Source: Amorphoplanes digitatis (lineage in GTDB: Bacteria > Actinomycetota > Actinomycetes > Mycobacteriales > Micromonosporaceae). Taken from it: a stretch of 64,000 bases of DNA. The DNA lies in NCBI RefSeq assembly GCF_014205335.1, contig NZ_JACHNH010000001.1:806001-870000 (forward strand), in the 5' to 3' direction. The notes under the pieces were generated by a model. That model was not told where the DNA came from. It saw nothing but the letters and a program-made list of their open reading frames with translations, and made no database searches. The position numbers and the translations under genes were made by a program. Shown here one piece after another: positions 1 through 64,000 of this stretch; the stretch's first letter is position 1; each line of letters begins with the position of its first letter.

Positions 1-970
1 CGGCCGGCAGGTCGACGAGCGGGTTGCGCAGCAGCCGGCCCACGTCGCCGAAGTCCTCCAGGGCCCGCCGGGTCAGCCGCTGGAACTCCTCCGCGTCCAG
101 GGCGATCATCCGGTGCCGCTCGCGCCGCCGGGGCAGCGCGTCGGCCGCCAGCAGCAGCGCGGCGCGGTCCTGCCGCAGCCGCTCGTCACCAAGGAACGCC
201 AGCCGGTCCAGCCCGGCACGCAGCTGCCCCGCACACCCGACCGCGCCGACCACCATCGCCACCAGCGCGAACTGCAGCAGGGTCACCGCGCCGAGGCCGG
301 GCGCGGCGAGCATCGTCAGCACCGCCGGGCCGCCGCAGAGCAGCAGGGCCGCCGCACCGGCGATCAGCGCACGGCCCAGGCCGGGCTGTAGCCGCTCGCC
401 CGCGTCGACCGCGTCGGCCACCGCGACGAGGAAGCCCATCAGCAGCAGATCGAGGCCGATCGCGGCGACCACCAGGACCGGCGCGCCCAGGTCGATCGGG
501 GCCAGCACGACGACAAGGCCGAGCGCGTACAGCGCGGCCGCGGCGGCGAGGGCCGACGGCAGCGCGGTGGGGCGCACCCGCTCGCGGTAGCGCATCAGCA
601 GGACCATCGCGCCCGCCAGCGGCGCGAGCGCGACCAGCTTGCCGACGCCGGGCAGCACCGCGGCCAGCACCAGGAACACCGCCGCCAGGATCGGCCAGCC
701 GCGGTTCGCCGGCCGGTACTCCGGCGCGGCGCGGGGCAGCAGGCCGGCGGCCACGCCGGCCCAGAACAGGGCCGGCACGCAGAGCAGCAACTGGGCCAGG
801 GCGGAGGCCGGGCTCAGCGTCCAGGCGACCACCGCGACCGCGTACGCGATCAGGGCGGCGGCCGAGCGCCACAGCAGCGGACGGGTGGGGTCACGCCCCA
901 CCAGGTAGCAACCCAGCCACCAGGTCAGGGCGAAGGCGGGTACGGCGATCGCGGGCACCGCAGCAGTCAA
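1..970 (-). CDS. Multi-pass membrane protein, partial (3' end outside window)
   Basis: An open frame runs from a TTG at 970 to the left edge of the window (323 codons) without a stop. It encodes about eight or nine hydrophobic segments, starting at once with a segment rich in A, V, P and W (ALTWWLGCYLVGRDP), followed from about residue 265 by a charged cytoplasmic part (RAALLLAADALPRRRERHRM). The TTG overlaps the TGA of the upstream gene, which suggests translational coupling; a GTG at 958 is an alternative start. I do not recognise the function. The membrane-then-charged layout resembles membrane sensor or regulator proteins, but no kinase or DNA-binding motif falls inside the window. Confidence 0.6.
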   Translation of the reverse strand, partial: MTAAVPAIAVPAFALTWWLGCYLVGRDPTRPLLWRSAAALIAYAVAVVAWTLSPASALAQLLLCVPALFWAGVAAGLLPRAAPEYRPANRGWPILAAVFLVLAAVLPGVGKLVALAPLAGAMVLLMRYRERVRPTALPSALAAAAALYALGLVVVLAPIDLGAPVLVVAAIGLDLLLMGFLVAVADAVDAGERLQPGLGRALIAGAAALLLCGGPAVLTMLAAPGLGAVTLLQFALVAMVVGAVGCAGQLRAGLDRLAFLGDERLRQDRAALLLAADALPRRRERHRMIALDAEEFQRLTRRALEDFGDVGRLLRNPLVDLPA

Positions 971-1593
971 CCAAACAGACGCTCGGTACCGACACCCTCT
1001 AAAGGCCTCCCTTCCCGCTTTCGCCGCTTTCGCCGCCTGATCACCCACCAGGTGGCGAACATCATCAGCAGGAGTCCGAGCAGGACAAGCACCGGGAGCA
1101 GGATCGCCAGCACCGACAGCAGCACGCTGCCGAGGTCCTCGGCCGTGCTGGCCACCGGCGCGCCGAGGCCGGCCGTCGAGGCGTTCACCACGGGTCTCGA
1201 CACGGCCTTCACGCCGTGCACGCAGAGCGCGATGACCACACCCGCGGCGACGGGCACCCACTGGTGCGAGCCGAAGAACGAGCCGGGATCGGACACGGTC
1301 ACCGTCTGGGACGCCGAGCCGGCCCCGAACGCGAGCCCGCCGGCGGTAGGCCGGATCACGGTCTGCACGACGTCGTTGGCGTGGTCCAGCACCGGCACCT
1401 TGTCGGCGACCACCTCGACGGCGAGCAGAACCACGAGGATGCCGATGGCCCACCCGCCGGAGAGCCACTGCCAGCCGTCGGGCAGCTCGATCAGATCCGT
1501 GTATCGGGCCAGCAGACCCATGGTGAGCAGGGGGATGTAGGCATTGAGTCCCGCGGATGCCGCGAGGCCGGTACCGGTGAGCGCTTCGAGCAC
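967..1593 (-). CDS. DUF4126-type membrane protein
   Basis: A 208-residue integral membrane protein. The GTG at 1593 is preferred because the conserved-looking N-terminus begins there ([20 protein letters not shown]); a longer reading to 1707 would run into nucS on the other strand. About four hydrophobic segments are visible, including one near the N-terminus with the LNAYIPLL pattern and one near the C-terminus ([19 protein letters not shown]), ending in a strongly basic tail (RRRKRRKR). This arrangement matches the DUF4126 family, whose role is unknown. It is coupled to the downstream membrane protein through a TTG/TGA overlap and is divergent from nucS with only about 57 bp between them. 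Confidence 0.7.
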
Positions 1594-1650
1594 GTCCCCA
1601 GGATGGCACCGCCACGCGAGCCCGCCCGGCGCGGCGGCTACCCTCGTCGG

Positions 1651-2310
1651 GTGCGCCTGGTCATTGCGAAATGCTCCGTGGACTACGTCGGCCGCCTCTC
1701 CGCCCATCTACCGCCCGCGGTGCGACTGCTGATGGTCAAGGCGGACGGCTCGGTCTCGATCCACGCCGACGACCGTGCATACAAGCCGCTGAACTGGATG
1801 AGCCCGCCCTGCAAGCTGCGCGAGGCGGACGGCGTGTGGCGGGTGGTGAACAAGGCCGGCGAGGAGCTGCGGATCACCCTCGAGGAGATCTTCCAGGACA
1901 CCTCGTACGACCTGGGCGTCGACCCGGGCCTGGTGAAGGACGGCGTCGAGGCCCACCTCCAGGAGCTGCTCGCCGCGCACCCGGAGACCTTCGGCGAGGG
2001 CTGGAGCCTGGTCCGCCGCGAGTACATGACCGCGATCGGCCCGGTGGACCTGCTCTGCCGCGACGCCGCCGGCGGCGCGGTGGCGGTCGAGATCAAGCGG
2101 CGCGGCGAGATCGACGGCGTCGAGCAGCTCACCCGCTACCTCGAGCTGATGAACCGCGACCCGCTGCTCGCACCGGTGCAGGGCGTCTTCGCCGCGCAGG
2201 AGATCAAGCCGCAGGCCCGGGTGCTGGCGACCGACCGCGGCATCCGCTGCGTGGTCGTCGACTACGACCGGCTGCGCGGCATGGAGCGCGACGAGCTCAC
2301 CCTCTTCTAG
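1651..2310 (+). CDS. nucS: Mismatch-specific endonuclease NucS/EndoMS
   Basis: A 219-residue protein matching actinobacterial NucS, which cuts both strands at mismatches and replaces MutS/MutL repair in these bacteria. The GTG at 1651 gives the family N-terminus [16 protein letters not shown]. The N-terminal DNA-binding domain contains the [20 protein letters not shown] stretch (residues 30-49). The C-terminal RecB-like nuclease domain shows the acidic and lysine residues D133 (GPVDLLC) and E147/K149 (VEIKR). The last four residues, LTLF, match the clamp-binding tail described for this family, so interaction with DnaN is expected. Length equals the family norm. The stop lies 3 bp from the convergent permease gene. 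Confidence 0.93.
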
Positions 2311-2313
2311 CCG

Positions 2314-3813
2314 CTAGCGGGCACTGAGCTCGACCCGGTCCTTCTCGGTGGTCCCGCTCACGTACGCCCGCGCGCCGAGCGCGGCGACCGCGCCCTGCAC
2401 CGCGACGCCGGTCCAGGTCAGCGGGGTGCCCTGGGCGATCTGCACCACCGTTGGCAGGCCGAGCAGCAGCACGTCGAGCCCGGCGAACGCGCTGATCGCC
2501 GGTCCGGTCGAGAACGACCCCATCGGGGTGTCCAGCGGCAACAGTCCGTTGTCGACGAAGCCGACGCGCGCCCGGCGGATCGTCGCGGCCGCGCCGGCCG
2601 GGCCCAGCACCAGCCCCAGCGCCCACCACGGTCCGGCCGGCAGGTCGCCGAGGCCGCGCAGCAGGGACAGGGCGGCGCAGTACCAGAGTGCGGCCAGCAC
2701 GCCGGGCACCCAGAGCCGCTGGATGACCGAATCCCGCGAGCTCAGGCCGAGCAGGCGCAGCAGGACCGGGTTGCCGGCGTCCGTGCGGACCGTCGCCGCG
2801 GCCGCGCCGCCGGCGGCCAGGCCACCGGCCAGCACGGCGACGGCGAGGATCCACCCCGGCGCGTGCGCCAGCAGCGCCGGCAGGGTGGTGGCGCCGGCCA
2901 GCCACAGCAGCCGGCGCGGCCGGCGGCGCAGCAGGATCAGATCCTGAGCCACCAGTACGGGCACCCGCGTCGACAGGCGCCGCGACCTCAGCCTGCGCCG
3001 CGCCCAGTACCGCCGCTCGATCATCTCCGTCACGAACGACGGCTCCACCCCGAACGCCGAGTCGAGCAGCGTGCCGGCGGTCTTGGACGCCTCGAGGATC
3101 CGTTCGTTGGGGGTACGCGCGAGGCGGCGTACCGCGAGCAGGAAGAAGGCGGTCACGACCACCGCGAGGGCCGCGGTCACGGCGGGCACGACGCCGCCGG
3201 CGGGCCATCCCGCGCTCGCGCGGGGCGCGGAAACGGCCGAGTCGACGACCAGCCCGGCCAGCCCAGCCGCGGCCAGCAGATAGGCCGCGTCGTCCGACCA
3301 GGCCGACCATCGGCGGTTCGCCTGCGCGTCCAGCGCGACGAGCAGCAGGGCGCCGCCGAGCAGCGCGCCGGCCAGCGGCAGCAGCGCGTCCGGGCCGGGC
3401 ACGGGCCGCGCGGCGACGTGCCCGAGCACGGCGAGCCCGCCGAGCGTGCCCGCGAGCGCCGCACCGATCGCCGCCGACCAGAGCGAGGGCAGCAGCAGCC
3501 GGCGGCGGCTGACCGGGGCGGTGAGCAGCCAGGATGCCGCCGGGCGGCTGAGGCCGAGCGGGCCGAGGCGGCGCAGCGCGAGGTAGAGCCCGCCGACGAT
3601 GACCAGGCACAGCGCGCCGCCGGCCAGCGCGGAGGCGTTCGGTGCGGCCGGCCAGAAGATCGCCGCGAGTTGCCGGTGCAGCATGCCGCCGACGATGGCG
3701 ACGAACAGCACGGCGAAGTAGAAGTTGCCGAGCGTCTCGCCGCGCTCGCGGTGCGCCGACCGGGTCCGGCGCACCCAGCGCCGGACGCTCCCGACGGCGA
3801 CGGTCGTGGTCAC
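2314..3813 (-). CDS. ABC-type membrane subunit, putative permease
   Basis: A 499-residue protein with roughly ten to twelve hydrophobic segments separated by short basic loops. It starts with GTG at 3813, overlapping the TGA of the ABC ATPase gene by GTGA, so the two are translationally coupled and probably form one exporter. After an initial basic stretch (RRWVRRTRSAHRERGE) the first membrane segment follows near residue 30. A central cytoplasmic part (EMIERRYWARRRLRSRRL) divides two membrane halves. The sequence is not close to a permease family I can name; similar ATPase-permease pairs in actinobacteria are annotated only as exporters. Substrate unknown. Confidence 0.65.
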   Translation of the reverse strand: MTTTVAVGSVRRWVRRTRSAHRERGETLGNFYFAVLFVAIVGGMLHRQLAAIFWPAAPNASALAGGALCLVIVGGLYLALRRLGPLGLSRPAASWLLTAPVSRRRLLLPSLWSAAIGAALAGTLGGLAVLGHVAARPVPGPDALLPLAGALLGGALLLVALDAQANRRWSAWSDDAAYLLAAAGLAGLVVDSAVSAPRASAGWPAGGVVPAVTAALAVVVTAFFLLAVRRLARTPNERILEASKTAGTLLDSAFGVEPSFVTEMIERRYWARRRLRSRRLSTRVPVLVAQDLILLRRRPRRLLWLAGATTLPALLAHAPGWILAVAVLAGGLAAGGAAAATVRTDAGNPVLLRLLGLSSRDSVIQRLWVPGVLAALWYCAALSLLRGLGDLPAGPWWALGLVLGPAGAAATIRRARVGFVDNGLLPLDTPMGSFSTGPAISAFAGLDVLLLGLPTVVQIAQGTPLTWTGVAVQGAVAALGARAYVSGTTEKDRVELSAR

Positions 3814-4457
3814 CGCGCCCCGGCGGCGTGCAGGTCGGCCATGTTGATCGTGGTGGTGCCGGCCGCGGCCGCGAACGCGTCGTCGTGGCTGGCGATCAGC
3901 GCCGTGCCGCCGCCGGCGAGATAGTCGCGCAGCAGGCCGGCCACCATCGTCCGGGCCTGCGGGTCGAGGCGCTGCTCGGGCTCGTCCAGGATCAGCAGTC
4001 GGCTCGGCCGCAGCAGCGCCAGGGCCAGGGTGAGCCGCTGCTTCTGGCCCGAGGAGAGCGAGGGCGGGATGACGTCGGCGTGTGACGCGATGCCGAAGCG
4101 TTCCAGCATCTCGTCGAGGCCGGCGGTCTCCGGGGTCAGGCCGTGCGCGCGGCAGACGAGTTCGCCGTGCTCGCGGGCGGTGAGGCCCGGATACCAGGTC
4201 GGGGGCTCCACAGTGGTGACGACGGCACGCCAGAACTCCGGTGTGGAACCGGGCGGGCCGCCGAAGATCTCGATCTCGCCCGCGTCCGGGCGCTGGAGGC
4301 TGGCGACGCAGCGCAGCAGCGTGGACTTGCCGATGCCGTTCTCGCCGGTCACGCAGACACCGGCGCCGACCGGCACGGTCAGCTGGACGTCCACCAGCAC
4401 CGGCGCGGAGCCGTAGCTCACCGACAGGTCGCGGACCTCGATCGCGGAATGATCCAC
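3810..4457 (-). CDS. ABC transporter ATP-binding protein
   Basis: A 215-residue ATPase of the size of a single ABC domain. Visible motifs: Walker A GENGIGKST with N and I in the loop, signature LSSGQKQRL, Walker B LLILDEP, and the H-loop histidine in IASHDD. It precedes the coupled membrane subunit and would energise it. The ATG at 4457 (MDHSAIEVRDLSVSYG) gives the usual beta-strand start. The signature has LSSGQ rather than LSGGQ, common in exporter ATPases. A heme or antimicrobial exporter is possible, but nothing in the neighbourhood decides the substrate. Confidence 0.85.
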   Translation of the reverse strand: MDHSAIEVRDLSVSYGSAPVLVDVQLTVPVGAGVCVTGENGIGKSTLLRCVASLQRPDAGEIEIFGGPPGSTPEFWRAVVTTVEPPTWYPGLTAREHGELVCRAHGLTPETAGLDEMLERFGIASHADVIPPSLSSGQKQRLTLALALLRPSRLLILDEPEQRLDPQARTMVAGLLRDYLAGGGTALIASHDDAFAAAAGTTTINMADLHAAGAR

Positions 4458-4479
4458 CGGCCGACGCTAGCAAACGGGG

Positions 4480-5973
4480 TCACGGGCGGCGGCCGTACAG
4501 CAGCTTCACCGCCTTGACGATGCGCTGCACCTGCGCCGGGGTGCGCTCGAAGGTCATCGAGGGCAGCAGCGAGGGCGCCCGGCGCACGCTTATCGACTTG
4601 GCCCGGCCGAACTCGCGCAGCCCGTCGTCGCCGTGGATGCGCCCGAAGCCGGAGTCGCCCATGCCGCCGAAGGGCAGGTTGGCGTTGCCGACGAAGCTCA
4701 GGGTGGAGTTGACGGCGACCATGCCGGCGCGCATCCGCCGGGCGATCCGGACACCGTTGGCCTTGCCGAACACGGCGCCGCCAAGGCCGTACGGCAGCGA
4801 GTTGGCCTTGGCGATCGCCTCGTCGGCGTCGGCGACCCGGGTGATGGTCAGCGTCGGCCCGAACGTCTCCTCGCGGATCGCGGCCGAGTCGTCGGGCACG
4901 TCGACGAGCACGGTCGGCGCGACGTTCGGCGGCTGCACCGCGTCGGCGCCGCCGAGCACCGCCGTCGCGCCGGCGGCGAGCGCGTCGTCGATGTGCCGGC
5001 GGATGATGTCGACCTGGCCCGGCATCGTGATCGGGCCGATCTCCTCGCCCAGCCGGAGCCGGCCGGCCTTCTCCACGACGGCGGCCACGAAGGCGTCGTA
5101 GACCTGCGTGACGGCGTACGCCCGCTCGATGCCGATGCAGGTCTGCCCGGCGTTGGTCATCGCGCCCCAGACCGCGGCCTCGGCGGCCGCGGCGACGTCC
5201 GCGTCGGCGTCGACGATGAGCGCGTCCTTGCCGCCGGCCTCGAGGATGACCGGTGTCAGGGTCTCCGCGCAGGTGGCCATGACCCGCTTGGCGGTGGCCG
5301 TCGAACCGGTGAACGCGATCTTGCCGACGCCGGAACGGCACAGCGCGGCGCCGACGTCGCCCAGCCCGTGCACCGCTTGCAGCACCGGCTGCTCGGGCAC
5401 GACCTCGGCGAACGTGTCGACCAGCCACTGGCCGACCGCCGGGGTGTACTCGCTCGGCTTGAGCACCACGGCGTTGCCGGCCGCCAGCGCGCCGCTGATC
5501 GGCCCCAGCGGCGTGAGGATCGGGTAGTTCCAGGGGCCGATCACGCCGATCACGCCGTACGGCTGGTACTCGAGGTGGCCGGCGTGCTCGGCGACCAGCA
5601 GGCGGGTCTTGACCCGCCGCGGCCCGAGCACCCGCTTGGCGTTGCGGGCCGCCCAGTCCACGTGCTCGATCGCGGCGATGGCCTCGATGATCGCGTCGGT
5701 GGCCGGCTTGCCCGTCTCCGCGTGGGTCAGCTCCCCCAGCTCCTCGATCCGCTGGACGAGCAGGGCACGCCAGCGCAGCAGCCGCGTCTTGCGGCCGTCG
5801 AAGCCGAGGCCGGCCCACCAGGCGGCGGCCACGCGGGCCCGCTCGACCGCGGCGTCGACCGCCTTGTCGTCGCTGACGGGCACGCGTCCCGCCTCGACGC
5901 CGGTGGCGGGGCTTGTCGAGATGAGGAAGCCGTCCTCGACCACGGGCAGGCCGGGAGTGCGGGTAGCCGTCAT
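4480..5973 (-). CDS. NAD(P)-dependent aldehyde dehydrogenase (succinate-semialdehyde-type)
   Basis: A 497-residue soluble ALDH-superfamily enzyme oxidising an aldehyde to the acid. The ATG at 5973 (MTATRTPG) is preferred over one seven codons upstream. Catalytic elements: N149 in the PWNY loop, the cofactor stretch KPSEYTP, the Rossmann motif FTGSTATAK, general base E245 (ILEAGGKDA) and nucleophile C279 (GQTCIG). The C-terminal extension (FERTPAQVQRIVKAVKLLYG) is typical of the class that includes coniferyl-aldehyde and some succinate-semialdehyde dehydrogenases. Motifs are intact, so it should be active; the substrate cannot be told. It stands alone, between the ABC pair and a divergent small gene. 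Confidence 0.85.
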   Translation of the reverse strand: MTATRTPGLPVVEDGFLISTSPATGVEAGRVPVSDDKAVDAAVERARVAAAWWAGLGFDGRKTRLLRWRALLVQRIEELGELTHAETGKPATDAIIEAIAAIEHVDWAARNAKRVLGPRRVKTRLLVAEHAGHLEYQPYGVIGVIGPWNYPILTPLGPISGALAAGNAVVLKPSEYTPAVGQWLVDTFAEVVPEQPVLQAVHGLGDVGAALCRSGVGKIAFTGSTATAKRVMATCAETLTPVILEAGGKDALIVDADADVAAAAEAAVWGAMTNAGQTCIGIERAYAVTQVYDAFVAAVVEKAGRLRLGEEIGPITMPGQVDIIRRHIDDALAAGATAVLGGADAVQPPNVAPTVLVDVPDDSAAIREETFGPTLTITRVADADEAIAKANSLPYGLGGAVFGKANGVRIARRMRAGMVAVNSTLSFVGNANLPFGGMGDSGFGRIHGDDGLREFGRAKSISVRRAPSLLPSMTFERTPAQVQRIVKAVKLLYGRRP

Positions 5974-6029
5974 GAACGTGAGTCTAGGTCGCATTCGGCG
6001 GCCCGCGCCTCACACGTACGCTTGATTTC

Positions 6030-6359
6030 GTGAGTCCTCGCCGCAACCGCCCACGGCGCTCCGAGCCGTCCGCGCCCTTCGGCGGCGAGGGCGCCCGCAA
6101 GGGCGTCGAGGGCATCCAGCAGTATCAGGACGGCGAGTGGATGGTCCGGTCGATCTTCGGCGGGGCGGCGGTCAAGGCGTACCGGTGCCCCGGCTGCACG
6201 CAGGAGATCCGCCCCGGCGTCGCACACATCGTGGCCTGGCCGGTCGACGACCGCGGCGACGAGAGCGACCGGCGGCACTGGCACACCGGCTGCTGGCGGG
6301 CCCGTGACCGGCGCGGCCCGACGGTGGAACGCTCGCGCAACGCGCCACGCTATGGGTGA
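6030..6359 (+). CDS. Small conserved cysteine/histidine protein, putative zinc binder
   Basis: A 109-residue protein starting at GTG 6030 with a basic N-terminus (SPRRNRPRRSE). The core has the pattern AYRCPGCTQEIRPG followed by HIV and then HWHTGCW, so two CxxC cysteines plus downstream His and Cys residues could hold one zinc ion. The family is widespread in actinobacteria and often labelled ATP/GTP-binding for no visible reason; no nucleotide motif is present here. It is followed 10 bp later by the alpha/beta hydrolase and probably co-transcribed with it. Function unknown. Confidence 0.75.
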   Translation: MSPRRNRPRRSEPSAPFGGEGARKGVEGIQQYQDGEWMVRSIFGGAAVKAYRCPGCTQEIRPGVAHIVAWPVDDRGDESDRRHWHTGCWRARDRRGPTVERSRNAPRYG

Positions 6360-6369
6360 GGATGGGAAC

Positions 6370-7167
6370 GTGAGTAACCAGATCCGTGCGAACTCCGTGC
6401 TTCCTGCCCGGCGGCAGGACATCGAGCTGCACACTGCCGACGGCCTGACGCTCGTGGGTGAGCTGGCCCGGCCCGAGGCGGGCGAGCCGGTGGCGACGCT
6501 CGTGTGCCTGCACCCCCTGCCGACGCACGGCGGGATGATGGACAGCCACATCTTCCGCAAGGCGGCCTGGCGGCTGCCGGCGCTGGCCGGCGTCGCGGTG
6601 CTGCGCTTCAACACCCGGGGCACGTCGAGCGTGCGTGGCACCAGCGAGGGCGAGTTCTCGGCGGGCGAGGCGGAGAAGTACGACGTCGCGGCCGCGATCG
6701 AGTACGCCGAGTTCCTCGACCTGCCGAACATCTGGCTGCTCGGCTGGTCGTTCGGCACCGACCTGACGCTGATGCACGGCCTCGACCCGGCGGTCGCGGG
6801 CGCGATCCTGCTGTCGCCGCCGCTGCGCTTCTCGTCCGAGGAGCACCTCGCCGCCTGGGCGGCGGACGGCAAGCCGGTGACCGCGCTGGTGCCGGAGTTC
6901 GACGACTACCTGCGCCCGGCGGAGGCCGAGGCCCGCTTCGCGGCGATACCGCAGGCGGAGGTGGTGGGCGTGCCGGGCGCCAAGCACCTCTGGGTCGGCG
7001 ACGCGGAGACCGTGCTCGACGAGGTCGTGCGCCGGGTGGCGCCGGGCGTCGAGGTGCCGCTGCCGCGCACCTGGCCGGGCGAGATGGAGTCCGGCGACAT
7101 GAACGCGTACGCGGACCGCACGGTGGCGGCCTTCTCGGACGTGCCGATGCCCAAGCCCGGGTCGTGA
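6370..7167 (+). CDS. Alpha/beta hydrolase
   Basis: A 265-residue hydrolase. The GTG at 6370 is preferred because a GA-rich ribosome site (GAGGATGGGAA) precedes it; an in-frame ATG at 6352 would overlap the upstream gene. The fold is marked by LVCLHPLPTHGG (oxyanion region), FNTRGTSSVRG, the nucleophile-elbow position GWSFGTD, and the late histidine in GAKHLW. The elbow serine in GWSFG fits G-x-S-x-G. Related actinobacterial proteins act on small esters, but the substrate is unknown. It converges on the AI-2E permease gene with a 3-bp gap. Confidence 0.8.
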   Translation: MSNQIRANSVLPARRQDIELHTADGLTLVGELARPEAGEPVATLVCLHPLPTHGGMMDSHIFRKAAWRLPALAGVAVLRFNTRGTSSVRGTSEGEFSAGEAEKYDVAAAIEYAEFLDLPNIWLLGWSFGTDLTLMHGLDPAVAGAILLSPPLRFSSEEHLAAWAADGKPVTALVPEFDDYLRPAEAEARFAAIPQAEVVGVPGAKHLWVGDAETVLDEVVRRVAPGVEVPLPRTWPGEMESGDMNAYADRTVAAFSDVPMPKPGS

Positions 7168-7170
7168 GCG

Positions 7171-8343
7171 CTACTTCTGCTCCATGCTGGGGTTCACGAC
7201 CTCGCGGATGATGAGCTGGACCGCCGCCACCACCGGGATGGCGATCAGCGCGCCGATGACGCCGAACAGCCCGACGCCAAGCAGCGCCGCGGTCACCGCC
7301 GCCACGTCGCTCACCTTCACCGACCTGCGCATCACCCTCGGGTAGATCAGGTAGTTCTCCACCTGCTGGTAGACGACGAAGAAGACGATGCAGACGATGC
7401 CCGTGGTCAGCGAGTCCGCCAGCCCGACCAGGCTGACGATGATCGCGCCCAGCGTCGCGCCGATCTGCGGGATCAGGTCGCAGACCGCGACGACCACCGC
7501 CAGCGCGAACGGGTACGGCAGGTCGACGATCGTCGCGAACACGAACGTGCAGACGCCGGCCAGCACCGCGATCGCGATGGCGCCCACCATGTACGCGCCG
7601 ACCTTGCCGAGGATCTCGTCGGTCAGCAGCCGGACCCGGTCCCGCCGGGAGCGGGGGACCAGGGAGTAGGCGCCCTCCTTGATCCGGTCGAAGGCGGCCA
7701 TGAAGTAGATGACCAGCACCAGCACGGTCAGCACGTTGAAGATCGTGCCGAAGAGCAGCTTCGCGCCGCCGACCACGCCGCCCAGCGCGTCGGTCACCGT
7801 GCCGGCGTCCACGGCACTCTGCACCTTGTGCAGGATGTCGTAGCGCTGGACCAGGTCGTTCACCGTCTCGTTGCGCTGGAGGCTCTCGATGTAGCCCGGC
7901 GCGTTCTCGACCAGCTCGCCGGTCTGCGTGACAAGCGGCGGGATCAGCGCGAACACGCCGCCGCAGAGCAGCAGCACGATGGAGAGCGTCAGCACGGTCA
8001 CGGCCAGCCACCGGGGCACGCCCCAGCTGCGTATCCGGGTGACCGCCGGGTTGAGGCCGATCGCCAGGAACATCGCGATGAAGATCAGCACCAGGATCGA
8101 GGCCGCGTTGCTCAGGCCCAGGAAGATCCCGTACGCGGTGATCAGCCCCAGCCCGCCCAACAGTCCGAACAGGAACGGGTTGCGCCAGTTGAGCGGCGGG
8201 CCGGGCCGGCCGAACTCGCCGGAGTGATCGGCGACGACATCGTCGGCCGGCACGGCATCGTCGGCCGGCGGCTCCACCGCATCGGTGTCCTCGTCAACCG
8301 CGCGGGCATCGTCGGCCGTCACCCGGAACCTCCCCATCTGCAC
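7171..8343 (-). CDS. AI-2E family transporter (TqsA/YdiK-type permease)
   Basis: A 390-residue membrane protein beginning with a hydrophilic acidic stretch of about 50 residues and then eight or so membrane helices. The family hallmarks are the early helix pair (LVLIFIAMFLAIGLNPAV, then VPRWLAVTVLTL), a large soluble loop (residues about 150-220), and the conserved region PLLVDLIPQIGATLGAII-like near ALAVVVAVCDLIPQIG. Members export small molecules, including the signal AI-2 in a few cases, or act as ion antiporters; the name does not prove AI-2 transport. Start codon is GTG 8343, with an ATG two codons downstream as alternative. Confidence 0.85.
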   Translation of the reverse strand: MQMGRFRVTADDARAVDEDTDAVEPPADDAVPADDVVADHSGEFGRPGPPLNWRNPFLFGLLGGLGLITAYGIFLGLSNAASILVLIFIAMFLAIGLNPAVTRIRSWGVPRWLAVTVLTLSIVLLLCGGVFALIPPLVTQTGELVENAPGYIESLQRNETVNDLVQRYDILHKVQSAVDAGTVTDALGGVVGGAKLLFGTIFNVLTVLVLVIYFMAAFDRIKEGAYSLVPRSRRDRVRLLTDEILGKVGAYMVGAIAIAVLAGVCTFVFATIVDLPYPFALAVVVAVCDLIPQIGATLGAIIVSLVGLADSLTTGIVCIVFFVVYQQVENYLIYPRVMRRSVKVSDVAAVTAALLGVGLFGVIGALIAIPVVAAVQLIIREVVNPSMEQK

Positions 8344-8440
8344 GACGGGGGCCCGGGCAGAGGTCGGCGACCGGTGCGCCCCGGCGCAATTTATCGGTAC
8401 TGGCCGGTGCCCGCCACTCGCTTGTCCGAAGTCGCGCTGC

Positions 8441-9880
8441 TCAGTCCGCGTCGACGCCGACCCGGCTGTCCGCCGGACGGGGCGTCACCTTGGCCGAGGC
8501 GCTGATCTTCGCGGGGGCGGCCGAGCCGGACGCCGTGGGCCCGGGGACCGCCGCCGTGGCCGTCTCGGGCGCCGCGTGCTGGCCGACCGACGTCATGGGT
8601 GAGGGCGACTGCGCGCCGACGTGTGCCTGGCCGGCGGCCGGTGCGGCCGGCTCCTCGTCCTCGTCATCGTCCGGGGACGCGGCGGCCGCGAGGACCGCGG
8701 CGGCGGCCAGCTCGGCGACCCGCTTGGCCTCCTTCTGCACCTGGCGGCGCACGTCGGTGGCGCGGCGCTCCGCGGCCTCCCCGGCGCGCTTCGCCTCGGC
8801 GACGTGCTCGAGCTCGGCCTCGAGCTCCTTGGTCACCTCGGCCAGGCGCTGCTGCACCAGCGCCTCGTCCTTTTCGGCGGCCTCAGCCCGCTCCTTGGCC
8901 GCGGCGACCTTCCGCTCGGCCTCGGCGACCTCCGCGTGGGCGGTCTCCAGGTCCTTGCCGGCCCGGTTGATCTTCTCCTGTTGGGCGGAGATCTCCTTGC
9001 GGGTCGAGGTGGCCTGCTCGTCGGAGCGGCGCAGCACCTCCTCCGCGTACTTGTCGGCCTCGCTGCGCAGGTCGGCGCACTGCTTCTCGACGCTCGAGCG
9101 CATCTGGGTGAGCTCCTGGGCGACGGAGGACTTCAGCTCGGTGCGCTCGCGCTCGGCATCCGTGCGCAGCTTCGCGACGTCCTGCTGGGTCTTGGCGCGC
9201 AGCGCCTTCATCTCCTGGTCGGCCTGCATCCGGGTCGACTTGGCGTAGCCGTCGGCCTCGGCGCGGGCCCGCTGCGCCTCCTGCGTGGCCCGCTCGCCGA
9301 GCTGCTTGGACTCGGCGCGGGCGCGGGCGAGCGTCGACTCGGCCTCCGCGCGCATCTGCTCGGCGGCCTGGCGGCTGGTGGCGACGGCCTTCTCCGCGGC
9401 GGCCCGCCGGGCGACGTCGGCCTTCTCCTCCTCGGCGCGGCGGGCGGCCAGGGCGATCTCGAAGTCGCGGACGCCGTCGTGGGCGTGCGCCTCGGCCTCG
9501 CCGCGGATCCGCTCGGCCTCGGCGAGGCGGGCGGCGATGTCGTCGGCGGCGGCGCGCTTGATGTCCGCGGCGACCTCCTCGGCCTTGGCGAGGATCTCCT
9601 CGACCTTCGGGCCGAGGTGGCGGAACGAGACCTCGGCGCCGATGCCGGGCTGGCGCCGCGACTGGGCGGCCTCCTGCTGAAGCCGGTCGATCTGCCCGGC
9701 CATCGCCTGTATCTGCGAATAGGCCTGCTCGCGCTCGGTCGCCAGGGTGGCTATCTCGCTCTCGGCACGCGCCACGTAGCGCTCGACCTGCTTCTTCTCA
9801 TAACCCCGCAGGGCGGTCTCGAAGCTGGGCTCGGAGGCTGCGTCTCCACCGAGGCCGAAGATTTCCCCGCCATGCGACAT
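8441..9880 (-). CDS. DivIVA-like coiled-coil protein A
   Basis: A 479-residue protein. The ATG at 9880 (MSHGGEIFGLGG) has a GAGG ribosome site 9 bp upstream and is preferred over the one at 9889. Residues about 15-60 resemble the DivIVA crossing-helix region (FETALRGYEKKQVERYVARA). A continuous coiled coil rich in Ala, Glu, Arg and Lys runs to about residue 390, followed by an acidic patch (DDDEDEE) and a Pro/Ala/Ser-rich tail. Such proteins (DivIVA, Scy, FilP relatives) organise polar growth or the cytoskeleton in filamentous actinobacteria; that role is inferred here. It is a paralogue of the gene at 10120-11409. Confidence 0.8.
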   Translation of the reverse strand: MSHGGEIFGLGGDAASEPSFETALRGYEKKQVERYVARAESEIATLATEREQAYSQIQAMAGQIDRLQQEAAQSRRQPGIGAEVSFRHLGPKVEEILAKAEEVAADIKRAAADDIAARLAEAERIRGEAEAHAHDGVRDFEIALAARRAEEEKADVARRAAAEKAVATSRQAAEQMRAEAESTLARARAESKQLGERATQEAQRARAEADGYAKSTRMQADQEMKALRAKTQQDVAKLRTDAERERTELKSSVAQELTQMRSSVEKQCADLRSEADKYAEEVLRRSDEQATSTRKEISAQQEKINRAGKDLETAHAEVAEAERKVAAAKERAEAAEKDEALVQQRLAEVTKELEAELEHVAEAKRAGEAAERRATDVRRQVQKEAKRVAELAAAAVLAAAASPDDDEDEEPAAPAAGQAHVGAQSPSPMTSVGQHAAPETATAAVPGPTASGSAAPAKISASAKVTPRPADSRVGVDAD

Positions 9881-10003
9881 ACTTTCCATCCTCACATACG
9901 CATCGTCCCGTGACGTGTCGATACACACCGCCTGGCGGGAGTAAGCGTCTCGTTGTGATTTGTCGTGTTCAGGTGCTCAGGCTACGTATGAAAAACGAAC
10001 GGA

Positions 10004-10029
10004 CCGCACCGGAGGGAGCTCCGGTGCGG
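10004..10029 (-). terminator. Rho-independent terminator of coiled-coil gene B
   Basis: A perfect 11-bp stem (CCGCACCGGAG / CTCCGGTGCGG) with a 4-base loop lies about 90 bp beyond the stop of the gene at 10120-11409. On the minus strand it is followed eight bases later by five T residues (9995-9991), the classical layout of an intrinsic terminator. Confidence 0.75.
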
Positions 10030-10119
10030 CCCGCAAACGCCTTCGCACAACCGGCCCGGTCATATCAACCGTTGCGCACGCCAAAGGGTGGCGCAACCGG
10101 GGACCGAGTGGCAAACGAC

Positions 10120-11409
10120 TCAGCTCGTCTTGGCGGCTGCCTCGGTCTTGGCGGCCTCGGGTGCCCGCTGCGGCGGGGTCTCGGTCTTGGCCTCCGCCTG
10201 CTTGATGACCTCGGCCGCCTGCGCCGCGGCTCCGGGCGTCGGCACCAGGCCGGAGAGGCCGGAGAGCATCTGGCCCAGCTGGTTGGTGACGGCGTCCTTC
10301 TGGCGGGTCAGGTCCTCGACCTCGCGCTTGGCGGCCTGCGTGGTGAGCTCGGCCTCCGTGCGGGCCGAGCTGAGCATGCGGCCGGCCTCGGCGCGGGCCT
10401 CGGTGACCGTCTTCTCCGCGAGGGCGCGGGCCTTCTCGACCGTCTCGACGGCGTTGCGCTCGGCCTCGACGCGGCGGGTCTCGGCGCGCTGGCCGATCTC
10501 CTTGGCGCGCTCCTCGGCGGCGCGGGCGCGCTGCTCGGCCTCGGCCACCATCTTCTGGGTGGCGTTGACCTGGGCGGCGTGCCGCTGTGACTCCTCGCGC
10601 TCGCTCTTCTCCCGGCGCTCCGCGGTCTCCAGCGCGAGGGCCTGGAGGTCCTTGTCGCGCTTGTCGCGGGCGTCGGTCAGCATCTTGGTGGCCTCGGCGC
10701 GCTTCTCCTCGGCCTCGCGGGCCGCCTTCGCGCGCAGCTGGGTGATCTCCCGCTCGGCGGTGGCGCGCAGCGAGGCGACCTCACGCTCCACGGTCGACTT
10801 GAGCTCGGCGACCTCGTGCGCGGTGACCGTGCGCAGCTGCTTGGTCTCGCGGTCGGCGTCGGAGCGCAGCGTGTCGGCCTCGCGGCGGGCCTGCACCCGG
10901 TTCTCCGCGGACTCGCGCTCGGCCTGCGTGCGGACCTGCCCCGCCTCACGCTCGGCGGTCGCCTTCATGGCGGCGGCCTCGGCGCGGGCCTTGTCGGTGA
11001 TCTCGCGCGCCTCGAGCCGGGCCGCGGAGAGGATGCCCTCGGACTCCCGCTTGGCCTCGTTGCGGTGGTCGTTTGCCTGTTCCTCGGCCAGCCGGAGGAT
11101 CTGCTCGACCCGGGTGCCCAGCCCGGAGAGGGTCGGCCGGTTGTTCTCCTCGAGGAGCTTGGTGCTGTCGGCCAGCTTCTGCTCGAGGGCGTTGAGGCGC
11201 TGCTCCGCCTGGCGCAGCCGGCGCTGCGCGTCGTTCATCCGCTGCTCGGCCTCACCGCGGGCCTGCTCGGACTGGTTCAGGGCGGCGACGAGCCGGCCGA
11301 GGTGACCATCCACCTGGTGGCGGTCGTATCCACGCAGGACGACGGTGAAGTCGTGCTGCGAATTTGCGGTCTCGAAAAACGCGAGATTGGCATCCTGCTG
11401 CTGGGGCAT
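10120..11409 (-). CDS. DivIVA-like coiled-coil protein B
   Basis: A 429-residue protein starting at ATG 11409 (MPQQQDANLAFFE). Near the N-terminus the stretch FTVVLRGYDRHQVDGHLGRL has the DivIVA-type layout also seen in protein A (ALRGYEKKQVERYV). A long coiled coil (about residues 45-385) rich in Ala, Glu, Arg and Thr follows, then an Ala/Pro/Thr tail ending in KTEAAAKTS. No membrane helix. The two genes have the same direction, are 239 bp apart and are separated by a terminator, so they are probably transcribed independently. A scaffold role in tip growth or division is inferred from the family type. Confidence 0.8.
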   Translation of the reverse strand: MPQQQDANLAFFETANSQHDFTVVLRGYDRHQVDGHLGRLVAALNQSEQARGEAEQRMNDAQRRLRQAEQRLNALEQKLADSTKLLEENNRPTLSGLGTRVEQILRLAEEQANDHRNEAKRESEGILSAARLEAREITDKARAEAAAMKATAEREAGQVRTQAERESAENRVQARREADTLRSDADRETKQLRTVTAHEVAELKSTVEREVASLRATAEREITQLRAKAAREAEEKRAEATKMLTDARDKRDKDLQALALETAERREKSEREESQRHAAQVNATQKMVAEAEQRARAAEERAKEIGQRAETRRVEAERNAVETVEKARALAEKTVTEARAEAGRMLSSARTEAELTTQAAKREVEDLTRQKDAVTNQLGQMLSGLSGLVPTPGAAAQAAEVIKQAEAKTETPPQRAPEAAKTEAAAKTS

Positions 11410-11689
11410 TGGGACATACTGGCAGACCCCCCAGGGGGCCACGCAAGAGCGTACGGGCCTGGTATTCCGGCCTAAGATCACCTTCGGCATGGCCACCGAG
11501 GGCCGGTGTCGGCCGTTCGGTGGGCACCGCGCCGGGCTTGCCCGCAGAGCGTTGTCGCGCCGCTACCTGCTGTGCTGCCCGAAATCGGAGGTTCGTCGCA
11601 CGGGGCCGCCGGTCGGCGCTCCTCGATGGTGACGATCCTGCCAGGCCCCGGGGCTGGCGTCAGGACGTTTCACCCGCAAGGCTGACGAA

Positions 11690-12142
11690 TCAGGCGGGCT
11701 GGACCAGCTCCACGAGTACGCCGCCGGCGTCCTTCGGGTGCACGAAGTTGATCCGCGAGCCGGCCGTGCCGCGCTTCGGCTCGTCGTAGAGGAGCCGGAG
11801 CCCCCGGGCGCGCAGCGCGGCGCCGGCCGCCTCGACGTCGGCAACGGTGTATGCCAATTGTTGAAGCCCGGGCCCGCTGCGGTCGAGGAACTTCGCGATC
11901 GCCGAGTCGGGCCGCAGCGGCGCGAGAAGCTGGATCCGCGCGCCGGTGCCGTCGTCGCCGGCGGCGAGCATCGCCTCGCGCACGCCCTGCTCCTGGTTCG
12001 TCTCCTCGTGCACGCAGCGCATGCCGAAGATCTGCGCGTAGAACGCGATGGCCTCGTCCAGGTCCGGGACCGCGATGCCGACGTGGTCGACGCGGAGCAG
12101 CCCGACCTCCGGCAGGGAGTCAAGGTCGCGAAGTGATTCCAT
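11690..12142 (-). CDS. mce: Methylmalonyl-CoA epimerase-like VOC protein
   Basis: A 150-residue vicinal-oxygen-chelate protein of the length of methylmalonyl-CoA epimerase, which interconverts (S)- and (R)-methylmalonyl-CoA between propionyl-CoA carboxylase and the mutase. Conserved elements: VDHVGIAVPDLDEAIAFY, EQGVREAML, and the C-terminal SRINFVHPKDAGGVLVELV. Metal ligands expected from the family are visible as H20, Q71 and E145, but the usual HH pair before IAF is QQ (Q94-Q95, GLQQLAYTV). I recall the same QQ in mycobacterial homologues, so it may define an actinobacterial subgroup. Divergent from the thiolase gene and close to meaB, consistent with a propionate or branched-acyl route. 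Confidence 0.78.
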   Translation of the reverse strand: MESLRDLDSLPEVGLLRVDHVGIAVPDLDEAIAFYAQIFGMRCVHEETNQEQGVREAMLAAGDDGTGARIQLLAPLRPDSAIAKFLDRSGPGLQQLAYTVADVEAAGAALRARGLRLLYDEPKRGTAGSRINFVHPKDAGGVLVELVQPA

Positions 12143-12209
12143 GTCGGAGAGTGTGACATTCTCGCGGCGATCCCCGATGGGTAACGGTACGGCGCCGGGC
12201 TAGGCTGAC

Positions 12210-12225
12210 CCTAACCATCGTTCAG
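12210..12225. promoter_or_regulatory. Putative acyl-CoA regulon operator, copy 1
   Basis: The 16 bases CCTAACCATCGTTCAG match the ideal palindrome CTGAACGATCGTTCAG at 12 positions, with a perfect right half. It lies between the divergent epimerase and thiolase genes, just downstream of a TAGGCT -10 candidate at 12201-12206. Related sites stand before icmA (21732) and the enoyl-CoA hydratase gene (44369). Confidence 0.5.
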
Positions 12226-12282
12226 GTGCCGCGCCCCGGGTGTCCCGGCCGCGGCCGCCGCAACCGGAAAGCGAAGCCACCC

Positions 12283-13467
12283 GTGACCAGCTCGGTGATC
12301 GTCAGCGGCGCCCGTACGCCCATGGGCCGCCTCCTCGGCAACCTCAAGAACGTGCCGGCCACCGCCCTCGGCGGTCACGCGATCGCCGCCGCGCTGGAGC
12401 GCGGCGGGGTCGCACCCGGCCTGGTGCAGTACGTGATCATGGGGCAGGTGCTCCAGGCCGGCACCGGCCAGATCACCGCCCGGCAGGCCGCGGTGGCGGC
12501 GGGCATCCCGATGACGACGCCGGCGCTGACCGTCAACAAGGTCTGCCTCTCCGGCCTTGACGCCATCGCGCTGGCCGACCAGCTGATCCGCGCGGGCGAG
12601 TTCGACATCATCGTGGCCGGCGGCATGGAGTCGATGACCAACGCGCCGCACCTGATGATGGGCCAGCGCCAGGGCAAGAAGTACGGCGACATCCTGGTCC
12701 GCGACCACACCGCGTACGACGGCCTGACGGACCCGTGGGACGGCGTCTCGATGGGCGAGTCCACCGAGCGCAGCGGCGCCGACCTCGGCATCACCCGCGA
12801 GGAGCAGGACGCCTTCGCCGCGCTGAGCCACCGGCGGGCGGCCGCCGCGCAGGTCAACGGCCACTTCGCCGAGGAGATCGTCGCGGTACCGACCGGCCAG
12901 CGCGGCGCGGACGTCACCATCGACACCGACGAGGGCGTGCGGCCCGACGCGACCGCCGAGTCGCTCGGCGCGCTGCGTCCCGCGTTCGCCAAGGACGGCA
13001 CCATCACGGCCGCCAGCTCCTCGCCGATCTCCGACGGCGCCGCCGCGGTCGTGGTGATGAGCCGGGCCAAGGCCGAGGAGCTCGGGCTCACCTGGCTGGC
13101 CGAGATCGGCGCGCACGGCAACGTCGCCGGCCCGGACAGCTCGCTCCAGGCGCAGCCGGCCAACGCGATCAAGCACGCGCTCGGCAAGGCCGGCCTCTCG
13201 GTCGGCGACCTCGACCTGATCGAGATGAACGAGGCCTTCGCCCAGGTCGTGCTGCACTCGATGCGCGAGCTGAAGGTGAGCGAGGAGATCGTCAACGTCA
13301 ACGGCGGCGCGATCGCGCTCGGCCACCCGATCGGCATGTCCGGCGCCCGGCTGGTGCTGACGCTCGCGCTGGAGCTCAAGCGGCGCGGCGGCGGGCTCGG
13401 CGCGGCCGCGCTCTGCGGCGGCGGGGGCCAGGGCGACGCTCTTCTCATCAAGGTGCCCACCGCTTGA
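12283..13467 (+). CDS. Acetyl-CoA C-acetyltransferase (thiolase)
   Basis: A 394-residue degradative or biosynthetic thiolase that condenses or cleaves acetyl-CoA units. GTG 12283 gives the family start [15 protein letters not shown]. The acylated cysteine C88 is in NKVCLSG, H348 in [14 protein letters not shown], and the second catalytic cysteine C378 in [12 protein letters not shown] is also present, so the active site is complete. Length equals the PhaA/AtoB class. Probably co-transcribed with meaB, whose start is 20 bp downstream. A candidate operator for acyl-CoA genes lies upstream at 12210-12225. Confidence 0.9.
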
Positions 13468-13487
13468 TCATGGGGCAGGATGCGGGG

Positions 13488-14453
13488 GTGAACACCTCCC
13501 CGCGTCCCGGCCGGGACGTACCGACGCTGGTGAGCCGGGCGCGTGAGGGCGACCCCCGTTCCGTCGCGCGCCTGATCAGCCTCGTCGAGAACGGCGACCC
13601 CAAGCTGCCGGAGGTCGCCGCGGCGCTGGCGCCGTACTCGGGCCGGGCACAGGTCGTCGGCCTGACCGGCTCGCCCGGCGTCGGCAAGTCCACGACCACG
13701 AACGAGCTGGTCCGCGCGCTGCGCAAGGCGGGCGTGCGGGTCGGCGTGCTGGCCGTCGACCCGTCAAGCCCGTTCACCGGCGGCGCGATCCTCGGCGACC
13801 GGATCCGGATGCAGGACCACACCACCGACCCGGGCGTCTACATCCGCTCGATGTCCAGCCGGGGCCACCTCGGCGGCCTGGCCGCCGCGACCCCGCAGGC
13901 CGTGCGGGTGCTGGAGGGCGCGGGCTGCGACGTGGTGCTCGTCGAGACCGTCGGCGTCGGCCAGGCCGAGGTCGAGATCGCGTCCCTGGCCGACACCACG
14001 CTGGTGCTGCTCGCGCCCGGGATGGGCGACGCGATCCAGGCGGTCAAGGCCGGCATCCTGGAGATCGCCGACGTCTTCGTGGTCAACAAGGCCGACCGGC
14101 CCGGCGCCGACGCCACCTACCGCGACATCCAGGGGATGCTCTCGCTCGGCGAGCGCGGCCCGGGCGACTGGCGGCCGCAGGTCGTGCGGGCCGTCGCGGT
14201 CAAGGGCGAGGGCGTCGACGACGTCGTCGACGCGATCGGCAAGCACCGCGCCTGGCTGGAGTCGTCCGACCGGCTCCGGGACCGGCGCGAGGCGCGGGCC
14301 GCCGCGGAGGTCGAGGCCATCGCGCTCGGCACGCTGCGTGCCCGGCTGGGCTCCCTGCGCGAGGGTACGGCGCTGAGCGACCTCGCCGCCCGGGTGGCCG
14401 CCGGTGAGCTGGACCCGTACGCCGCCGCCGACGACCTGATCCGGGGCCTGTAG
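13488..14453 (+). CDS. meaB: MeaB-type GTPase, acyl-CoA mutase chaperone
   Basis: A 321-residue G3E-family GTPase that guards B12-dependent acyl-CoA mutases by controlling cofactor loading. Walker A is GSPGVGKSTT (residues 61-70); the signature VDPSSPFTGGAILGDRIRM, the switch element LVETVGVGQAE and the guanine motif NKAD follow. GTG 13488 has AGGA eight bases upstream; an ATG at 13470 is an alternative. It follows the thiolase gene by 20 bp. Its client could be the isobutyryl-CoA mutase whose large subunit is encoded at 21769, or a methylmalonyl-CoA mutase outside the window. Confidence 0.9.
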   Translation: MNTSPRPGRDVPTLVSRAREGDPRSVARLISLVENGDPKLPEVAAALAPYSGRAQVVGLTGSPGVGKSTTTNELVRALRKAGVRVGVLAVDPSSPFTGGAILGDRIRMQDHTTDPGVYIRSMSSRGHLGGLAAATPQAVRVLEGAGCDVVLVETVGVGQAEVEIASLADTTLVLLAPGMGDAIQAVKAGILEIADVFVVNKADRPGADATYRDIQGMLSLGERGPGDWRPQVVRAVAVKGEGVDDVVDAIGKHRAWLESSDRLRDRREARAAAEVEAIALGTLRARLGSLREGTALSDLAARVAAGELDPYAAADDLIRGL

Positions 14454-14539
14454 GAGGTCACACCCGCGTCGCCGCCGAATGACTTCATTCCCACCCCCGG
14501 GAAGTCGATCGGAACGGTGACGACCGGGAGGCGGTAGAG

Positions 14540-16132
14540 GTGGACTACAGCGTCATGGGCGCCGGGGAGCTGTCGAACGCGCTCCTGGCGATCGAGGACC
14601 AGGTCGTGACCGACGTCGATGGCAACCTCGCCGCCGCGGTCGAGATCGAGCGGCTGGCCGGGCCGCTGGGCGACGAGCTCCTGCTCGCCCGGGCCCGGCT
14701 CTGCGCGGCGAGCCTGCGGCTGCGCTCCGGCGACGTCGCCACGGCCACCCGGCAGATCTACGCCCTGCTCGAGTGGGCCACCCGCTACGGCGACCGCCGG
14801 CTGCTGGCCCGCGTCTACCACGCCTGCGCGAACGCCTCCCTGCTGGCCGGTGACGCGGACAAGCGGCTGGAGCAGGCGCTGAGCGCGGTCGAGCTGCTGG
14901 ACGAGACCGACACCCCGTACATGCAGGTGTCCTACCGCCTTCGGCTGGCCGAGGCGCTCTCCCGCAGCAGCACCATCGACGCCGCCCGGCCCCGCTTCCG
15001 CCAGGCCGAGCAGCTGGCCCGGGAGCTGGGTTACTGGGAGATGCTCCCGGTGGCCCTCAACAACTGGGCGTACGGCGAGTTCCTCGCCGGGGAGTTCGCC
15101 CGCTCCGAGCAGGTGGCCAACCGGCTCCTCGAGCACGCGGCCGCGCACGGCGTCGACCTCGGCCCCGCCTACCTGGACACCATCGGCGCGATCCAGATCG
15201 AGAACGGGCTGTACGCCGAGGCCGAGCGGACCATGCGGCTGTGCATCCAGCGCTGCGCCGCCGGGGAGAGCGACAACGCCGACGACATGGCCGAGTACCA
15301 GCTGACCCTGGCCCGGGCCCTGCGCGGGCTGGGCGAGCTGGAACAGGCGCAGGCCGGCCTGGACCGCTCCCGGTCGCTCTGCGCCGAGCGGGAGCTGCAC
15401 ACGGTGCTGGCCCGGCTGCACCAGGAGCAGGCCGAGCTGTACGCCGCCCGCGGCGAGTACGCGGCGGCGTTCGCCGAGCAGAAGGTGGCCTTCGCCGCCG
15501 CCGAGAGCCTGCGGGTCAGGGAACGGCAGTCGCAGGCGCAGACCCGGCAGGCCATGTTCGAGACCGCCGAGGCACGCCAGGACGCCGAACGGTTCCGGGA
15601 GCAGGCCCGCCTCGACCCGCTGACCGGGCTGCGCAACCGCCGCTACGTCGACGAGGAACTACCCGCCCTGATCGCCGGGGATCCGGACCTCGCCCTGGCG
15701 ATCGCCGACCTCGATCACTTCAAGCGGATCAACGACACGTTGTCGCACGACACCGGCGACCAGGTGCTGATCCGGATCGCCGAGCTGCTGAGGACCGGCC
15801 TGGCCCGCGCCGCACCGGAGGGTTTCGCGGCCCGTCTCGGCGGCGAGGAGTTCCTGCTCGTGCTGCCGGCCACCCGGCTCGCCGCGGCCGCCGGGCATCT
15901 CGACGAGATCCGGCGGACCATCAGCGGGTACGGCTGGCGGGACGTGACCGGCGAGCTGCCCGTCACGATCAGCATCGGCGTCGCCGCCGTCGGCGAGACA
16001 TCGCCGCGCAGCCTGTCCGCGACGCTGGCCACCGCCGACCGCAACCTCTACGCCGCCAAGGGCGCCGGCCGCGACCGCGTCGTCTCCGGCACACCCCCCG
16101 AGCACCGCCGCCGCGCCTACCGCGATCGCTAG
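14540..16132 (+). CDS. TPR-containing diguanylate cyclase
   Basis: A 530-residue soluble protein. Residues about 20-340 form tetratricopeptide-like helical repeats (for example EAERTMRLCIQRCAAGESD and LARALRGLGELEQAQAGLD), followed by a coiled linker and a C-terminal GGDEF domain. The active-site loop is GGEEF (residues 434-438), with the metal and substrate region DLDHFKRIND intact, so c-di-GMP synthesis is plausible. No RxxD inhibitory site precedes the loop (EGFAARLGGEEF), so product inhibition through that site is not expected. No membrane helix or signal peptide. The stop shares CTAG with the convergent padR gene. Confidence 0.88.
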   Translation: MDYSVMGAGELSNALLAIEDQVVTDVDGNLAAAVEIERLAGPLGDELLLARARLCAASLRLRSGDVATATRQIYALLEWATRYGDRRLLARVYHACANASLLAGDADKRLEQALSAVELLDETDTPYMQVSYRLRLAEALSRSSTIDAARPRFRQAEQLARELGYWEMLPVALNNWAYGEFLAGEFARSEQVANRLLEHAAAHGVDLGPAYLDTIGAIQIENGLYAEAERTMRLCIQRCAAGESDNADDMAEYQLTLARALRGLGELEQAQAGLDRSRSLCAERELHTVLARLHQEQAELYAARGEYAAAFAEQKVAFAAAESLRVRERQSQAQTRQAMFETAEARQDAERFREQARLDPLTGLRNRRYVDEELPALIAGDPDLALAIADLDHFKRINDTLSHDTGDQVLIRIAELLRTGLARAAPEGFAARLGGEEFLLVLPATRLAAAAGHLDEIRRTISGYGWRDVTGELPVTISIGVAAVGETSPRSLSATLATADRNLYAAKGAGRDRVVSGTPPEHRRRAYRDR

Positions 16133-16725
16133 CTGAACTCGGCGAGCGTCTGGTTGATCAGGTTCTCGTCCCAGGTCAGCCGGCCCGAGGCCAGGTCGTC
16201 CACCAGCGCGCCCAGCCAGGTGAGCTCGGCGCCGAGCATCGCGGCGCGGTACTCGTCCTCGATGAGGAAGAGCCGGGGCAGCCCGGGCGGCGCCTGCCCC
16301 TGTATCTGCGCGACCTTCTCCCGTAGCGCGGCGATGCGCCGCTCCAGCAGCGCGCGTACCTCGGCCGGGTCCAGGATCGGCAGGAACGCCAGCGCGGCCG
16401 GGAACTCCGGGAACTCCCGGGCCGGCGTCGGCAGCATGTCGGTTAGCCACCGGCGCAGCGTCGCGCTGCCCGCGGGAGTGATCTCGTAGACCGTTCGCTC
16501 GGGGCGACCGGGCTCGCGCGTGGTGCCGCCGGGCCGGGCCAGGCCGTCCCGGACCAGCCGGTCCAGCGCCTGGTAGACGCTGTTGCGCTGGGCGACGTTG
16601 ACGAGCTGGTCCTGGCCGCGCTCCTTGATCATCTGCTGCATCCGGTACGGGTGCATCGGCGCCTCGGCCAGCAGGGCCAGCAGCATCATCGCCAGCGTGG
16701 ACCGGCGCGGCTCCGCAGACGTCAT
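16129..16725 (-). CDS. PadR-family transcriptional regulator
   Basis: A 198-residue PadR regulator with the N-terminal winged helix (LALLAEAPMHPYRMQQMI, then SVYQALDRLVRDGLARPGG, and the wing GRPERTVYEITPAG) and a C-terminal helical dimerisation domain (residues about 100-198, Vir-like). ATG 16725 gives a typical start. It is divergent from a flavin monooxygenase gene; the 64-bp gap holds three copies of a TAGTCAT half-site, the probable operator. It most likely represses itself and the monooxygenase in answer to an aromatic or toxic compound. Its stop codon overlaps the convergent GGDEF gene. Confidence 0.9.
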   Translation of the reverse strand: MTSAEPRRSTLAMMLLALLAEAPMHPYRMQQMIKERGQDQLVNVAQRNSVYQALDRLVRDGLARPGGTTREPGRPERTVYEITPAGSATLRRWLTDMLPTPAREFPEFPAALAFLPILDPAEVRALLERRIAALREKVAQIQGQAPPGLPRLFLIEDEYRAAMLGAELTWLGALVDDLASGRLTWDENLINQTLAEFS

Positions 16726-16764
16726 GGTCCACAGCCTAGGGGTGTTCTCAGGGTTGCCGGACCA

Positions 16765-16796
16765 TAGTCATGGCATGCATAGTCATTGTATGACTA
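16765..16796. promoter_or_regulatory. Putative PadR operator
   Basis: TAGTCAT occurs at 16765-16771 and 16780-16786 as a direct repeat 15 bp apart, and inverted (ATGACTA) at 16790-16796. The last two form a palindrome with a 3-base spacer that covers the monooxygenase start codon. The site lies in the padR-monooxygenase divergent gap, as expected for PadR control. Confidence 0.6.
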
Positions 16797-17971
16797 AAAA
16801 CGTTGTCGTCGCCGGCGGTGGCATCGCCGGCACCGTCGCCGCCATCGCACTGCACCGCGCCGGGTTCGCCCCGCTCATCCACGAGGCACACGAGCGCGGC
16901 GCCGACGAGCGCGGCGCGTTCCTCACCGTCGCCGTCAACGGCCTGAACGCCCTGCGCGCGCTCGGCCTCGACCCGGAGCGCCTGTTCGCCGCCGGATTCG
17001 CGACGCCGGCCATGGCGTTGCGCAACGCCGCCGGGCGGCACCTGGCCGAGCTGCCGCTGGGCGGCCCGCTGCCGGACGGCACCACGACCACCACCATCCG
17101 GCGCGCCGACCTCTACCTGGCGCTGCGGGCGGAGGCCGAGCGCCGGGGCATCCCGATCGCGTACGGCAAGCGCCTCGCCGGCCGCACCGTGCGGCCCGGC
17201 GGTGTCACCGCGCACTTCGAGGACGGCACGGAGGTCGACGCCGACCTGCTGGTCGGCGCGGACGGCCTGCACTCGCGTACCCGCGCGGCGCTGGACCCGG
17301 GCGCGCCCGCGCCGCGCTACCTGGGCCTGCTCAACGCCGGCGGCTTCACGTCCGGGCCGGTGGATCCGGCGATCGCGCCGGAGCGCGGCGTCATGCAGAT
17401 GGCGTTCGGGCGGCGGGCGTTCTTCGGCTGGGCGACCGCGCCCGACGGCTCGGTGTGGTGGTTCGCCAACCCGGCGCGCAAGCACCCGGCCGAGCCGGGC
17501 GAGTGGAGCCCGGCGTCCTGGCGGGACCATCTGCTCGAGCTGGTCGCCGGCGACGGGGTGCCGGCCGCCGCGCTGATCCGGGCCAGCGACGAGATCGTCG
17601 GCCCGTGGAACACCTGGGACCTGCCGCGGGTGCCGGTCTGGCGCGACGGGCGGACCGTGCTGATCGGCGACGCCGCGCACGCGGTCTCGCCCTCCTCCGG
17701 GCAGGGCGCCTCGATGGCCATCGAGGACGCGGTCACGCTCGGCCGCTGCCTGGCGGCGCGCGACGACATCGCGGGCGCGCTGGCCGAGTACGAGGGGCTG
17801 CGGCGGGAGCGGGTGGAGAAGGTCGTCGCGTACGGGCGGCGCAGCGGCAGCACCAAGACCGTCGGACCGGTCGGTGCGCTGTTCCGCGACGCGCTGACCC
17901 CGATGGTCATGCGGCTGCTCTACCGCAAGGGCGACCCGCAGGCCTGGATTCACGAGTACCGGGTCGGCTGA
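16790..17971 (+). CDS. FAD-dependent monooxygenase
   Basis: A 393-residue class A flavoprotein monooxygenase of the aromatic hydroxylase type. The N-terminal Rossmann motif is VVVAGGGIAGTVAAIAL, the second FAD and NADPH contact is LLVGADGLHSRTR, and the third is LIGDAAHAVSPSSGQGASMA. ATG 16790 lies inside the palindrome that is the probable PadR operator. There is no signal peptide. Substrates of such enzymes are often aromatics, tetracyclines or other antibiotics; together with PadR control this suggests inducible detoxification, which is inference. Confidence 0.88.
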   Translation: MTKNVVVAGGGIAGTVAAIALHRAGFAPLIHEAHERGADERGAFLTVAVNGLNALRALGLDPERLFAAGFATPAMALRNAAGRHLAELPLGGPLPDGTTTTTIRRADLYLALRAEAERRGIPIAYGKRLAGRTVRPGGVTAHFEDGTEVDADLLVGADGLHSRTRAALDPGAPAPRYLGLLNAGGFTSGPVDPAIAPERGVMQMAFGRRAFFGWATAPDGSVWWFANPARKHPAEPGEWSPASWRDHLLELVAGDGVPAAALIRASDEIVGPWNTWDLPRVPVWRDGRTVLIGDAAHAVSPSSGQGASMAIEDAVTLGRCLAARDDIAGALAEYEGLRRERVEKVVAYGRRSGSTKTVGPVGALFRDALTPMVMRLLYRKGDPQAWIHEYRVG

Positions 17972-18169
17972 GGGTCCCTGCGCCGCCGCTTTCGATCATC
18001 CGGACAAACGCCCCACAGTGTTGATATAGCGATGTGTGTGACTAAAGCGGATCGCCGGCAGTGACCTTGGGTAGCGATGCGTATCCATTCAGTTTCATTG
18101 ACGATCAATGGGTTACGCAGCGCGGATGACTGGTAACCTTGCCGCCCTCTGCCCGGGAGGAAAGTCGCG

Positions 18170-19285
18170 ATGCGTTCCAAGATGTTCGCTCTGGTTGCGG
18201 TCGGCCTGATCGCGCTCGGTGGCACAGCCGCCTGCACCAACGATGGCAACTCCGGCGCCTCCAACGACAGTGGCGGCACCCGCGGCGGTGGCGGCGGCGG
18301 CAAGGTCGGCGTGATCCTCCCCGACACCACCACCTCCCAGCGCTGGGGCACCGACGACCCGAAGCTGCTGAAGGCTGCCTTCGACAAGGCGGACGTCCCC
18401 GTCGACATCCAGAACGCGCAGGGCGACAAGCAGAAGTTCGCGCAGATCGCCGACGGCATGATCGCCGACGGGGTCAAGGTCCTGATGATCGTCAACCTGG
18501 ACTCGGGCACCGGCAAGGCCGTGCTGGACAAGGCGAAGGCCGCCGGCGTCAAGACGATCGACTACGACCGGCTCACACTCAACGGCGGCGCGGACTTCTA
18601 CGTCAGCTTCGACAACGAGGCCGTCGGCCGGCTTCAGGGCAACGGCCTGGTGCGCTGCCTGGGCGAGAAGGGTCTCAGGAACCCGATGATCGCCGACCTG
18701 AACGGGTCGCCGACCGACAACAACGCGACCCTGTTCAAGGTCGGCTACGACGAGGTCCTCCAGCCGAAGTACGACAGCGGCACGTTCCTCAAGGGACCGG
18801 ACCAGTCGGTCGCCGACTGGGACAACGACGAGGCCGGCGTCGTCTTCCAGGAGATGTGGGACCAGACCAACAAAAAGATCAACGGCGTCCTGGCGGCCAA
18901 CGACGGCCTGGCCAACGCCACGATCGAGGTCCTGAAGAAGAGCAAGATGAACGGTCAGGTCCCGGTCACCGGCCAGGACGCGACCGTTCAGGGCCTGCAG
19001 AACATCCTCGCCGGCGACCAGTGCATGACGGTCTACAAGGCCATCAAGAAGGAAGCCGACGCCGCCGCGGACCTGGCCATCAAGCTCTACAAGGGCGAGC
19101 AGGTCGGCGGCGACGACCGGGTGAAGGACCCCGAGTCCGGCGCCTACGTGCAGTCGTTCCTCGAGGACCCGCAGGCCATCTTCAAGGACAACATCAACGT
19201 GGTCATCAAGGACGGCTTCGTCGAGAAGAAGGCCGTCTGCTCGGGCCGCTTCGCGCCGATGTGCAGGGAAAACGGCATCAAGTAG
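18170..19285 (+). CDS. Sugar ABC transporter substrate-binding lipoprotein (periplasmic-binding family 1)
   Basis: A 371-residue lipoprotein. A strong ribosome site (GGGAGGAAAG) precedes ATG 18170. The signal peptide ends in GGTAAC with the lipidated cysteine C22, followed by a Gly/Ser-rich linker. The mature part shows the type I binding-protein fold (KVGVILPDTTTSQRW, FDKADVPVDIQNAQGD, IAQ-like GVKVLMIVNLDSG, GVLAANDGLANATIEVL, VTGQDATVQG) seen in xylose- and galactose-type receptors. No permease or ATPase gene is adjacent, so it is an orphan receptor here. Upstream 198 bp hold no gene; a divergent arrangement is absent. Confidence 0.85.
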   Translation: MRSKMFALVAVGLIALGGTAACTNDGNSGASNDSGGTRGGGGGGKVGVILPDTTTSQRWGTDDPKLLKAAFDKADVPVDIQNAQGDKQKFAQIADGMIADGVKVLMIVNLDSGTGKAVLDKAKAAGVKTIDYDRLTLNGGADFYVSFDNEAVGRLQGNGLVRCLGEKGLRNPMIADLNGSPTDNNATLFKVGYDEVLQPKYDSGTFLKGPDQSVADWDNDEAGVVFQEMWDQTNKKINGVLAANDGLANATIEVLKKSKMNGQVPVTGQDATVQGLQNILAGDQCMTVYKAIKKEADAAADLAIKLYKGEQVGGDDRVKDPESGAYVQSFLEDPQAIFKDNINVVIKDGFVEKKAVCSGRFAPMCRENGIK

Positions 19286-19312
19286 TTCGCACGACCCGGC
19301 GCACCGCGCACC

Positions 19313-19972
19313 TCAAGAGGACCGTCGCAAGTAGCGCAGGCTCGTCTTGAGGTACGCGCGCGGGCCGGCGTCGACGGATCGCACCCAGCGCGGACGGCGC
19401 TCGCCGCGCATGATCGCGTAGCGGGCCAGCGCATAGCCGTACATCGGCGGGGTGAGGCGGCCCAGGCGAGTCGCGCGGAGGCCGGCCTCGTCGGCGGTGG
19501 CGTGCGAGAACGCCGGCGCCGCGTTCGCGGTGATGACACCCAGCCCCAGGAAGACCGTCAACAGGTCGTCCGCGGGCTCCTCGTCGACCTGGTCGGCGGT
19601 CATCCGCTTCTCACCGACGAGCCGCTCGTACGCCAGCGCGCGTGCGATAGTGGCGACCAGCAGCAGCGGATTCCGGTAGATCGACCCGCCGAGCGTGATC
19701 ACCGGCCGCGCGCCGGCTCCGCCGGCGGCGAACCCCACGCGGATGTGCTCCGGCGCGACGTCCATGTAGCCGCAGACGTTGACCACGACACGGCGGATGT
19801 CCTGTTCGGTGCCGTCATAGGCGCCGGGGAAGAACTCGTCCGTGAGTGACACCACGGGCGACTCCAGCCAGGCCGCTCCGAACTGGTCGACGAACCAGGA
19901 CATCCTGTCGTCGATCCACTGCCGTTCCCGAGCGGCAACAGGGCATTCAGCCTCGAACCACACCGTTGCCAC
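19313..19972 (-). CDS. Metallopeptidase-like protein with degenerate zinc motif
   Basis: A 219-residue soluble protein without signal peptide. The stretch ADDLLTVFLGLGVITANAA resembles a bacterial family in which a zinc motif of the HELAH type precedes this stretch by some 20 residues. Here the corresponding place reads ATIARALAYERLVGE, with no histidine pair, so the protein is probably not catalytic. The family resemblance is from memory and not certain. GTG 19972 is the outer start; an internal GTG at 19963 has better spacing to GAGG. It is separated from the upstream M4 protease by a terminator-like hairpin. Confidence 0.65.
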   Translation of the reverse strand: MATVWFEAECPVAARERQWIDDRMSWFVDQFGAAWLESPVVSLTDEFFPGAYDGTEQDIRRVVVNVCGYMDVAPEHIRVGFAAGGAGARPVITLGGSIYRNPLLLVATIARALAYERLVGEKRMTADQVDEEPADDLLTVFLGLGVITANAAPAFSHATADEAGLRATRLGRLTPPMYGYALARYAIMRGERRPRWVRSVDAGPRAYLKTSLRYLRRSS

Positions 19973-20009
19973 CCTCTACGGATCGAATGTCTGGAGTTCT
20001 TGATATGCG

Positions 20010-20044
20010 GATGCCCGGCGGTGCTCGTGGCACCACCGGGCATC
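20010..20044 (-). terminator. Hairpin terminator of the M4 protease gene
   Basis: A 14-bp stem with one U-G wobble on the minus transcript (GATGCCCGGCGGTG / CACCACCGGGCATC on the plus strand) and a 7-base loop, 22 bp beyond the protease stop. No T-run follows, as is common in high-GC actinobacteria. Confidence 0.6.
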
Positions 20045-20066
20045 GGGTCGATCAGACGGGCCAGGT

Positions 20067-21611
20067 TCAGCAGGCCGCGTCGGTTCCGGCCACGTTGACC
20101 GCGGTCCAGGCCTTCTGCACGGCCTTGTACTCCGTGCCGCACTTGCCGTAGAGGTCGGTCGCGGCCGAGAGGGTGTAGCCGCGGGCCGACTTGTAGTTGG
20201 TGCTCGAGGTGAAGTAGGTGCTCAGCGCGCGGTACCAGATCGCCGCGGCCTTGGTGCGCCCGATGCCGGTCACCGCGGCGGCCGAGCCACACACCGGCGA
20301 GGTGCCGTACGCGGTGGCGCCGGTGCCCTCGGCGAGGTTGAAGAAGAAGTGGTTGCCGACGCCGGAGGAGTAGTGCACGTCGACGCTCTTCGTGGTGGTC
20401 GACCAGCAGCCGTGGCCGCTGCCGTCCAGCGTCGGGTTGTACATGTAGCGCAGCGGCTTGCCGTTGCCGCTGATGTTGATCTTCTCGCCGATCAGGTAGT
20501 CGCCGGCGTCGCTGCTGTTGCCGGCGTAGAACTCGACCATCGTGCCGAAGATGTCGGAGGTGGCCTCGTTCAGGCCGCCGGACTCACCGGAGTAGGTCAG
20601 GTTGGCGGTGCGCTCCGTGACGCCGTGCGACATCTCGTGGCCGGCCACGTCGAGGGAGACCAGCGGGCGGGCGTTGCCGCTGCCGTCGCCGTAGGTCATC
20701 TGCGCGCCGTCCCAGAACGCGTTGACGTAGGCGCTGCCGTAGTGCACCCGCGACGGCACGCCCGTGCCGTTGTTGAAGATGCCCCGGCGGCCGAACGTGC
20801 TGTTGTAGTAGTCGTACGTCTTCGCGGCGCCGTAGTGCGCGTCCACCGCGGCCGACTGGCGGCTGGAGGTGGCGCCGGTGCCCCAGACGTTATCCGCGTC
20901 GGTGAACAGCGTGCAGGTGCCCGAGGTCTTGTTGTTCATGTCGCACGTGGTGCCGTTGCCGTGCGCCGCGTCCTTCAGGCTGAAGCTGGTGGTCGACACC
21001 TGGGTGGTGTCGATCGAGACCGTGCCCGAGTAGACGCTCTTGCCGCTGCCGGTGGCCGTCTCGACGGTGTCCCAGGAGCTGAGCACGGCGCCGGTGTTCG
21101 CGTCGCTCACGACGTGCAGCCGGGACGGGGTCTGCCCGTCCTCGCCGAAGCCCTCGACGACCGTCTCGTACGCCAGCGTGCCGGAGCCGCTGGTGGCGTC
21201 GACGACCAGTTCGGGGGTGCCGATCCGGCTGACCGTGCCGGTGAAGTGCGCCTTGGCCGTCGCGCTCGCGGTGGAGGCGGCGCGCTTCGGGGTGGTGCTC
21301 AGCGTCAGCGGCGCGGCGAGGCCGACCGAGGCCTGGCGGAACGCGCCGCCCGCGGTGGCGTGCATGACGAAGTCGCCGCCGAGGACTCGGAGCCCCTCGT
21401 GGGTGCGGGTATAGCGCACGTGCGTCGTACCGTCGCTGTCCTTCGTCGTGGCCTTGACGGCGAAGGCGTCCGCGTCGCTCGCCTTGATGGTGGCGAGGTG
21501 CGCGGACGGCGAGAGGGGATCGGGCGCGGCGGCGGCGGACGTCGCACCGGTGCCCGCCAGCAGACCGCCCATGAGCAGGGCGGAGCCGACGGCGGCGAGG
21601 GGTCGTTTCAC
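20067..21611 (-). CDS. Secreted M4-family (thermolysin-like) metalloprotease
   Basis: A 514-residue secreted neutral protease. GTG 21611 follows AGGAG at 6 bp. The signal peptide (KRPLAAVGSALLMGGLLAGT, then GATSAAAA) is followed by an FTP/PepSY-type propeptide to about residue 210 and the thermolysin catalytic domain. Zinc ligands are H325 and H329 in HEMSH, with base E326 and third ligand E349 (GGLNEATSD). The active site is complete. The enzyme would act outside the cell in protein breakdown. It stands alone and is divergent from icmA; the gap of 157 bp holds the icmA operator. Confidence 0.93.
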   Translation of the reverse strand: MKRPLAAVGSALLMGGLLAGTGATSAAAAPDPLSPSAHLATIKASDADAFAVKATTKDSDGTTHVRYTRTHEGLRVLGGDFVMHATAGGAFRQASVGLAAPLTLSTTPKRAASTASATAKAHFTGTVSRIGTPELVVDATSGSGTLAYETVVEGFGEDGQTPSRLHVVSDANTGAVLSSWDTVETATGSGKSVYSGTVSIDTTQVSTTSFSLKDAAHGNGTTCDMNNKTSGTCTLFTDADNVWGTGATSSRQSAAVDAHYGAAKTYDYYNSTFGRRGIFNNGTGVPSRVHYGSAYVNAFWDGAQMTYGDGSGNARPLVSLDVAGHEMSHGVTERTANLTYSGESGGLNEATSDIFGTMVEFYAGNSSDAGDYLIGEKINISGNGKPLRYMYNPTLDGSGHGCWSTTTKSVDVHYSSGVGNHFFFNLAEGTGATAYGTSPVCGSAAAVTGIGRTKAAAIWYRALSTYFTSSTNYKSARGYTLSAATDLYGKCGTEYKAVQKAWTAVNVAGTDAAC

Positions 21612-21731
21612 GTGAACTCCTGAACGGTGGGGGACCGTGGCGGTAGCCACCCATGTAGATCTACCGATTGGAGATCGTTCTGTGAACATGCCGAAAAAGT
21701 CATAACCTCGACGAGGGGGGCCCGAAGAGGC

Positions 21732-21762
21732 CTTAGCGATCGTTCAGCTTTGCGCATACGAT
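21732..21762 (+). promoter_or_regulatory. icmA promoter with putative acyl-CoA operator, copy 2
   Basis: CTTAGCGATCGTTCAG at 21732-21747 matches the palindrome CTGAACGATCGTTCAG at 14 of 16 positions. It would cover the -35 region of a promoter whose -10 is TACGAT (21757-21762). That -10 ends 7 bp before the icmA ATG, and no ribosome site is seen, so the transcript may be leaderless. Confidence 0.55.
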
Positions 21763-21768
21763 GGCGCC

Positions 21769-23442
21769 ATGGACGCAGCCGACATCGCCGCCGGCCGGGA
21801 GCGCTGGCAGCAGCGCTACGACGCCGCGCACAAGCGGGACGCAGACTTCACCACGTTGTCCGGTATGCCCGTCGAGCCCGTGTACGGGCCCGCGGCCGGC
21901 GACAGCTACGCGGACTTCGAGCGGATTGGCTGGCCGGGCGAGTTCCCGTACACCCGGGGTCTCTATCCCACCGGGTACCGCGGACGGACCTGGACCATCC
22001 GCCAGTTCGCGGGCTTCGGCAACGCGCGGCAGACGAACGAGCGCTACAAGATGATCCTCGCCGCCGGCGGCGGCGGCCTGAGCGTCGCGTTCGACATGCC
22101 GACGCTGATGGGCCGCGACTCCGACGAGCCGCAGTCGCTGGGCGAGGTCGGCCACTGCGGCGTGGCGATCGACTCGGCCGCCGACATGGAGGTGCTGTTC
22201 GACGGCATCGACCTCCAGCGGACGACGACCAGCATGACGATCTCCGGCCCGGCCGTGCCGATCTTCGTGATGTACCTGGTCGCCGCCGAGCGCCAGGGCG
22301 CCGACATCGGCAAGCTCGACGGCACCCTGCAGACCGACATCTTCAAGGAGTACATCGCGCAGAAGGAGTGGCTCTTCGAGCCCGAGCCGCACCTGCGCCT
22401 GATCGGCGACCTGATGGAGTACTGCGCCGCCGAGATCCCGAAGTACAAGCCGCTCAGCGTCTCGGGCTACCACATCCGCGAGGCCGGCGCGACCGCCGCG
22501 CAGGAGCTCGCGTACACGCTGGCAGACGGCTTCGGCTACGTCGAGCTGGGCCTGTCCCGCGGCCTGGACGTCAACACGTTCGCGCCCGGCCTGAGCTTCT
22601 TCTTCGACGCGCACGTCGACTTCTTCGAGGAGATCGCCAAGTTCCGCGCCGCGCGCCGGATCTGGGCACGGCACCTGCGCGACGAGTACGGCGCGACAAG
22701 CGAGAAGGCGCTGTGGCTCAAGTTCCACACGCAGACCGCCGGCGTCTCGCTGACGGCGCAGCAGCCGGTCAACAACGTGGTCCGCACGGCGGTCGAGGCG
22801 CTCGCCGCGATCCTCGGCGGCACCAACTCGCTGCACACCAACGCACTCGACGAGACCCTCGCACTGCCGACCGACGAGTCCGCCGAGATCGCGCTGCGCA
22901 CCCAGCAGGTGCTGATGGAGGAGACCGGGGTGACGAACGTCGCCGACCCGCTCGGCGGCTCCTGGTACCTCGAGGCGCTCACCGACCGGATCGAGGCGGA
23001 GGCCGAGGAGATCTTCGCCCGCATCCGCGAGCTGGGCCACGACGGCAGCCTGACCTCGGGCATCCTGCGCGGCATCGAGGACGGCTGGTTCACCGGGAAC
23101 ATCGCCGAGGCGGCCTTCGTCTACCAGCAGGCCCTGGAGAAGGGCGAGAAGCGCATCGTCGGCGTCAACGTGCACACCGGCACGGTCGCCAAGGACCTGG
23201 AGATCCTCCGGGTCTCCCACGAGGTCGAGATCGAGCAGAAGCGCGCGCTTGTCGCGCGCAAGGAGGGCCGCGATCCCGTACGCGTACGTGAAGCGCTGGC
23301 GCGGCTCGTCGAGGTCTCGCGTACCGAGGAGAACATGATCCCCGCGATGCTCGACGCCGCCCGCGCGGAGGCGACCCTCGGCGAGATCTGCGAGGCGCTC
23401 AAGGGCGAGTGGGGGATCTACCGGGAGCCGGCCCGCTTCTAG
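21769..23442 (+). CDS. icmA: Isobutyryl-CoA mutase large subunit
   Basis: A 557-residue acyl-CoA mutase catalytic subunit without the C-terminal B12-binding domain; it must pair with a separate small cobalamin subunit, which is not in the window. The substrate-specificity residues read F80 (WTIRQFAGFG) and Q198 (YIAQKEW). Methylmalonyl-CoA mutase has Tyr and Arg at these places, whereas Streptomyces IcmA has Phe80 and Gln198, so isobutyryl-CoA to n-butyryl-CoA rearrangement is expected. Conserved YHIREAGAT and QTAGVSLTAQQP are present. ATG 21769 lies 7 bp behind a -10 box. This links valine breakdown with butyryl-CoA. MeaB at 13488 may serve as chaperone. Confidence 0.88.
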   Translation: MDAADIAAGRERWQQRYDAAHKRDADFTTLSGMPVEPVYGPAAGDSYADFERIGWPGEFPYTRGLYPTGYRGRTWTIRQFAGFGNARQTNERYKMILAAGGGGLSVAFDMPTLMGRDSDEPQSLGEVGHCGVAIDSAADMEVLFDGIDLQRTTTSMTISGPAVPIFVMYLVAAERQGADIGKLDGTLQTDIFKEYIAQKEWLFEPEPHLRLIGDLMEYCAAEIPKYKPLSVSGYHIREAGATAAQELAYTLADGFGYVELGLSRGLDVNTFAPGLSFFFDAHVDFFEEIAKFRAARRIWARHLRDEYGATSEKALWLKFHTQTAGVSLTAQQPVNNVVRTAVEALAAILGGTNSLHTNALDETLALPTDESAEIALRTQQVLMEETGVTNVADPLGGSWYLEALTDRIEAEAEEIFARIRELGHDGSLTSGILRGIEDGWFTGNIAEAAFVYQQALEKGEKRIVGVNVHTGTVAKDLEILRVSHEVEIEQKRALVARKEGRDPVRVREALARLVEVSRTEENMIPAMLDAARAEATLGEICEALKGEWGIYREPARF

Positions 23443-23464
23443 CGCACAGGGCGACACACGCCGA

Positions 23465-23494
23465 TACCCCGGGGCTCAACAGGGCTCCGGGGTA
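23465..23494 (+). terminator. Hairpin terminator of icmA
   Basis: An 11-bp stem with one G-U wobble (TACCCCGGGGC / GCTCCGGGGTA) and an 8-base loop, 22 bp downstream of the icmA stop. No T-run follows. Confidence 0.6.
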
Positions 23495-23568
23495 CCCGGT
23501 GTGACGTCCGATATCGCCTGCCCGGCGCCGACGCGGACAGCCCGGCCAGCGTGCGAGACTAGGTAACC

Positions 23569-24483
23569 ATGAGCGACCCACGGACCACTCCGTCGATCTT
23601 CACCCGCGGCGCGGTCGACCTCGGTGCACTGCGTCCCGCGAACAAGCCCGCGCCGGCGGGCCCCGCCGGACCGGCGGGGCCGGCGAATCCCGCGCCGTCA
23701 CCGGGTGGCGCGCCGCCCTCGGTGATCGATGTGACCGAAGCGAACTTCCAGGCGACGGTGCTCGAGCTGTCCATGACCACCCCGGTGATCCTGGACTTCT
23801 GGGCCGAGTGGTGCGAGCCGTGCAAGCAGCTCTCCCCGTTGCTGGAGAAGCTCGCGGCCGAGGGCGCCGGCAGCTGGGTGCTCGGCAAGGTCGATGTGGA
23901 CGCGAACCCGCGGCTGGCGCAGGCGCTGCGGGTGCAGGGCATCCCGATGGTGATCGCGGTCGTCGGCGGTCAGCTCGTCGAGGGCTTCACCGGCGTGCTG
24001 CCCGAGGCGCAGATCCGGCAGTACGTCGACGCGGTGCTCAAGGCCGGCGGGGTCGAGGTGGCCGCGCCCGAGGACCCCCGGCTCGACGCCGCCGACGACG
24101 CGCTCATGACCGGCGACCTGGACGCGGCCGAGGCGGCGTACCGGAAGATCCTGGCCGAGTCGCCGCAGGACCACGCGGCCGAGTCCGGCCTGGCGCAGGT
24201 CGAGCTCTACCGCCGGGTCGCCGGCGTCGACGCGGAGAAGGCGCTGGCCAAGGCGGCGGCCGACCCCGACGACCTGGCGGCCCAGCGGCTCGCCGCGGAC
24301 ATCGAGGTCCTCAGCGGACAGGCCGCGGAGGCCTACGAGCGGCTGGTCGCGGCGGTGAAGCGTTCGAGCGGCGAAGATCGGGATGCCGTCCGCAAGCATC
24401 TTCTGTCACTCTTCAACGTGGCCGGACCCGACGACCCGGCCGTGGCCGGCGCGCGGCGCGCGCTGGCCAGAGCGCTCTTCTAG
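23569..24483 (+). CDS. Thioredoxin-TPR protein (CnoX/YbbN-like)
   Basis: A 304-residue cytoplasmic protein. A Pro/Ala/Gly-rich N-terminal linker (residues about 24-50) precedes a thioredoxin domain with the redox pair C82-E-P-C85 (WAEWCEPCKQ) and the cis-proline in QGIPMVIAV. Residues about 165-304 form TPR-like helices (LMTGDLDAAEAAYRKIL). This layout matches the YbbN/CnoX family of chaperone-like thioredoxins that protect client proteins during oxidative stress. Unlike E. coli YbbN (SxxC), both cysteines are present, so disulfide chemistry is possible. It ends 17 bp before the arginase-fold gene and is probably co-transcribed with it. Confidence 0.85.
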   Translation: MSDPRTTPSIFTRGAVDLGALRPANKPAPAGPAGPAGPANPAPSPGGAPPSVIDVTEANFQATVLELSMTTPVILDFWAEWCEPCKQLSPLLEKLAAEGAGSWVLGKVDVDANPRLAQALRVQGIPMVIAVVGGQLVEGFTGVLPEAQIRQYVDAVLKAGGVEVAAPEDPRLDAADDALMTGDLDAAEAAYRKILAESPQDHAAESGLAQVELYRRVAGVDAEKALAKAAADPDDLAAQRLAADIEVLSGQAAEAYERLVAAVKRSSGEDRDAVRKHLLSLFNVAGPDDPAVAGARRALARALF

Positions 24484-24500
24484 GCAAGTACGGGGGCTCC

Positions 24501-26012
24501 ATGCGCCGCATCGCCGTGCTCGACGCACCGTCCAACCTCGGCCTGCGCCCGCCGACGGCGACGGCGGTCCCGGGCTGTGCCAAGGCGCCCGGAGCCCTGC
24601 GCGACCACGGCCTGCTGCGCCGCCTGAACGCCCGGGACGCCGGCTGCCTGACCCCGCCGCGATACGACGCGGGGGACTGGCGGCCCGGCGACGGGGTCTG
24701 CCACGCGCAGGAGATCTCCACCTATTCGCGCCGGCTCGCCGACCGCATCGGCGCGATCCTCGACCAGGGCGAGTTCCCGGTGATCCTGGGCGGCGACTGC
24801 TCGATCGTGCTCGGCTCGGCGCTGGCGATGCACCGGCTCGGCGAGGCGGTCGGCGGCCGGATCGGCCTGGTCTTCGTGGACGGTCACTCGGACTTCCGGC
24901 ACCCGGGCAACGCGTCCTACGTGGGCGCCGCGGCCGGCGAGGACCTGGCCCTGGTGACCGGCCGCGGCCAGACGGACCTCGCGGCGATCGAGGGCCGGCG
25001 GCCCTACTACCGCGACATCGACGTGGTGGTGATGGGCATCCGCGCCCAGGACGAGTACCGGCTGGACCTACAGGCGGCGGGCATCGTGACCCGTCCGGTG
25101 CCGGCGCTGCGGGCGGAGGGCGCGGCGCGCAGCGCGCAGTGGGCCCGGGACCAGCTGGTGGACTGCGCGGGCTACTGGGTGCACGTGGACGTCGACGTGC
25201 TGGACCCGGCGGTGATGCCGGCGGTGGACGCGCCGGAGCCGGGCGGGATCGCGTTCCCGGAGCTGGAGCTGCTGCTGTCCGGCCTGGTCGAGTCGCCGCA
25301 CTGCCTGGGCGTGGAGATCACGGTCTTCGACCCGGACTACGACCCCGACGGCAAGTACGCGGAGGAGATCACGACGACGCTCGTGGCCGGGCTGAAGGCG
25401 GCGCACGCGGTCGACGCCCGGCCGGACCTGGTGGAGGCGCGCCGGGACCTGGCCGGCCCCGGCCGGCTCGCACCCGCCGCGGCCAACCGGCCCGGCAGGC
25501 TCGCGCCCGCCGCGGCCGCCGTGGTGGTTGAGGACGTCCCGGAGGCCGTCGAGGAGGCCGCGGAGCCCCTCGAGGAGGCCGCGGAGCCCGTCGCGGACGT
25601 GGAGCCCGTCGCGGACGTGGAGCCCGTCGCGGACGTGGAGCCCGACGCCCCGGACGCCGGGGACCCGCCCGCCGATCTCGACAGTGCGGACGATCCGCAC
25701 ATCGAGGCGGCCGCCGACGCCGACGTGGTCGATGTCGATCCGTTCGTCGCGCCCGCCGTGGACGACGGTGATCCGGTCGACGATCTCGGGCCGGTCGTGA
25801 CCGAAGACCTCGCCGTGGACCCGGACCCCGGGTATGACGACTCCGTGACGCACGCGGAGACCCGGCCGCTGGGGCTCGCGCCCCGGCTGGACTCCAAGCC
25901 GCTGCCGGCGACCATGCCCGGCATGCTGCGCCCGCGCGCGGCCGAGGACTTCACCCTCCCGGCCCAGCGCCCGGCCTTCGAGGTAGTCCCCGAGCAGCCC
26001 GCCGACCTCTAG
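24501..26012 (+). CDS. Arginase/agmatinase-fold protein with long acidic tail
   Basis: A 503-residue protein. Residues 1-310 have the arginase (ureohydrolase) fold with metal motifs DGHSD (D127, H129, D131) and HVDVDVLDP (D230, D232). The first metal ligand, usually His in GGDHS, is Cys100 (ILGGDCS). A Cys at this place is known in the hydroxyarginine hydrolase of the D-cycloserine pathway, so activity on a different guanidino or ureido substrate is possible. Residues 311-503 form a disordered Asp/Glu/Pro/Ala tail that includes a triple EPVADV repeat. It follows the thioredoxin-TPR gene and shares a CTAG stop overlap with the convergent PBP gene. Confidence 0.82.
   Translation: MRRIAVLDAPSNLGLRPPTATAVPGCAKAPGALRDHGLLRRLNARDAGCLTPPRYDAGDWRPGDGVCHAQEISTYSRRLADRIGAILDQGEFPVILGGDCSIVLGSALAMHRLGEAVGGRIGLVFVDGHSDFRHPGNASYVGAAAGEDLALVTGRGQTDLAAIEGRRPYYRDIDVVVMGIRAQDEYRLDLQAAGIVTRPVPALRAEGAARSAQWARDQLVDCAGYWVHVDVDVLDPAVMPAVDAPEPGGIAFPELELLLSGLVESPHCLGVEITVFDPDYDPDGKYAEEITTTLVAGLKAAHAVDARPDLVEARRDLAGPGRLAPAAANRPGRLAPAAAAVVVEDVPEAVEEAAEPLEEAAEPVADVEPVADVEPVADVEPDAPDAGDPPADLDSADDPHIEAAADADVVDVDPFVAPAVDDGDPVDDLGPVVTEDLAVDPDPGYDDSVTHAETRPLGLAPRLDSKPLPATMPGMLRPRAAEDFTLPAQRPAFEVVPEQPADL
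25590..25643 (+). repeat. Three 18-bp tandem repeats inside the arginase-fold gene
   Basis: GTCGCGGACGTGGAGCCC occurs three times in perfect tandem and encodes VADVEP three times in the acidic tail. The repeat keeps the frame, so copy number could vary between strains without breaking the gene. Confidence 0.9.
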
Positions 26013-27937
26013 GGGTTCAGCGCGGTCAGGAAGCGCTCGGCGATCGGGACCGCCGCCTCAGCGCCCGCCCCGCCCTTCTGCACCATCACCGCGAACGCGA
26101 TGTCGCCCTGCCAGCCCACGAACCAGGCGTGGGTCTCCTCCTCGCCGTCCTTGAACTCGGCGGTGCCGGTCTTGCCCGACACCGGCTTGCCCGGCACGCG
26201 GGACAGGCCCGTGCCGGTGCCCTTGGTGACCACCTCGCGCATCATCGCCTGCAACGGCCGGATCGACGTCTCGGCGAGCTGCGGGCCGTCCGCCACGCGG
26301 CCGGGCGGCGCCGGCTCGAGGACCAGCGCCGGCTGCTTGAACTGGCCGCGGGCGACCGCCGCGGTCGCGCCGGCCATCGCCAGCGGGCTGACCGCCGTCG
26401 CGCCCTGGCCGAACGTTGCCGCCGCCAGCTCCGTCGGGCTGCCGGCCGGGGAGATTTCGCCGCTGAACGCCTCCGTGCCGAGGTCCCACTTCGCGCCGAG
26501 GCCGAGCTTGGCCGCCGCGTCCCGCAGGCCGTCCGCGCCCAGCTTGGGCGCGAGGTTGACGAAGGCGGTGTTGCAGGACTTCGCGAAGTCGGTGTGGAAC
26601 GGGACCGAACCGAGGACCATGCCGTGCGAGTTCTTGAACTCGCGGCCGTCGACGGTCTTGGTCTTCGGGCAGGCCACGGTGGTGTCGGGGGTGACCGCCT
26701 TCTTGTCGAGCAGGCCCAGCGTCGAGACCATCTTGAACGTCGAGCCGGGCGGGACCCGGCCGCTCATCGCGGTGTCCACGCCGCCGCCGTCCGGGCCGTT
26801 CGCGACCGCGAGCACGCTGGAGTCGCTGATCCGGACCGCCACCAGCGCGCTGGGCTGCTTCTCGCCCGCGACCGCCCGGTCGGCCGCGTTCTGCGTCGCG
26901 ACGTCAAGCGTCGTCTTCACCGGCTCGCCGGCGACCGGCTCGGTGCTGAACAGCTGCGAGTCCTCGATCTGGTCGTCGGGCGTCCGCCGGGCGATCACCA
27001 CGGACTGGCCGGCGATGCCGCGCAGCCGGGCGTCGTAGCGCTGCTGCATCCCGCCGTGGCCGACCTGGTCGCCCTCGCGCAGCACGTCCGGGTTGTTGTC
27101 CAGGTCCTCGCGGGTCGCGGTGTCGACAGTGCCGAGCAGTGCCCGCGCGAACTGCCGGGTGGGCGCGAGCTCGCGCTTCGCCTCCTGGAAGACGGTGCCC
27201 TCCAGCGCGCGTACCCGATCCCGGATCTTGTTGTAGTCGGTGCGCCGGAGGGTGACGATGTCGATGAAGGCGCCCTCGTCGGTGGCATTCTTGATCCGCT
27301 CCCGCACCGCCTTGGCGTCGACGTCGACGTCGACGGACTTGAGGATCTTGCCGAGGTCCTTCAGGAGGGCGGCCTGGTCGGTGATCCGCAGCGGGGTCAC
27401 GCCGACGATGACGACGTCGCGCTCGGTGACGATCGGCGTGCCGTCGGCGCCGAGGATGTCGGCCCGGTCGGCGCTCTTGTGGCGCAGCTCGAGCGCGTCA
27501 CCGGCGGTCAGCTCGCTGTGCACGATCGACGGCTCCCACACCACGCGCCAGCCGTCGCTGTCGCGCTTGGTGAGCCGGACGGTGCTCTGGTACGACCAGG
27601 ACGTGCCGCCGGGCAGCGTCCAGTCCACCTTCACCGGGCTGGAGGCGATCTCGCCGGTCTCCTTGGGCTTGCCCAGGGCGGTGAGCAGCAGTGACGACTT
27701 CTTCAGGTCGCCGGAGAGCCCCTCCAACTGGGTGAAGACGTCGTTCGCGGAGATCTTGGAGCCGTCCGCAGTGACGAATCCCACCTTGCTCAGATCGTCG
27801 TCGCGCCAGCCCCGGAGGAAGTCGTCGAGCGTCTGTGCGGGTCCGTCCGAGCTCGAGCAGGCGGTGACGCCGCCGACCAGCAGCAACAGGGCGGCCAGCG
27901 CGGCCGAACCCCGTCCGGAAAATCCGGTGCGGCGCAT
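26009..27937 (-). CDS. Penicillin-binding lipoprotein (class B-like transpeptidase)
   Basis: A 642-residue lipoprotein with lipidated C27 (GGVTAC), an NTF2-like MecA_N domain (residues about 35-145), a dimerisation region (about 150-330) and a transpeptidase domain. Active-site motifs are S399-T-F-K402, S454-C-N456 and K589-T-G591, all intact, so it should cross-link peptidoglycan on the outer membrane face and bind beta-lactams. The layout equals actinobacterial PBP-lipo and staphylococcal PBP2a. Mycobacterial PBP-lipo is a close type by organisation. Start ATG 27937. Its stop overlaps the convergent arginase-fold gene at CTAG. Confidence 0.9.
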   Translation of the reverse strand: MRRTGFSGRGSAALAALLLLVGGVTACSSSDGPAQTLDDFLRGWRDDDLSKVGFVTADGSKISANDVFTQLEGLSGDLKKSSLLLTALGKPKETGEIASSPVKVDWTLPGGTSWSYQSTVRLTKRDSDGWRVVWEPSIVHSELTAGDALELRHKSADRADILGADGTPIVTERDVVIVGVTPLRITDQAALLKDLGKILKSVDVDVDAKAVRERIKNATDEGAFIDIVTLRRTDYNKIRDRVRALEGTVFQEAKRELAPTRQFARALLGTVDTATREDLDNNPDVLREGDQVGHGGMQQRYDARLRGIAGQSVVIARRTPDDQIEDSQLFSTEPVAGEPVKTTLDVATQNAADRAVAGEKQPSALVAVRISDSSVLAVANGPDGGGVDTAMSGRVPPGSTFKMVSTLGLLDKKAVTPDTTVACPKTKTVDGREFKNSHGMVLGSVPFHTDFAKSCNTAFVNLAPKLGADGLRDAAAKLGLGAKWDLGTEAFSGEISPAGSPTELAAATFGQGATAVSPLAMAGATAAVARGQFKQPALVLEPAPPGRVADGPQLAETSIRPLQAMMREVVTKGTGTGLSRVPGKPVSGKTGTAEFKDGEEETHAWFVGWQGDIAFAVMVQKGGAGAEAAVPIAERFLTALNP

Positions 27938-28150
27938 TATGTCACCTTCCTCGGGCGCGAATACGAAAAACCTACGGAACGGTAACCGGACCAGGGCCGC
28001 GATGTTGCCCCAAGGTGGGCGAGATGACGCAAATTCGGTGTCGGATCTTTATCCCGCACCCCGGGTGTGCCCGCGCCGTCGGAGGCACGCTCTAGGCTGA
28101 TGGCCGAGACGTCGAACCCACAGTGTCGTGGGTGAGGGGAGCGCTGGGCC

Positions 28151-31100
28151 ATGGCTGTCGCCGACGAGGCAGCGATCGAATCCGATCCGGAACTCGACTT
28201 CGGGCCCAGTCCCGGGCCCGCCCTGACGGGCCGGCTGGGCACATCCGACAACGAGCTCGACGAGCCGCTACCCAATGCCGAGCGCCTGGTGGCGCAGGCG
28301 GTCGCGCTGGCGGGTGAGGACCACGGCACCGCGTCGCTGGTCGGCAGGTACTGGCGCTTCGCGCCGGACGAGGAGCTGGTCGGCGACACCCCCGAGGGGA
28401 TGTTCGCCGCCGCGCTCGCGCACCGGGAGCTGGCCGCCACCCGCCTCCCCGGCGAGCTGCGGCTCGACATCAGCGCACCGGACGAGGCGCAGCCGCACAC
28501 CGTGCTGTCGATCGTCACCGACGACATGCCGTTCCTTGTCGACTCGGTCACCGCCCTGCTCACCGCGCACCAGCTCGGGGTGCACCTGCTCGTGCACCCG
28601 CTGATCGTGGTCCGCCGCACCAAGGCCGGAGAGCTGACCCAGGTCGAGGCCGACGTCGAGCCCGACGACGCGATCGACGGCGACCTCGTGGAGAGCTGGA
28701 TCCGGGTCGAGATCGACCCGGTGCGCAAGGCCGAGGCCCGCGAGCAGCTGCACCAGGAGCTGCGCCGGGTGCTGACCGACGTCCGCGACGCCGTCGACGA
28801 CTGGCCGCGGATGCGGCAGCGTGCGGTCGTCATCGCCGACGAGCTGGCCGCCGCGCGCGGCTCCGATCGCAAGCTCCCGGTGCCGGACAAGGACGTCACG
28901 GACTCGATCGAGCTGCTCAAGTGGCTCGCGCACGACCACTTCACCTTCCTCGGCTATCGGGAGTACCAGCTGGTCGGCGACGTGCTGACGGCCGTGCCGG
29001 GCAGCGGCCTCGGCATCCTGCGCGGCGAGGGCAGCCCCCCGCGCAAGCTCTCCTCGATGGCGCCCGAGGCGCACCAGCGCGCGCTGGAGAAGCGCCTGCT
29101 GGTGATCACCAAGGCCAACTCGCGGGCCACCGTGCACCGGTCGGCGTACCTGGACTACATCGGTGTCAAGGTCTTCCACGAGTCCGGCGAGGTCATCGGC
29201 GAGCGCCGCTTCCTCGGCCTGTTCTCGAGCTCGGCCTACCGCACCAGCGTCCGTGAGCTGCCGGTGGTGCGCCGCAAAGTCGCGGAGGTGCTGGACCGCT
29301 CGGGGTTGTCGCCGCGCGGGCACTCGGGCAAGGACCTGCTCCAGATCCTCGAGACCTATCCGCGCGACGAGCTCTTCCAGATCAAGACCGACGATCTGTA
29401 CGAGGCGGTCGTCGGCGTGCTGCGCATGGCCGGCCGCCGCCAGCTGCGGCTGTTCCTGCGCCGCGACGGCTACGGCCGCTTCATCTCGTGCCTGATCTAC
29501 CTGCCCCGCGACCGGTTCACCACCGCCAACCGGCAGAGCATGCAGGAGATCCTGCTCCGGGAGCTGAACGGCGTCGGCGTCGACTACACGACCCGGGTGA
29601 CCGAGCGGATGCTCGCCCGCGTGCACTTCATCGTGCGCACGGACCCGGCCGATCCGCCGGGCGTCGTCGACCCCAACTCGCTGGCCGAGCTGCTCGCCGA
29701 CGCGACCCGGATGTGGGACGACGACTTCTCCCTGGTGCTGGAGCGCAAGCTGGGCGAGGAGCCGGCCAAGGACCTGTTCGTGCGCTACGCGCCGGCGTTC
29801 CCCGACAGCTACAAGGACGGACACACGCCTTACGAGGCGGTGCAGGACATCGCCAAGCTGGAGCTGCTGGAGGAGCCCGGCCAGCTCGAGATGCACCTGT
29901 ACCGCAAGCGGCACGTCAACCGGGAGGGCTGTGCCGAGCCCGACGACGCCGACGTGCGGTTCAAGGTCTTCCGCTACGGCGAGCCGATGCTGCTCTCGGC
30001 GGTGCTGCCGGTGCTGCACTCGCTCGGCGTCGAGGTGGTCGACGAGCGGCCCTACGAGGTCCGCCGCCCCGACGGCACCGTCTACCTCTACGACTTCGGC
30101 CTGCTGCCGCCCTCCTCGCACCACGAGCTGTCCGAGGTGCGCCCGCAGGTGGAGAACGCCTTCGCGGCCGCCTGGCGTGGCGAGGAGGAGGTCGACGGCT
30201 TCAACGAGCTGGTGCTGCGCGCCGGGCTGACCTGGCGTCAGGTCGTCGTGCTCCGGGCGTACGCGAAGTACCAGCGCCAGACCGGCAACGTCTTCTCCCA
30301 GCGCTACGTCGAGTCGACGTTCATCGCCTATCCGGAGATCGCCCGCCTGCTGGTGCGGCTCTTCGAGGTCCGCTTCTCGCCCGGGCTGGAGATGGTCGAG
30401 GAGGAGCGGGCGCGCCGCGGCGCCGACCTGGCCGCGGAGATCACCACGCTGCTCGACGGCGTCGAGAGCCTGGACCAGGACCGGATCCTGCGGTCCTTCC
30501 TGACGATGATCCAGGCAACCCTGCGCACCAGCTTCTTCCAGCGCGGCGCCGACTCGCGTCCCAAGTCGTACGTGGCGTTCAAGCTGGACCCGCAGGCCAT
30601 CCCGGACCTGCCGGCACCCCGGCCGAAGTACGAGATCTTCGTCTACTCGCCACGGTTCGAGGGCGTGCACCTGCGCTTCGGCGCCGTGGCCCGGGGCGGC
30701 CTCCGCTGGTCCGACCGGCGCGAGGACTTCCGCACCGAGGTGCTCGGTCTGGTCAAGGCGCAGATGGTGAAGAACGCGGTGATCGTGCCGGTCGGCGCCA
30801 AGGGCGGCTTCGTGCTCAAGCAGAAGCCGGGCGATCGCGACGAGGCCGTCGCGTGCTACCGGCTCTTCATCGGCGCCCTGCTCGACGTCACCGACAACAT
30901 CCACAGTGGCAAGATCGTGCCGCCGGTCGACGTGGTCCGGCACGACGGCGACGACCCCTACCTGGTGGTGGCGGCGGACAAGGGCACGGCGACGTTCTCG
31001 GACATCGCCAACGAGATCTCGGTGAGCAAGGACTTCTGGCTGGGCGACGCCTTCGCCTCCGGCGGCTCGGCCGGCTACGACCACAAGAAGATGGGCATCA

Positions 31101-33115
31101 CGGCCCGCGGTGCGTGGGAGTCGGTCAAGAAGCACTTCCGGGACCTGGGCACCGACACCCAGTCGCAGGACTTCACCGTGGTCGGCGTCGGCGACATGTC
31201 CGGCGACGTCTTCGGCAACGGGATGCTGCTCAGCGAGCACATCCGGCTGGTGGCCGCGTTCGACCACCGGCACATCTTCCTGGACCCGGACCCGGACGCC
31301 GCGGCGTCGTTCGCGGAGCGCCGCCGGCTCTTCGAGCTGCCGCGTTCGTCGTGGGCGGACTACGACGCCTCGCTGATCAGCGAGGGCGGCGGGGTCTTCC
31401 CGCGCTCCGCGAAGTCGATTCCGGTGACGCCCCAGGTCCGCGCCGCGCTCGACCTCGGCGACGCCAAGGCCGTCAGCCCGGTGGACCTGATGCGGGCCAT
31501 CCTGGCCGCACGCGTCGACCTGCTCTGGAACGGCGGCATCGGCACCTACGTGAAGGCGACCGCGGAGACGCACGCCGACGTGGGCGACAAGGCCAACGAC
31601 GCGATCCGGGTCAACGGGGCACAGGTCCGGGCCAAGGTGGTCGGCGAGGGCGGCAACCTGGGCCTGACCCAGCGCGGCCGGATCGAGTACGCCCGCACCG
31701 GCGGCCCGCAGGACGAGAGCGGTGCCGGACACGGCGGCCGCATCTTCACCGACTTCATCGACAACACCGCCGGCGTGGACTGCTCCGACCACGAGGTCAA
31801 CATCAAGATCCTGCTCGGCGGGGCGGTGACCGACGGCGAGCTGACGGTGCCGGCCCGCGACGAGCTGCTGGCGGCGATGACCGACGAGGTCGCGGCGCTG
31901 GTGCTGCGCGACAACTACGAGCAGGCGACGGCGCTCGGCAACGCCCGGTCGCAGGCGCATTCGCTGCTGCCGGTGCACCGCCGGATGCTGACCACCCTCG
32001 AGCAGTCGGGGCAGCTCATCCGGGAGCTCGAGGCGCTGCCGTCCGACAAGGAGCTGGCCGCCCGCTACGAGGTCGGCGAGGGGCTGACGGCGCCGGAATT
32101 CGCGGTGCTGCTGGCGTACGTGAAGATCTCGCTGGAACGCCAGGCCCTCGCCGACGTGCTTGTCGACGAGGAGTGGACGAACGTCGTCCTCGCCCGGTAC
32201 TTCCCGACCCCGCTGCGGGAGCGGTTCGGGGCACGGATGGCCGGTCACCGGCTGCGCCGCGAGATCATCTCGACGTCGCTGGTCAACGAGGTGGTCAACC
32301 GCGGCGGCACGTCGTTCGTCTTCCGCGCGATGGAGGAGAGCGGCGCGTCCGCGGCCGACGTGATCCGCGCCTACGTGGTCGTCCGTGACGTCTACGGCCT
32401 GCCCGAGGTGTGGGAGGCCGCCGAGAATCTGGACAACGAGGCGCCGACGTCGGCGCAGACGCTCGTCTTCCTGGAGACCCGGCGGCTGCTGGACCGGGCG
32501 GTGCGCTGGCTGGTCAGCAACCGCCGCTCGCCGATAGACGTGGCCGGCGAGATCGCCCGGCTGCGCCCCGGCGTGAGCGCGCTGCTGGTGCAGCTTCCGA
32601 CCGTCGTCATCGGCGCGGAGCGCAGGTCGCTCGAGGAGCACGTGGCCACGCTCGCGGAACGCGGCATCCCGCAGGAGCTGGCCGGTTCCGTCGGCCGGGT
32701 CGTGTACGGCTTCGGCCTGCTCGACATCCTGGAGACGGCGGCCGCGACCGGCCACGACGCGACCGAGGTGGCGAAGGTCTACTTCGTGATCTCGGAACGC
32801 TTCCAGATCGACGTGCTGCTCTCGCACATCTCCCGGCTGCCGCGCGGCGACCGCTGGCAGACCCTGGCCCGCATGGCGCTGCGCTACGACCTGTACGCGG
32901 CGCTGGCGGGCCTGACTGCCGAGGTGCTCCAGTCGACCTCTTCGGAGGCGGCGCCCGAGGAGCGGGTGGCCGAGTGGGAGCAGGTGAACGCGGCCTCGAT
33001 GGCCCGGGCGGGCAACGCGATGGGCAGCGTGGAGGAGTCGCCGGCCGACCTGGCGGCGCTCTCGGTCCTGCTCCGGCAGATCCGCACGCTGGTCAAGACC
33101 TCCTCGGCCGGCTGA
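28151..33115 (+). CDS. gdh: NAD-specific glutamate dehydrogenase, 180-kDa class
   Basis: A 1654-residue enzyme that converts glutamate to 2-oxoglutarate and ammonium with NAD. The long N-terminal regulatory part (residues about 1-700, ACT-like modules) precedes the catalytic domain, which shows GLVKAQMVKNAVIVPVGAKG (substrate lysines), GVGDMSGDVFGNGMLLS, and the NAD region KVVGEGGNLGLTQRGRIEYA. A C-terminal helical domain follows. Length agrees with the large actinobacterial and proteobacterial enzymes (about 1600-1650). ATG 28151 is preceded by GAGGGGAG. It is monocistronic, with a hairpin directly behind it. Mycobacterial homologues are controlled by GarA; whether this holds here cannot be seen. 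Confidence 0.95.
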   Translation: MAVADEAAIESDPELDFGPSPGPALTGRLGTSDNELDEPLPNAERLVAQAVALAGEDHGTASLVGRYWRFAPDEELVGDTPEGMFAAALAHRELAATRLPGELRLDISAPDEAQPHTVLSIVTDDMPFLVDSVTALLTAHQLGVHLLVHPLIVVRRTKAGELTQVEADVEPDDAIDGDLVESWIRVEIDPVRKAEAREQLHQELRRVLTDVRDAVDDWPRMRQRAVVIADELAAARGSDRKLPVPDKDVTDSIELLKWLAHDHFTFLGYREYQLVGDVLTAVPGSGLGILRGEGSPPRKLSSMAPEAHQRALEKRLLVITKANSRATVHRSAYLDYIGVKVFHESGEVIGERRFLGLFSSSAYRTSVRELPVVRRKVAEVLDRSGLSPRGHSGKDLLQILETYPRDELFQIKTDDLYEAVVGVLRMAGRRQLRLFLRRDGYGRFISCLIYLPRDRFTTANRQSMQEILLRELNGVGVDYTTRVTERMLARVHFIVRTDPADPPGVVDPNSLAELLADATRMWDDDFSLVLERKLGEEPAKDLFVRYAPAFPDSYKDGHTPYEAVQDIAKLELLEEPGQLEMHLYRKRHVNREGCAEPDDADVRFKVFRYGEPMLLSAVLPVLHSLGVEVVDERPYEVRRPDGTVYLYDFGLLPPSSHHELSEVRPQVENAFAAAWRGEEEVDGFNELVLRAGLTWRQVVVLRAYAKYQRQTGNVFSQRYVESTFIAYPEIARLLVRLFEVRFSPGLEMVEEERARRGADLAAEITTLLDGVESLDQDRILRSFLTMIQATLRTSFFQRGADSRPKSYVAFKLDPQAIPDLPAPRPKYEIFVYSPRFEGVHLRFGAVARGGLRWSDRREDFRTEVLGLVKAQMVKNAVIVPVGAKGGFVLKQKPGDRDEAVACYRLFIGALLDVTDNIHSGKIVPPVDVVRHDGDDPYLVVAADKGTATFSDIANEISVSKDFWLGDAFASGGSAGYDHKKMGITARGAWESVKKHFRDLGTDTQSQDFTVVGVGDMSGDVFGNGMLLSEHIRLVAAFDHRHIFLDPDPDAAASFAERRRLFELPRSSWADYDASLISEGGGVFPRSAKSIPVTPQVRAALDLGDAKAVSPVDLMRAILAARVDLLWNGGIGTYVKATAETHADVGDKANDAIRVNGAQVRAKVVGEGGNLGLTQRGRIEYARTGGPQDESGAGHGGRIFTDFIDNTAGVDCSDHEVNIKILLGGAVTDGELTVPARDELLAAMTDEVAALVLRDNYEQATALGNARSQAHSLLPVHRRMLTTLEQSGQLIRELEALPSDKELAARYEVGEGLTAPEFAVLLAYVKISLERQALADVLVDEEWTNVVLARYFPTPLRERFGARMAGHRLRREIISTSLVNEVVNRGGTSFVFRAMEESGASAADVIRAYVVVRDVYGLPEVWEAAENLDNEAPTSAQTLVFLETRRLLDRAVRWLVSNRRSPIDVAGEIARLRPGVSALLVQLPTVVIGAERRSLEEHVATLAERGIPQELAGSVGRVVYGFGLLDILETAAATGHDATEVAKVYFVISERFQIDVLLSHISRLPRGDRWQTLARMALRYDLYAALAGLTAEVLQSTSSEAAPEERVAEWEQVNAASMARAGNAMGSVEESPADLAALSVLLRQIRTLVKTSSAG

Positions 33116-33122
33116 TCCGAAC

Positions 33123-33159
33123 GGCCGCGCCCGGTCGCCACGCGGGACCGGGCGCGGTC
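33123..33159 (+). terminator. Hairpin terminator of gdh
   Basis: A 14-bp stem with one G-U wobble (GGCCGCGCCCGGTC / GACCGGGCGCGGTC) and a 9-base loop, 8 bp after the gdh stop. It separates gdh from the copA promoter. Confidence 0.7.
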
Positions 33160-33176
33160 GCGTCAACGCCGTCGGG

Positions 33177-33197
33177 TACCCCCGAGGGGTATATGCT
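33177..33197 (+). promoter_or_regulatory. CsoR-type copper operator and copA promoter
   Basis: TACCCCCGAGGGGTA (33177-33191) is an inverted repeat of TACCCC with a 3-base centre, the form of CsoR-type copper operators. TATGCT at 33192-33197 is a -10 candidate ending 7 bp before the copA ATG, with no ribosome site, so the mRNA is probably leaderless. CsoR bound here would block the promoter until copper binds. Confidence 0.65.
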
Positions 33198-33203
33198 GGC
33201 ATC

Positions 33204-35354
33204 ATGACGCAGCAGATCGAGCTGGACATCGGCGGCATGACCTGTGCCGCCTGTGCCAACCGCATCGAGAAGAAGCTCAACCGTCTCGAGGGCGTCACCG
33301 CCACCGTCAACTACGCCACCGAGAAGGCCCGGGCCACGGTCCCGGCCGGTGTCGGCGCCGCCGATCTCATCGCAGTGGTGGAGAAGACCGGCTACACGGC
33401 AACCGAGCCCAAGGCCGCCACGGCCGCGGCGGAGCGGGTGTCCGACCCGCTGCGCGTCCGGCTACTCGTCTCGGCCGCGCTGAGCGTGCCCGTCATCGTC
33501 CTGGCCATGGTCCCGGCCTGGCAGTTCACCTACTGGCAGTGGCTCTCGCTGACGCTCGCCGCGCCCGTGGTCGTCTACGGCGGCTGGCCCTTCCACCGCT
33601 CGGCGTTCGTCAACCTGCGGCACGGCGCCGCCACCATGGACACCCTGGTCTCGCTCGGCACGCTCGCCGCGTTCGGTTGGTCGCTGTGGGCGCTCTTCCT
33701 CGGCGACGCCGGCGTTCCCGGCATGACGCACCCCTTCGAGCTGCGGGCCGGCACCGCCGGCGACGCCATCTACCTCGAGGCCGCGGCCGGCGTGACCACG
33801 TTCCTGCTGGCCGGCCGCTACGCCGAGGCCCGCGCCAAGCGCCGGGCCGGCGACGCCCTGCGCTCGCTGCTGGCCCTGGGCGCCAAGACGGTCACCCTGG
33901 TGGACGGCCGGGAGATCCCGGCCGACCGGCTCCAGGTCGGCGACGTCTTCGGCGTGCGGCCGGGTGAGAAGGTCGCCGCGGACGGCGTCGTGGTCGACGG
34001 CGCCTCCGCGGTCGACCAGAGCCTGCTCACCGGCGAGTCGGTGCCCGTCGAGGTCGGCGTCGACGACCCGGTCACCGGCGGCACGGTCAACGCGGGCGGC
34101 CGCCTCGTCGTGCGCGCCACCCGCGTCGGCGCCGACACCCAGCTCGCCCAGATGGCCCGCCTCGTCGAGGAGGCGCAGGACGGCAAGGCCGCGGTGCAGC
34201 GGCTGGCCGACCGCATCTCCGGCGTCTTTGTGCCGGTGGTGATCGCCCTGGCGGTCGCGACGCTGGGTTACTGGCTCGGTTCCGGCGCGGGCACCACCGC
34301 CGCGTTCACCGCCGCCGTCGCCGTGCTGATCATCGCGTGCCCCTGCGCGCTCGGCCTGGCGACGCCGACCGCCCTGCTTGTCGGCACGGGCCGCGGCGCC
34401 CAGCTCGGCATCCTCATCCGCGGCGTGGAGGCGCTCGAGTCGACCCGGCGGGTGGACACGATCCTGCTCGACAAGACCGGGACGGTGACGACCGGCGCGA
34501 TGACGGTGTCGCGGGTCGTGCCCGAGCCGGGCTGGGACTCCGCCGGGGTGCTGCGGCTGGCCGGCGCCGTCGAGGCGCCGTCCGAGCACCCGCTCGGCCG
34601 GGCCATCGCCCGGGCCGCCGCGGCGGGGGCGGAGCTGCCCGCGGTGAGCGATTTCCGGGCGACCGCGGGCGTCGGCGTGCGTGGCGTCGTGGAGGGCGCC
34701 GCGGTGGAGGTGGCCCGCGGCGCGGGCGACACCGCCGAGACGTGGGTCGAGCTGCGCGTCGACGGCACGGTCCGCGGTCGCATCGCGCTGGCCGACGCGG
34801 TACGCCCGACGAGCGCCGCCGCCGTCCGCGGCCTGCGCGCGCTGGGCCTTGAACCGGTGCTGGTCACCGGCGACGCGCCCGCGGTGGCCGAGGCGGTCGC
34901 CGCGCAGGTCGGCGTGACCGAGGTGATCGCCGGCGTGCTGCCGGCGGGCAAGGTGGACGCGGTCAAGCGGTTGCAGGCGCGCGGCCGCTCGGTGGCGATG
35001 GTCGGCGACGGGGTGAACGACGCGGCCGCCCTGGCCCAGGCCGACCTGGGCGTGGCGATGGGCGCGGGCAGCGACGTGGCGATCGAGGCGTCCGACCTGA
35101 CCATCCTGCGCGGCGACCTCACCGCGGCCGTCGACGCGGTGCGGCTGTCCCGCCGTACCGTGACGATCATCCGGGGGAATCTGTTCTGGGCCTTCGCCTA
35201 CAACGTGGCGGCGCTGCCGCTCGCGGCGGCGGGCCTGCTCAATCCGATGATCGCGGGCGCGGCGATGGCGCTCAGCTCGATCTTCGTGGTGGCCAACAGC
35301 CTGCGGCTGCGCCGCTTCAAGCCGGCCGTGTTCGACGCGACTGCGGCAGAGTGA
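33204..35354 (+). CDS. copA: Copper-exporting P1B-type ATPase
   Basis: A 716-residue heavy-metal ATPase with one N-terminal metal-binding domain (C14-A-A-C17 in GMTCAACANRI), eight membrane helices, the TGES actuator loop (LLTGESVPV), the CPC ion site (C379-P-C381), the phosphorylation site D423-K-T-G-T, HP motif (SEHPLGRA) and the hinge GDGVNDAAALAQAD. CPC with the helix-8 M-x-x-S layout (AAMALSSIFV) fits Cu(I) export. It is not accompanied by copZ or csoR. A CsoR-like box lies upstream, so copper induction is expected. Confidence 0.93.
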   Translation: MTQQIELDIGGMTCAACANRIEKKLNRLEGVTATVNYATEKARATVPAGVGAADLIAVVEKTGYTATEPKAATAAAERVSDPLRVRLLVSAALSVPVIVLAMVPAWQFTYWQWLSLTLAAPVVVYGGWPFHRSAFVNLRHGAATMDTLVSLGTLAAFGWSLWALFLGDAGVPGMTHPFELRAGTAGDAIYLEAAAGVTTFLLAGRYAEARAKRRAGDALRSLLALGAKTVTLVDGREIPADRLQVGDVFGVRPGEKVAADGVVVDGASAVDQSLLTGESVPVEVGVDDPVTGGTVNAGGRLVVRATRVGADTQLAQMARLVEEAQDGKAAVQRLADRISGVFVPVVIALAVATLGYWLGSGAGTTAAFTAAVAVLIIACPCALGLATPTALLVGTGRGAQLGILIRGVEALESTRRVDTILLDKTGTVTTGAMTVSRVVPEPGWDSAGVLRLAGAVEAPSEHPLGRAIARAAAAGAELPAVSDFRATAGVGVRGVVEGAAVEVARGAGDTAETWVELRVDGTVRGRIALADAVRPTSAAAVRGLRALGLEPVLVTGDAPAVAEAVAAQVGVTEVIAGVLPAGKVDAVKRLQARGRSVAMVGDGVNDAAALAQADLGVAMGAGSDVAIEASDLTILRGDLTAAVDAVRLSRRTVTIIRGNLFWAFAYNVAALPLAAAGLLNPMIAGAAMALSSIFVVANSLRLRRFKPAVFDATAAE

Positions 35355-35409
35355 GCCGGGCGCCTCAGCCCGATGACTGCTCCCGAAACCATCGGGGCGC
35401 CCGGCTCAC
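35351..35409 (+). terminator. Long stem-loop at the end of copA
   Basis: A perfect 14-bp inverted repeat (GTGAGCCGGGCGCC at 35351-35364, GGCGCCCGGCTCAC at 35396-35409) begins at the copA stop codon. Inside it a second stem (CCCGATG / CATCGGG) continues the structure. No T-run follows, but the stem is very stable and may act as a terminator in both directions. Confidence 0.7.
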
Positions 35410-35670
35410 CATCTGTGCCGCGGGGGAATTCGGACCGGTCCCGAGGTCCGAAGCCCTGCGACATCCCCAGATCCACCTGCATCGGTAACGCTACGTGGCG
35501 ACTGCCGCACCTCGGAAGCGTTCGGTACGCGAATTGGCCGAACGGTTGGCCGCTCTCGGGCGACAGATCCGGCTATTGCCACACAACAGGGCGAAAAGTG
35601 TTACGTTCTGATTCGGTCAGTTGACGACTTGATCACTATCAGTGATGACGGTCATCAGTGCGGAGAGTTA
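35410..35670. other. Intergenic stretch with short palindromes
   Basis: A 261-bp gene-free spacer between the convergent copA and tetR genes. Its right part is less GC-rich than the surroundings and holds two adjoining palindromes: ATCACT-ATC-AGTGAT (35632-35646) and GATGAC-G-GTCATC (35644-35656). They lie 15 bp beyond the tetR stop and could end its transcript. No open frame with coding character was found. Confidence 0.5.
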
Positions 35671-36411
35671 TCAGTCCCGGCGGATCGAGTCGATGAGCGC
35701 GAGGACCTGCCGCAGTGCCGGCCGCAGCACCCGCAGCCGGGAGAGGCCGACGAGCCGGTCGACGAGCGGGACGATGCCATCGATGAGCCGGCGGGTCCGG
35801 CGCTGGTCGGGCGAGCGGTCGTAGACCCAGAAGAGCACCACGCCCATCCAGCTCAGCCAGAGCAGCTCCGGCAGCTCCTTGCGCAGCTCGGGGTCGAGCT
35901 TGGCGGACGAGCCGTCCACCACGTCCCGGAAGATCGCGATGGCCGCCTCGCGGGCGGGCGACGACTCCCGCGAGAACGGGCTGAGCGGCGACGACGGCTC
36001 GGCCGCCGACTTGAAGAACGTGGCGGCGAACGAGTGGTACGGCTCGTTGACGTCGATGCCGGCGTGCAGCACGCCGCGTAACCGGGCGGCGAAGTCCTTC
36101 TCGTTCGCCAGCACCGGCTCGGCGGCGACCCGGTGCGCGAGCTGGTTGCGGTCGTAGAACCCCTGGATCAGGTGTTCCTTGGAGTCGAAGTAGTAGTAGG
36201 CGTTCCCGACCGCGACGCCCGCCTCCTTGGCGATCGCCCGCATCGTGGTCTCGGTGAAGCCACGCTCCCGGAACAGCCGCAGCGCGGTCTCCAGGATCAG
36301 CTGCCGGGTCTGCTCGCCCCGGGCCCGCCGCGGCTTCTCGCCCGTGCCGTCCTGCTCGGGGTGCGGCGGCGCGGCCGGCTCGTCGGCGGGATCAGCGGCA
36401 GCGGTCGTCAC
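35671..36411 (-). CDS. TetR-family transcriptional regulator
   Basis: A 246-residue TetR regulator. GTG 36411 (VTTAAADPADEP) is chosen; GTG 36420 is also possible. After a disordered 35-residue lead the DNA-binding domain reads TRQLILETALRLFRERGF and TTMRAIAKEAGVAVGNAYYY, followed by a ligand domain of about 180 residues that lacks any motif I recognise. It is the last gene of a three-gene unit with overlapping starts (membrane protein, DCC protein, tetR). Two perfect TTGAAC-N2-GTTCAA palindromes at the unit's promoter are its probable operators, making it an autorepressor. Confidence 0.9.
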   Translation of the reverse strand: MTTAAADPADEPAAPPHPEQDGTGEKPRRARGEQTRQLILETALRLFRERGFTETTMRAIAKEAGVAVGNAYYYFDSKEHLIQGFYDRNQLAHRVAAEPVLANEKDFAARLRGVLHAGIDVNEPYHSFAATFFKSAAEPSSPLSPFSRESSPAREAAIAIFRDVVDGSSAKLDPELRKELPELLWLSWMGVVLFWVYDRSPDQRRTRRLIDGIVPLVDRLVGLSRLRVLRPALRQVLALIDSIRRD

Positions 36412-36817
36412 ACACGTCACCGTAGTCTTCCGTCCGCGTCGCCTGCCGCGCGGCGGCGGCCGCGGCGATGAAGCGGCGCGCGGCGGGCAGCAGCCGCGGC
36501 GAGGCGAGCCGCTCGGCCATCGCGCGGTAGTCCGCCAGCGCCCACAGGCAGGCCAGCCACGCACCGTCCGATACGTACACCAGGCCGCCGTCGGTGATCA
36601 CCGTCAGGTCCCGCAGCGTCGCGGCATGGTCCAGCCCGGGGAAGCGCCGCCGGGCCTCCGGCGACCCGGCCGCGACGAACTCCAGGGGTACGAGCTGAGC
36701 GCGCCCCTCGAGCCAGTGATGCGCGGTCCTGCAGATGGGGCAGCCCTCGTCGTACAGGACGGTGAAGTAACCGATCCGGCCGGCCCCGTGTCCGGCCGGA
36801 TCGACGGAGACGGTCAC
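36392..36817 (-). CDS. DCC-type thiol-disulfide oxidoreductase (DUF393)
   Basis: A 141-residue protein. The family motif is YDEGCPIC at residues about 22-29 (DxxCPxC), a thioredoxin-like redox pair, followed by HHWLEGRAQLVPLEFV. The C-terminus contains an alanine-rich helix and ends in DVCDDRCR with two further cysteines. The GTG at 36817 overlaps the upstream stop by GTGA, and the 3' end overlaps tetR by about 20 bp. Members of this family are linked to membrane respiratory proteins, but the substrate is unknown. It sits in one operon with a membrane protein and tetR. Confidence 0.8.
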   Translation of the reverse strand: MTVSVDPAGHGAGRIGYFTVLYDEGCPICRTAHHWLEGRAQLVPLEFVAAGSPEARRRFPGLDHAATLRDLTVITDGGLVYVSDGAWLACLWALADYRAMAERLASPRLLPAARRFIAAAAAARQATRTEDYGDVCDDRCR

Positions 36818-37326
36818 GCCGGCCCGGGCGGCGGCACGGGTCCCGCGATTCCCTGGCCGGGCCAGTTCGCGGTCGGTCCGGGCCGGGTCGCGCCCTGGCC
36901 GGGCGCTCCCGCGGCCGGGCCGCCGGGCGGCGGCTGCATCGGGAGTCGTCCCGCCGGCGGAAGCGGCGGCAGGGTCTGCTGCTGGCGCAGCCGGCCGCGG
37001 CGGTAGCGGTTCAGCAGGAACACGTTGCAGACGTGCAGCACGCCGAGCACCAGCAGGACGAAACCTATCTTGTAGGAGAGCGTCTCCAGGGCCTTCGCCG
37101 CGTCCGGCACGTCGGCGCTGGAGCGCATCGCCACCGCGACGTAGCCGAGGTTCAGCAGGTAGAACCCCATCACCAGCAATTGGTTCACGGCCCGCGCCAG
37201 GCGGCTGTCCGCGAAGACGTCCTCCAGGAACACCAGTCCGTTGCGAGACAGCGTCGTCGCCACCCAGACCGTCAGCCCGACGCTGACGATCACGTAGGCG
37301 AGGTACATCCAGACCTTGTGGTCCAC
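36814..37326 (-). CDS. Membrane protein with proline-rich cytoplasmic tail
   Basis: A 170-residue protein starting at GTG 37326 (MDHKVWMYLAYVIVSV). Three hydrophobic segments (residues about 5-25, 48-68 and 87-105) are followed by a basic turn (RYRRGRLRQQQ) and a Pro/Gly-rich tail of about 50 residues. It is the first gene of the operon with the DCC protein and tetR; translation is coupled to the DCC gene. The function is unknown. Co-transcription with a CPxC redox protein suggests a membrane partner in thiol chemistry, which is inference. Confidence 0.75.
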   Translation of the reverse strand: MDHKVWMYLAYVIVSVGLTVWVATTLSRNGLVFLEDVFADSRLARAVNQLLVMGFYLLNLGYVAVAMRSSADVPDAAKALETLSYKIGFVLLVLGVLHVCNVFLLNRYRRGRLRQQQTLPPLPPAGRLPMQPPPGGPAAGAPGQGATRPGPTANWPGQGIAGPVPPPGPA

Positions 37327-37341
37327 GGTTCCAGCCCTTCT

Positions 37342-37397
37342 TTGAACACGTTCAATTGGTGTCGGCTCAGCGTAGGTCCTTATTTGAACGCGTTCAA
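37342..37397 (-). promoter_or_regulatory. Promoter and twin TetR operators
   Basis: Two perfect 14-bp palindromes, TTGAACACGTTCAA without its centre (37342-37355) and TTGAACGCGTTCAA (37384-37397), lie with centres 42 bp apart, four helical turns. On the minus strand the upstream one contains a -35 TTGAAC, then a 17-bp spacer and -10 TACGCT (37374-37369). The other lies downstream of the start point. The pair would let TetR dimers clamp the promoter. Confidence 0.75.
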
Positions 37398-37423
37398 GGA
37401 GACGTGGAGCACAAAGTGACGGG

Positions 37424-38881
37424 CTAGATGTCGCGGGTTAGGCCGAGGGCTTCCGCCGCCGCGCGGCCGTTGGCGTGGCTCGCGCCGTAGGTGGTGACGA
37501 AGGCCCGCGCAGCGGCCGGTCGCCAGGCGGACGGCCAGCCCATCTCCACCACGGCGACGGCGTGCCCGGCCGCGAGCCGCTCGATCAGCGCCCGGGTCGC
37601 CTCGGCCCGGTGGGTGTGCCGTCCGACGAGGACGATCGGCCGCGGCCCGGCCCGCTCGGCGAGCGACTCGGGCGAGGTGTCCGCGGCCACGACCGTCACC
37701 TGCTCGGTGCCGTTCAGATGCGGCCGCAGGCCCCACGGCACCCGGCCCTCGGCGATCGAGTGGCCGGACTCGAGCTGCACGACCAGCGGCTCGGTGAGAT
37801 CCGCGAGGGTGCCCTCGACCCGGATCGCGCGGCGGGCGGCCGCGTAGCCGAGCGCCGGGTCGTGCGCCGCGGGCGGAACCGGGCGCCGCGTCCACGCGGC
37901 CATCGCCGCGTTGCGCTCGACGGCCTCCTCGAGCCGGTCCGGGGTCAGCCGCCCGTCGCGCACCCCGGCGATGATCTCCGCGGTGACGGCCTCGACGAGC
38001 GCCGCGTCGACGCGTGCCCCGATGCAGAGCAGGTCGGCGCCGGCCGCGAGCGCGAGCACGGCCGCCCGGCCGATGCCGCCGGCCGCCACCGCGGCGCCCT
38101 TCATCTCCAGTGCGTCGGTGATGACCGCGCCGCGGAAGCCGTAGTCGACTCGGAGCAGGTCGGTCAGCGCCGCCCGGCTGAAGGTGGCCGGTCCGGCGCC
38201 GGTCAGCGCGGGTACCCGGATGTGCGCGGTCATGATCCCCAGGGACCCGGCGGCGACCGCGGCCGCGAACGGCGGCAGGTCGCGCTCGCGCAGGACGGAG
38301 AGCGGGACGTCGACGGTCGGAAGCTCGAGGTGCGAGTCGGTCGTCGTGGCGCCGTGGCCCGGGAAGTGCTTCGCGCAGGCGGCGACGCCGGCGGCCTGTA
38401 GCCCGGTGACCGCGGCGGCGGCGTGCCGGGCCACCAGTAGCGGGTCGGCGCCGAACGAGCGGGTGCCGATGATCGGGTTGTCGTCGGCGGTGTTCACGTC
38501 GACCGTCGGTGCCAGGTCGAGGTTGACGCCCGCGCCGGCGAGGTCGGCGCCGATCGCCGCGTACACCGTGCGGGTGAGGTCCGGGTCGTCGACGGCGCCG
38601 AGCGCCGCGTTGCCGGGGTAGGGACTGCCGGTCCGGTGCGCCAGGCGCGTGACGTCGCCGCCCTCCTCGTCGATCGCGATGAGGACGTCCGGTCGCGCGG
38701 ACCGCAGCTCGTCCGTGAGCCGGGTGAGCTGTACCGGTTCAGCGATGTTGGTGCCGAAGAGGGTGTGGCCGGCCAGGCCCTCGGTGAGCAGTCGCAACGC
38801 CCATTCCGGGGCAGATTTCCCCGCAAAAGCGGCGAGCTGCGTCCCGAGCGCGAGCCGTCGTAGGCCCGGGTCGATCGGCAT
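37424..38881 (-). CDS. nagZ: Glycoside hydrolase family 3, beta-N-acetylglucosaminidase NagZ
   Basis: A 485-residue enzyme that removes GlcNAc from muropeptides or other beta-GlcNAc conjugates. NagZ marks are KHFPGHG (residues 171-177), the flexible loop with D182-S-H184 that supplies the acid/base, and nucleophile D256 in ITDALEMKG. IDEEGGDVTRL near residue 70 is also typical. A C-terminal domain (about residues 370-485) extends it beyond the single-domain NagZ size. No signal peptide, so it probably acts in the cytoplasm. ATG 38881 follows AAGGAAA. It is divergent from a ROK-family gene that may sense amino sugars. Confidence 0.88.
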   Translation of the reverse strand: MPIDPGLRRLALGTQLAAFAGKSAPEWALRLLTEGLAGHTLFGTNIAEPVQLTRLTDELRSARPDVLIAIDEEGGDVTRLAHRTGSPYPGNAALGAVDDPDLTRTVYAAIGADLAGAGVNLDLAPTVDVNTADDNPIIGTRSFGADPLLVARHAAAAVTGLQAAGVAACAKHFPGHGATTTDSHLELPTVDVPLSVLRERDLPPFAAAVAAGSLGIMTAHIRVPALTGAGPATFSRAALTDLLRVDYGFRGAVITDALEMKGAAVAAGGIGRAAVLALAAGADLLCIGARVDAALVEAVTAEIIAGVRDGRLTPDRLEEAVERNAAMAAWTRRPVPPAAHDPALGYAAARRAIRVEGTLADLTEPLVVQLESGHSIAEGRVPWGLRPHLNGTEQVTVVAADTSPESLAERAGPRPIVLVGRHTHRAEATRALIERLAAGHAVAVVEMGWPSAWRPAAARAFVTTYGASHANGRAAAEALGLTRDI

Positions 38882-39020
38882 GGTTTCCTTCCCCGGTTCA
38901 GCTCTGGTTATCCTGCCGACCGAGCTGCCATGATCGTCGAATGTCTATCGGACATGGCACACGGGCGGTGGGGCTGCTGACCGTTACGCTGCCGCTACCT
39001 GATGTGCGCCGATAACGTAA

Positions 39021-39035
39021 TAGGAAATAATCCTA
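39021..39035. promoter_or_regulatory. Inverted repeat upstream of the ROK gene
   Basis: TAGGA-AATAA-TCCTA lies 20 bp before the ROK start in the only AT-rich part of the nagZ-ROK gap, among TAAT-rich -10 candidates. Its position suits autoregulation by the ROK protein. Confidence 0.5.
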
Positions 39036-39054
39036 AATACTAGGGGACGTAGTT

Positions 39055-40233
39055 ATGGCTGCCACCCGCCTTCCGGGGACACCCCGGTTGCTGCGTGCGC
39101 TCAACGACCGCGCCGCGCTGGAACTGCTGCTCACGAAGGGCCCGCTGACCCGGGCGCAGCTCGGTGAGATGACCGGTCTGAGCAAGGTCACCGCCTCGCA
39201 GTTGGTCGAGCGCCTCGAGGAGCGCGGTCTGGTACGCCGTGTCGGCGAGCAGGCGGGCGGTCGCGGCCCGAACGCGCAGCTGTACGCCGTCACTCCCGGT
39301 AGTGCCCATGTTATCGGTGTCGAGGTCCTGCCGGACCGGGTCATCGCGGCGTGCGCGGACATCACCGGCGACGTCGTCGGCCGCAGCGAGCGGTCGACGC
39401 AGGGCGACGACGACCCGGTGCGCGCGGTGCACGGCGCGGTCGTCGAGGCGGCCGAACAGGGCGGCACCGACATGGCGTCCGTGCGCCGGGTCGTGCTGGG
39501 CACCCCGGGCCTCGTCGACCCGCAGACCAGCGAGGTCTCGTTCGCCTTCGACCTGCCCCGCTGGCACCGCGGCCTGCTCGCGGAGCTGCGCAAGGACCTG
39601 AGCACCCCGGTGGTCTTCGGCAACGACGTGAACCTGGCCGCCGTCGCCGAGCAGCACACCGGCGCCGCCAAGGGTCACGACGACTTCGTGCTGATCTGGG
39701 TCGGCCGCGGCGTCGGCCTCGCGACCGTCATCGGCGGCCGCCTGCACCAGGGCAGCACGGGCGCGGCGGGCGAGATCGGTTACCTGCCGGTGGCCGGCGC
39801 CGAGATCCCGCGCAACGCCAGCAAGCGCGGCGCCAAGGGCGCCTTCCAGACCCTTGTCGCGTCGGACGCCGCCAAGGCCATCGGCCGCAAGTACGGCTTC
39901 CGCGGCGCCGAGTCCGCCGACGTGGTGCGCGCGGCCGTCGAGGCGGGCGCGGCGGGCGAGCCGGTGCTGGACGAGCTGGCCGGCCGGCTCGCCCTCGGCG
40001 TCGCCGCCATCTGCGTCGTCCTCGACCCGCCGCTCGTCGTGCTGGCCGGCGAGGTGAGCCAGGCCGGCGGGATCGCCCTGGCCGAGCGGGTGGAGCAGGA
40101 GGTCGCCGCCATCACCCTGGTCGCGCCGAAGGTCGTCATCAGCGAGGTCGCGGTCGAGCCGATCCTCAACGGAGCCCTGCTGACCGCCCTGGAGTCCGTC
40201 CGGGAAGAGGTCTTCGGATCCACCACGGGATAG
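39055..40233 (+). CDS. ROK-family transcriptional regulator
   Basis: A 392-residue protein with an N-terminal winged helix (residues about 10-75, LLTKGPLTRAQLGEMTGLSK then VTASQLVERLEERGLV) and a C-terminal sugar-kinase-like domain. The kinase domain keeps the catalytic-type Asp in FGNDVNLAAVAE and the ATP-site glycines in GVGLATVIGG. The zinc motif usual in ROK proteins, with three cysteines in the CxCGxxGC region, is missing; the place reads GYLPVAGAEIPRNASKRG. Probably a repressor or activator answering to a sugar. Divergent from nagZ, which points to an amino-sugar ligand. Confidence 0.88.
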   Translation: MAATRLPGTPRLLRALNDRAALELLLTKGPLTRAQLGEMTGLSKVTASQLVERLEERGLVRRVGEQAGGRGPNAQLYAVTPGSAHVIGVEVLPDRVIAACADITGDVVGRSERSTQGDDDPVRAVHGAVVEAAEQGGTDMASVRRVVLGTPGLVDPQTSEVSFAFDLPRWHRGLLAELRKDLSTPVVFGNDVNLAAVAEQHTGAAKGHDDFVLIWVGRGVGLATVIGGRLHQGSTGAAGEIGYLPVAGAEIPRNASKRGAKGAFQTLVASDAAKAIGRKYGFRGAESADVVRAAVEAGAAGEPVLDELAGRLALGVAAICVVLDPPLVVLAGEVSQAGGIALAERVEQEVAAITLVAPKVVISEVAVEPILNGALLTALESVREEVFGSTTG

Positions 40234-40264
40234 CCCCTGTCCTGGTGCATGGTTGGATGGACGC

Positions 40265-41080
40265 GTGCTCGATGCGGCGACTCCCACACCACCCGACGAC
40301 GACACCGTCATCTCCTTCGACCGGGTGAGCGTGATCCGCGGCGGCAGCTTCCTGCTGCGCGGGCTCAGCTGGCAGGTCGAGCTGGACGAGCGATGGGTGG
40401 TGCTGGGGCCGAACGGCGCCGGCAAGACGACGCTGCTGAACCTCGCGTCGGGCCGGCTGCACCCGTCCCGCGGCAACGCCTGGGTGCTGGGCGAGCGGCT
40501 GGGGCGCACCGACATCAACGAGCTGCGTACCCGGATCGGGCTCAGCACCGGGCAGTTCGCCGACCGGGTGCCGCCGACCGAGCGGGTCCTCGACGTCGTG
40601 GTCACGGCGGCCTGGTCGGTCGTCGGCCGCTGGCGGGAGAGCTATGACCCGCAGGACGAGGCGCGGGCCCGGGCGCTGCTGCACCAGATGGGGATGGGCA
40701 CGCTGATCGACCGCGAGTTCGGCATCCTCTCCGAGGGGGAGCGCAAGCGCACCCAGATCGCCCGCGCGCTGATGACCGACCCCGAGCTGATGCTGCTGGA
40801 CGAGCCCGCCGCTGGGCTGGACCTGGGCGGCCGCGAGGACCTGATCGGGCGCCTCACCGAGCTGGCCGAGGACCCGGACGCCCCGGCCCTGGTGCTGGTC
40901 ACCCACCACGTCGAGGAGATCCCGCCGGGCTTCACCCACGCGATGCTGCTGCGCGAGGGCACGGTCGTCGCGGCGGGCCTGCTGGGCGAGACGCTGACGG
41001 CCGATAATCTGTCCAAGACGTTCGGGCTGCCGCTGGTGGTCCAGCGCAACGGCGACCGTTACATGGCGCGGGCGGCCTGA
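40265..41080 (+). CDS. ABC transporter ATP-binding protein
   Basis: A 271-residue ATPase starting at GTG 40265 (alternative TTG 40253). Walker A is GPNGAGKTTLL, the signature ILSEGERKRTQIARAL (SEGE rather than SGGQ), Walker B LMLLDEPAAGLD and the H-loop VTHHVEEIP. The SEGE signature and the large lead helix TERVLDVVVTAAWSVVGRWRE fit the ModF/YfmF-like group of soluble ABC proteins related to iron-type importers. No permease gene is nearby. It lies between the ROK regulator and ribokinase, 9 bp before the latter, and may be co-transcribed with it. Confidence 0.82.
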   Translation: MLDAATPTPPDDDTVISFDRVSVIRGGSFLLRGLSWQVELDERWVVLGPNGAGKTTLLNLASGRLHPSRGNAWVLGERLGRTDINELRTRIGLSTGQFADRVPPTERVLDVVVTAAWSVVGRWRESYDPQDEARARALLHQMGMGTLIDREFGILSEGERKRTQIARALMTDPELMLLDEPAAGLDLGGREDLIGRLTELAEDPDAPALVLVTHHVEEIPPGFTHAMLLREGTVVAAGLLGETLTADNLSKTFGLPLVVQRNGDRYMARAA

Positions 41081-41089
41081 GGCGCCACG

Positions 41090-41995
41090 ATGGCCGTCTC
41101 ACCGCCCCGGGTCGTGGTCGCCGGCAGCGCCAACATGGACCTTGTCGGACTCGCCGCCCGCCTGCCGCTGCCCGGCGAGACCGTGCTGGGCGACGAATTC
41201 GTGATGACGCCCGGCGGCAAGGGCGCCAACCAGGCCATCGCCGCGGTCCGTGCCGGCGCGGTCTGCGTGATGCTGGGCGCGATCGGCTCGGACGCGTTCG
41301 GCGTGACGATCAAGGCCCGGCTGAACGCGTCCGGCGTGGACACCGCGAACCTGCGCACCAGCTACGGCGCGTCCGGCGTCGCGGTGATCATGGTGGACCG
41401 CGCGGGTGAGAACTCGATCATCGTGAGCCCGGGTGCGAACAGCTCGTTCGCGGGCCTGAGCGCGGCCGAGACCTCCGCCATCGCGGAGAGCGACGTGCTG
41501 GTCTGCCAGCTGGAGATTCCCGTGGAGACGGTGCTGGCCGCCGCGCAGGCGGCGCGGGCGGGCGGCACCCGGGTGATCCTGAACGCCGCGCCCGCCCGCG
41601 AGTTGCCGCCGGAGCTGCTCGCGGCGGTGGACCTGCTGGTCGTCAACGAGGGCGAGGCGCGGGCGATCACCGGTTCGCCCGAGCCGGACGTCGCGGGGCT
41701 GCTGGCGCTCGTGCCGCGGGTGGTGCTGACCCTCGGCGGCGCCGGCTCCTGGTACGCCGACCGCGACGGCGCCGACGAGCGGATACCGGCCTGCGCGGTC
41801 GAGGTGGCGGACACGACCGCGGCCGGCGACGCGTTCACCGGAGCGCTCGCGGTGGCCTGGGGCGAGGGCCGTGACCTGGTGGACGCGGTCCGCTGGGCGA
41901 ACGCGGCGGGCGCCGCCTGCGTCCGCAAGGTCGGCGCCAGCAACGCACTGCCGACCCGTGCCGAGATCGACGAGCTCTACGCCCGGAGCAATTAG
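41090..41995 (+). CDS. rbsK: Ribokinase
   Basis: A 301-residue PfkB-family kinase that phosphorylates ribose at O5. Signatures: PGGKGANQA near the N-terminus and TTAAGDAFTGAL with base D247 near the C-terminus; the ribose-binding NMD pattern (GSANMDLV) is present. Length matches RbsK. ATG 41090. The preceding gene is an ABC ATPase and the stop is 1 bp from the convergent chemoreceptor gene. No ribose transporter is adjacent, though an orphan sugar receptor lies at 18170. Confidence 0.85.
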   Translation: MAVSPPRVVVAGSANMDLVGLAARLPLPGETVLGDEFVMTPGGKGANQAIAAVRAGAVCVMLGAIGSDAFGVTIKARLNASGVDTANLRTSYGASGVAVIMVDRAGENSIIVSPGANSSFAGLSAAETSAIAESDVLVCQLEIPVETVLAAAQAARAGGTRVILNAAPARELPPELLAAVDLLVVNEGEARAITGSPEPDVAGLLALVPRVVLTLGGAGSWYADRDGADERIPACAVEVADTTAAGDAFTGALAVAWGEGRDLVDAVRWANAAGAACVRKVGASNALPTRAEIDELYARSN

Positions 41996-41996
41996 C

Positions 41997-42884
41997 TCAG
42001 CTCTGCCGGGCCATCGTCACGAAGCGGTGCACCTCGCTGCGGAGCACCTCGGCCAGCTGGCTCAGCCCGGCCGTGCCGGAATCCTGCCCGCCGTCGACGG
42101 CGGTCGCGATGCCGTTCACCAGGCCGCTCATCTCCCGCAGGCTGGCGGTCACCGTCTCCAGCACGCCGATCGAGTCCGCCGCCGCCTGCTGGACGGTGTT
42201 GACCTGGCCGAGGATCTCCTCGCTGGAGCTGCTTGTCTCGTTGGCCAGGTTCTTGACCTCGTCGGCCACCACGCTGAAGCCGCGGCCCGCCTCGCCCGCG
42301 CGGGCCGCCTCGATCGTCGCGTTCAGGGCCAGCAGCCGGGTCTGCGACGCGACCGAGTTGATCAGATCGACGGCCGTCCGAATCTGGTCGGAGGCGCTGC
42401 GCAGCGAGCTGACGGTCTCGACGCCCCGCTCGGCCTCGGTGACCGCGTCGCGGGCGAAGTCCGCAAGGCCGTTCGCCGAGGCGCCCATCTCCGTCGCGGC
42501 GGTCGCCACCTGCTCGGAGACGGTGAGCACGGCGTTCTCGAGCTCATCGGCGAGCGCCGCCCGGGAACGGCCGGCCTCGTCGAGCCGGTCCGAGGACCGG
42601 CTCATCTGCTCGATGGACTCGGAGATCCGCGCGGCCGCCTCGCGGAACGCGCCCCGCATGCCGCGGGTGAGGAAGCGCCGGTGGAAACGGCCCTCGGCCG
42701 CCGCGGTCAGCGACGCACCGGCCTCGCGGACGAAGGTGTCCGTGTTGTCGAGCAGGCGGTTGAGCGCCGTCCGGGCGGCCTGCGCCTCGGCGGACTCCTC
42801 GAGCGGCGGCACCCGGGCCTCGAAGTCGCCCGCCGCGGCCCGCTCGCAGACCTCGGTGATCAGGCGCAGGGTGTCGGCGTTCAC
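41997..42884 (-). CDS. Soluble methyl-accepting chemotaxis signalling protein
   Basis: A 295-residue cytoplasmic protein without membrane helix. GTG 42884 overlaps the TGA of the PAS gene (GTGA). Residues about 1-60 resemble a HAMP-type region ([12 protein letters not shown], then [15 protein letters not shown]). The rest is the antiparallel signalling coiled coil with the hairpin tip [20 protein letters not shown] and [15 protein letters not shown]. It would bind CheW and CheA. Normally this part is fused to a sensor domain; here it lies behind a separate PAS gene. No other che gene is in the window. Confidence 0.88.
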
Positions 42885-43423
42885 CGCAGGGCCCCGTTCG
42901 TCAGCGACCAGACGAACGCGTCGTAGGTCTGCCCCCGGTCGTCGAGCAGCCGTTGCAGCATCGCCCAGGACGCGTCGAGGCCGGCGGGCGAGGCGGCGTG
43001 GCGCAGCTCCTCGGCCCGCAGGTCGGCGTAGATCCGGCTGATCTCGGCGACCGCGGCGTCGTCGGGGCGGCGCCGGCTGGAGTGGTAGCCGACCAGCCGG
43101 CCGTGCTCGTCCACCGAGGGCGTGACGTGCGCAAGCACCCAGTAGTGCGCGCCGTCGAGGGCGAGGTTCTGCACGTACGCGAAGACCTCGCGCCGATCGC
43201 CGATGGTCTCCCAGAGCAGCTTGAAGACCGCGCGGGGCATCTCGGGGTGGCGGATGATGTTGTGCGGCTGCCCGATCGCCTCGTCCTCGCGCAGCGCCGA
43301 GATCCGCAGGAAGACGTCGTTGGTGTAGGTAAGCAGGCCCCGGGGATCGGTCTTGGTGACGATCAGCTCGTCCTCGCCGAGTTTGCGTTCTACGCCGGTC
43401 GGCGGCACATGGGTGGCCTTCAT
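42881..43423 (-). CDS. PAS-domain protein, Aer-like sensor
   Basis: A 180-residue protein starting at ATG 43423 ([15 protein letters not shown]). Residues about 15-125 are a PAS domain of the Aer type: [37 protein letters not shown] and the [18 protein letters not shown] stretch. In Aer this domain binds FAD and senses redox state. The C-terminus (residues 130-180) is helical. The stop overlaps the start of the signalling-domain gene, so the two probably make one receptor complex from two chains. Confidence 0.85.
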
Positions 43424-43477
43424 GGTTCCCGTATCGTCGCCGGTCACGGACCGGCAGCGGGGCGGATTGGCCGGAAT

Positions 43478-43843
43478 TCACCGACGGGCGACGCGCAGTC
43501 CCCAGAGGACCAGCGGCACCTGTAGCGGCAGCCGGGCGTACGCGATGGCCCGGCGCGCGGGTGACGCGTGCCGCCAGTCGACCGCCATCTTGATGTTGGC
43601 GGGGAACACCGCGGCGAAGAGGCCGGCGGCGGCGAGGCCGCCGAGGCGCCGGGTGCCGGGGTTGGCGATCGCGGCGGCGACGGCCAGCTCGGCGGCGCCG
43701 CTGAGGTAGGTCCAGGTCCGCGGGCCGCCGGGCAGCGAGCGGGGCACGATGGCGTCGAAGGGCCGGGGCGCGGCGAAATGCAGCACGCCGGTGGTGGCGA
43801 GCAGCCAGGCCAGCGCCGGCGCGCCGGAGCGTCCGTCGTTCAT
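43478..43843 (-). CDS. DoxX-like small membrane protein
   Basis: A 121-residue protein with four hydrophobic segments ([61 protein letters not shown]). The layout matches DoxX/DoxD-like proteins of unknown role, sometimes linked to thiosulfate or oxidative stress. ATG 43843 overlaps the TGA of the upstream gene (ATGA), so translation is coupled. Together with that gene it may form an operon that reads into the PAS/chemoreceptor pair. Confidence 0.7.
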
Positions 43844-44322
43844 CGCGCCTCCGGTGCCCGGCTCGGCGTGGGGTCGTCGTCGACGGCCCGTTGCAGGGCC
43901 CGGTAGATCTGGCCGAAACGCCGCTTGTCGGTCGTCGCGAGCAGCAGGACGTCCGCGCCGTCGACCCGGGCCCAGATCTCCAGGCGGTGGCTGCCCCGGT
44001 CGTAGGAGCGGTCGACGAACTCGAGGAGCACGTCGGCCAGGGGCAGGGCGGCCAGGCCGATGAGCACGCCGCCCCCGGCCAGCACGATCGTCGTCGTGGT
44101 CGACGCGTCGATGACCAGGGCGATGAGGACGCCGATGGCGCCGATGACGACCGGTGTGATGATCGCGAGGACAAGGGCGCCACGACCCGCGACATTGCCC
44201 CACGCCCGGCGGCCGCGCCGGTGCCAGACCTGCGCCAGGTCACCCAGCCGGTAGTCGCGCCCGCCCATCCGGACTCCGGTCGAGGTGACCAGAACGTCCG
44301 GGCCACGGTAGTAGGTGGTCAT
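43840..44322 (-). CDS. DUF6232-like membrane protein
   Basis: A 160-residue protein with a strong ribosome site (GAGGAGGGGTG) before ATG 44322. The N-terminal part reads [20 protein letters not shown] and [17 protein letters not shown], followed by two adjacent membrane helices (residues about 48-95) and a C-terminal soluble part with [17 protein letters not shown]. This pattern is frequent in actinobacteria and named DUF6232. The function is unknown. First gene of the minus-strand unit, divergent from the enoyl-CoA hydratase. Confidence 0.7.
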
Positions 44323-44353
44323 CACCCCTCCTCGGGGCAATCGTACTTACCCT

Positions 44354-44384
44354 TACGCTGTCAGCTGTCTGAACGATCGCTAGG
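44354..44384 (+). promoter_or_regulatory. Hydratase promoter with putative acyl-CoA operator, copy 3
   Basis: CTGAACGATCGCTAGG (44369-44384) matches the palindrome CTGAACGATCGTTCAG at 13 of 16 positions, with a perfect left half, and shares a 14-base block in reverse with the icmA site. TACGCT (44354-44359) is a -10 candidate, so the site would cover the transcription start. Confidence 0.5.
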
Positions 44385-44395
44385 GAGGCAAACGC

Positions 44396-45169
44396 GTGGG
44401 TGAGTTCGTGCGACTGGAGACGAGCGGCGGCATCGGCACGATCCGGCTCGAGCGGCCACCGATGAACGCGCTGAACACCCAGGTACAGGAGGAGCTCCGG
44501 GAGGCCGCGCGGGCCGCGACCGCCGACGCCGAGGTCCGGGCCGTGATCGTGTACGGCGGGGAGAAGGTCTTCGCCGCGGGCGCCGACATCACCGAGTTCA
44601 CCACGACCACGTTCCAGGAGATGACCGTCCGCGCGACGGCGCTCTCCGGCGCGTTCGACGAGGTCGCCAGGATCCCGAAGCCGGTCGTCGCCGCGATCAC
44701 CGGCTACGCGCTCGGCGGCGGCTGCGAGCTCGCCCTGGCCTGCGACTGGCGGGTCGTCGCGGACGACGCCAAGCTCGGCCAGCCGGAGATCCGGCTGGGC
44801 ATCATCCCGGGCGCCGGCGGCACCCAGCGGCTGGCCCGGCTGATCGGACCGGCGAAGGCCAAGGACCTGATCTTCTCCGGCCGCATGGTCGACGCCGAGG
44901 AGGCACTGCGGATCGGGCTCGCCGACCGCGTCGTGCCGGCCGCCGACGTGTACGCGAGCGCGGCCGAGCTGGTCAAGCCGTACCTGAACGGTCCGGCCCT
45001 GGCCCTGCGCGCCGCGAAGCTGGCGATCGACGGCGGCCTGAACACCGACCTCGCCTCCGGGCTCGCGTGGGAGAGCCAGCTGTTCGCCGGCCTCTTCGCC
45101 ACCGACGACCGGGTCGAGGGCACCACGGCTTTCGTCGAGAAGCGCAAGCCGAAGTTCACCGGGCGCTGA
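44396..45169 (+). CDS. Enoyl-CoA hydratase
   Basis: A 257-residue crotonase-family enzyme that hydrates 2-enoyl-CoA in beta-oxidation. GTG 44396 follows GGGAGG. The oxyanion loop is AAGADITEF, and ALGGGCELALACD carries one catalytic position (Glu in GGCELAL) while E131 in QPEIRLGIIPGAGG carries the other. Both glutamates are present, so water addition is expected rather than isomerase-only activity. The chain length of the substrate cannot be told. The upstream site at 44369 may put it under the same regulator as thiolase and icmA. Confidence 0.88.
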   Translation: MGEFVRLETSGGIGTIRLERPPMNALNTQVQEELREAARAATADAEVRAVIVYGGEKVFAAGADITEFTTTTFQEMTVRATALSGAFDEVARIPKPVVAAITGYALGGGCELALACDWRVVADDAKLGQPEIRLGIIPGAGGTQRLARLIGPAKAKDLIFSGRMVDAEEALRIGLADRVVPAADVYASAAELVKPYLNGPALALRAAKLAIDGGLNTDLASGLAWESQLFAGLFATDDRVEGTTAFVEKRKPKFTGR

Positions 45170-45241
45170 GCGGGCGGCTCAACCGAGAAACGGGCGCGGG
45201 GATCTCGCGGATATCGATCTGTTGCCATAAAGTGCCTCTCT

Positions 45242-45802
45242 GTGACGACGTCCGGCTTGCGCGTGACCCCGGTCCGGCGCACCGTCGCGATCGCCGTGGC
45301 GCTGGTGACCGGTCAGGCGCTGCTGTGCGGGGTCATCGGCGTCGTCACGTTCGGCGAACCGGGCGACACGAAGACCGGTGCCCGCGCCGCCGGGCCGGAG
45401 TTCCGCGGGCCGCCAGCCGTGGCGCCGACCGCGAGCGTCCCGCCCGCGGTCGCAGGACCCTCGGCGAAGCACTCGACGCGTAGACCCGAGGCCGCGCCGA
45501 CGCGGACCGCCTCGCGCCCGCCACCGCCCGCGGAGACGCCGGGGCCGCCCGCGCGGCCGGCCCTGCCGCAGACGGCCATCGCGCTCCCGCCGGCGCCGCC
45601 GGACACCGGCACGCCCTCGTCGGCGCTCGTGCCGCCACCCGCGCCGCCGCCCGCGCCGCCGGCCGACGGCGAGGAGACGCAGGCGCCGGTCCGGGTCTGG
45701 GACCGGTGCGACGAGGAGGGCGCGGCCGGCCTGACCGCCGACGGCCGGGCCGTGCGCTGCCTGCGCGGCCGCCACGGTGACCTGCGCTGGCGGCTCGTGT
45801 AG
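45242..45802 (+). CDS. Membrane-anchored proline-rich protein
   Basis: A 186-residue protein starting at GTG 45242. One hydrophobic segment (VAIAVALVTGQALLCGVIGVV) near the N-terminus acts as anchor or signal. A long Pro/Ala/Thr linker (residues about 45-145) follows. The end carries CDEEGAAGLTADGRAVRC and LRWRL, a small two-cysteine domain that recurs at the end of exported actinobacterial proteins and probably forms a disulfide. The function is unknown. It is 40 bp before the Hsp70 gene and may be in the same unit. Confidence 0.7.
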   Translation: MTTSGLRVTPVRRTVAIAVALVTGQALLCGVIGVVTFGEPGDTKTGARAAGPEFRGPPAVAPTASVPPAVAGPSAKHSTRRPEAAPTRTASRPPPPAETPGPPARPALPQTAIALPPAPPDTGTPSSALVPPPAPPPAPPADGEETQAPVRVWDRCDEEGAAGLTADGRAVRCLRGRHGDLRWRLV

Positions 45803-45842
45803 GCAGATCATCTACTTCTCGGCGGGGCCTACACTGGCGCGC

Positions 45843-47603
45843 ATGTCCATCGAAGCGGGTCGGCACTCCCTCGGCATCGACTTCGGCACCTCGAACACCG
45901 TCGCGGTGGCCCGCTGGCCCGACGGGCGGGCGCGGCCGATCCTCGTCGACGGCTCACCGCTGCTGCCGTCGGCCGTGTACGCCGAGCCGAGCGGCAGCCT
46001 CGCCGTGGGCCGCGACGCGGTGCACAGCGCCCGGCGCGACCCGGCCCGTTTCGAGCCGAACCCGAAGCGCCGCATAGACGACGGCCTCGTGCTGCTCGGC
46101 GACCAGGAGCTGCCGGTCGTCGACCTGATCGCGGCCGTGCTGGTCCGGGTGGCCGACGAGTGGCACCGCGCGGTCGGCCCGGTGCGCCCCGAGACGACCC
46201 TGACCTGCCCGGCGACCTGGGGAGCGACCCGCCGGGGCCTGCTCGCCGAGGCCGCCGCCATCGCGGGCCTCGAGCGGGTCCGGCTGGTGGCCGAGCCGGT
46301 CGCCGCGGCCACCTACTTCGCCGAGGTGCTCGGCCGCGACGTGCCGATCGGGTCCGTCGTCGTGGTGCACGACTTCGGCGCCGGCACCTTCGACGCGAGC
46401 GTGGTGGCGCGCACCGCGGAGGGCTTCGAGGTGCTCGCCGTCGACGGCCGCGACGACATCGGCGGCCTTGACGTGGACGCGGCGATCGTCGAGCACATCG
46501 GCAAGCTGGTCGCCGAGCGGGACGCGGCCGTCTGGCAGCGCCTGTCCGAGCCGGAGACGCTGGAGGACCGGCGCGCCAAGCAGCAGCTCTGGGAGGACGT
46601 GCGGATCGCCAAGGAGCGGCTGTCGCGCATCCAGTCCGCCGACGTGGTGGTGCCGCTGATCGATCTCGAGCTGCACGTCACCCGCGAGGAGCTCGAGGAG
46701 CTGGCCCGGCCGCTGCTCGAACAGACCGTTCGGGTGACCAAGGACGTGCTGAACTGGGCCGACCTGCCGGACGGGCGCCTGGCCGGGGTCTTCCTGGTCG
46801 GCGGCGCGAGCCGGATCCCGCTGGTGGCGACGCTGCTGCACCGGGAGCTGGGCGAGGCGCCGGTCGCCATCGAGCAGCCCGAGCTGGTGGTCGCGGAGGG
46901 CAGCATCCTGGCGGACGCCGCGCTGCTGGCCACGGAGCCGGCCGCGCCCGGCCCGACGGCCGAGATGCGCCTGGTCTCCCGCGACAACCCGGTCGTGCCG
47001 TCGCCGCGGGCCGCGGTCGACGACATGGACACGGTGCCCTCGGCGAAGCCCTCGCCGGGCCTGCCGCCGCCGGCCGTCGACCCGTGGCCGGACGCGCAGC
47101 AGCACTGGGTGCCGGACCCGGACCAGACGGTCGCCTCCGAGCCGTCCTGGGACGTGCACGCCCTCCAGAACACCCCGACCGGCGCCGCCGCGGTCTCGGC
47201 GCCCGCCGCCACCCGGCCCCTGCCCGCGCCCGCGGCGACCCGGCCCCTGCCGGCGGCCCCGGCACCGGGTACGACGAAGCGCGCCAAGCGGGCCGCCGCC
47301 CGGCCGGCGCCACCCACCGCCGCCGCGCGGCCCGTCTCGCCCTCCGCGGTCTCCTCGCGGCCGGTCTCGCCGCCGGCCCGGCCCGGCGCGGCCGTTCGTC
47401 CCGCGCCCGCCGCCCGCAAGGCGGCGCCGCGCCGCCGGCGATCCGGCGGGGCGCTGCGCTTCTTCCAGGTCTTCCTGAGCGTCGTATTCCTGGTCACGGT
47501 GCCGCTGGTCGCGCTGGTGGCGGCGTACAGCGTCAGCGCCGGGGTGCCCATCGACGCGGCGGTGGACCGCCTGCTGGAGGAGTTCGCCCGACTTAGAGGG
47601 TGA
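45843..47603 (+). CDS. Membrane-anchored Hsp70-like ATPase
   Basis: A 586-residue protein starting at ATG 45843. Residues 1-360 form the actin/Hsp70 ATPase fold: LGIDFGTSNTVAVA (phosphate 1), VHDFGAGTFDASVV (phosphate 2) and FLVGGASRIPLV (adenosine). The usual peptide-binding domain is missing. It is replaced by a disordered Pro/Ala-rich region (about residues 370-530, with repeated ATRPLPA and PVSP) and one membrane helix near residues 537-563 (FFQVFLSVVFLVTVPLVALV). It is therefore a DnaK-like ATPase tethered to the membrane from the inside. Clients are unknown; no dnaJ or grpE is adjacent. Confidence 0.85.
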   Translation: MSIEAGRHSLGIDFGTSNTVAVARWPDGRARPILVDGSPLLPSAVYAEPSGSLAVGRDAVHSARRDPARFEPNPKRRIDDGLVLLGDQELPVVDLIAAVLVRVADEWHRAVGPVRPETTLTCPATWGATRRGLLAEAAAIAGLERVRLVAEPVAAATYFAEVLGRDVPIGSVVVVHDFGAGTFDASVVARTAEGFEVLAVDGRDDIGGLDVDAAIVEHIGKLVAERDAAVWQRLSEPETLEDRRAKQQLWEDVRIAKERLSRIQSADVVVPLIDLELHVTREELEELARPLLEQTVRVTKDVLNWADLPDGRLAGVFLVGGASRIPLVATLLHRELGEAPVAIEQPELVVAEGSILADAALLATEPAAPGPTAEMRLVSRDNPVVPSPRAAVDDMDTVPSAKPSPGLPPPAVDPWPDAQQHWVPDPDQTVASEPSWDVHALQNTPTGAAAVSAPAATRPLPAPAATRPLPAAPAPGTTKRAKRAAARPAPPTAAARPVSPSAVSSRPVSPPARPGAAVRPAPAARKAAPRRRRSGGALRFFQVFLSVVFLVTVPLVALVAAYSVSAGVPIDAAVDRLLEEFARLRG

Positions 47604-47669
47604 GTCCGGCTCATCTTTTCCCGGCGTCCCCGGTAGCGTGCTGACGAGGATCAAGCGGCGGGAGCTGGC

Positions 47670-49292
47670 ATGTCGGAGATGATCGAGGGCCACGGCGGGG
47701 AACTGGCGCTGGCGGCCCTGCGGGCGTACGGGGTGACCGAGATGTTCACCCTGTCCGGCGGGCACGTCTTCCCGCTCTACGACGCCGCGCACAAGGCCGG
47801 ATTCCCGATCTACGACGTGCGGCACGAGCAGTCGGCCGTCTTCGCCGCTGAGGCCGTCGCCAAGCTACAGCGCCGCCCGGGCCTGGCCGTCCTCACCGCC
47901 GGTCCCGGCGTGACCAACGGCGTATCGGGCCTGACCAGCGCCTTCTTCAACGCCTCGCCGGTGCTGGTGATGGGTGGCCGGGCGCCGGCCTTCCGCTGGG
48001 GCTCCGGCAGCCTCCAGGAGATCGACCACGTCCCGCTCGTCGCGCCCGTCACCAAGTACGCCGCCACGGTCGCCGGCACCGACCAGATCCCCGCCGAGGT
48101 GGCGCGGGCGCTGACCGCGGCCCTGACCGCGCACCGCGGCCCGGCCTTCCTCGACCTGCCGCTCGAGGTCCTCTTCTCCAGCGAGGACGTCGCCGCGCCC
48201 GGCGCTCCCGAGATCCCGGTCATCGAGCCCGACCCCGAGGACGTCGCCCGGGCCGCCGAGCTGCTGGCCACGGCCGAGCGCCCGGTCATCATCGCCGGCT
48301 CCGACGTGTGGGGCGGCAACGCGATCGCCGAACTGCGTGCCGCCGCCGAGGCGTTGCAGGTCCCGGTCTTCGCCAACGGCATGGGCCGCGGCGCGCTGCC
48401 GCCCGGCCACCCGCTCGCCTTCGCCCGGGCCCGGCGCCCCGCGCTCGACCAGGCCGACGTCGTCGCCGTCATCGGCACCCCGCTCGACTTCCGGCTCGGC
48501 TTCGGCGAGTTCGGCGCCGCGCGGGTCGTGCACATCGTCGACGCGCCCACCCAGCGCGCGGGCCACGTCGAGACCGCCGTCTCGCCGGCCGGCGACCTGC
48601 GGCTGATCCTCGCGGCGCTGGCCGACCACGCCGGCCCGCGCGCCGACCACAGCGGATGGATCGACGGCCTGCGCGTGGCCGAGGACGCCGGCAAGGCCCG
48701 CGACGCCGAGGCGATGGCCGCGGAGAGCGACCCGATCAAGCCGGCCCGCGTCTACGGCGAGCTGCGCAAGGTGCTGGCACCGGACGCGGTCACCATCGGC
48801 GACGGCGGCGACTTCGTCTCGTACGCCGGGCGCTTCCTCGAGCCCGCCCAGCCCGGCACCTGGCTCGACCCCGGCCCGTACGGCTGCCTCGGCACCGGCA
48901 TGGGCTACGCGATGGGAGCCCGGGTCACCTACCCCGACCGGCAGATCTGCGTCCTCATGGGCGACGGCGCGGCCGGCTTCTCGCTGATGGACGCGGAGTC
49001 ACTGGCCCGGCAGAAGCTGCCCGTGGTGATCGTGGTCGGCAACAACGGCATCTGGGGTCTCGAGAAGCACCCGATGCAGGCCATGTACGGCTACGACGTC
49101 GCCGCCGACCTACAGCCCGGGCTGCGCTACGACCACGTGGTCGAGGCGCTCGGCGGCGCCGGAGAGACGGTGGAGAAGTCGTCCGAGCTCGGACCGGCGC
49201 TGGAGCGCGCTTTCGACGCCGGGGTCCCGTACCTGGTCAACGTGCTGACCGACCCGGCGGACGCGTACCCCCGGTCGTCCAACCTGGCCTGA
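47670..49292 (+). CDS. Thiamine-diphosphate enzyme, acetolactate synthase-like (IlvG-type)
   Basis: A 540-residue ThDP-dependent enzyme with the three domains of the acetohydroxyacid synthase group. E53 in VRHEQSAVFAAEA is the cofactor-activating glutamate; MGDGAAGFSLMDAESL and VVIVVGNNGIWG form the ThDP/metal motif. The gene order lacks a regulatory subunit and the neighbours are not valine genes. It resembles mycobacterial IlvG, but oxalyl-CoA or 2-hydroxyacyl-CoA lyases share the fold, so the reaction is not certain. ATG 47670 follows GGGAGC. The stop is 4 bp from the convergent gene. Confidence 0.8.
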   Translation: MSEMIEGHGGELALAALRAYGVTEMFTLSGGHVFPLYDAAHKAGFPIYDVRHEQSAVFAAEAVAKLQRRPGLAVLTAGPGVTNGVSGLTSAFFNASPVLVMGGRAPAFRWGSGSLQEIDHVPLVAPVTKYAATVAGTDQIPAEVARALTAALTAHRGPAFLDLPLEVLFSSEDVAAPGAPEIPVIEPDPEDVARAAELLATAERPVIIAGSDVWGGNAIAELRAAAEALQVPVFANGMGRGALPPGHPLAFARARRPALDQADVVAVIGTPLDFRLGFGEFGAARVVHIVDAPTQRAGHVETAVSPAGDLRLILAALADHAGPRADHSGWIDGLRVAEDAGKARDAEAMAAESDPIKPARVYGELRKVLAPDAVTIGDGGDFVSYAGRFLEPAQPGTWLDPGPYGCLGTGMGYAMGARVTYPDRQICVLMGDGAAGFSLMDAESLARQKLPVVIVVGNNGIWGLEKHPMQAMYGYDVAADLQPGLRYDHVVEALGGAGETVEKSSELGPALERAFDAGVPYLVNVLTDPADAYPRSSNLA

Positions 49293-49296
49293 CCGG

Positions 49297-49635
49297 CTAC
49301 TCGTCGTTCTTCTCCAGCTCGCGCTCCCACTGGTCGAGCAGCTCGCGTTCGCGGCGGGACCGCTCGGTGTCCATTGAGCGCAGGAAGTCCGGGTCGTCGT
49401 CGGGCGAGGTCGGTCGGGGGCCCGTCCGGCGCACCGGGCCGCCCTCGTGCGGCGGCGGCACCGGTCGACCCCAGGCGAAGTAGGCGAGCGGGCCGATCAG
49501 GGGTATCAGCAGGATGACGAGCACCCACAGGGCGCGCGGCATGTTGCGTACCCGATCGGCCGACAGCACGCCGATGAGCGCGAGCACCAGGAGCACGAGC
49601 TGCACCGCAGCGAGGAGGACGAACAACCGGACCAT
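49297..49635 (-). CDS. PLDc_N-domain membrane protein
   Basis: A 112-residue protein with two adjacent membrane helices (residues about 4-25 and 36-56) ending in the PLDc_N motif IPLIGPLAYFAWGRP. The rest is a charged tail with a coiled region (ERSRRERELLDQWERELE). The motif is the N-terminal anchor of cardiolipin synthases, but no phospholipase domain follows. Such free versions are common in actinobacteria with unknown role. It is convergent with the ThDP enzyme and stands 38 bp from the DUF202 pair. Confidence 0.75.
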   Translation of the reverse strand: MVRLFVLLAAVQLVLLVLALIGVLSADRVRNMPRALWVLVILLIPLIGPLAYFAWGRPVPPPHEGGPVRRTGPRPTSPDDDPDFLRSMDTERSRRERELLDQWERELEKNDE

Positions 49636-49673
49636 TAGGCAATGATGACGCGCCGCAACCCGAACGGCGACGA

Positions 49674-49976
49674 TCAGAGCATGACAAGCGCGCCGCCGAG
49701 CACGGCGAGGCCGATGGTGAGCGCCGCGTACGTGGTGACGGTCAGCCGGCCGGGCTGCGGCGGGAGTGCGTTGAGGCCCCGCGCACGCCGGTAGGCGAGG
49801 CCGATGAGGCCGGCCCAGAGCGCCATCGCGGCCCCCGCGGCGAGGAAGGTCCAGGTGCCGGCGCCGGGCGCGAAGGCGGGCCGGGTGGCCAGCAGCGCCA
49901 CCGCGGTGGCCGAGAGCCCGGTACGCCGCCAGGCCAGGCGGGTCCGCTCCGCGGAGGCGCCCGGGTCCCGGCTCAC
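49674..49976 (-). CDS. DUF202 membrane protein, short partner
   Basis: A 100-residue protein starting at GTG 49976, overlapping the upstream stop by GTGA. It keeps the DUF202 start (ERTRLAWRRTGLSATAVALL) and has three hydrophobic segments, the last at the C-terminus. DUF202 is named after YidH; its role is unknown. Together with the preceding DUF202 gene it forms a coupled pair that probably makes a heteromeric membrane complex. Confidence 0.75.
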   Translation of the reverse strand: MSRDPGASAERTRLAWRRTGLSATAVALLATRPAFAPGAGTWTFLAAGAAMALWAGLIGLAYRRARGLNALPPQPGRLTVTTYAALTIGLAVLGGALVML

Positions 49977-50350
49977 GAGAACGCTTTGATCAGCACGGCG
50001 ACGACGAGCAGCAGCGCGCCGAGCGCCACGATCAGGGCCAGCACCGCCGGGAAGCGGGACTTCGGCAGGTCGGTGCCGAGCCGCATGGCACGCTCCGTCC
50101 GCGCCCAGTGGTCGACGGCGCGCAGCGCGACCACGCCGCCGAGCAGCAGCAGCGCCACCGCGATGCCCTCGCGCAGGTGGGGAATCGGCAGCGGCGGCAG
50201 GAACTGCGCGCACGCGAGCCCGCCGGCCAGCAGCGCCAGCGCGGTCCGGATCCAGGCGAGGAACGTGCGCTCATTGGCCAGCGAGAAGCGGTAGTCCGGC
50301 TTCTCGCCGGCCATCGGGGTCTTCTGCGGATTGAACCACTGGTCGAGCAC
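49973..50350 (-). CDS. DUF202 (YidH-like) membrane protein
   Basis: A 125-residue protein starting at GTG 50350 (VLDQWFNPQKTP). The family region FSLANERTFLAWIRTALALLAGG is followed by two further hydrophobic segments (IAVALLLLGGVVALRAV and VLALIVALGALLLVVAVLI). The start of the pair is divergent from etfB with a 372-bp gap. Function unknown; coupled to the shorter DUF202 gene. Confidence 0.8.
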   Translation of the reverse strand: MLDQWFNPQKTPMAGEKPDYRFSLANERTFLAWIRTALALLAGGLACAQFLPPLPIPHLREGIAVALLLLGGVVALRAVDHWARTERAMRLGTDLPKSRFPAVLALIVALGALLLVVAVLIKAFS

Positions 50351-50722
50351 GCCGCCGATTATCGACCAGCGAGGTGCACAAGAGGTGTCGGGGAGGGTGC
50401 CCACAGCCCGCGCATCCGCGCGCTCACGCAGGACTCGCGGGCCCGCCCACAGGTGCACCAGGCTCCCTCCGGTCCGGTCGGCCGGTGCGGTGGGAGAGGA
50501 TGGGGCGAACGCGCGGGTAACCCACGCGGAACAGCAGTAATTTGGCCGGACATGTCCAGATACCCCCTTGATCAGACTCTAGCGATCTTGTGGTGGCTCT
50601 GGGTGAGGTGAGTCACTCTCGGTGGTGGAGACCCTAAAGCTACTGGCGGGTAACATCCGGAGGGGACAGAGCAGTTCCGGCTGCAGGCGTGCGTCCATCA
50701 ACAGGAGGGTCGTCGAAGCGCG
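50351..50722. other. 372-bp spacer, divergent promoter region for DUF202 pair and etfBA
   Basis: No coding frame is credible. Visible elements: the palindrome GGACATGTCC (50548-50557), the short symmetric GTGAGTCAC (50608-50616), and a weak likeness to the acyl-CoA operator (TAGCGATCTTGTGG, 50580-50593). An AGGAGG ribosome site stands 15 bp before etfB, rather far. The etfBA promoter must lie in this stretch. Confidence 0.5.
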
Positions 50723-51502
50723 ATGAACATCGTCGTACTGGTCAAGCAGGTACCCGACTCCGGTGCCGAGCGCACCCTGAGCGCGGGTGACAACACCGTC
50801 GAGCGGGCCTCGGCGAACAACGTCATCAACGAGATGGACGAGTACGCCATCGAGGAGGCGCTGAAGATCAAGGAGGCGCACGGTGGCGAGGTGACCGTCC
50901 TGACGATGGGCCCCGAGCGCGCCGCCGAGTCGATCCGCAAGGCGCTGTCCATGGGCCCCGACAAGGCCGTGCACGTGCAGGACGACGCGCTGCGCGGTTC
51001 CTGCGCCGTCGCGACCTCCAAGGTTCTCGCCGCCGCGCTCGGCACGCTCAACGCCGACCTGGTGATCTGCGGCGCCGAGTCGACCGACGGCCGCGTGCAG
51101 GTCATGCCGCACATGCTGGCCGAGCGCCTCGGCATCGCGGCGCTGACCGGCGCCCGCAAGCTCACCGTCGACGGCGCGCAGCTGACCGCCGAGCGGCAGA
51201 CCGACGAGGGCTACGAGGTCGTCACCGCGGCCACCCCGGCCGTCGTCAGCGTGTGGGACACGATCAACGAGCCCCGCTACCCCTCCTTCAAGGGCATCAT
51301 GGCCGCGAAGAAGAAGCCGGTGCAGACCCTGTCGCTCGCCGACCTGGGCGTCTCCGCCGACGAGGTGGGCACCGCCGGCGCGACCTCCGCGGTGGTCGAG
51401 TTCGCGAAGCGGCCCGCTCGTTCGGCCGGCACCAAGATCACTGACGAGGGTACGGGCGGCGAGCAGCTCGTCGCGTACCTCGCCGCCGAGAAGTTCGTCT
51501 GA
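50723..51502 (+). CDS. etfB: Electron transfer flavoprotein beta subunit
   Basis: A 259-residue subunit of the AMP/FAD-containing ETF that takes electrons from acyl-CoA dehydrogenases to the respiratory chain. Family marks: MNIVVLVKQVPDSGAERTL, INEMDEYAIEEALKIKE and DLVICGAESTDGRVQVMPHM, with the AMP-site and protein contact stretch GYEVVTAATPAVVSVWD. ATG 50723. etfA follows after 14 bp and a ribosome site. The pair supports beta-oxidation and branched amino acid oxidation encoded elsewhere in the window. Confidence 0.95.
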   Translation: MNIVVLVKQVPDSGAERTLSAGDNTVERASANNVINEMDEYAIEEALKIKEAHGGEVTVLTMGPERAAESIRKALSMGPDKAVHVQDDALRGSCAVATSKVLAAALGTLNADLVICGAESTDGRVQVMPHMLAERLGIAALTGARKLTVDGAQLTAERQTDEGYEVVTAATPAVVSVWDTINEPRYPSFKGIMAAKKKPVQTLSLADLGVSADEVGTAGATSAVVEFAKRPARSAGTKITDEGTGGEQLVAYLAAEKFV

Positions 51503-51516
51503 GAAGGGCTCACACC

Positions 51517-52476
51517 ATGGCTGAAGTACTGGTCGTCGTCGAGGCCTCCCAGGCCGCCGGCGTCAAGAAGGTCACGCTCGAGATGCTGACCATCGCCCGC
51601 ACGCTGGGCTCGGTATCCGCGGTAGTACTCGGTGGCGCCGGCGCCACCGAGCAGTTCGCCGCCAAGCTCGGCGAGTTCGGCGCCGAGAAGATCTACTCGG
51701 GCGAGGGCCCGGAGATCGACGACTACCTCGTGGCGTCGAAGGCCACCGCCGTCGCCGAGCTGGTCAAGCAGGTCCAGCCCGCCGCCGTGCTGCTCGCCTC
51801 GACCCAGGAGGGCAAGGAGATCGCGGGCCGGCTCGCCGTCAAGCTCGACAACGGCCTGCTGACCGACGCGGTCGAGGTGGCCGCCGACGGCACCGCGACC
51901 CAGGTCGTCTTCGCCGGCTCCACGATCGTCAAGTCCAAGGTCACCAAGGGCCTGCCGATCATCACCATCCGCCCGAACTCGGTCACCCCCGAGCCGGCGC
52001 CGGCCACCCCGGCCGTCACCGTGCTCGAGGTCACCGCCACCGACGCGGACAAGCTGACCCGGGTCGTCGAGCGGGTCGCCGAGCAGAAGGGCTCCCGCCC
52101 CGAGCTCAGCGAGGCGTCGATCGTCGTCTCCGGCGGCCGCGGCGTCGGCAACGCCGACAACTTCAAGCTGGTCGAGGAGATGGCCGACCTGCTCGGCGGC
52201 GCCGTCGGCGCCTCCCGCGCGGCGGTCGACTCGGGCTACTACCCGCACCAGTTCCAGGTGGGCCAGACCGGCAAGACCGTCTCGCCGCAGCTGTACGTGG
52301 CCCTGGGCATCTCCGGCGCGATCCAGCACCGGGCCGGCATGCAGACCTCGAAGACGATCGTCGCGGTCAACAAGGACCCCGAGGCCCCGATCTTCGAGCT
52401 GGCCGACTTCGGCGTGGTCGGCGACCTGTTCAAGGTCGTGCCCCAGGCCGACGACGAGATCCGTAAGCGCAGGTAG
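51517..52476 (+). CDS. etfA: Electron transfer flavoprotein alpha subunit
   Basis: A 319-residue subunit that binds FAD. The C-terminal FAD domain is clear: [40 protein letters not shown] and [19 protein letters not shown], then [23 protein letters not shown] 51517 follows AGAAGGG. The gene closes the operon; a strong terminator follows at 52492. Confidence 0.95.
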
Positions 52477-52491
52477 GCGACGCCTTCCACG

Positions 52492-52522
52492 CGGCCCGGC
52501 GGACACTTCCGCCGGGCCGTTT
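52492..52522 (+). terminator. Terminator of etfBA
   Basis: A perfect 11-bp stem (CGGCCCGGCGG / CCGCCGGGCCG) with a 6-base loop (ACACTT), followed by TTT, 15 bp after the etfA stop. Confidence 0.8.
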
Positions 52523-52580
52523 CGCGCTCCATCCATCCGGACCGTTTCTGTTGACGGCTCAAGGCATAAGCTTCACGTTG

Positions 52581-53756
52581 ATGGTTTACCTGGATCACGC
52601 GGCGACCACGCCGATGCTCGCCGAGGCGCTCGACGCATATGTCGAGGCCGCCCGCGAGGTCGGCAACCCGTCGTCCCTGCACGCCGCCGGCCGGCGCGCC
52701 CGCCGGCTGGTCGAGGAGTCCCGCGAGCGCATCGCCGCGGTGCTCGGCGCCCGCCCCTCGGAAGTGATCTTCACAAGCGGCGGCACCGAGAGCGACAATC
52801 TGGTGACCAAGGGCATCTACTGGGCCCGGCGGTCCGCCGACCCGCGCCGCAACCGGGTGGTCGCGTCCGCGGTCGAGCATCACGCGGTGCTCGACGCGGT
52901 CGACTGGCTCGGCGACCACGAGGGTGCCGACGTCAGCCTGCTGCCGGTCGACGAGGCCGGCCGGATCGACCCGGAGTCGCTGGCCGGACTGCTCGCCGAG
53001 CACGGCGACGAGATCGCGGTGATCAGCACCCAGTGGGCGAACAACGAGGTGGGCACGGTCCAGCCGGTGGCCGAGCTGGCCCGGCTCGCCGCCGGTGCCG
53101 GCATCCCGTTCCACACCGACGCGGTGCAGGCGGTCGGCCAGATTCCGGTCGACTTCGCCGCCAGCGGCGCCTCGGCCCTGACCCTCACCGGCCACAAGCT
53201 GGGCGGCCCGGTCGGGGTCGGCGCGCTGCTGCTCGGCCGCGACGTCGTCGCGACCCCGCAGCTGCACGGCGGCGGCCAGGAGCGCGACGTGCGCTCCGGG
53301 ACCCTGGACACCCCCGGAGTCGCGGCCTTCGCGGTCGCGGTCGAGACCGCGGTCAAGACCCAGCAGGAGTACGCGGCCAGGGTCGCCGCCCTCCGCGACG
53401 ACCTGGTGGAACGGGTGCGGGCGGCGGTGCCGGACGTGGTCTACAACGGCGCGGCGACCGACCGCCTGCCGGGCAACGCGCACTTCTCCTTCCCCGGGTG
53501 CGAGGGCGACGCGCTGCTGCTGCTCCTGGACGCGCAGGGGATCTCGTGCTCGACGGGTTCGGCGTGCTCGGCGGGCGTGGCGCAGCCCTCGCACGTGCTG
53601 CTGGCGATGGGCGCGGACGACGACCGGGCCCGCTCGTCGCTGCGCTTCACCCTGGGCCACACCTCGACGGCCGCCGACGTCGACGCGCTGCTCGCGGCGC
53701 TGCCCGCCGCGGTCGAGCGCGCCCGCCGCGCGACGGCGTGGAAGACCCCACGCTGA
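52581..53756 (+). CDS. Cysteine desulfurase (IscS/NifS-type)
   Basis: A 391-residue PLP enzyme that takes sulfur from cysteine as an enzyme-bound persulfide. ATG 52581 gives the family start [12 protein letters not shown]. The PLP lysine is K206 (TGHKLGG), the cofactor histidine is in AVEHHAV, and the sulfur-accepting C329 is in STGSACSAG. It is followed by mnmA 42 bp later, so its main task is probably sulfur supply for tRNA 2-thiouridine, as in other actinobacteria, with possible use in Fe-S assembly. Confidence 0.92.
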
Positions 53757-53798
53757 CCCTTTCCTGGCCACCCCGGCGTTGCGGATAGGCTTGGGCAC

Positions 53799-54914
53799 GT
53801 GCGAGTGCTAGCAGCCATGTCCGGTGGGGTCGACTCCGCCGTCGCCGCCGCGCGCGCCCGTGACGCGGGCCACGACGTCACCGGCGTGCACCTGGCGCTG
53901 GCGCGGAATCCGCAGACGTATCGGACCGGTGCCCGGGGCTGCTGCACGCTCGAGGACTCCCGGGACGCCCGGCGGGCCGCCGACGTCATCGGCATCCCGT
54001 TCTACGTGTGGGACATGGCCGACCAGTTCCACGAGAACGTCGTCGACGACTTCGTCGCCGAGTACGCGGCGGGCCGCACCCCGAACCCCTGCCTGCGCTG
54101 CAACGAGAAGATCAAGTTCGCGGCCGTGCTGGACCGTGCCGTCGCGCTGGGCTTCGACGCGGTCGTCACCGGCCACCACGCCCGGCTCGGCGCCGACGGC
54201 CTGCTGCGGCGCAGCGTCGACATGGCCAAGGACCAGTCGTACGTGCTGGCCGTCCTGACCCGCGAGCAGCTCGACCGGGCGGTCTTCCCGCTCGGCGACT
54301 CGACGAAGGCGCGGGTCCGCGAGGAGGCCGCCGAGCGCGGCCTCGCCGTCGCCGACAAGCCCGACTCGCACGACATCTGCTTCATCGCCGACGGCGACAC
54401 CCGTGGCTTCCTGGCCGCGCGGCTGGGCGAGGCGCCGGGCGACATCGTCGACTCCCGCACGGGCGCCGTCCTCGGCCGGCACGCCGGCGCGTACTCCTAC
54501 ACCGTCGGCCAGCGCAAGGGCCTGGACCTGCGGGTCCCCGCGCCCGATGGCCGCCCGCGCTACGTACTGTCGATCACCCCGAAGACCAACACGGTCACGG
54601 TCGGCCCCCGCGAGGACCTCGCGGTCGACCTGGTGACCGCCACCCGGCCGATCTGGCACGGCGAGCCGACGCCCGTCGAGTGCGACGTGCAGCTGCGCGC
54701 GCACGGCGAGGTGGTCCCGGCCGTCGTGACCGTCGGCCCGGACGGCCTGCGGGCCCGGCTGCGCGAACCGGCCCGGGGCGTCGCGGCCGGCCAGGCCATC
54801 GTCGCCTACCGCCGGGACCCGGCCGGCGACATCGTGCTCGGCTCGGCGACCATCGCCGCCGGCGTCGCGGAGCAGGTTTCCGCGGGCCTGACCGGGCCGG
54901 AGCAAGGTGCCTGA
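53799..54914 (+). CDS. mnmA: tRNA-specific 2-thiouridylase MnmA
   Basis: A 371-residue enzyme that thiolates U34 of Lys, Glu and Gln tRNAs. The PP-loop SGGVDS (residues 8-13) binds ATP, and the catalytic pair is C98 (NPCLRCN) and C194 (DICFIAD). The length agrees with MnmA. GTG 53799 (GTGCGAGTGCTA) is the start. The gene follows cysteine desulfurase, and the MetE-like gene starts within its last 8 bp. Confidence 0.95.
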
Positions 54915-55905
54915 CTTCCCCTGGCCGTCCGGCGCGGCAACCGGGCTCGGCTCGCTGCCCGGCACCGACATCGCCGAGGCGCAGCGGCTGATCCTCGGCG
55001 AGCTGCCCGAACTGCCGCACCTCCCCGAGCTGCCGGAGCGCGGGCCGGGCGCCGACATGATCGGGCGCGGCGCGGGCCTGCTGGTCGAGCTGCCGGTGCA
55101 GCTCTACGTCGGGCGCTGGCAGATGGCGCCGCGACCCGGCCGGGACCAGCGCCGCATCGCCGACCTGCTCGAACGCGATCTCGACCAGCTCACCGAGCAG
55201 GCCGACCGCTACGCCGGGCCGATCAAACTCCAGGCGCCCGGGCCGTGGACCCTGGCCGCCGGCCTCGAACTTGCTATCGGCGGGCGCATGCTGCGCGACC
55301 CCGGCGCGGTGCGCGACCTCACCGACTCGCTCGCCGAGGGGCTGCGCCGGCACGTCGCCGAGGTGCGGCGGCGGCTTCCGCGTGCGTCCGTGCTGCTCCA
55401 GCTCGACGAGCCGTCGCTGCCGGCGGTCCTCGGCGGACAGATACCTACCGAGAGCGGGCTGAGTGCGTACCGGGCCGTCGACGGCGCCGGTGCCGCGGGG
55501 GCGCTGCGGACCGTGGTCCAGGCCGTCGGGGTGCCGGTGATCGTGCACTGCTGTGCTCCGGCCGTACCGTTGCAGGTTTTGCGGGACGCCGGGGCCGCCG
55601 CCGTCGCGCTCGACCTTGGGATGATCAAAGATCTCGATCCGCTCGGCGAGGCCATCGAGGCGGGGCTCGGCCTGTTCGCGGGGGCCGTGCCCACGCGCCC
55701 GGCGCCCGGCTCGCCCCCGCCGACGTCGGCGGCGATCGCGGAGCGGGTGCGCGTGCTGTGGAGCCGGCTCGGCTTCCCCGCGGCCCGGCTGCCCGCGCAG
55801 GTCGTGATCACCCCGGCCTGCGGGCTCGCCGGCGCCGCGCCGTCCTATGTGCGAGCGGTGCTGAAGGGCTGCCGGGACGCCGGTCGCCGTCTGGCCGAAG
55901 TCTGA
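54907..55905 (+). CDS. MetE-like zinc methyltransferase-domain protein
   Basis: A 332-residue protein with the C-terminal barrel of cobalamin-independent methionine synthase. Zinc-type residues are seen in VIVHCCAP and near the end in [18 protein letters not shown] is also typical. It lacks the N-terminal half of full MetE (about 750 residues). Members are usually next to mnmA and ligA in actinobacteria, and their reaction is not settled; they might transfer methyl groups from corrinoids or thiols. GTG 54907 overlaps mnmA by 8 bp, so they form one operon. Confidence 0.85.
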
Positions 55906-55949
55906 CGGTTTCGGCAGATTCGCCGGGCTGGGGCGGGCATCATGCACTC

Positions 55950-56303
55950 ATGATTGGACGCCTGGACGCCGTCGTCATCGACTGCCCCGATCCCCGTGCC
56001 CTCGCCGACTTCTACTGCGCGCTCCTGGGCATGCACGTCGTCCGCGACGAGGACGGCCGGGTGACCACCCGGACCGACTCGGACGCGCCGAGCCTGGTGT
56101 TCCAGAAGGCGCCCGACCTGCTCCCGCCGGACTGGCCGGACCGGAACCGACCGCAGCAGTTCCACCTGAATGCGCGGGTGGGCGACATCGAGGCGGCGGA
56201 GCGGCGGGTGCTGGCGGCGGGCGGCAAGCGCCTGGACGGGGGGAGCGGCCGCTGCCGGGTGTACGCCGACCCGGTCGGCAACCCGTTCTGGCTGGTCTGG
56301 TGA
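55950..56303 (+). CDS. VOC/glyoxalase-superfamily protein
   Basis: A 117-residue single-domain glyoxalase-like protein starting at ATG 55950. Marks: VVIDCPDPRALADFYCALLG, RPQQFHLNARVGDIEAAE and the end VYADPVGNPFWLVW. This form matches small VOC proteins of unknown substrate or resistance function. The metal-binding His usual at the start is replaced (VVIDCP), so it may not be an enzyme. It is followed by the tandem array at 56341. Confidence 0.75.
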   Translation: MIGRLDAVVIDCPDPRALADFYCALLGMHVVRDEDGRVTTRTDSDAPSLVFQKAPDLLPPDWPDRNRPQQFHLNARVGDIEAAERRVLAAGGKRLDGGSGRCRVYADPVGNPFWLVW

Positions 56304-56340
56304 GCGCGCGCTAGTCACCCGCCTTTACTGCCCCGCCTTT

Positions 56341-57020
56341 ACTACCCGCCCTTGCTGGCCTGCCTTGCTGCCGGCCTTTGCTGGCCCGCCCTTGCTGGCC
56401 TGCCTTGCTGCCGGCCTTTGCTGGCCCGCCCTTGCTGGCCTGCCTTGCTGCCGGCCTTTGCTGGCCCGCCCTTGCTGGCCTGCCTTGCTGCCGGCCTTTG
56501 CTGGCCCGCCCTTGCTGGCCTGCCTTGCTGCCGGCCTTTGCTGGCCCGCCCTTGCTGGCCTGCCTTGCTGCCGGCCTTTGCTGGCCCGCCCTTGCTGGCC
56601 TGCCTTGCTGCCGGCCTTTGCTGGCCCGCCCTTGCTGGCCTGCCTTGCTGCCGGCCTTTGCTGGCCCGCCCTTGCTGGCCTGCCTTGCTGCCGGCCTTTG
56701 CTGGCCCGCCCTTGCTGGCCTGCCTTGCTGCCGGCCTTTGCTGGCCCGCCCTTGCTGGCCTGCCTTGCTGCCGGCCTTTGCTGGCCCGCCCTTGCTGGCC
56801 TGCCTTGCTGCCGGCCTTTGCTGGCCCGCCCTTGCTGGCCTGCCTTGCTGCCGGCCTTTGCTGGCCCGCCCTTGCTGGCCTGCCTTGCTGCCGGCCTTTG
56901 CTGGCCCGCCCTTGCTGGCCTGCCTTGCTGCCGGCCTTTGCTGGCCCGCCCTTGCTGGCCTGCCTTGCTGCCGGCCTTTGCTGGCCCGCCCTTGCTGGCC
57001 TGCCTTGCCGCCCGCCTTTG
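56341..57020. repeat. 17-unit 40-bp tandem repeat array
   Basis: Seventeen head-to-tail 40-bp units; the fifteen from 56381 to 56980 are identical. Each unit is built of three related blocks of 14, 13 and 13 bp (GCCCGCCCTTGCTG, GCCTGCCTTGCTG, CCGGCCTTTGCTG). The first and last units and the left flank (56317-56340) are degenerate versions. The plus strand of the unit has no adenine (17 C, 12 G, 11 T), so no stop codon can occur in any of the six frames. The array fills the gap between the convergent VOC and 2H-phosphoesterase genes and begins 13 bp past the latter's stop. No spacers exist, so it is not a CRISPR. Confidence 0.97.
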
Positions 57021-57033
57021 CTGGCCTGCCTTG

Positions 57034-57558
57034 CTATCCGCCGAGCGGGAACTCGCGGATCGTTCGCCAGCCGCCGGGCTGTTGCGTCCCGGCGATGAGG
57101 CGGACCGTGTCGATGGCCGCGCGGATCGGTAGGCACCGGGTGACCGCGTCGGCCGCCTCGGTCATGGCCTTCGCCGGCGAGTCGTGGCCGACGGTCAGGT
57201 GCGGCACGACGTCGTCGAATGCGCCCTCGTAGGGCGGTGCCTGGGGAAAGCGCCGCCAGATCGCGGTGGTGAGCGCGCGGAGCGGCGCGTCCGGGGTCGG
57301 CGCCAGCCAGACCACCGTGTCGCCGAACCACCGGACCCGCGTGAAGTCGACTGTGAACCTCGGCACGGACGCGAGTGCCTCGCCGACCGCGGCCAGCGTC
57401 TCGTCGTCGAGGTCACCGGGCGCGAGGAACGGGTACAGCACCGTGACGTGTGCCGGGATACCCCAGCTCGTGGCCCTGTCCAGCGCCGCCCGCCAGCGGC
57501 TCACGGCCGGCTCGACCTCCGGCACGGGCACGATGAGCGCGGTCTGCGTGGGCTGCAT
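57034..57558 (-). CDS. 2H phosphoesterase (2'-5' RNA ligase-like, LigT/ThpR type)
   Basis: A 174-residue protein starting at ATG 57558. The two catalytic His-x-Thr-type motifs are present: HVTVLYPF (H37) and HLTVGH (H120), about 80 residues apart as in the 2H superfamily. Members hydrolyse cyclic phosphodiesters of RNA or nucleotides. The TAG stop is followed almost at once by the tandem array, and readthrough would add a repetitive basic tail (QGRPAKAG type) because the array has no stop in any frame. Divergent from ligA. Confidence 0.85.
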   Translation of the reverse strand: MQPTQTALIVPVPEVEPAVSRWRAALDRATSWGIPAHVTVLYPFLAPGDLDDETLAAVGEALASVPRFTVDFTRVRWFGDTVVWLAPTPDAPLRALTTAIWRRFPQAPPYEGAFDDVVPHLTVGHDSPAKAMTEAADAVTRCLPIRAAIDTVRLIAGTQQPGGWRTIREFPLGG

Positions 57559-57642
57559 TGCTGAAGTCTCCGGCCCGGCCCGGCCGTGGTCCACCCGATA
57601 TCGGACGCCTGCCTTCGGCGGATTGTCGGACCGGGCCGCTAA

Positions 57643-59886
<2,244 letters not shown>

Positions 59887-60025
59887 CCCCAACGGGTGAA
59901 ATTCTGAGGGTTCCACGTTCCGGCAGATATGCCGATTTGATAACGGCGAGTCTGTTTCGCGTAGTTTTGTCTACGTGGATCTATGGTGAGAAAGATCGTT
60001 CGGTCGACACCACCGTGGAGGTCGC

Positions 60026-62392
60026 ATGGATGCCGCACAGCAGCGCAGCTCCATGCCGGGCGAAGGCCGGCCGGCCGACGGGGCGCCCGCCACCGACGAG
60101 GCCGAAGGCCCTCCTGCGCGCGGTGAGTCGCGGTCCCGCGGCGGTTCCCGCGATTTGCCGTCGGACGCCGACTCCCGTATGGAAGCCGCGTCGTCGCTGA
60201 GGCGCTCGCCCGCGGACGGCGACGAGCGCCCACATCTGGTCGAGGTCTGGCATGCGGGTGACGGCCGCGGGCGCCGCCGGCACCCGGACTCCGGGTCGGC
60301 GGCCGGCGGCGGGCGGCGGGGTTGGCCGCGGCGGTCCGCCGCGGCCCGCGACGCCGGGCGGTCCGCCTCGGTGCGGCGGGGTGCGGTCGTCGCCGTCGGC
60401 GGGGCGCTGCTCGTCGACCTCGCCCTCTGGGGCGCGCGGCCCGGGGTCTTCGCGGAGCTGCCGACCGAGTTCTGGGTCATGGCCCTGCTCGCCCTCGCGG
60501 TCGACGCGCGTCCCTATGTGGTCGCCGGCCGGCGGGCCAGCTCGGTGATCCTGCCGTCGATCTGCTTCACCTTCGGCATCGTCTTCGCCTGGGGCTTCGT
60601 GCCCGCCGTCGCCGTGCAACTCGCCGCCGTGGCGCTCGCCTGCGTGCGGATGCGCGAGCCCGCCCGGCGCGTCCTGCACCTCGGGCTCCAGCACGCCGTC
60701 GCCCTGGCCGGAGCCGCCCTCGTCGCCGCGTTCGCCGGGCTGCACTTCGGCGCGGAGCCGCGCTGGGACGACGCGCTGCTCACCGTCGCCGCTGCCGCCG
60801 TGTGGATTCTCGGCCGCTACGGCACCGACGCCGTCATCTCCGGCCGCTCCGCCGCCGCCCGCGCGCGGCGCCGGATCCAGCGCTGGGGACCGGAGCTGTT
60901 CGCCACCTCCGCCCTGCTGCTGCTCGGGCCCGTCGTGCTCGCCGCCGCGCAGGTCGGGCTGGTGCTGGTGCCCCTCGTCCTGCTCGCGCTGCACGCCGTA
61001 CATCGCATGGTGCGCTCCACCGGGGAGTGCGAGCGGGCCTCCCGCGTGGACGCGCTGACCGGGCTGCCCAACCGGCGCGCGCTCCAGACCTCGGTGGTCG
61101 AGTGGGGAACGGGCCGCGGGTCGCGCCGGCCCGAGTGGCGGCCCGCCCTGTTCCTGCTCGACCTCGACCGGTTCCGCACCGTCAACGACGCGCTCGGACA
61201 CACCACCGGCGACCGGCTCCTGGTCGAGGTCGCCCGCCGGCTCGCCGCCGCCGTGCCCGCCCACGATCTCGTGGCACGGCTCGGCGGCGACGAGTTCGCG
61301 GTGCTCGCCAAGCGCGTCGACGGCCCGGCCTCGGCTCGGCGCCTCGCCGGTCACCTCGCCGAGGCGTTCGTCCGGCCCTTCGCGCTCGACGGCCTGCTCA
61401 TCGACGTCAGCGCCTCCATCGGCATCGCCCTGCAACCGGACCGCGGCGGCGACGCCGCCGCGCTGCTCCGGCAGGCCGAGGCCGCCATGTACGACGCCAA
61501 GGAGCGCGGCGACCAGGTCGTCGTCTACGCCCGCGACGCCGGTCCGCACCCACCCGACCTTGCCCTGCTCGCCGACCTGCGCGGTGCCGTGCAGGCCGAG
61601 CCCGGCACGGACCCCGCGGCCGACGGGATCACCCTCTACTACCAGCCGCAGATCGCCATCGCGACCGGCGAGATCGTCGGCGTCGAGGCGCTGCTGCGCT
61701 GGCGGCATCCGGCCCGAGGCATGGTCGGCCCCGAGGAACTGCTCCGCGTCGCCGAGCAGACCCCGGTCATGCGACAGCTCACCAGCCGGGTGCTGCGCGA
61801 GGTGATCGCCCAGATCGCGGCCTGGCACGCGGCCGGTCAGCCCCTGCGCGCCTCGGTCAACGTCAGCGTGCGCGACCTGCACGCGGCGGACATCGCCGAG
61901 GAGATCGACGCCCTGCTGCGCCGCCACGGCGTGCCGCCCGACCTGCTCCAGCTCGAGATCACCGAGAGCGCGCTCATGGCCGACCCCCACCGGGTGCTCA
62001 ACACGATCACCAGGCTGGACCGGATGGGCGTGGCCATCTCCCTGGACGACTTCGGCACCGGCTACTCGTCCCTGCAACACCTGCGCCGCCTGCCGCTCGC
62101 CGAGGTCAAGGTCGACCGCTCCTTCGTCCTCGGCATGGCCACCGACCGCGGCGACGCCGCCATCGTGCGCTCGGTGACCGCCCTGGCCGACTCGCTCGGC
62201 CTGCGCGTCGTTGCCGAGGGCGTCGAGGACGAACGCACCTGGCGGCTGTTGGCCGCCGTGGGCTGCCACGCGGCGCAGGGCTGGTTCCACGCCCGTCCGA
62301 TGCCGGCACCGGACCTCGCGGAGTGGCTGATCCGCTACCGCCCCCTACGCCCCGGCCGAGGAGCCGGCGCCCTGGCAGTCCCAGCGCCGTGA
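60026..62392 (+). CDS. Membrane GGDEF-EAL protein
   Basis: A 788-residue protein. A disordered, charged N-terminus (residues 1-115) is followed by about eight membrane helices (116-330), a GGDEF domain with intact GGDEF (residues 420-424) and an EAL domain with VEALLRW (E554), VNVSVRDL, EITESAL, DDFGTGYSSL, KVDRSFV and AEGVED. Both active sites are complete, so it may make and break c-di-GMP, switched by an unknown signal in the membrane part. ATG 60026. This gene between ligA and gatC is common in related actinobacteria as I recall it. Confidence 0.92.
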   Translation: MDAAQQRSSMPGEGRPADGAPATDEAEGPPARGESRSRGGSRDLPSDADSRMEAASSLRRSPADGDERPHLVEVWHAGDGRGRRRHPDSGSAAGGGRRGWPRRSAAARDAGRSASVRRGAVVAVGGALLVDLALWGARPGVFAELPTEFWVMALLALAVDARPYVVAGRRASSVILPSICFTFGIVFAWGFVPAVAVQLAAVALACVRMREPARRVLHLGLQHAVALAGAALVAAFAGLHFGAEPRWDDALLTVAAAAVWILGRYGTDAVISGRSAAARARRRIQRWGPELFATSALLLLGPVVLAAAQVGLVLVPLVLLALHAVHRMVRSTGECERASRVDALTGLPNRRALQTSVVEWGTGRGSRRPEWRPALFLLDLDRFRTVNDALGHTTGDRLLVEVARRLAAAVPAHDLVARLGGDEFAVLAKRVDGPASARRLAGHLAEAFVRPFALDGLLIDVSASIGIALQPDRGGDAAALLRQAEAAMYDAKERGDQVVVYARDAGPHPPDLALLADLRGAVQAEPGTDPAADGITLYYQPQIAIATGEIVGVEALLRWRHPARGMVGPEELLRVAEQTPVMRQLTSRVLREVIAQIAAWHAAGQPLRASVNVSVRDLHAADIAEEIDALLRRHGVPPDLLQLEITESALMADPHRVLNTITRLDRMGVAISLDDFGTGYSSLQHLRRLPLAEVKVDRSFVLGMATDRGDAAIVRSVTALADSLGLRVVAEGVEDERTWRLLAAVGCHAAQGWFHARPMPAPDLAEWLIRYRPLRPGRGAGALAVPAP

Positions 62393-62483
62393 ACGCTCCC
62401 GCCGCCTGCCCACACCCGGGCGGCGGGTCCCGGAGCCGACCGTCCCCGCTCGGGCCGTCCTCGCTCACGTTGCCCGTTCTGCC

Positions 62484-62580
62484 GTCCCCGCTCGCGCGGC
62501 CGTTCCCGCCGTCCCGCTCGCGCGGCCGTTCCCGCAGTCCCGCTTCCGCGGCTGTCCCGCTTCCGCGGCTGTCCCGCTGT
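62484..62580. repeat. Short tandem repeats between GGDEF-EAL gene and gatC
   Basis: Two 23-bp copies of a CCCGCTCGCGCGGCCGTTCCCGC-type sequence start at 62487 and 62513 (period 26), followed by two copies of GTCCCGCTTCCGCGGCT at 62537 and 62554 (period 17). The 345-bp gap holds no credible gene. The plus strand here is poor in adenine, like the 40-bp array. Confidence 0.8.
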
Positions 62581-62647
62581 GGGCGGTGGTCGGCACCGCA
62601 CGCCCGGCGCGGCGTCCTGATGCAGGCCGGGCGGCCGGACGGCGAAG

Positions 62648-62656
62648 TTATCCACA
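62648..62656 (+). promoter_or_regulatory. Consensus DnaA box upstream of gatC
   Basis: TTATCCACA, the strong DnaA box of many bacteria, stands 81 bp before the gatC start. It is single in the stretch; no cluster or AT-rich unwinding region is seen, so it is not an origin. It may be a regulatory or titration site, or chance. Confidence 0.4.
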
Positions 62657-62737
62657 GACCAGGGAGCCGCCCGCCACCGCGACCACCCCTGGAAATAGAC
62701 TCTCCAGGTCAGCGACATCCACCACCAAGGGGGCACG

Positions 62738-63037
62738 ATGGCCGCCATCTCCCGCGAAGAGGTCGCGCATCTGGCGCGCCTGTCGCGGCTCGCCGTGACC
62801 GAGCAGGAGCTCGACCAGTTCGCCGGTCAGCTCGACGTCATTCTGCAGTCGGTCGCCCGGATCGGTGATGTGGCCGCTGAGGACATCCCGCCCACCTCGC
62901 ACTCCGTGCCGCTGACCAACGTCTACCGCGACGACGTCGTGCAGCCGAGCCTCACGCAGGAGGCGGCGCTCTCCGGCGCGCCCGACTCCGCCGAGGGCCG
63001 GTTCCGCGTGCCGCGCATCCTGGATGAGGAGGAATGA
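62738..63037 (+). CDS. gatC: Asp-tRNA(Asn)/Glu-tRNA(Gln) amidotransferase subunit C
   Basis: A 99-residue helical subunit that stabilises GatA in the GatCAB complex. The family pattern [19 protein letters not shown] and [14 protein letters not shown] is clear. ATG 62738 follows AAGGGGG. The stop lies just before the gatA start, so the genes are coupled. Confidence 0.95.
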
Positions 63038-63039
63038 GC

Positions 63040-64000
63040 ATGACCGACGTCACCAGGATGACCGCGGTTCAGATCGCCGCGCTGATCAGCAGCGGGGAGG
63101 CGTCCGCCGTCGAGGTCGCCACCGCGCACCTCGACCGGATCGCCGCCGTCGACGACCGGGTCCACGCCTTCCTGCACGTCGACCGGGAGGGTGCCCTCGC
63201 GGCCGCCCGCAAGGTCGATGAGCAGCGCGGCCGGGGCGAGGCGACCGGGCCGCTCGCGGGCGTGCCCGTCGCGGTCAAGGACGTGATCGCCACCAAGGGC
63301 GTGCCGACCACGGCCGCCTCGAAGATCCTCGAGGGCTGGAAGCCGCCCTACGACGCCACCGTCGTCGAGCGGCTGCGCGCCGCCGGCACGGTCATGCTCG
63401 GCAAGACCAACATGGACGAGTTCGCCATGGGGTCCTCGACCGAATACTCCGCATACGGGCCCACCAACAACCCGTGGGACCTCGGGCGCATCCCCGGCGG
63501 CTCCGGCGGCGGCAGCGCCGCGTCCGTTGCCGCCTACGAGGCTCCGCTGGCCATCGGCACCGACACCGGCGGCTCGATCCGGCAGCCCGGCGCCGTCACC
63601 GGCACGGTCGGCGCCAAGCCGACCTACGGCGGCACCTCCCGCTACGGCCTGATCGCCTTCTCGTCCTCGCTCGACACCCCCGGCCCGTGCACGCGGACCG
63701 TCGAGGACGCGGCCCTGCTCCACTCGGTCATCGCCGGCCACGACGTGCGCGACTCGACCTCCATCCCGCAGCCGGTCCCCGACGTCGTCGCGGCCGCGCG
63801 GCTGGGCGCCACGGGCGACCTGACCGGGGTCAAGCTCGGCATCGTCAAGGAGTTCGCCGGCGAGGGCGCCGAGCCCGGCGTGATCGCGGCCTTCCGCGAG
63901 TCCGTCGAGACGCTCGTCAAGCTCGGTGCCGAGGTCGTCGAGGTGTCCTGCCCGCACTTCGAGTTTGCCCTCCCGGCCTACTACCTCATCGCGCCGAGCG
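63040..64000 (+). CDS. gatA: Asp-tRNA(Asn)/Glu-tRNA(Gln) amidotransferase subunit A, partial
   Basis: The first 320 residues of the amidase subunit that frees ammonia from glutamine for tRNA amidation; the gene runs out of the window. The catalytic Ser-cisSer-Lys triad is K80 (AVKDV), S155 (PGGSGGGSA) and S179 ([12 protein letters not shown]). ATG 63040 is preferred because GAGGAGGA stands 7-8 bp upstream; an ATG at 63034 overlapping the gatC stop is too close to that site. The gatB gene is expected beyond the window. Confidence 0.95.

Follow-up and report, generated by a model that had tools for sequence, protein, structure and literature searches.

A probable, recently expanded non-coding 40-bp minisatellite in a convergent gene gap of Amorphoplanes digitatis

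In mycobacteria, which are high-GC actinobacteria, MIRU-VNTR loci are intergenic tandem repeats with units of 40-100 bp, and the MIRU units form one family dispersed over the genome. REP/BIME elements prefer convergent gaps and the 3' ends of genes; the REP units, too, belong to one dispersed family, of palindromes. For the intrastrand triplex repeats known as TMECO, no strand bias is reported (PMC4666352). In the open-access literature we found no description of tandem arrays that favour convergent gaps or that have a leading-strand polarity. The array described here consists of head-to-tail units within the ~10-100-bp range of minisatellites, with high identity and a lineage-specific expansion at one locus.

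The window, the whole stretch of DNA that was analysed, is 64 kb long and covers positions 806001-870000 of a single 9,128,557-bp contig, whose protein relatives suggest an Actinoplanes-like member of the Micromonosporaceae. The array occupies the 3'-3' gap between a VOC/glyoxalase-like gene on the plus strand (55950-56303; PF18029, E 1.7e-23), whose 3' end points toward it, and a convergent gene for a 2H phosphoesterase of the 2'-5' RNA ligase superfamily on the minus strand (57034-57558). It lies 41 bp from the stop codon of the former and 0 bp from that of the latter. That the array abuts a 2H phosphoesterase gene had been proposed by a first-pass annotation made from the sequence alone, and the domain match (PF13563, E 1.4e-26) and the TAG at 57034-57036 on the minus strand bear this out. 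The neighbourhood also includes a cobalamin-independent methionine synthase-like gene (54907-55905, plus strand; PF01717), which served as a synteny anchor, and ligA, encoding NAD-dependent DNA ligase (57679-59886, plus strand), which anchored the comparison of the orthologous locus. Elsewhere the genome carries another NAD-dependent DNA ligase-like gene (G000:C1:4797599-4799599), with 43% identity to the LigA of the window, and such an extra copy is present in most congeners.

Tandem Repeats Finder places the period-40 array at 56345-57035 (17.3 copies, 99% match) and ranks it as the highest-scoring tandem array in the window. By direct count, 16 identical units occupy 56345-56984 and the exact period-40 stretch extends over 664 bp (56345-57008); positions 56985-57024 hold one unit with two mismatches, and the incomplete unit after it extends into the stop codon of the 2H gene. 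The tandem array of the first-pass annotation thus stands and is slightly larger, with 16 rather than 15 identical units, a start at 56345 rather than 56341 and an end at 57035. The plus strand of the unit (CCCGCCCTTGCTGGCCTGCCTTGCTGCCGGCCTTTGCTGG) has 17 C, 12 G, 11 T and no A, and A is missing throughout 56345-57035. Stop codons are therefore impossible on both strands, as had been noted earlier, and this is a trivial consequence of the composition. Each unit falls into three blocks, about 13-14 bp long, again as first described, with a mutual likeness of 79-86%. Directly upstream, at 56319-56344, are two older units of about 14 bp (CCGCCTTTACTG..), 87% alike and with 60-73% likeness to the blocks of the 40-bp unit; they are the likely seed of the array. 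The 13-bp core has 37 matches in the window where 2.1 are expected, which excludes chance. No spacers separate the units and the period is exactly 40, so this is not a CRISPR array. Elsewhere in the window, an A-poor array (62454-62578; 26 bp x 4.1, then 17 bp x 2.5) lies behind a GGDEF/EAL-like gene, with T exceeding A in the same strand sense as in the 40-bp array. Arrays of 33 and 18 bp at 25453-25648, with unit lengths that are multiples of three, are possibly a Pro/Ala-rich coding repeat.

The 40-bp unit occurs at a single locus in the 9.13-Mb genome, unlike a dispersed family of the MIRU or REP/BIME type. The search of other genomes that had been suggested at the outset gave no such array in any of 67 congeners (the weak matches are other arrays). 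The unit is also without a match in plasmid records or viral contigs, and we reject a plasmid or phage origin on that basis. We compared the orthologous locus in 29 congeners, anchored on ligA, which has 89% identity in the nearest of them. The gene order mnmA, methionine synthase-like gene, often the glyoxalase-like gene, and ligA is kept; neither the 40-bp array nor, at the ligA junction, a 2H gene was found at this locus in any congener examined. In the nearest congener (L218), DNA similarity breaks off where the glyoxalase-like gene ends and restarts at 57623, just before ligA. Thus, at this junction the array is lineage-specific, as is the 2H gene. The minus-strand gene between the glyoxalase-like gene and ligA has been exchanged, with a 2H phosphoesterase here and, in the nearest congener, a PemK-like gene in its position (L218:3834-4226, minus strand; PF02452, E 5.3e-9) whose product is membrane-anchored. 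The 2H orthologues that other members of the genus carry at other loci, with identities of up to 60%, are not followed by such an array. Most congeners have no array at this junction, and four carry short unrelated ones directly 3' of the upstream stop codon (16 bp x 3.8 in L219, 26 bp x 6.8 in L222, 19 bp x 5 in L224 and 66 bp x 2.2 in L228).

Arrays of at least 50 bp were surveyed with Tandem Repeats Finder over 2.4 Mb of the same genome, with genes called by a simple home-made codon model whose individual assignments may be wrong. They are present in 19 of 163 convergent gaps (11.7%), 21 of 772 tandem gaps (2.7%) and 2 of 353 divergent gaps (0.6%). Convergent gaps differ from tandem gaps (Fisher p 6.7e-6) and from divergent gaps (p 1.6e-8), and the convergent rate agrees between the two surveyed stretches (11.6% and 11.8%). 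The 40-bp array is the top-scoring intergenic array in the first 1.6 Mb. Loci from other species gave arrays in 5/20 convergent, 6/76 tandem and 1/63 divergent gaps, a count that is not independent because all five convergent cases come from the ligA neighbourhood. A motif common to the arrays was sought and rejected, the best 6-mers being present in at most 16 of 45. Statistically, the 40-bp array is thus one of many sequence-unrelated arrays of the genus that favour convergent gaps. Among the other arrays of this genome, a 214-bp x 3.3 array in a convergent gap (L148, G000:C1:1026033-1026728; 3% A) has the second-highest score among intergenic arrays in such gaps, and a pure CGGTG pentamer repeated 26.6 times (L153, G000:C1:1120350-1120482) is a simple repeat whose length could vary.

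The arrays are also oriented with respect to replication. With dnaA at 8,831,420, the clockwise distance from the origin to the 40-bp array is about 1.16 Mb, and the plus strand of the array, free of A, has the leading-strand sense. Over the 2.4 Mb, T exceeds A on the leading-sense strand in 36 of 45 intergenic arrays (p 6.6e-5); coding arrays have no significant bias (55/97). Non-array gap segments show T in excess of A on this strand in 59% of cases, so that a background skew of the leading strand accounts for part of the polarity, and the arrays exceed it (Fisher p 0.0046). The contrast is clearest among strongly skewed sequences, where the ratio with T above A on the leading-sense strand is 19:2 for arrays versus 13:18 for non-array gaps. 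On the leading strand, 30 of 44 intergenic arrays have more G than C; the 40-bp array, by contrast, is C-rich. A strand asymmetry linked to transcription was considered and rejected, with no signal in tandem gaps (the sense strand is T-rich in 14 of 24 arrays). A perfect 14-bp x 25 array on the other replichore, between two minus-strand genes (L199, G000:C1:7972265-7972617), is T-free on the plus strand, so that its polarity mirrors that of the 40-bp array.

We extended this to 15 complete genomes of the genus in which dnaA was located (G063 was left out), counting once each tract that matched an A followed by at least 120 non-A positions. Among the matches listed, at least 365 A-free tracts are in the leading sense and at least 115 are not (p 2.4e-31; the counts for G060 and G061 are lower bounds), with the terminus assumed opposite dnaA and coding tracts included. 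The excess is present in 14 of the 15 genomes, again among the matches listed, and the remaining genome has 3:3. The requirement for long A-free runs magnifies a small background skew. The tracts have a median of 3.2 per Mb in the genus versus 0.76 in large genomes of the class, and vary from 6 to 70 per genome. Statistically, then, the A-poor strand of the genus arrays is mostly the leading-sense strand, which is the lagging-strand template.

We predict, with a probability of roughly 0.7, that this is a non-coding minisatellite that recently expanded in a tolerant 3'-3' gap, from a seed of about 14 bp. A minisatellite with recent expansion had been among the first suggestions for this DNA, and the identical units, the single locus and the absence from the 67 congeners and from the orthologous junction all support it. 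The nested blocks and the older 14-bp units suggest an order of events: the 14-bp seed, the 40-bp compound unit, then multiplication. A sequence of about 13-14 bp in the convergent 3' gap may first have duplicated to form a compound unit of 14+13+13 bp, which would then have been multiplied to about 17 copies, probably by replication slippage or unequal recombination. The compound unit has multiplied with little time for mutation. Growth would be possible in a 3'-3' gap because no promoter or ribosome-binding site is present there, and the orientation survey suggests that such gaps, being without start signals, tolerate it. The polarity of the A-poor strand in turn suggests that the birth or growth of arrays is tied to replication-strand asymmetry, and birth may be linked to the lagging-strand template, the strand exposed in single-stranded form at the fork. 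More tentatively, arrays of the genus may arise repeatedly and independently in convergent gaps, through a replication-polar process that favours an A-free lagging-strand template. It is a similarly speculative possibility that such a process has given rise to the many polar minisatellites of unrelated sequence, including several that different species carry at one junction upstream of ligA.

The main rival is that the array is a bidirectional barrier that stops RNA polymerase and so spares the convergent genes mutual antisense RNA. We consider this unlikely, whether the polymerase were halted at hairpins that lack a U-tract or through Rho loaded onto a transcript rich in C and free of A. The convergent position is as expected for a barrier, arrays are more enriched the more gene 3' ends a gap contains, and the gap is without another terminator. 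A double-sided terminator had been proposed in the first-pass annotation; in its intrinsic form this is not supported, as no GC-rich hairpin with a T run behind it was identified in 55900-57700, and no Rfam families were found. A Rho-dependent terminator would call for C-rich RNA of little structure; the plus-strand unit is C-rich and its RNA is well folded. Compared with dinucleotide shuffles, the transcripts of the two strands are the more stably folded (z -5.6 and -4.3). Much of this follows from the periodicity of the array, since compared with tandem arrays of shuffled units the RNA is only moderately more structured (z -1.6 and -2.0). A structure common to intergenic arrays was considered and rejected, as the effect across the 45 arrays as a group is not significant. 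The absence of a shared motif or structure thus argues against a barrier, as do the same junction in congeners (unrelated in sequence in some and empty in most) and an asymmetry that tracks replication and not transcription. A barrier to convergent transcription would explain the position of the array, but neither its polarity nor the absent common motif.

Identical 40-bp units are prone to mis-assembly, and the copy number, or even the whole array, could in principle be an assembly artefact. This is improbable: the genome is one contig, and the degenerate edge unit and the older flanking units are not expected from an artefact. Still less probable is that A-free arrays act as replication-polarity elements that, like AIMS/KOPS, signal the origin-to-terminus direction to chromosome-handling proteins. 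The strong leading-sense polarity in 15 genomes fits such a role, but the array units are unrelated, no k-mer is common to them and the number per genome varies from 6 to 70; AIMS/KOPS have a shared strand-biased motif, and here polarity is present and a common motif is absent.

The weakest alternative is a hidden Lys/Ala/Gly-rich tail, translated past the stop of the 2H gene, or else a separate repeat protein. Every open frame of the array might speak for it, but that openness is due to the missing A alone. Per-codon coding scores lie between -0.40 and -0.53 in each of the six frames, whereas even the first percentile of called genes reaches +0.12. The units have no ATG, GTG or TTG on the minus strand and the 2H protein terminates at the same residue as its orthologues, so that the tail suggested by the first-pass annotation has next to no likelihood. 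The array has neither the codon usage nor the start signal of a repeat-protein gene, and these results rule out both a coding tail and an independent protein. They also caution against taking long open frames for genes where the DNA is free of A.

Recurrent, fork-oriented arrays make the birth of minisatellites (on which strand and where) testable within one genus that has many complete genomes, and the arrays are candidate markers for strain typing. Compared with known systems, the array resembles bacterial minisatellites and VNTR loci in its head-to-tail 40-bp units, near identity and single intergenic locus; it differs in being A-free on one strand, in its 3'-3' gap and in belonging to a polar genus-wide set, known here from one genome per species. 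It shares intergenic tandem units and a high-GC actinobacterial host with the mycobacterial MIRU-VNTR loci, but its unit is at one locus. REP/BIME elements likewise favour convergent gaps and the 3' ends of genes, but their units, unlike those here, are related between loci. The leading-strand polarity is like that of the AIMS/KOPS octamers, which differ in having a common motif. Intergenic repeats linked with local sequence instability are shared with TMECO (PMC4666352), from which the array differs in unit, structure and strand bias. The array of the window is thus ordinary in kind, a minisatellite, and the polarity of the genus-wide set is the unexpected part.
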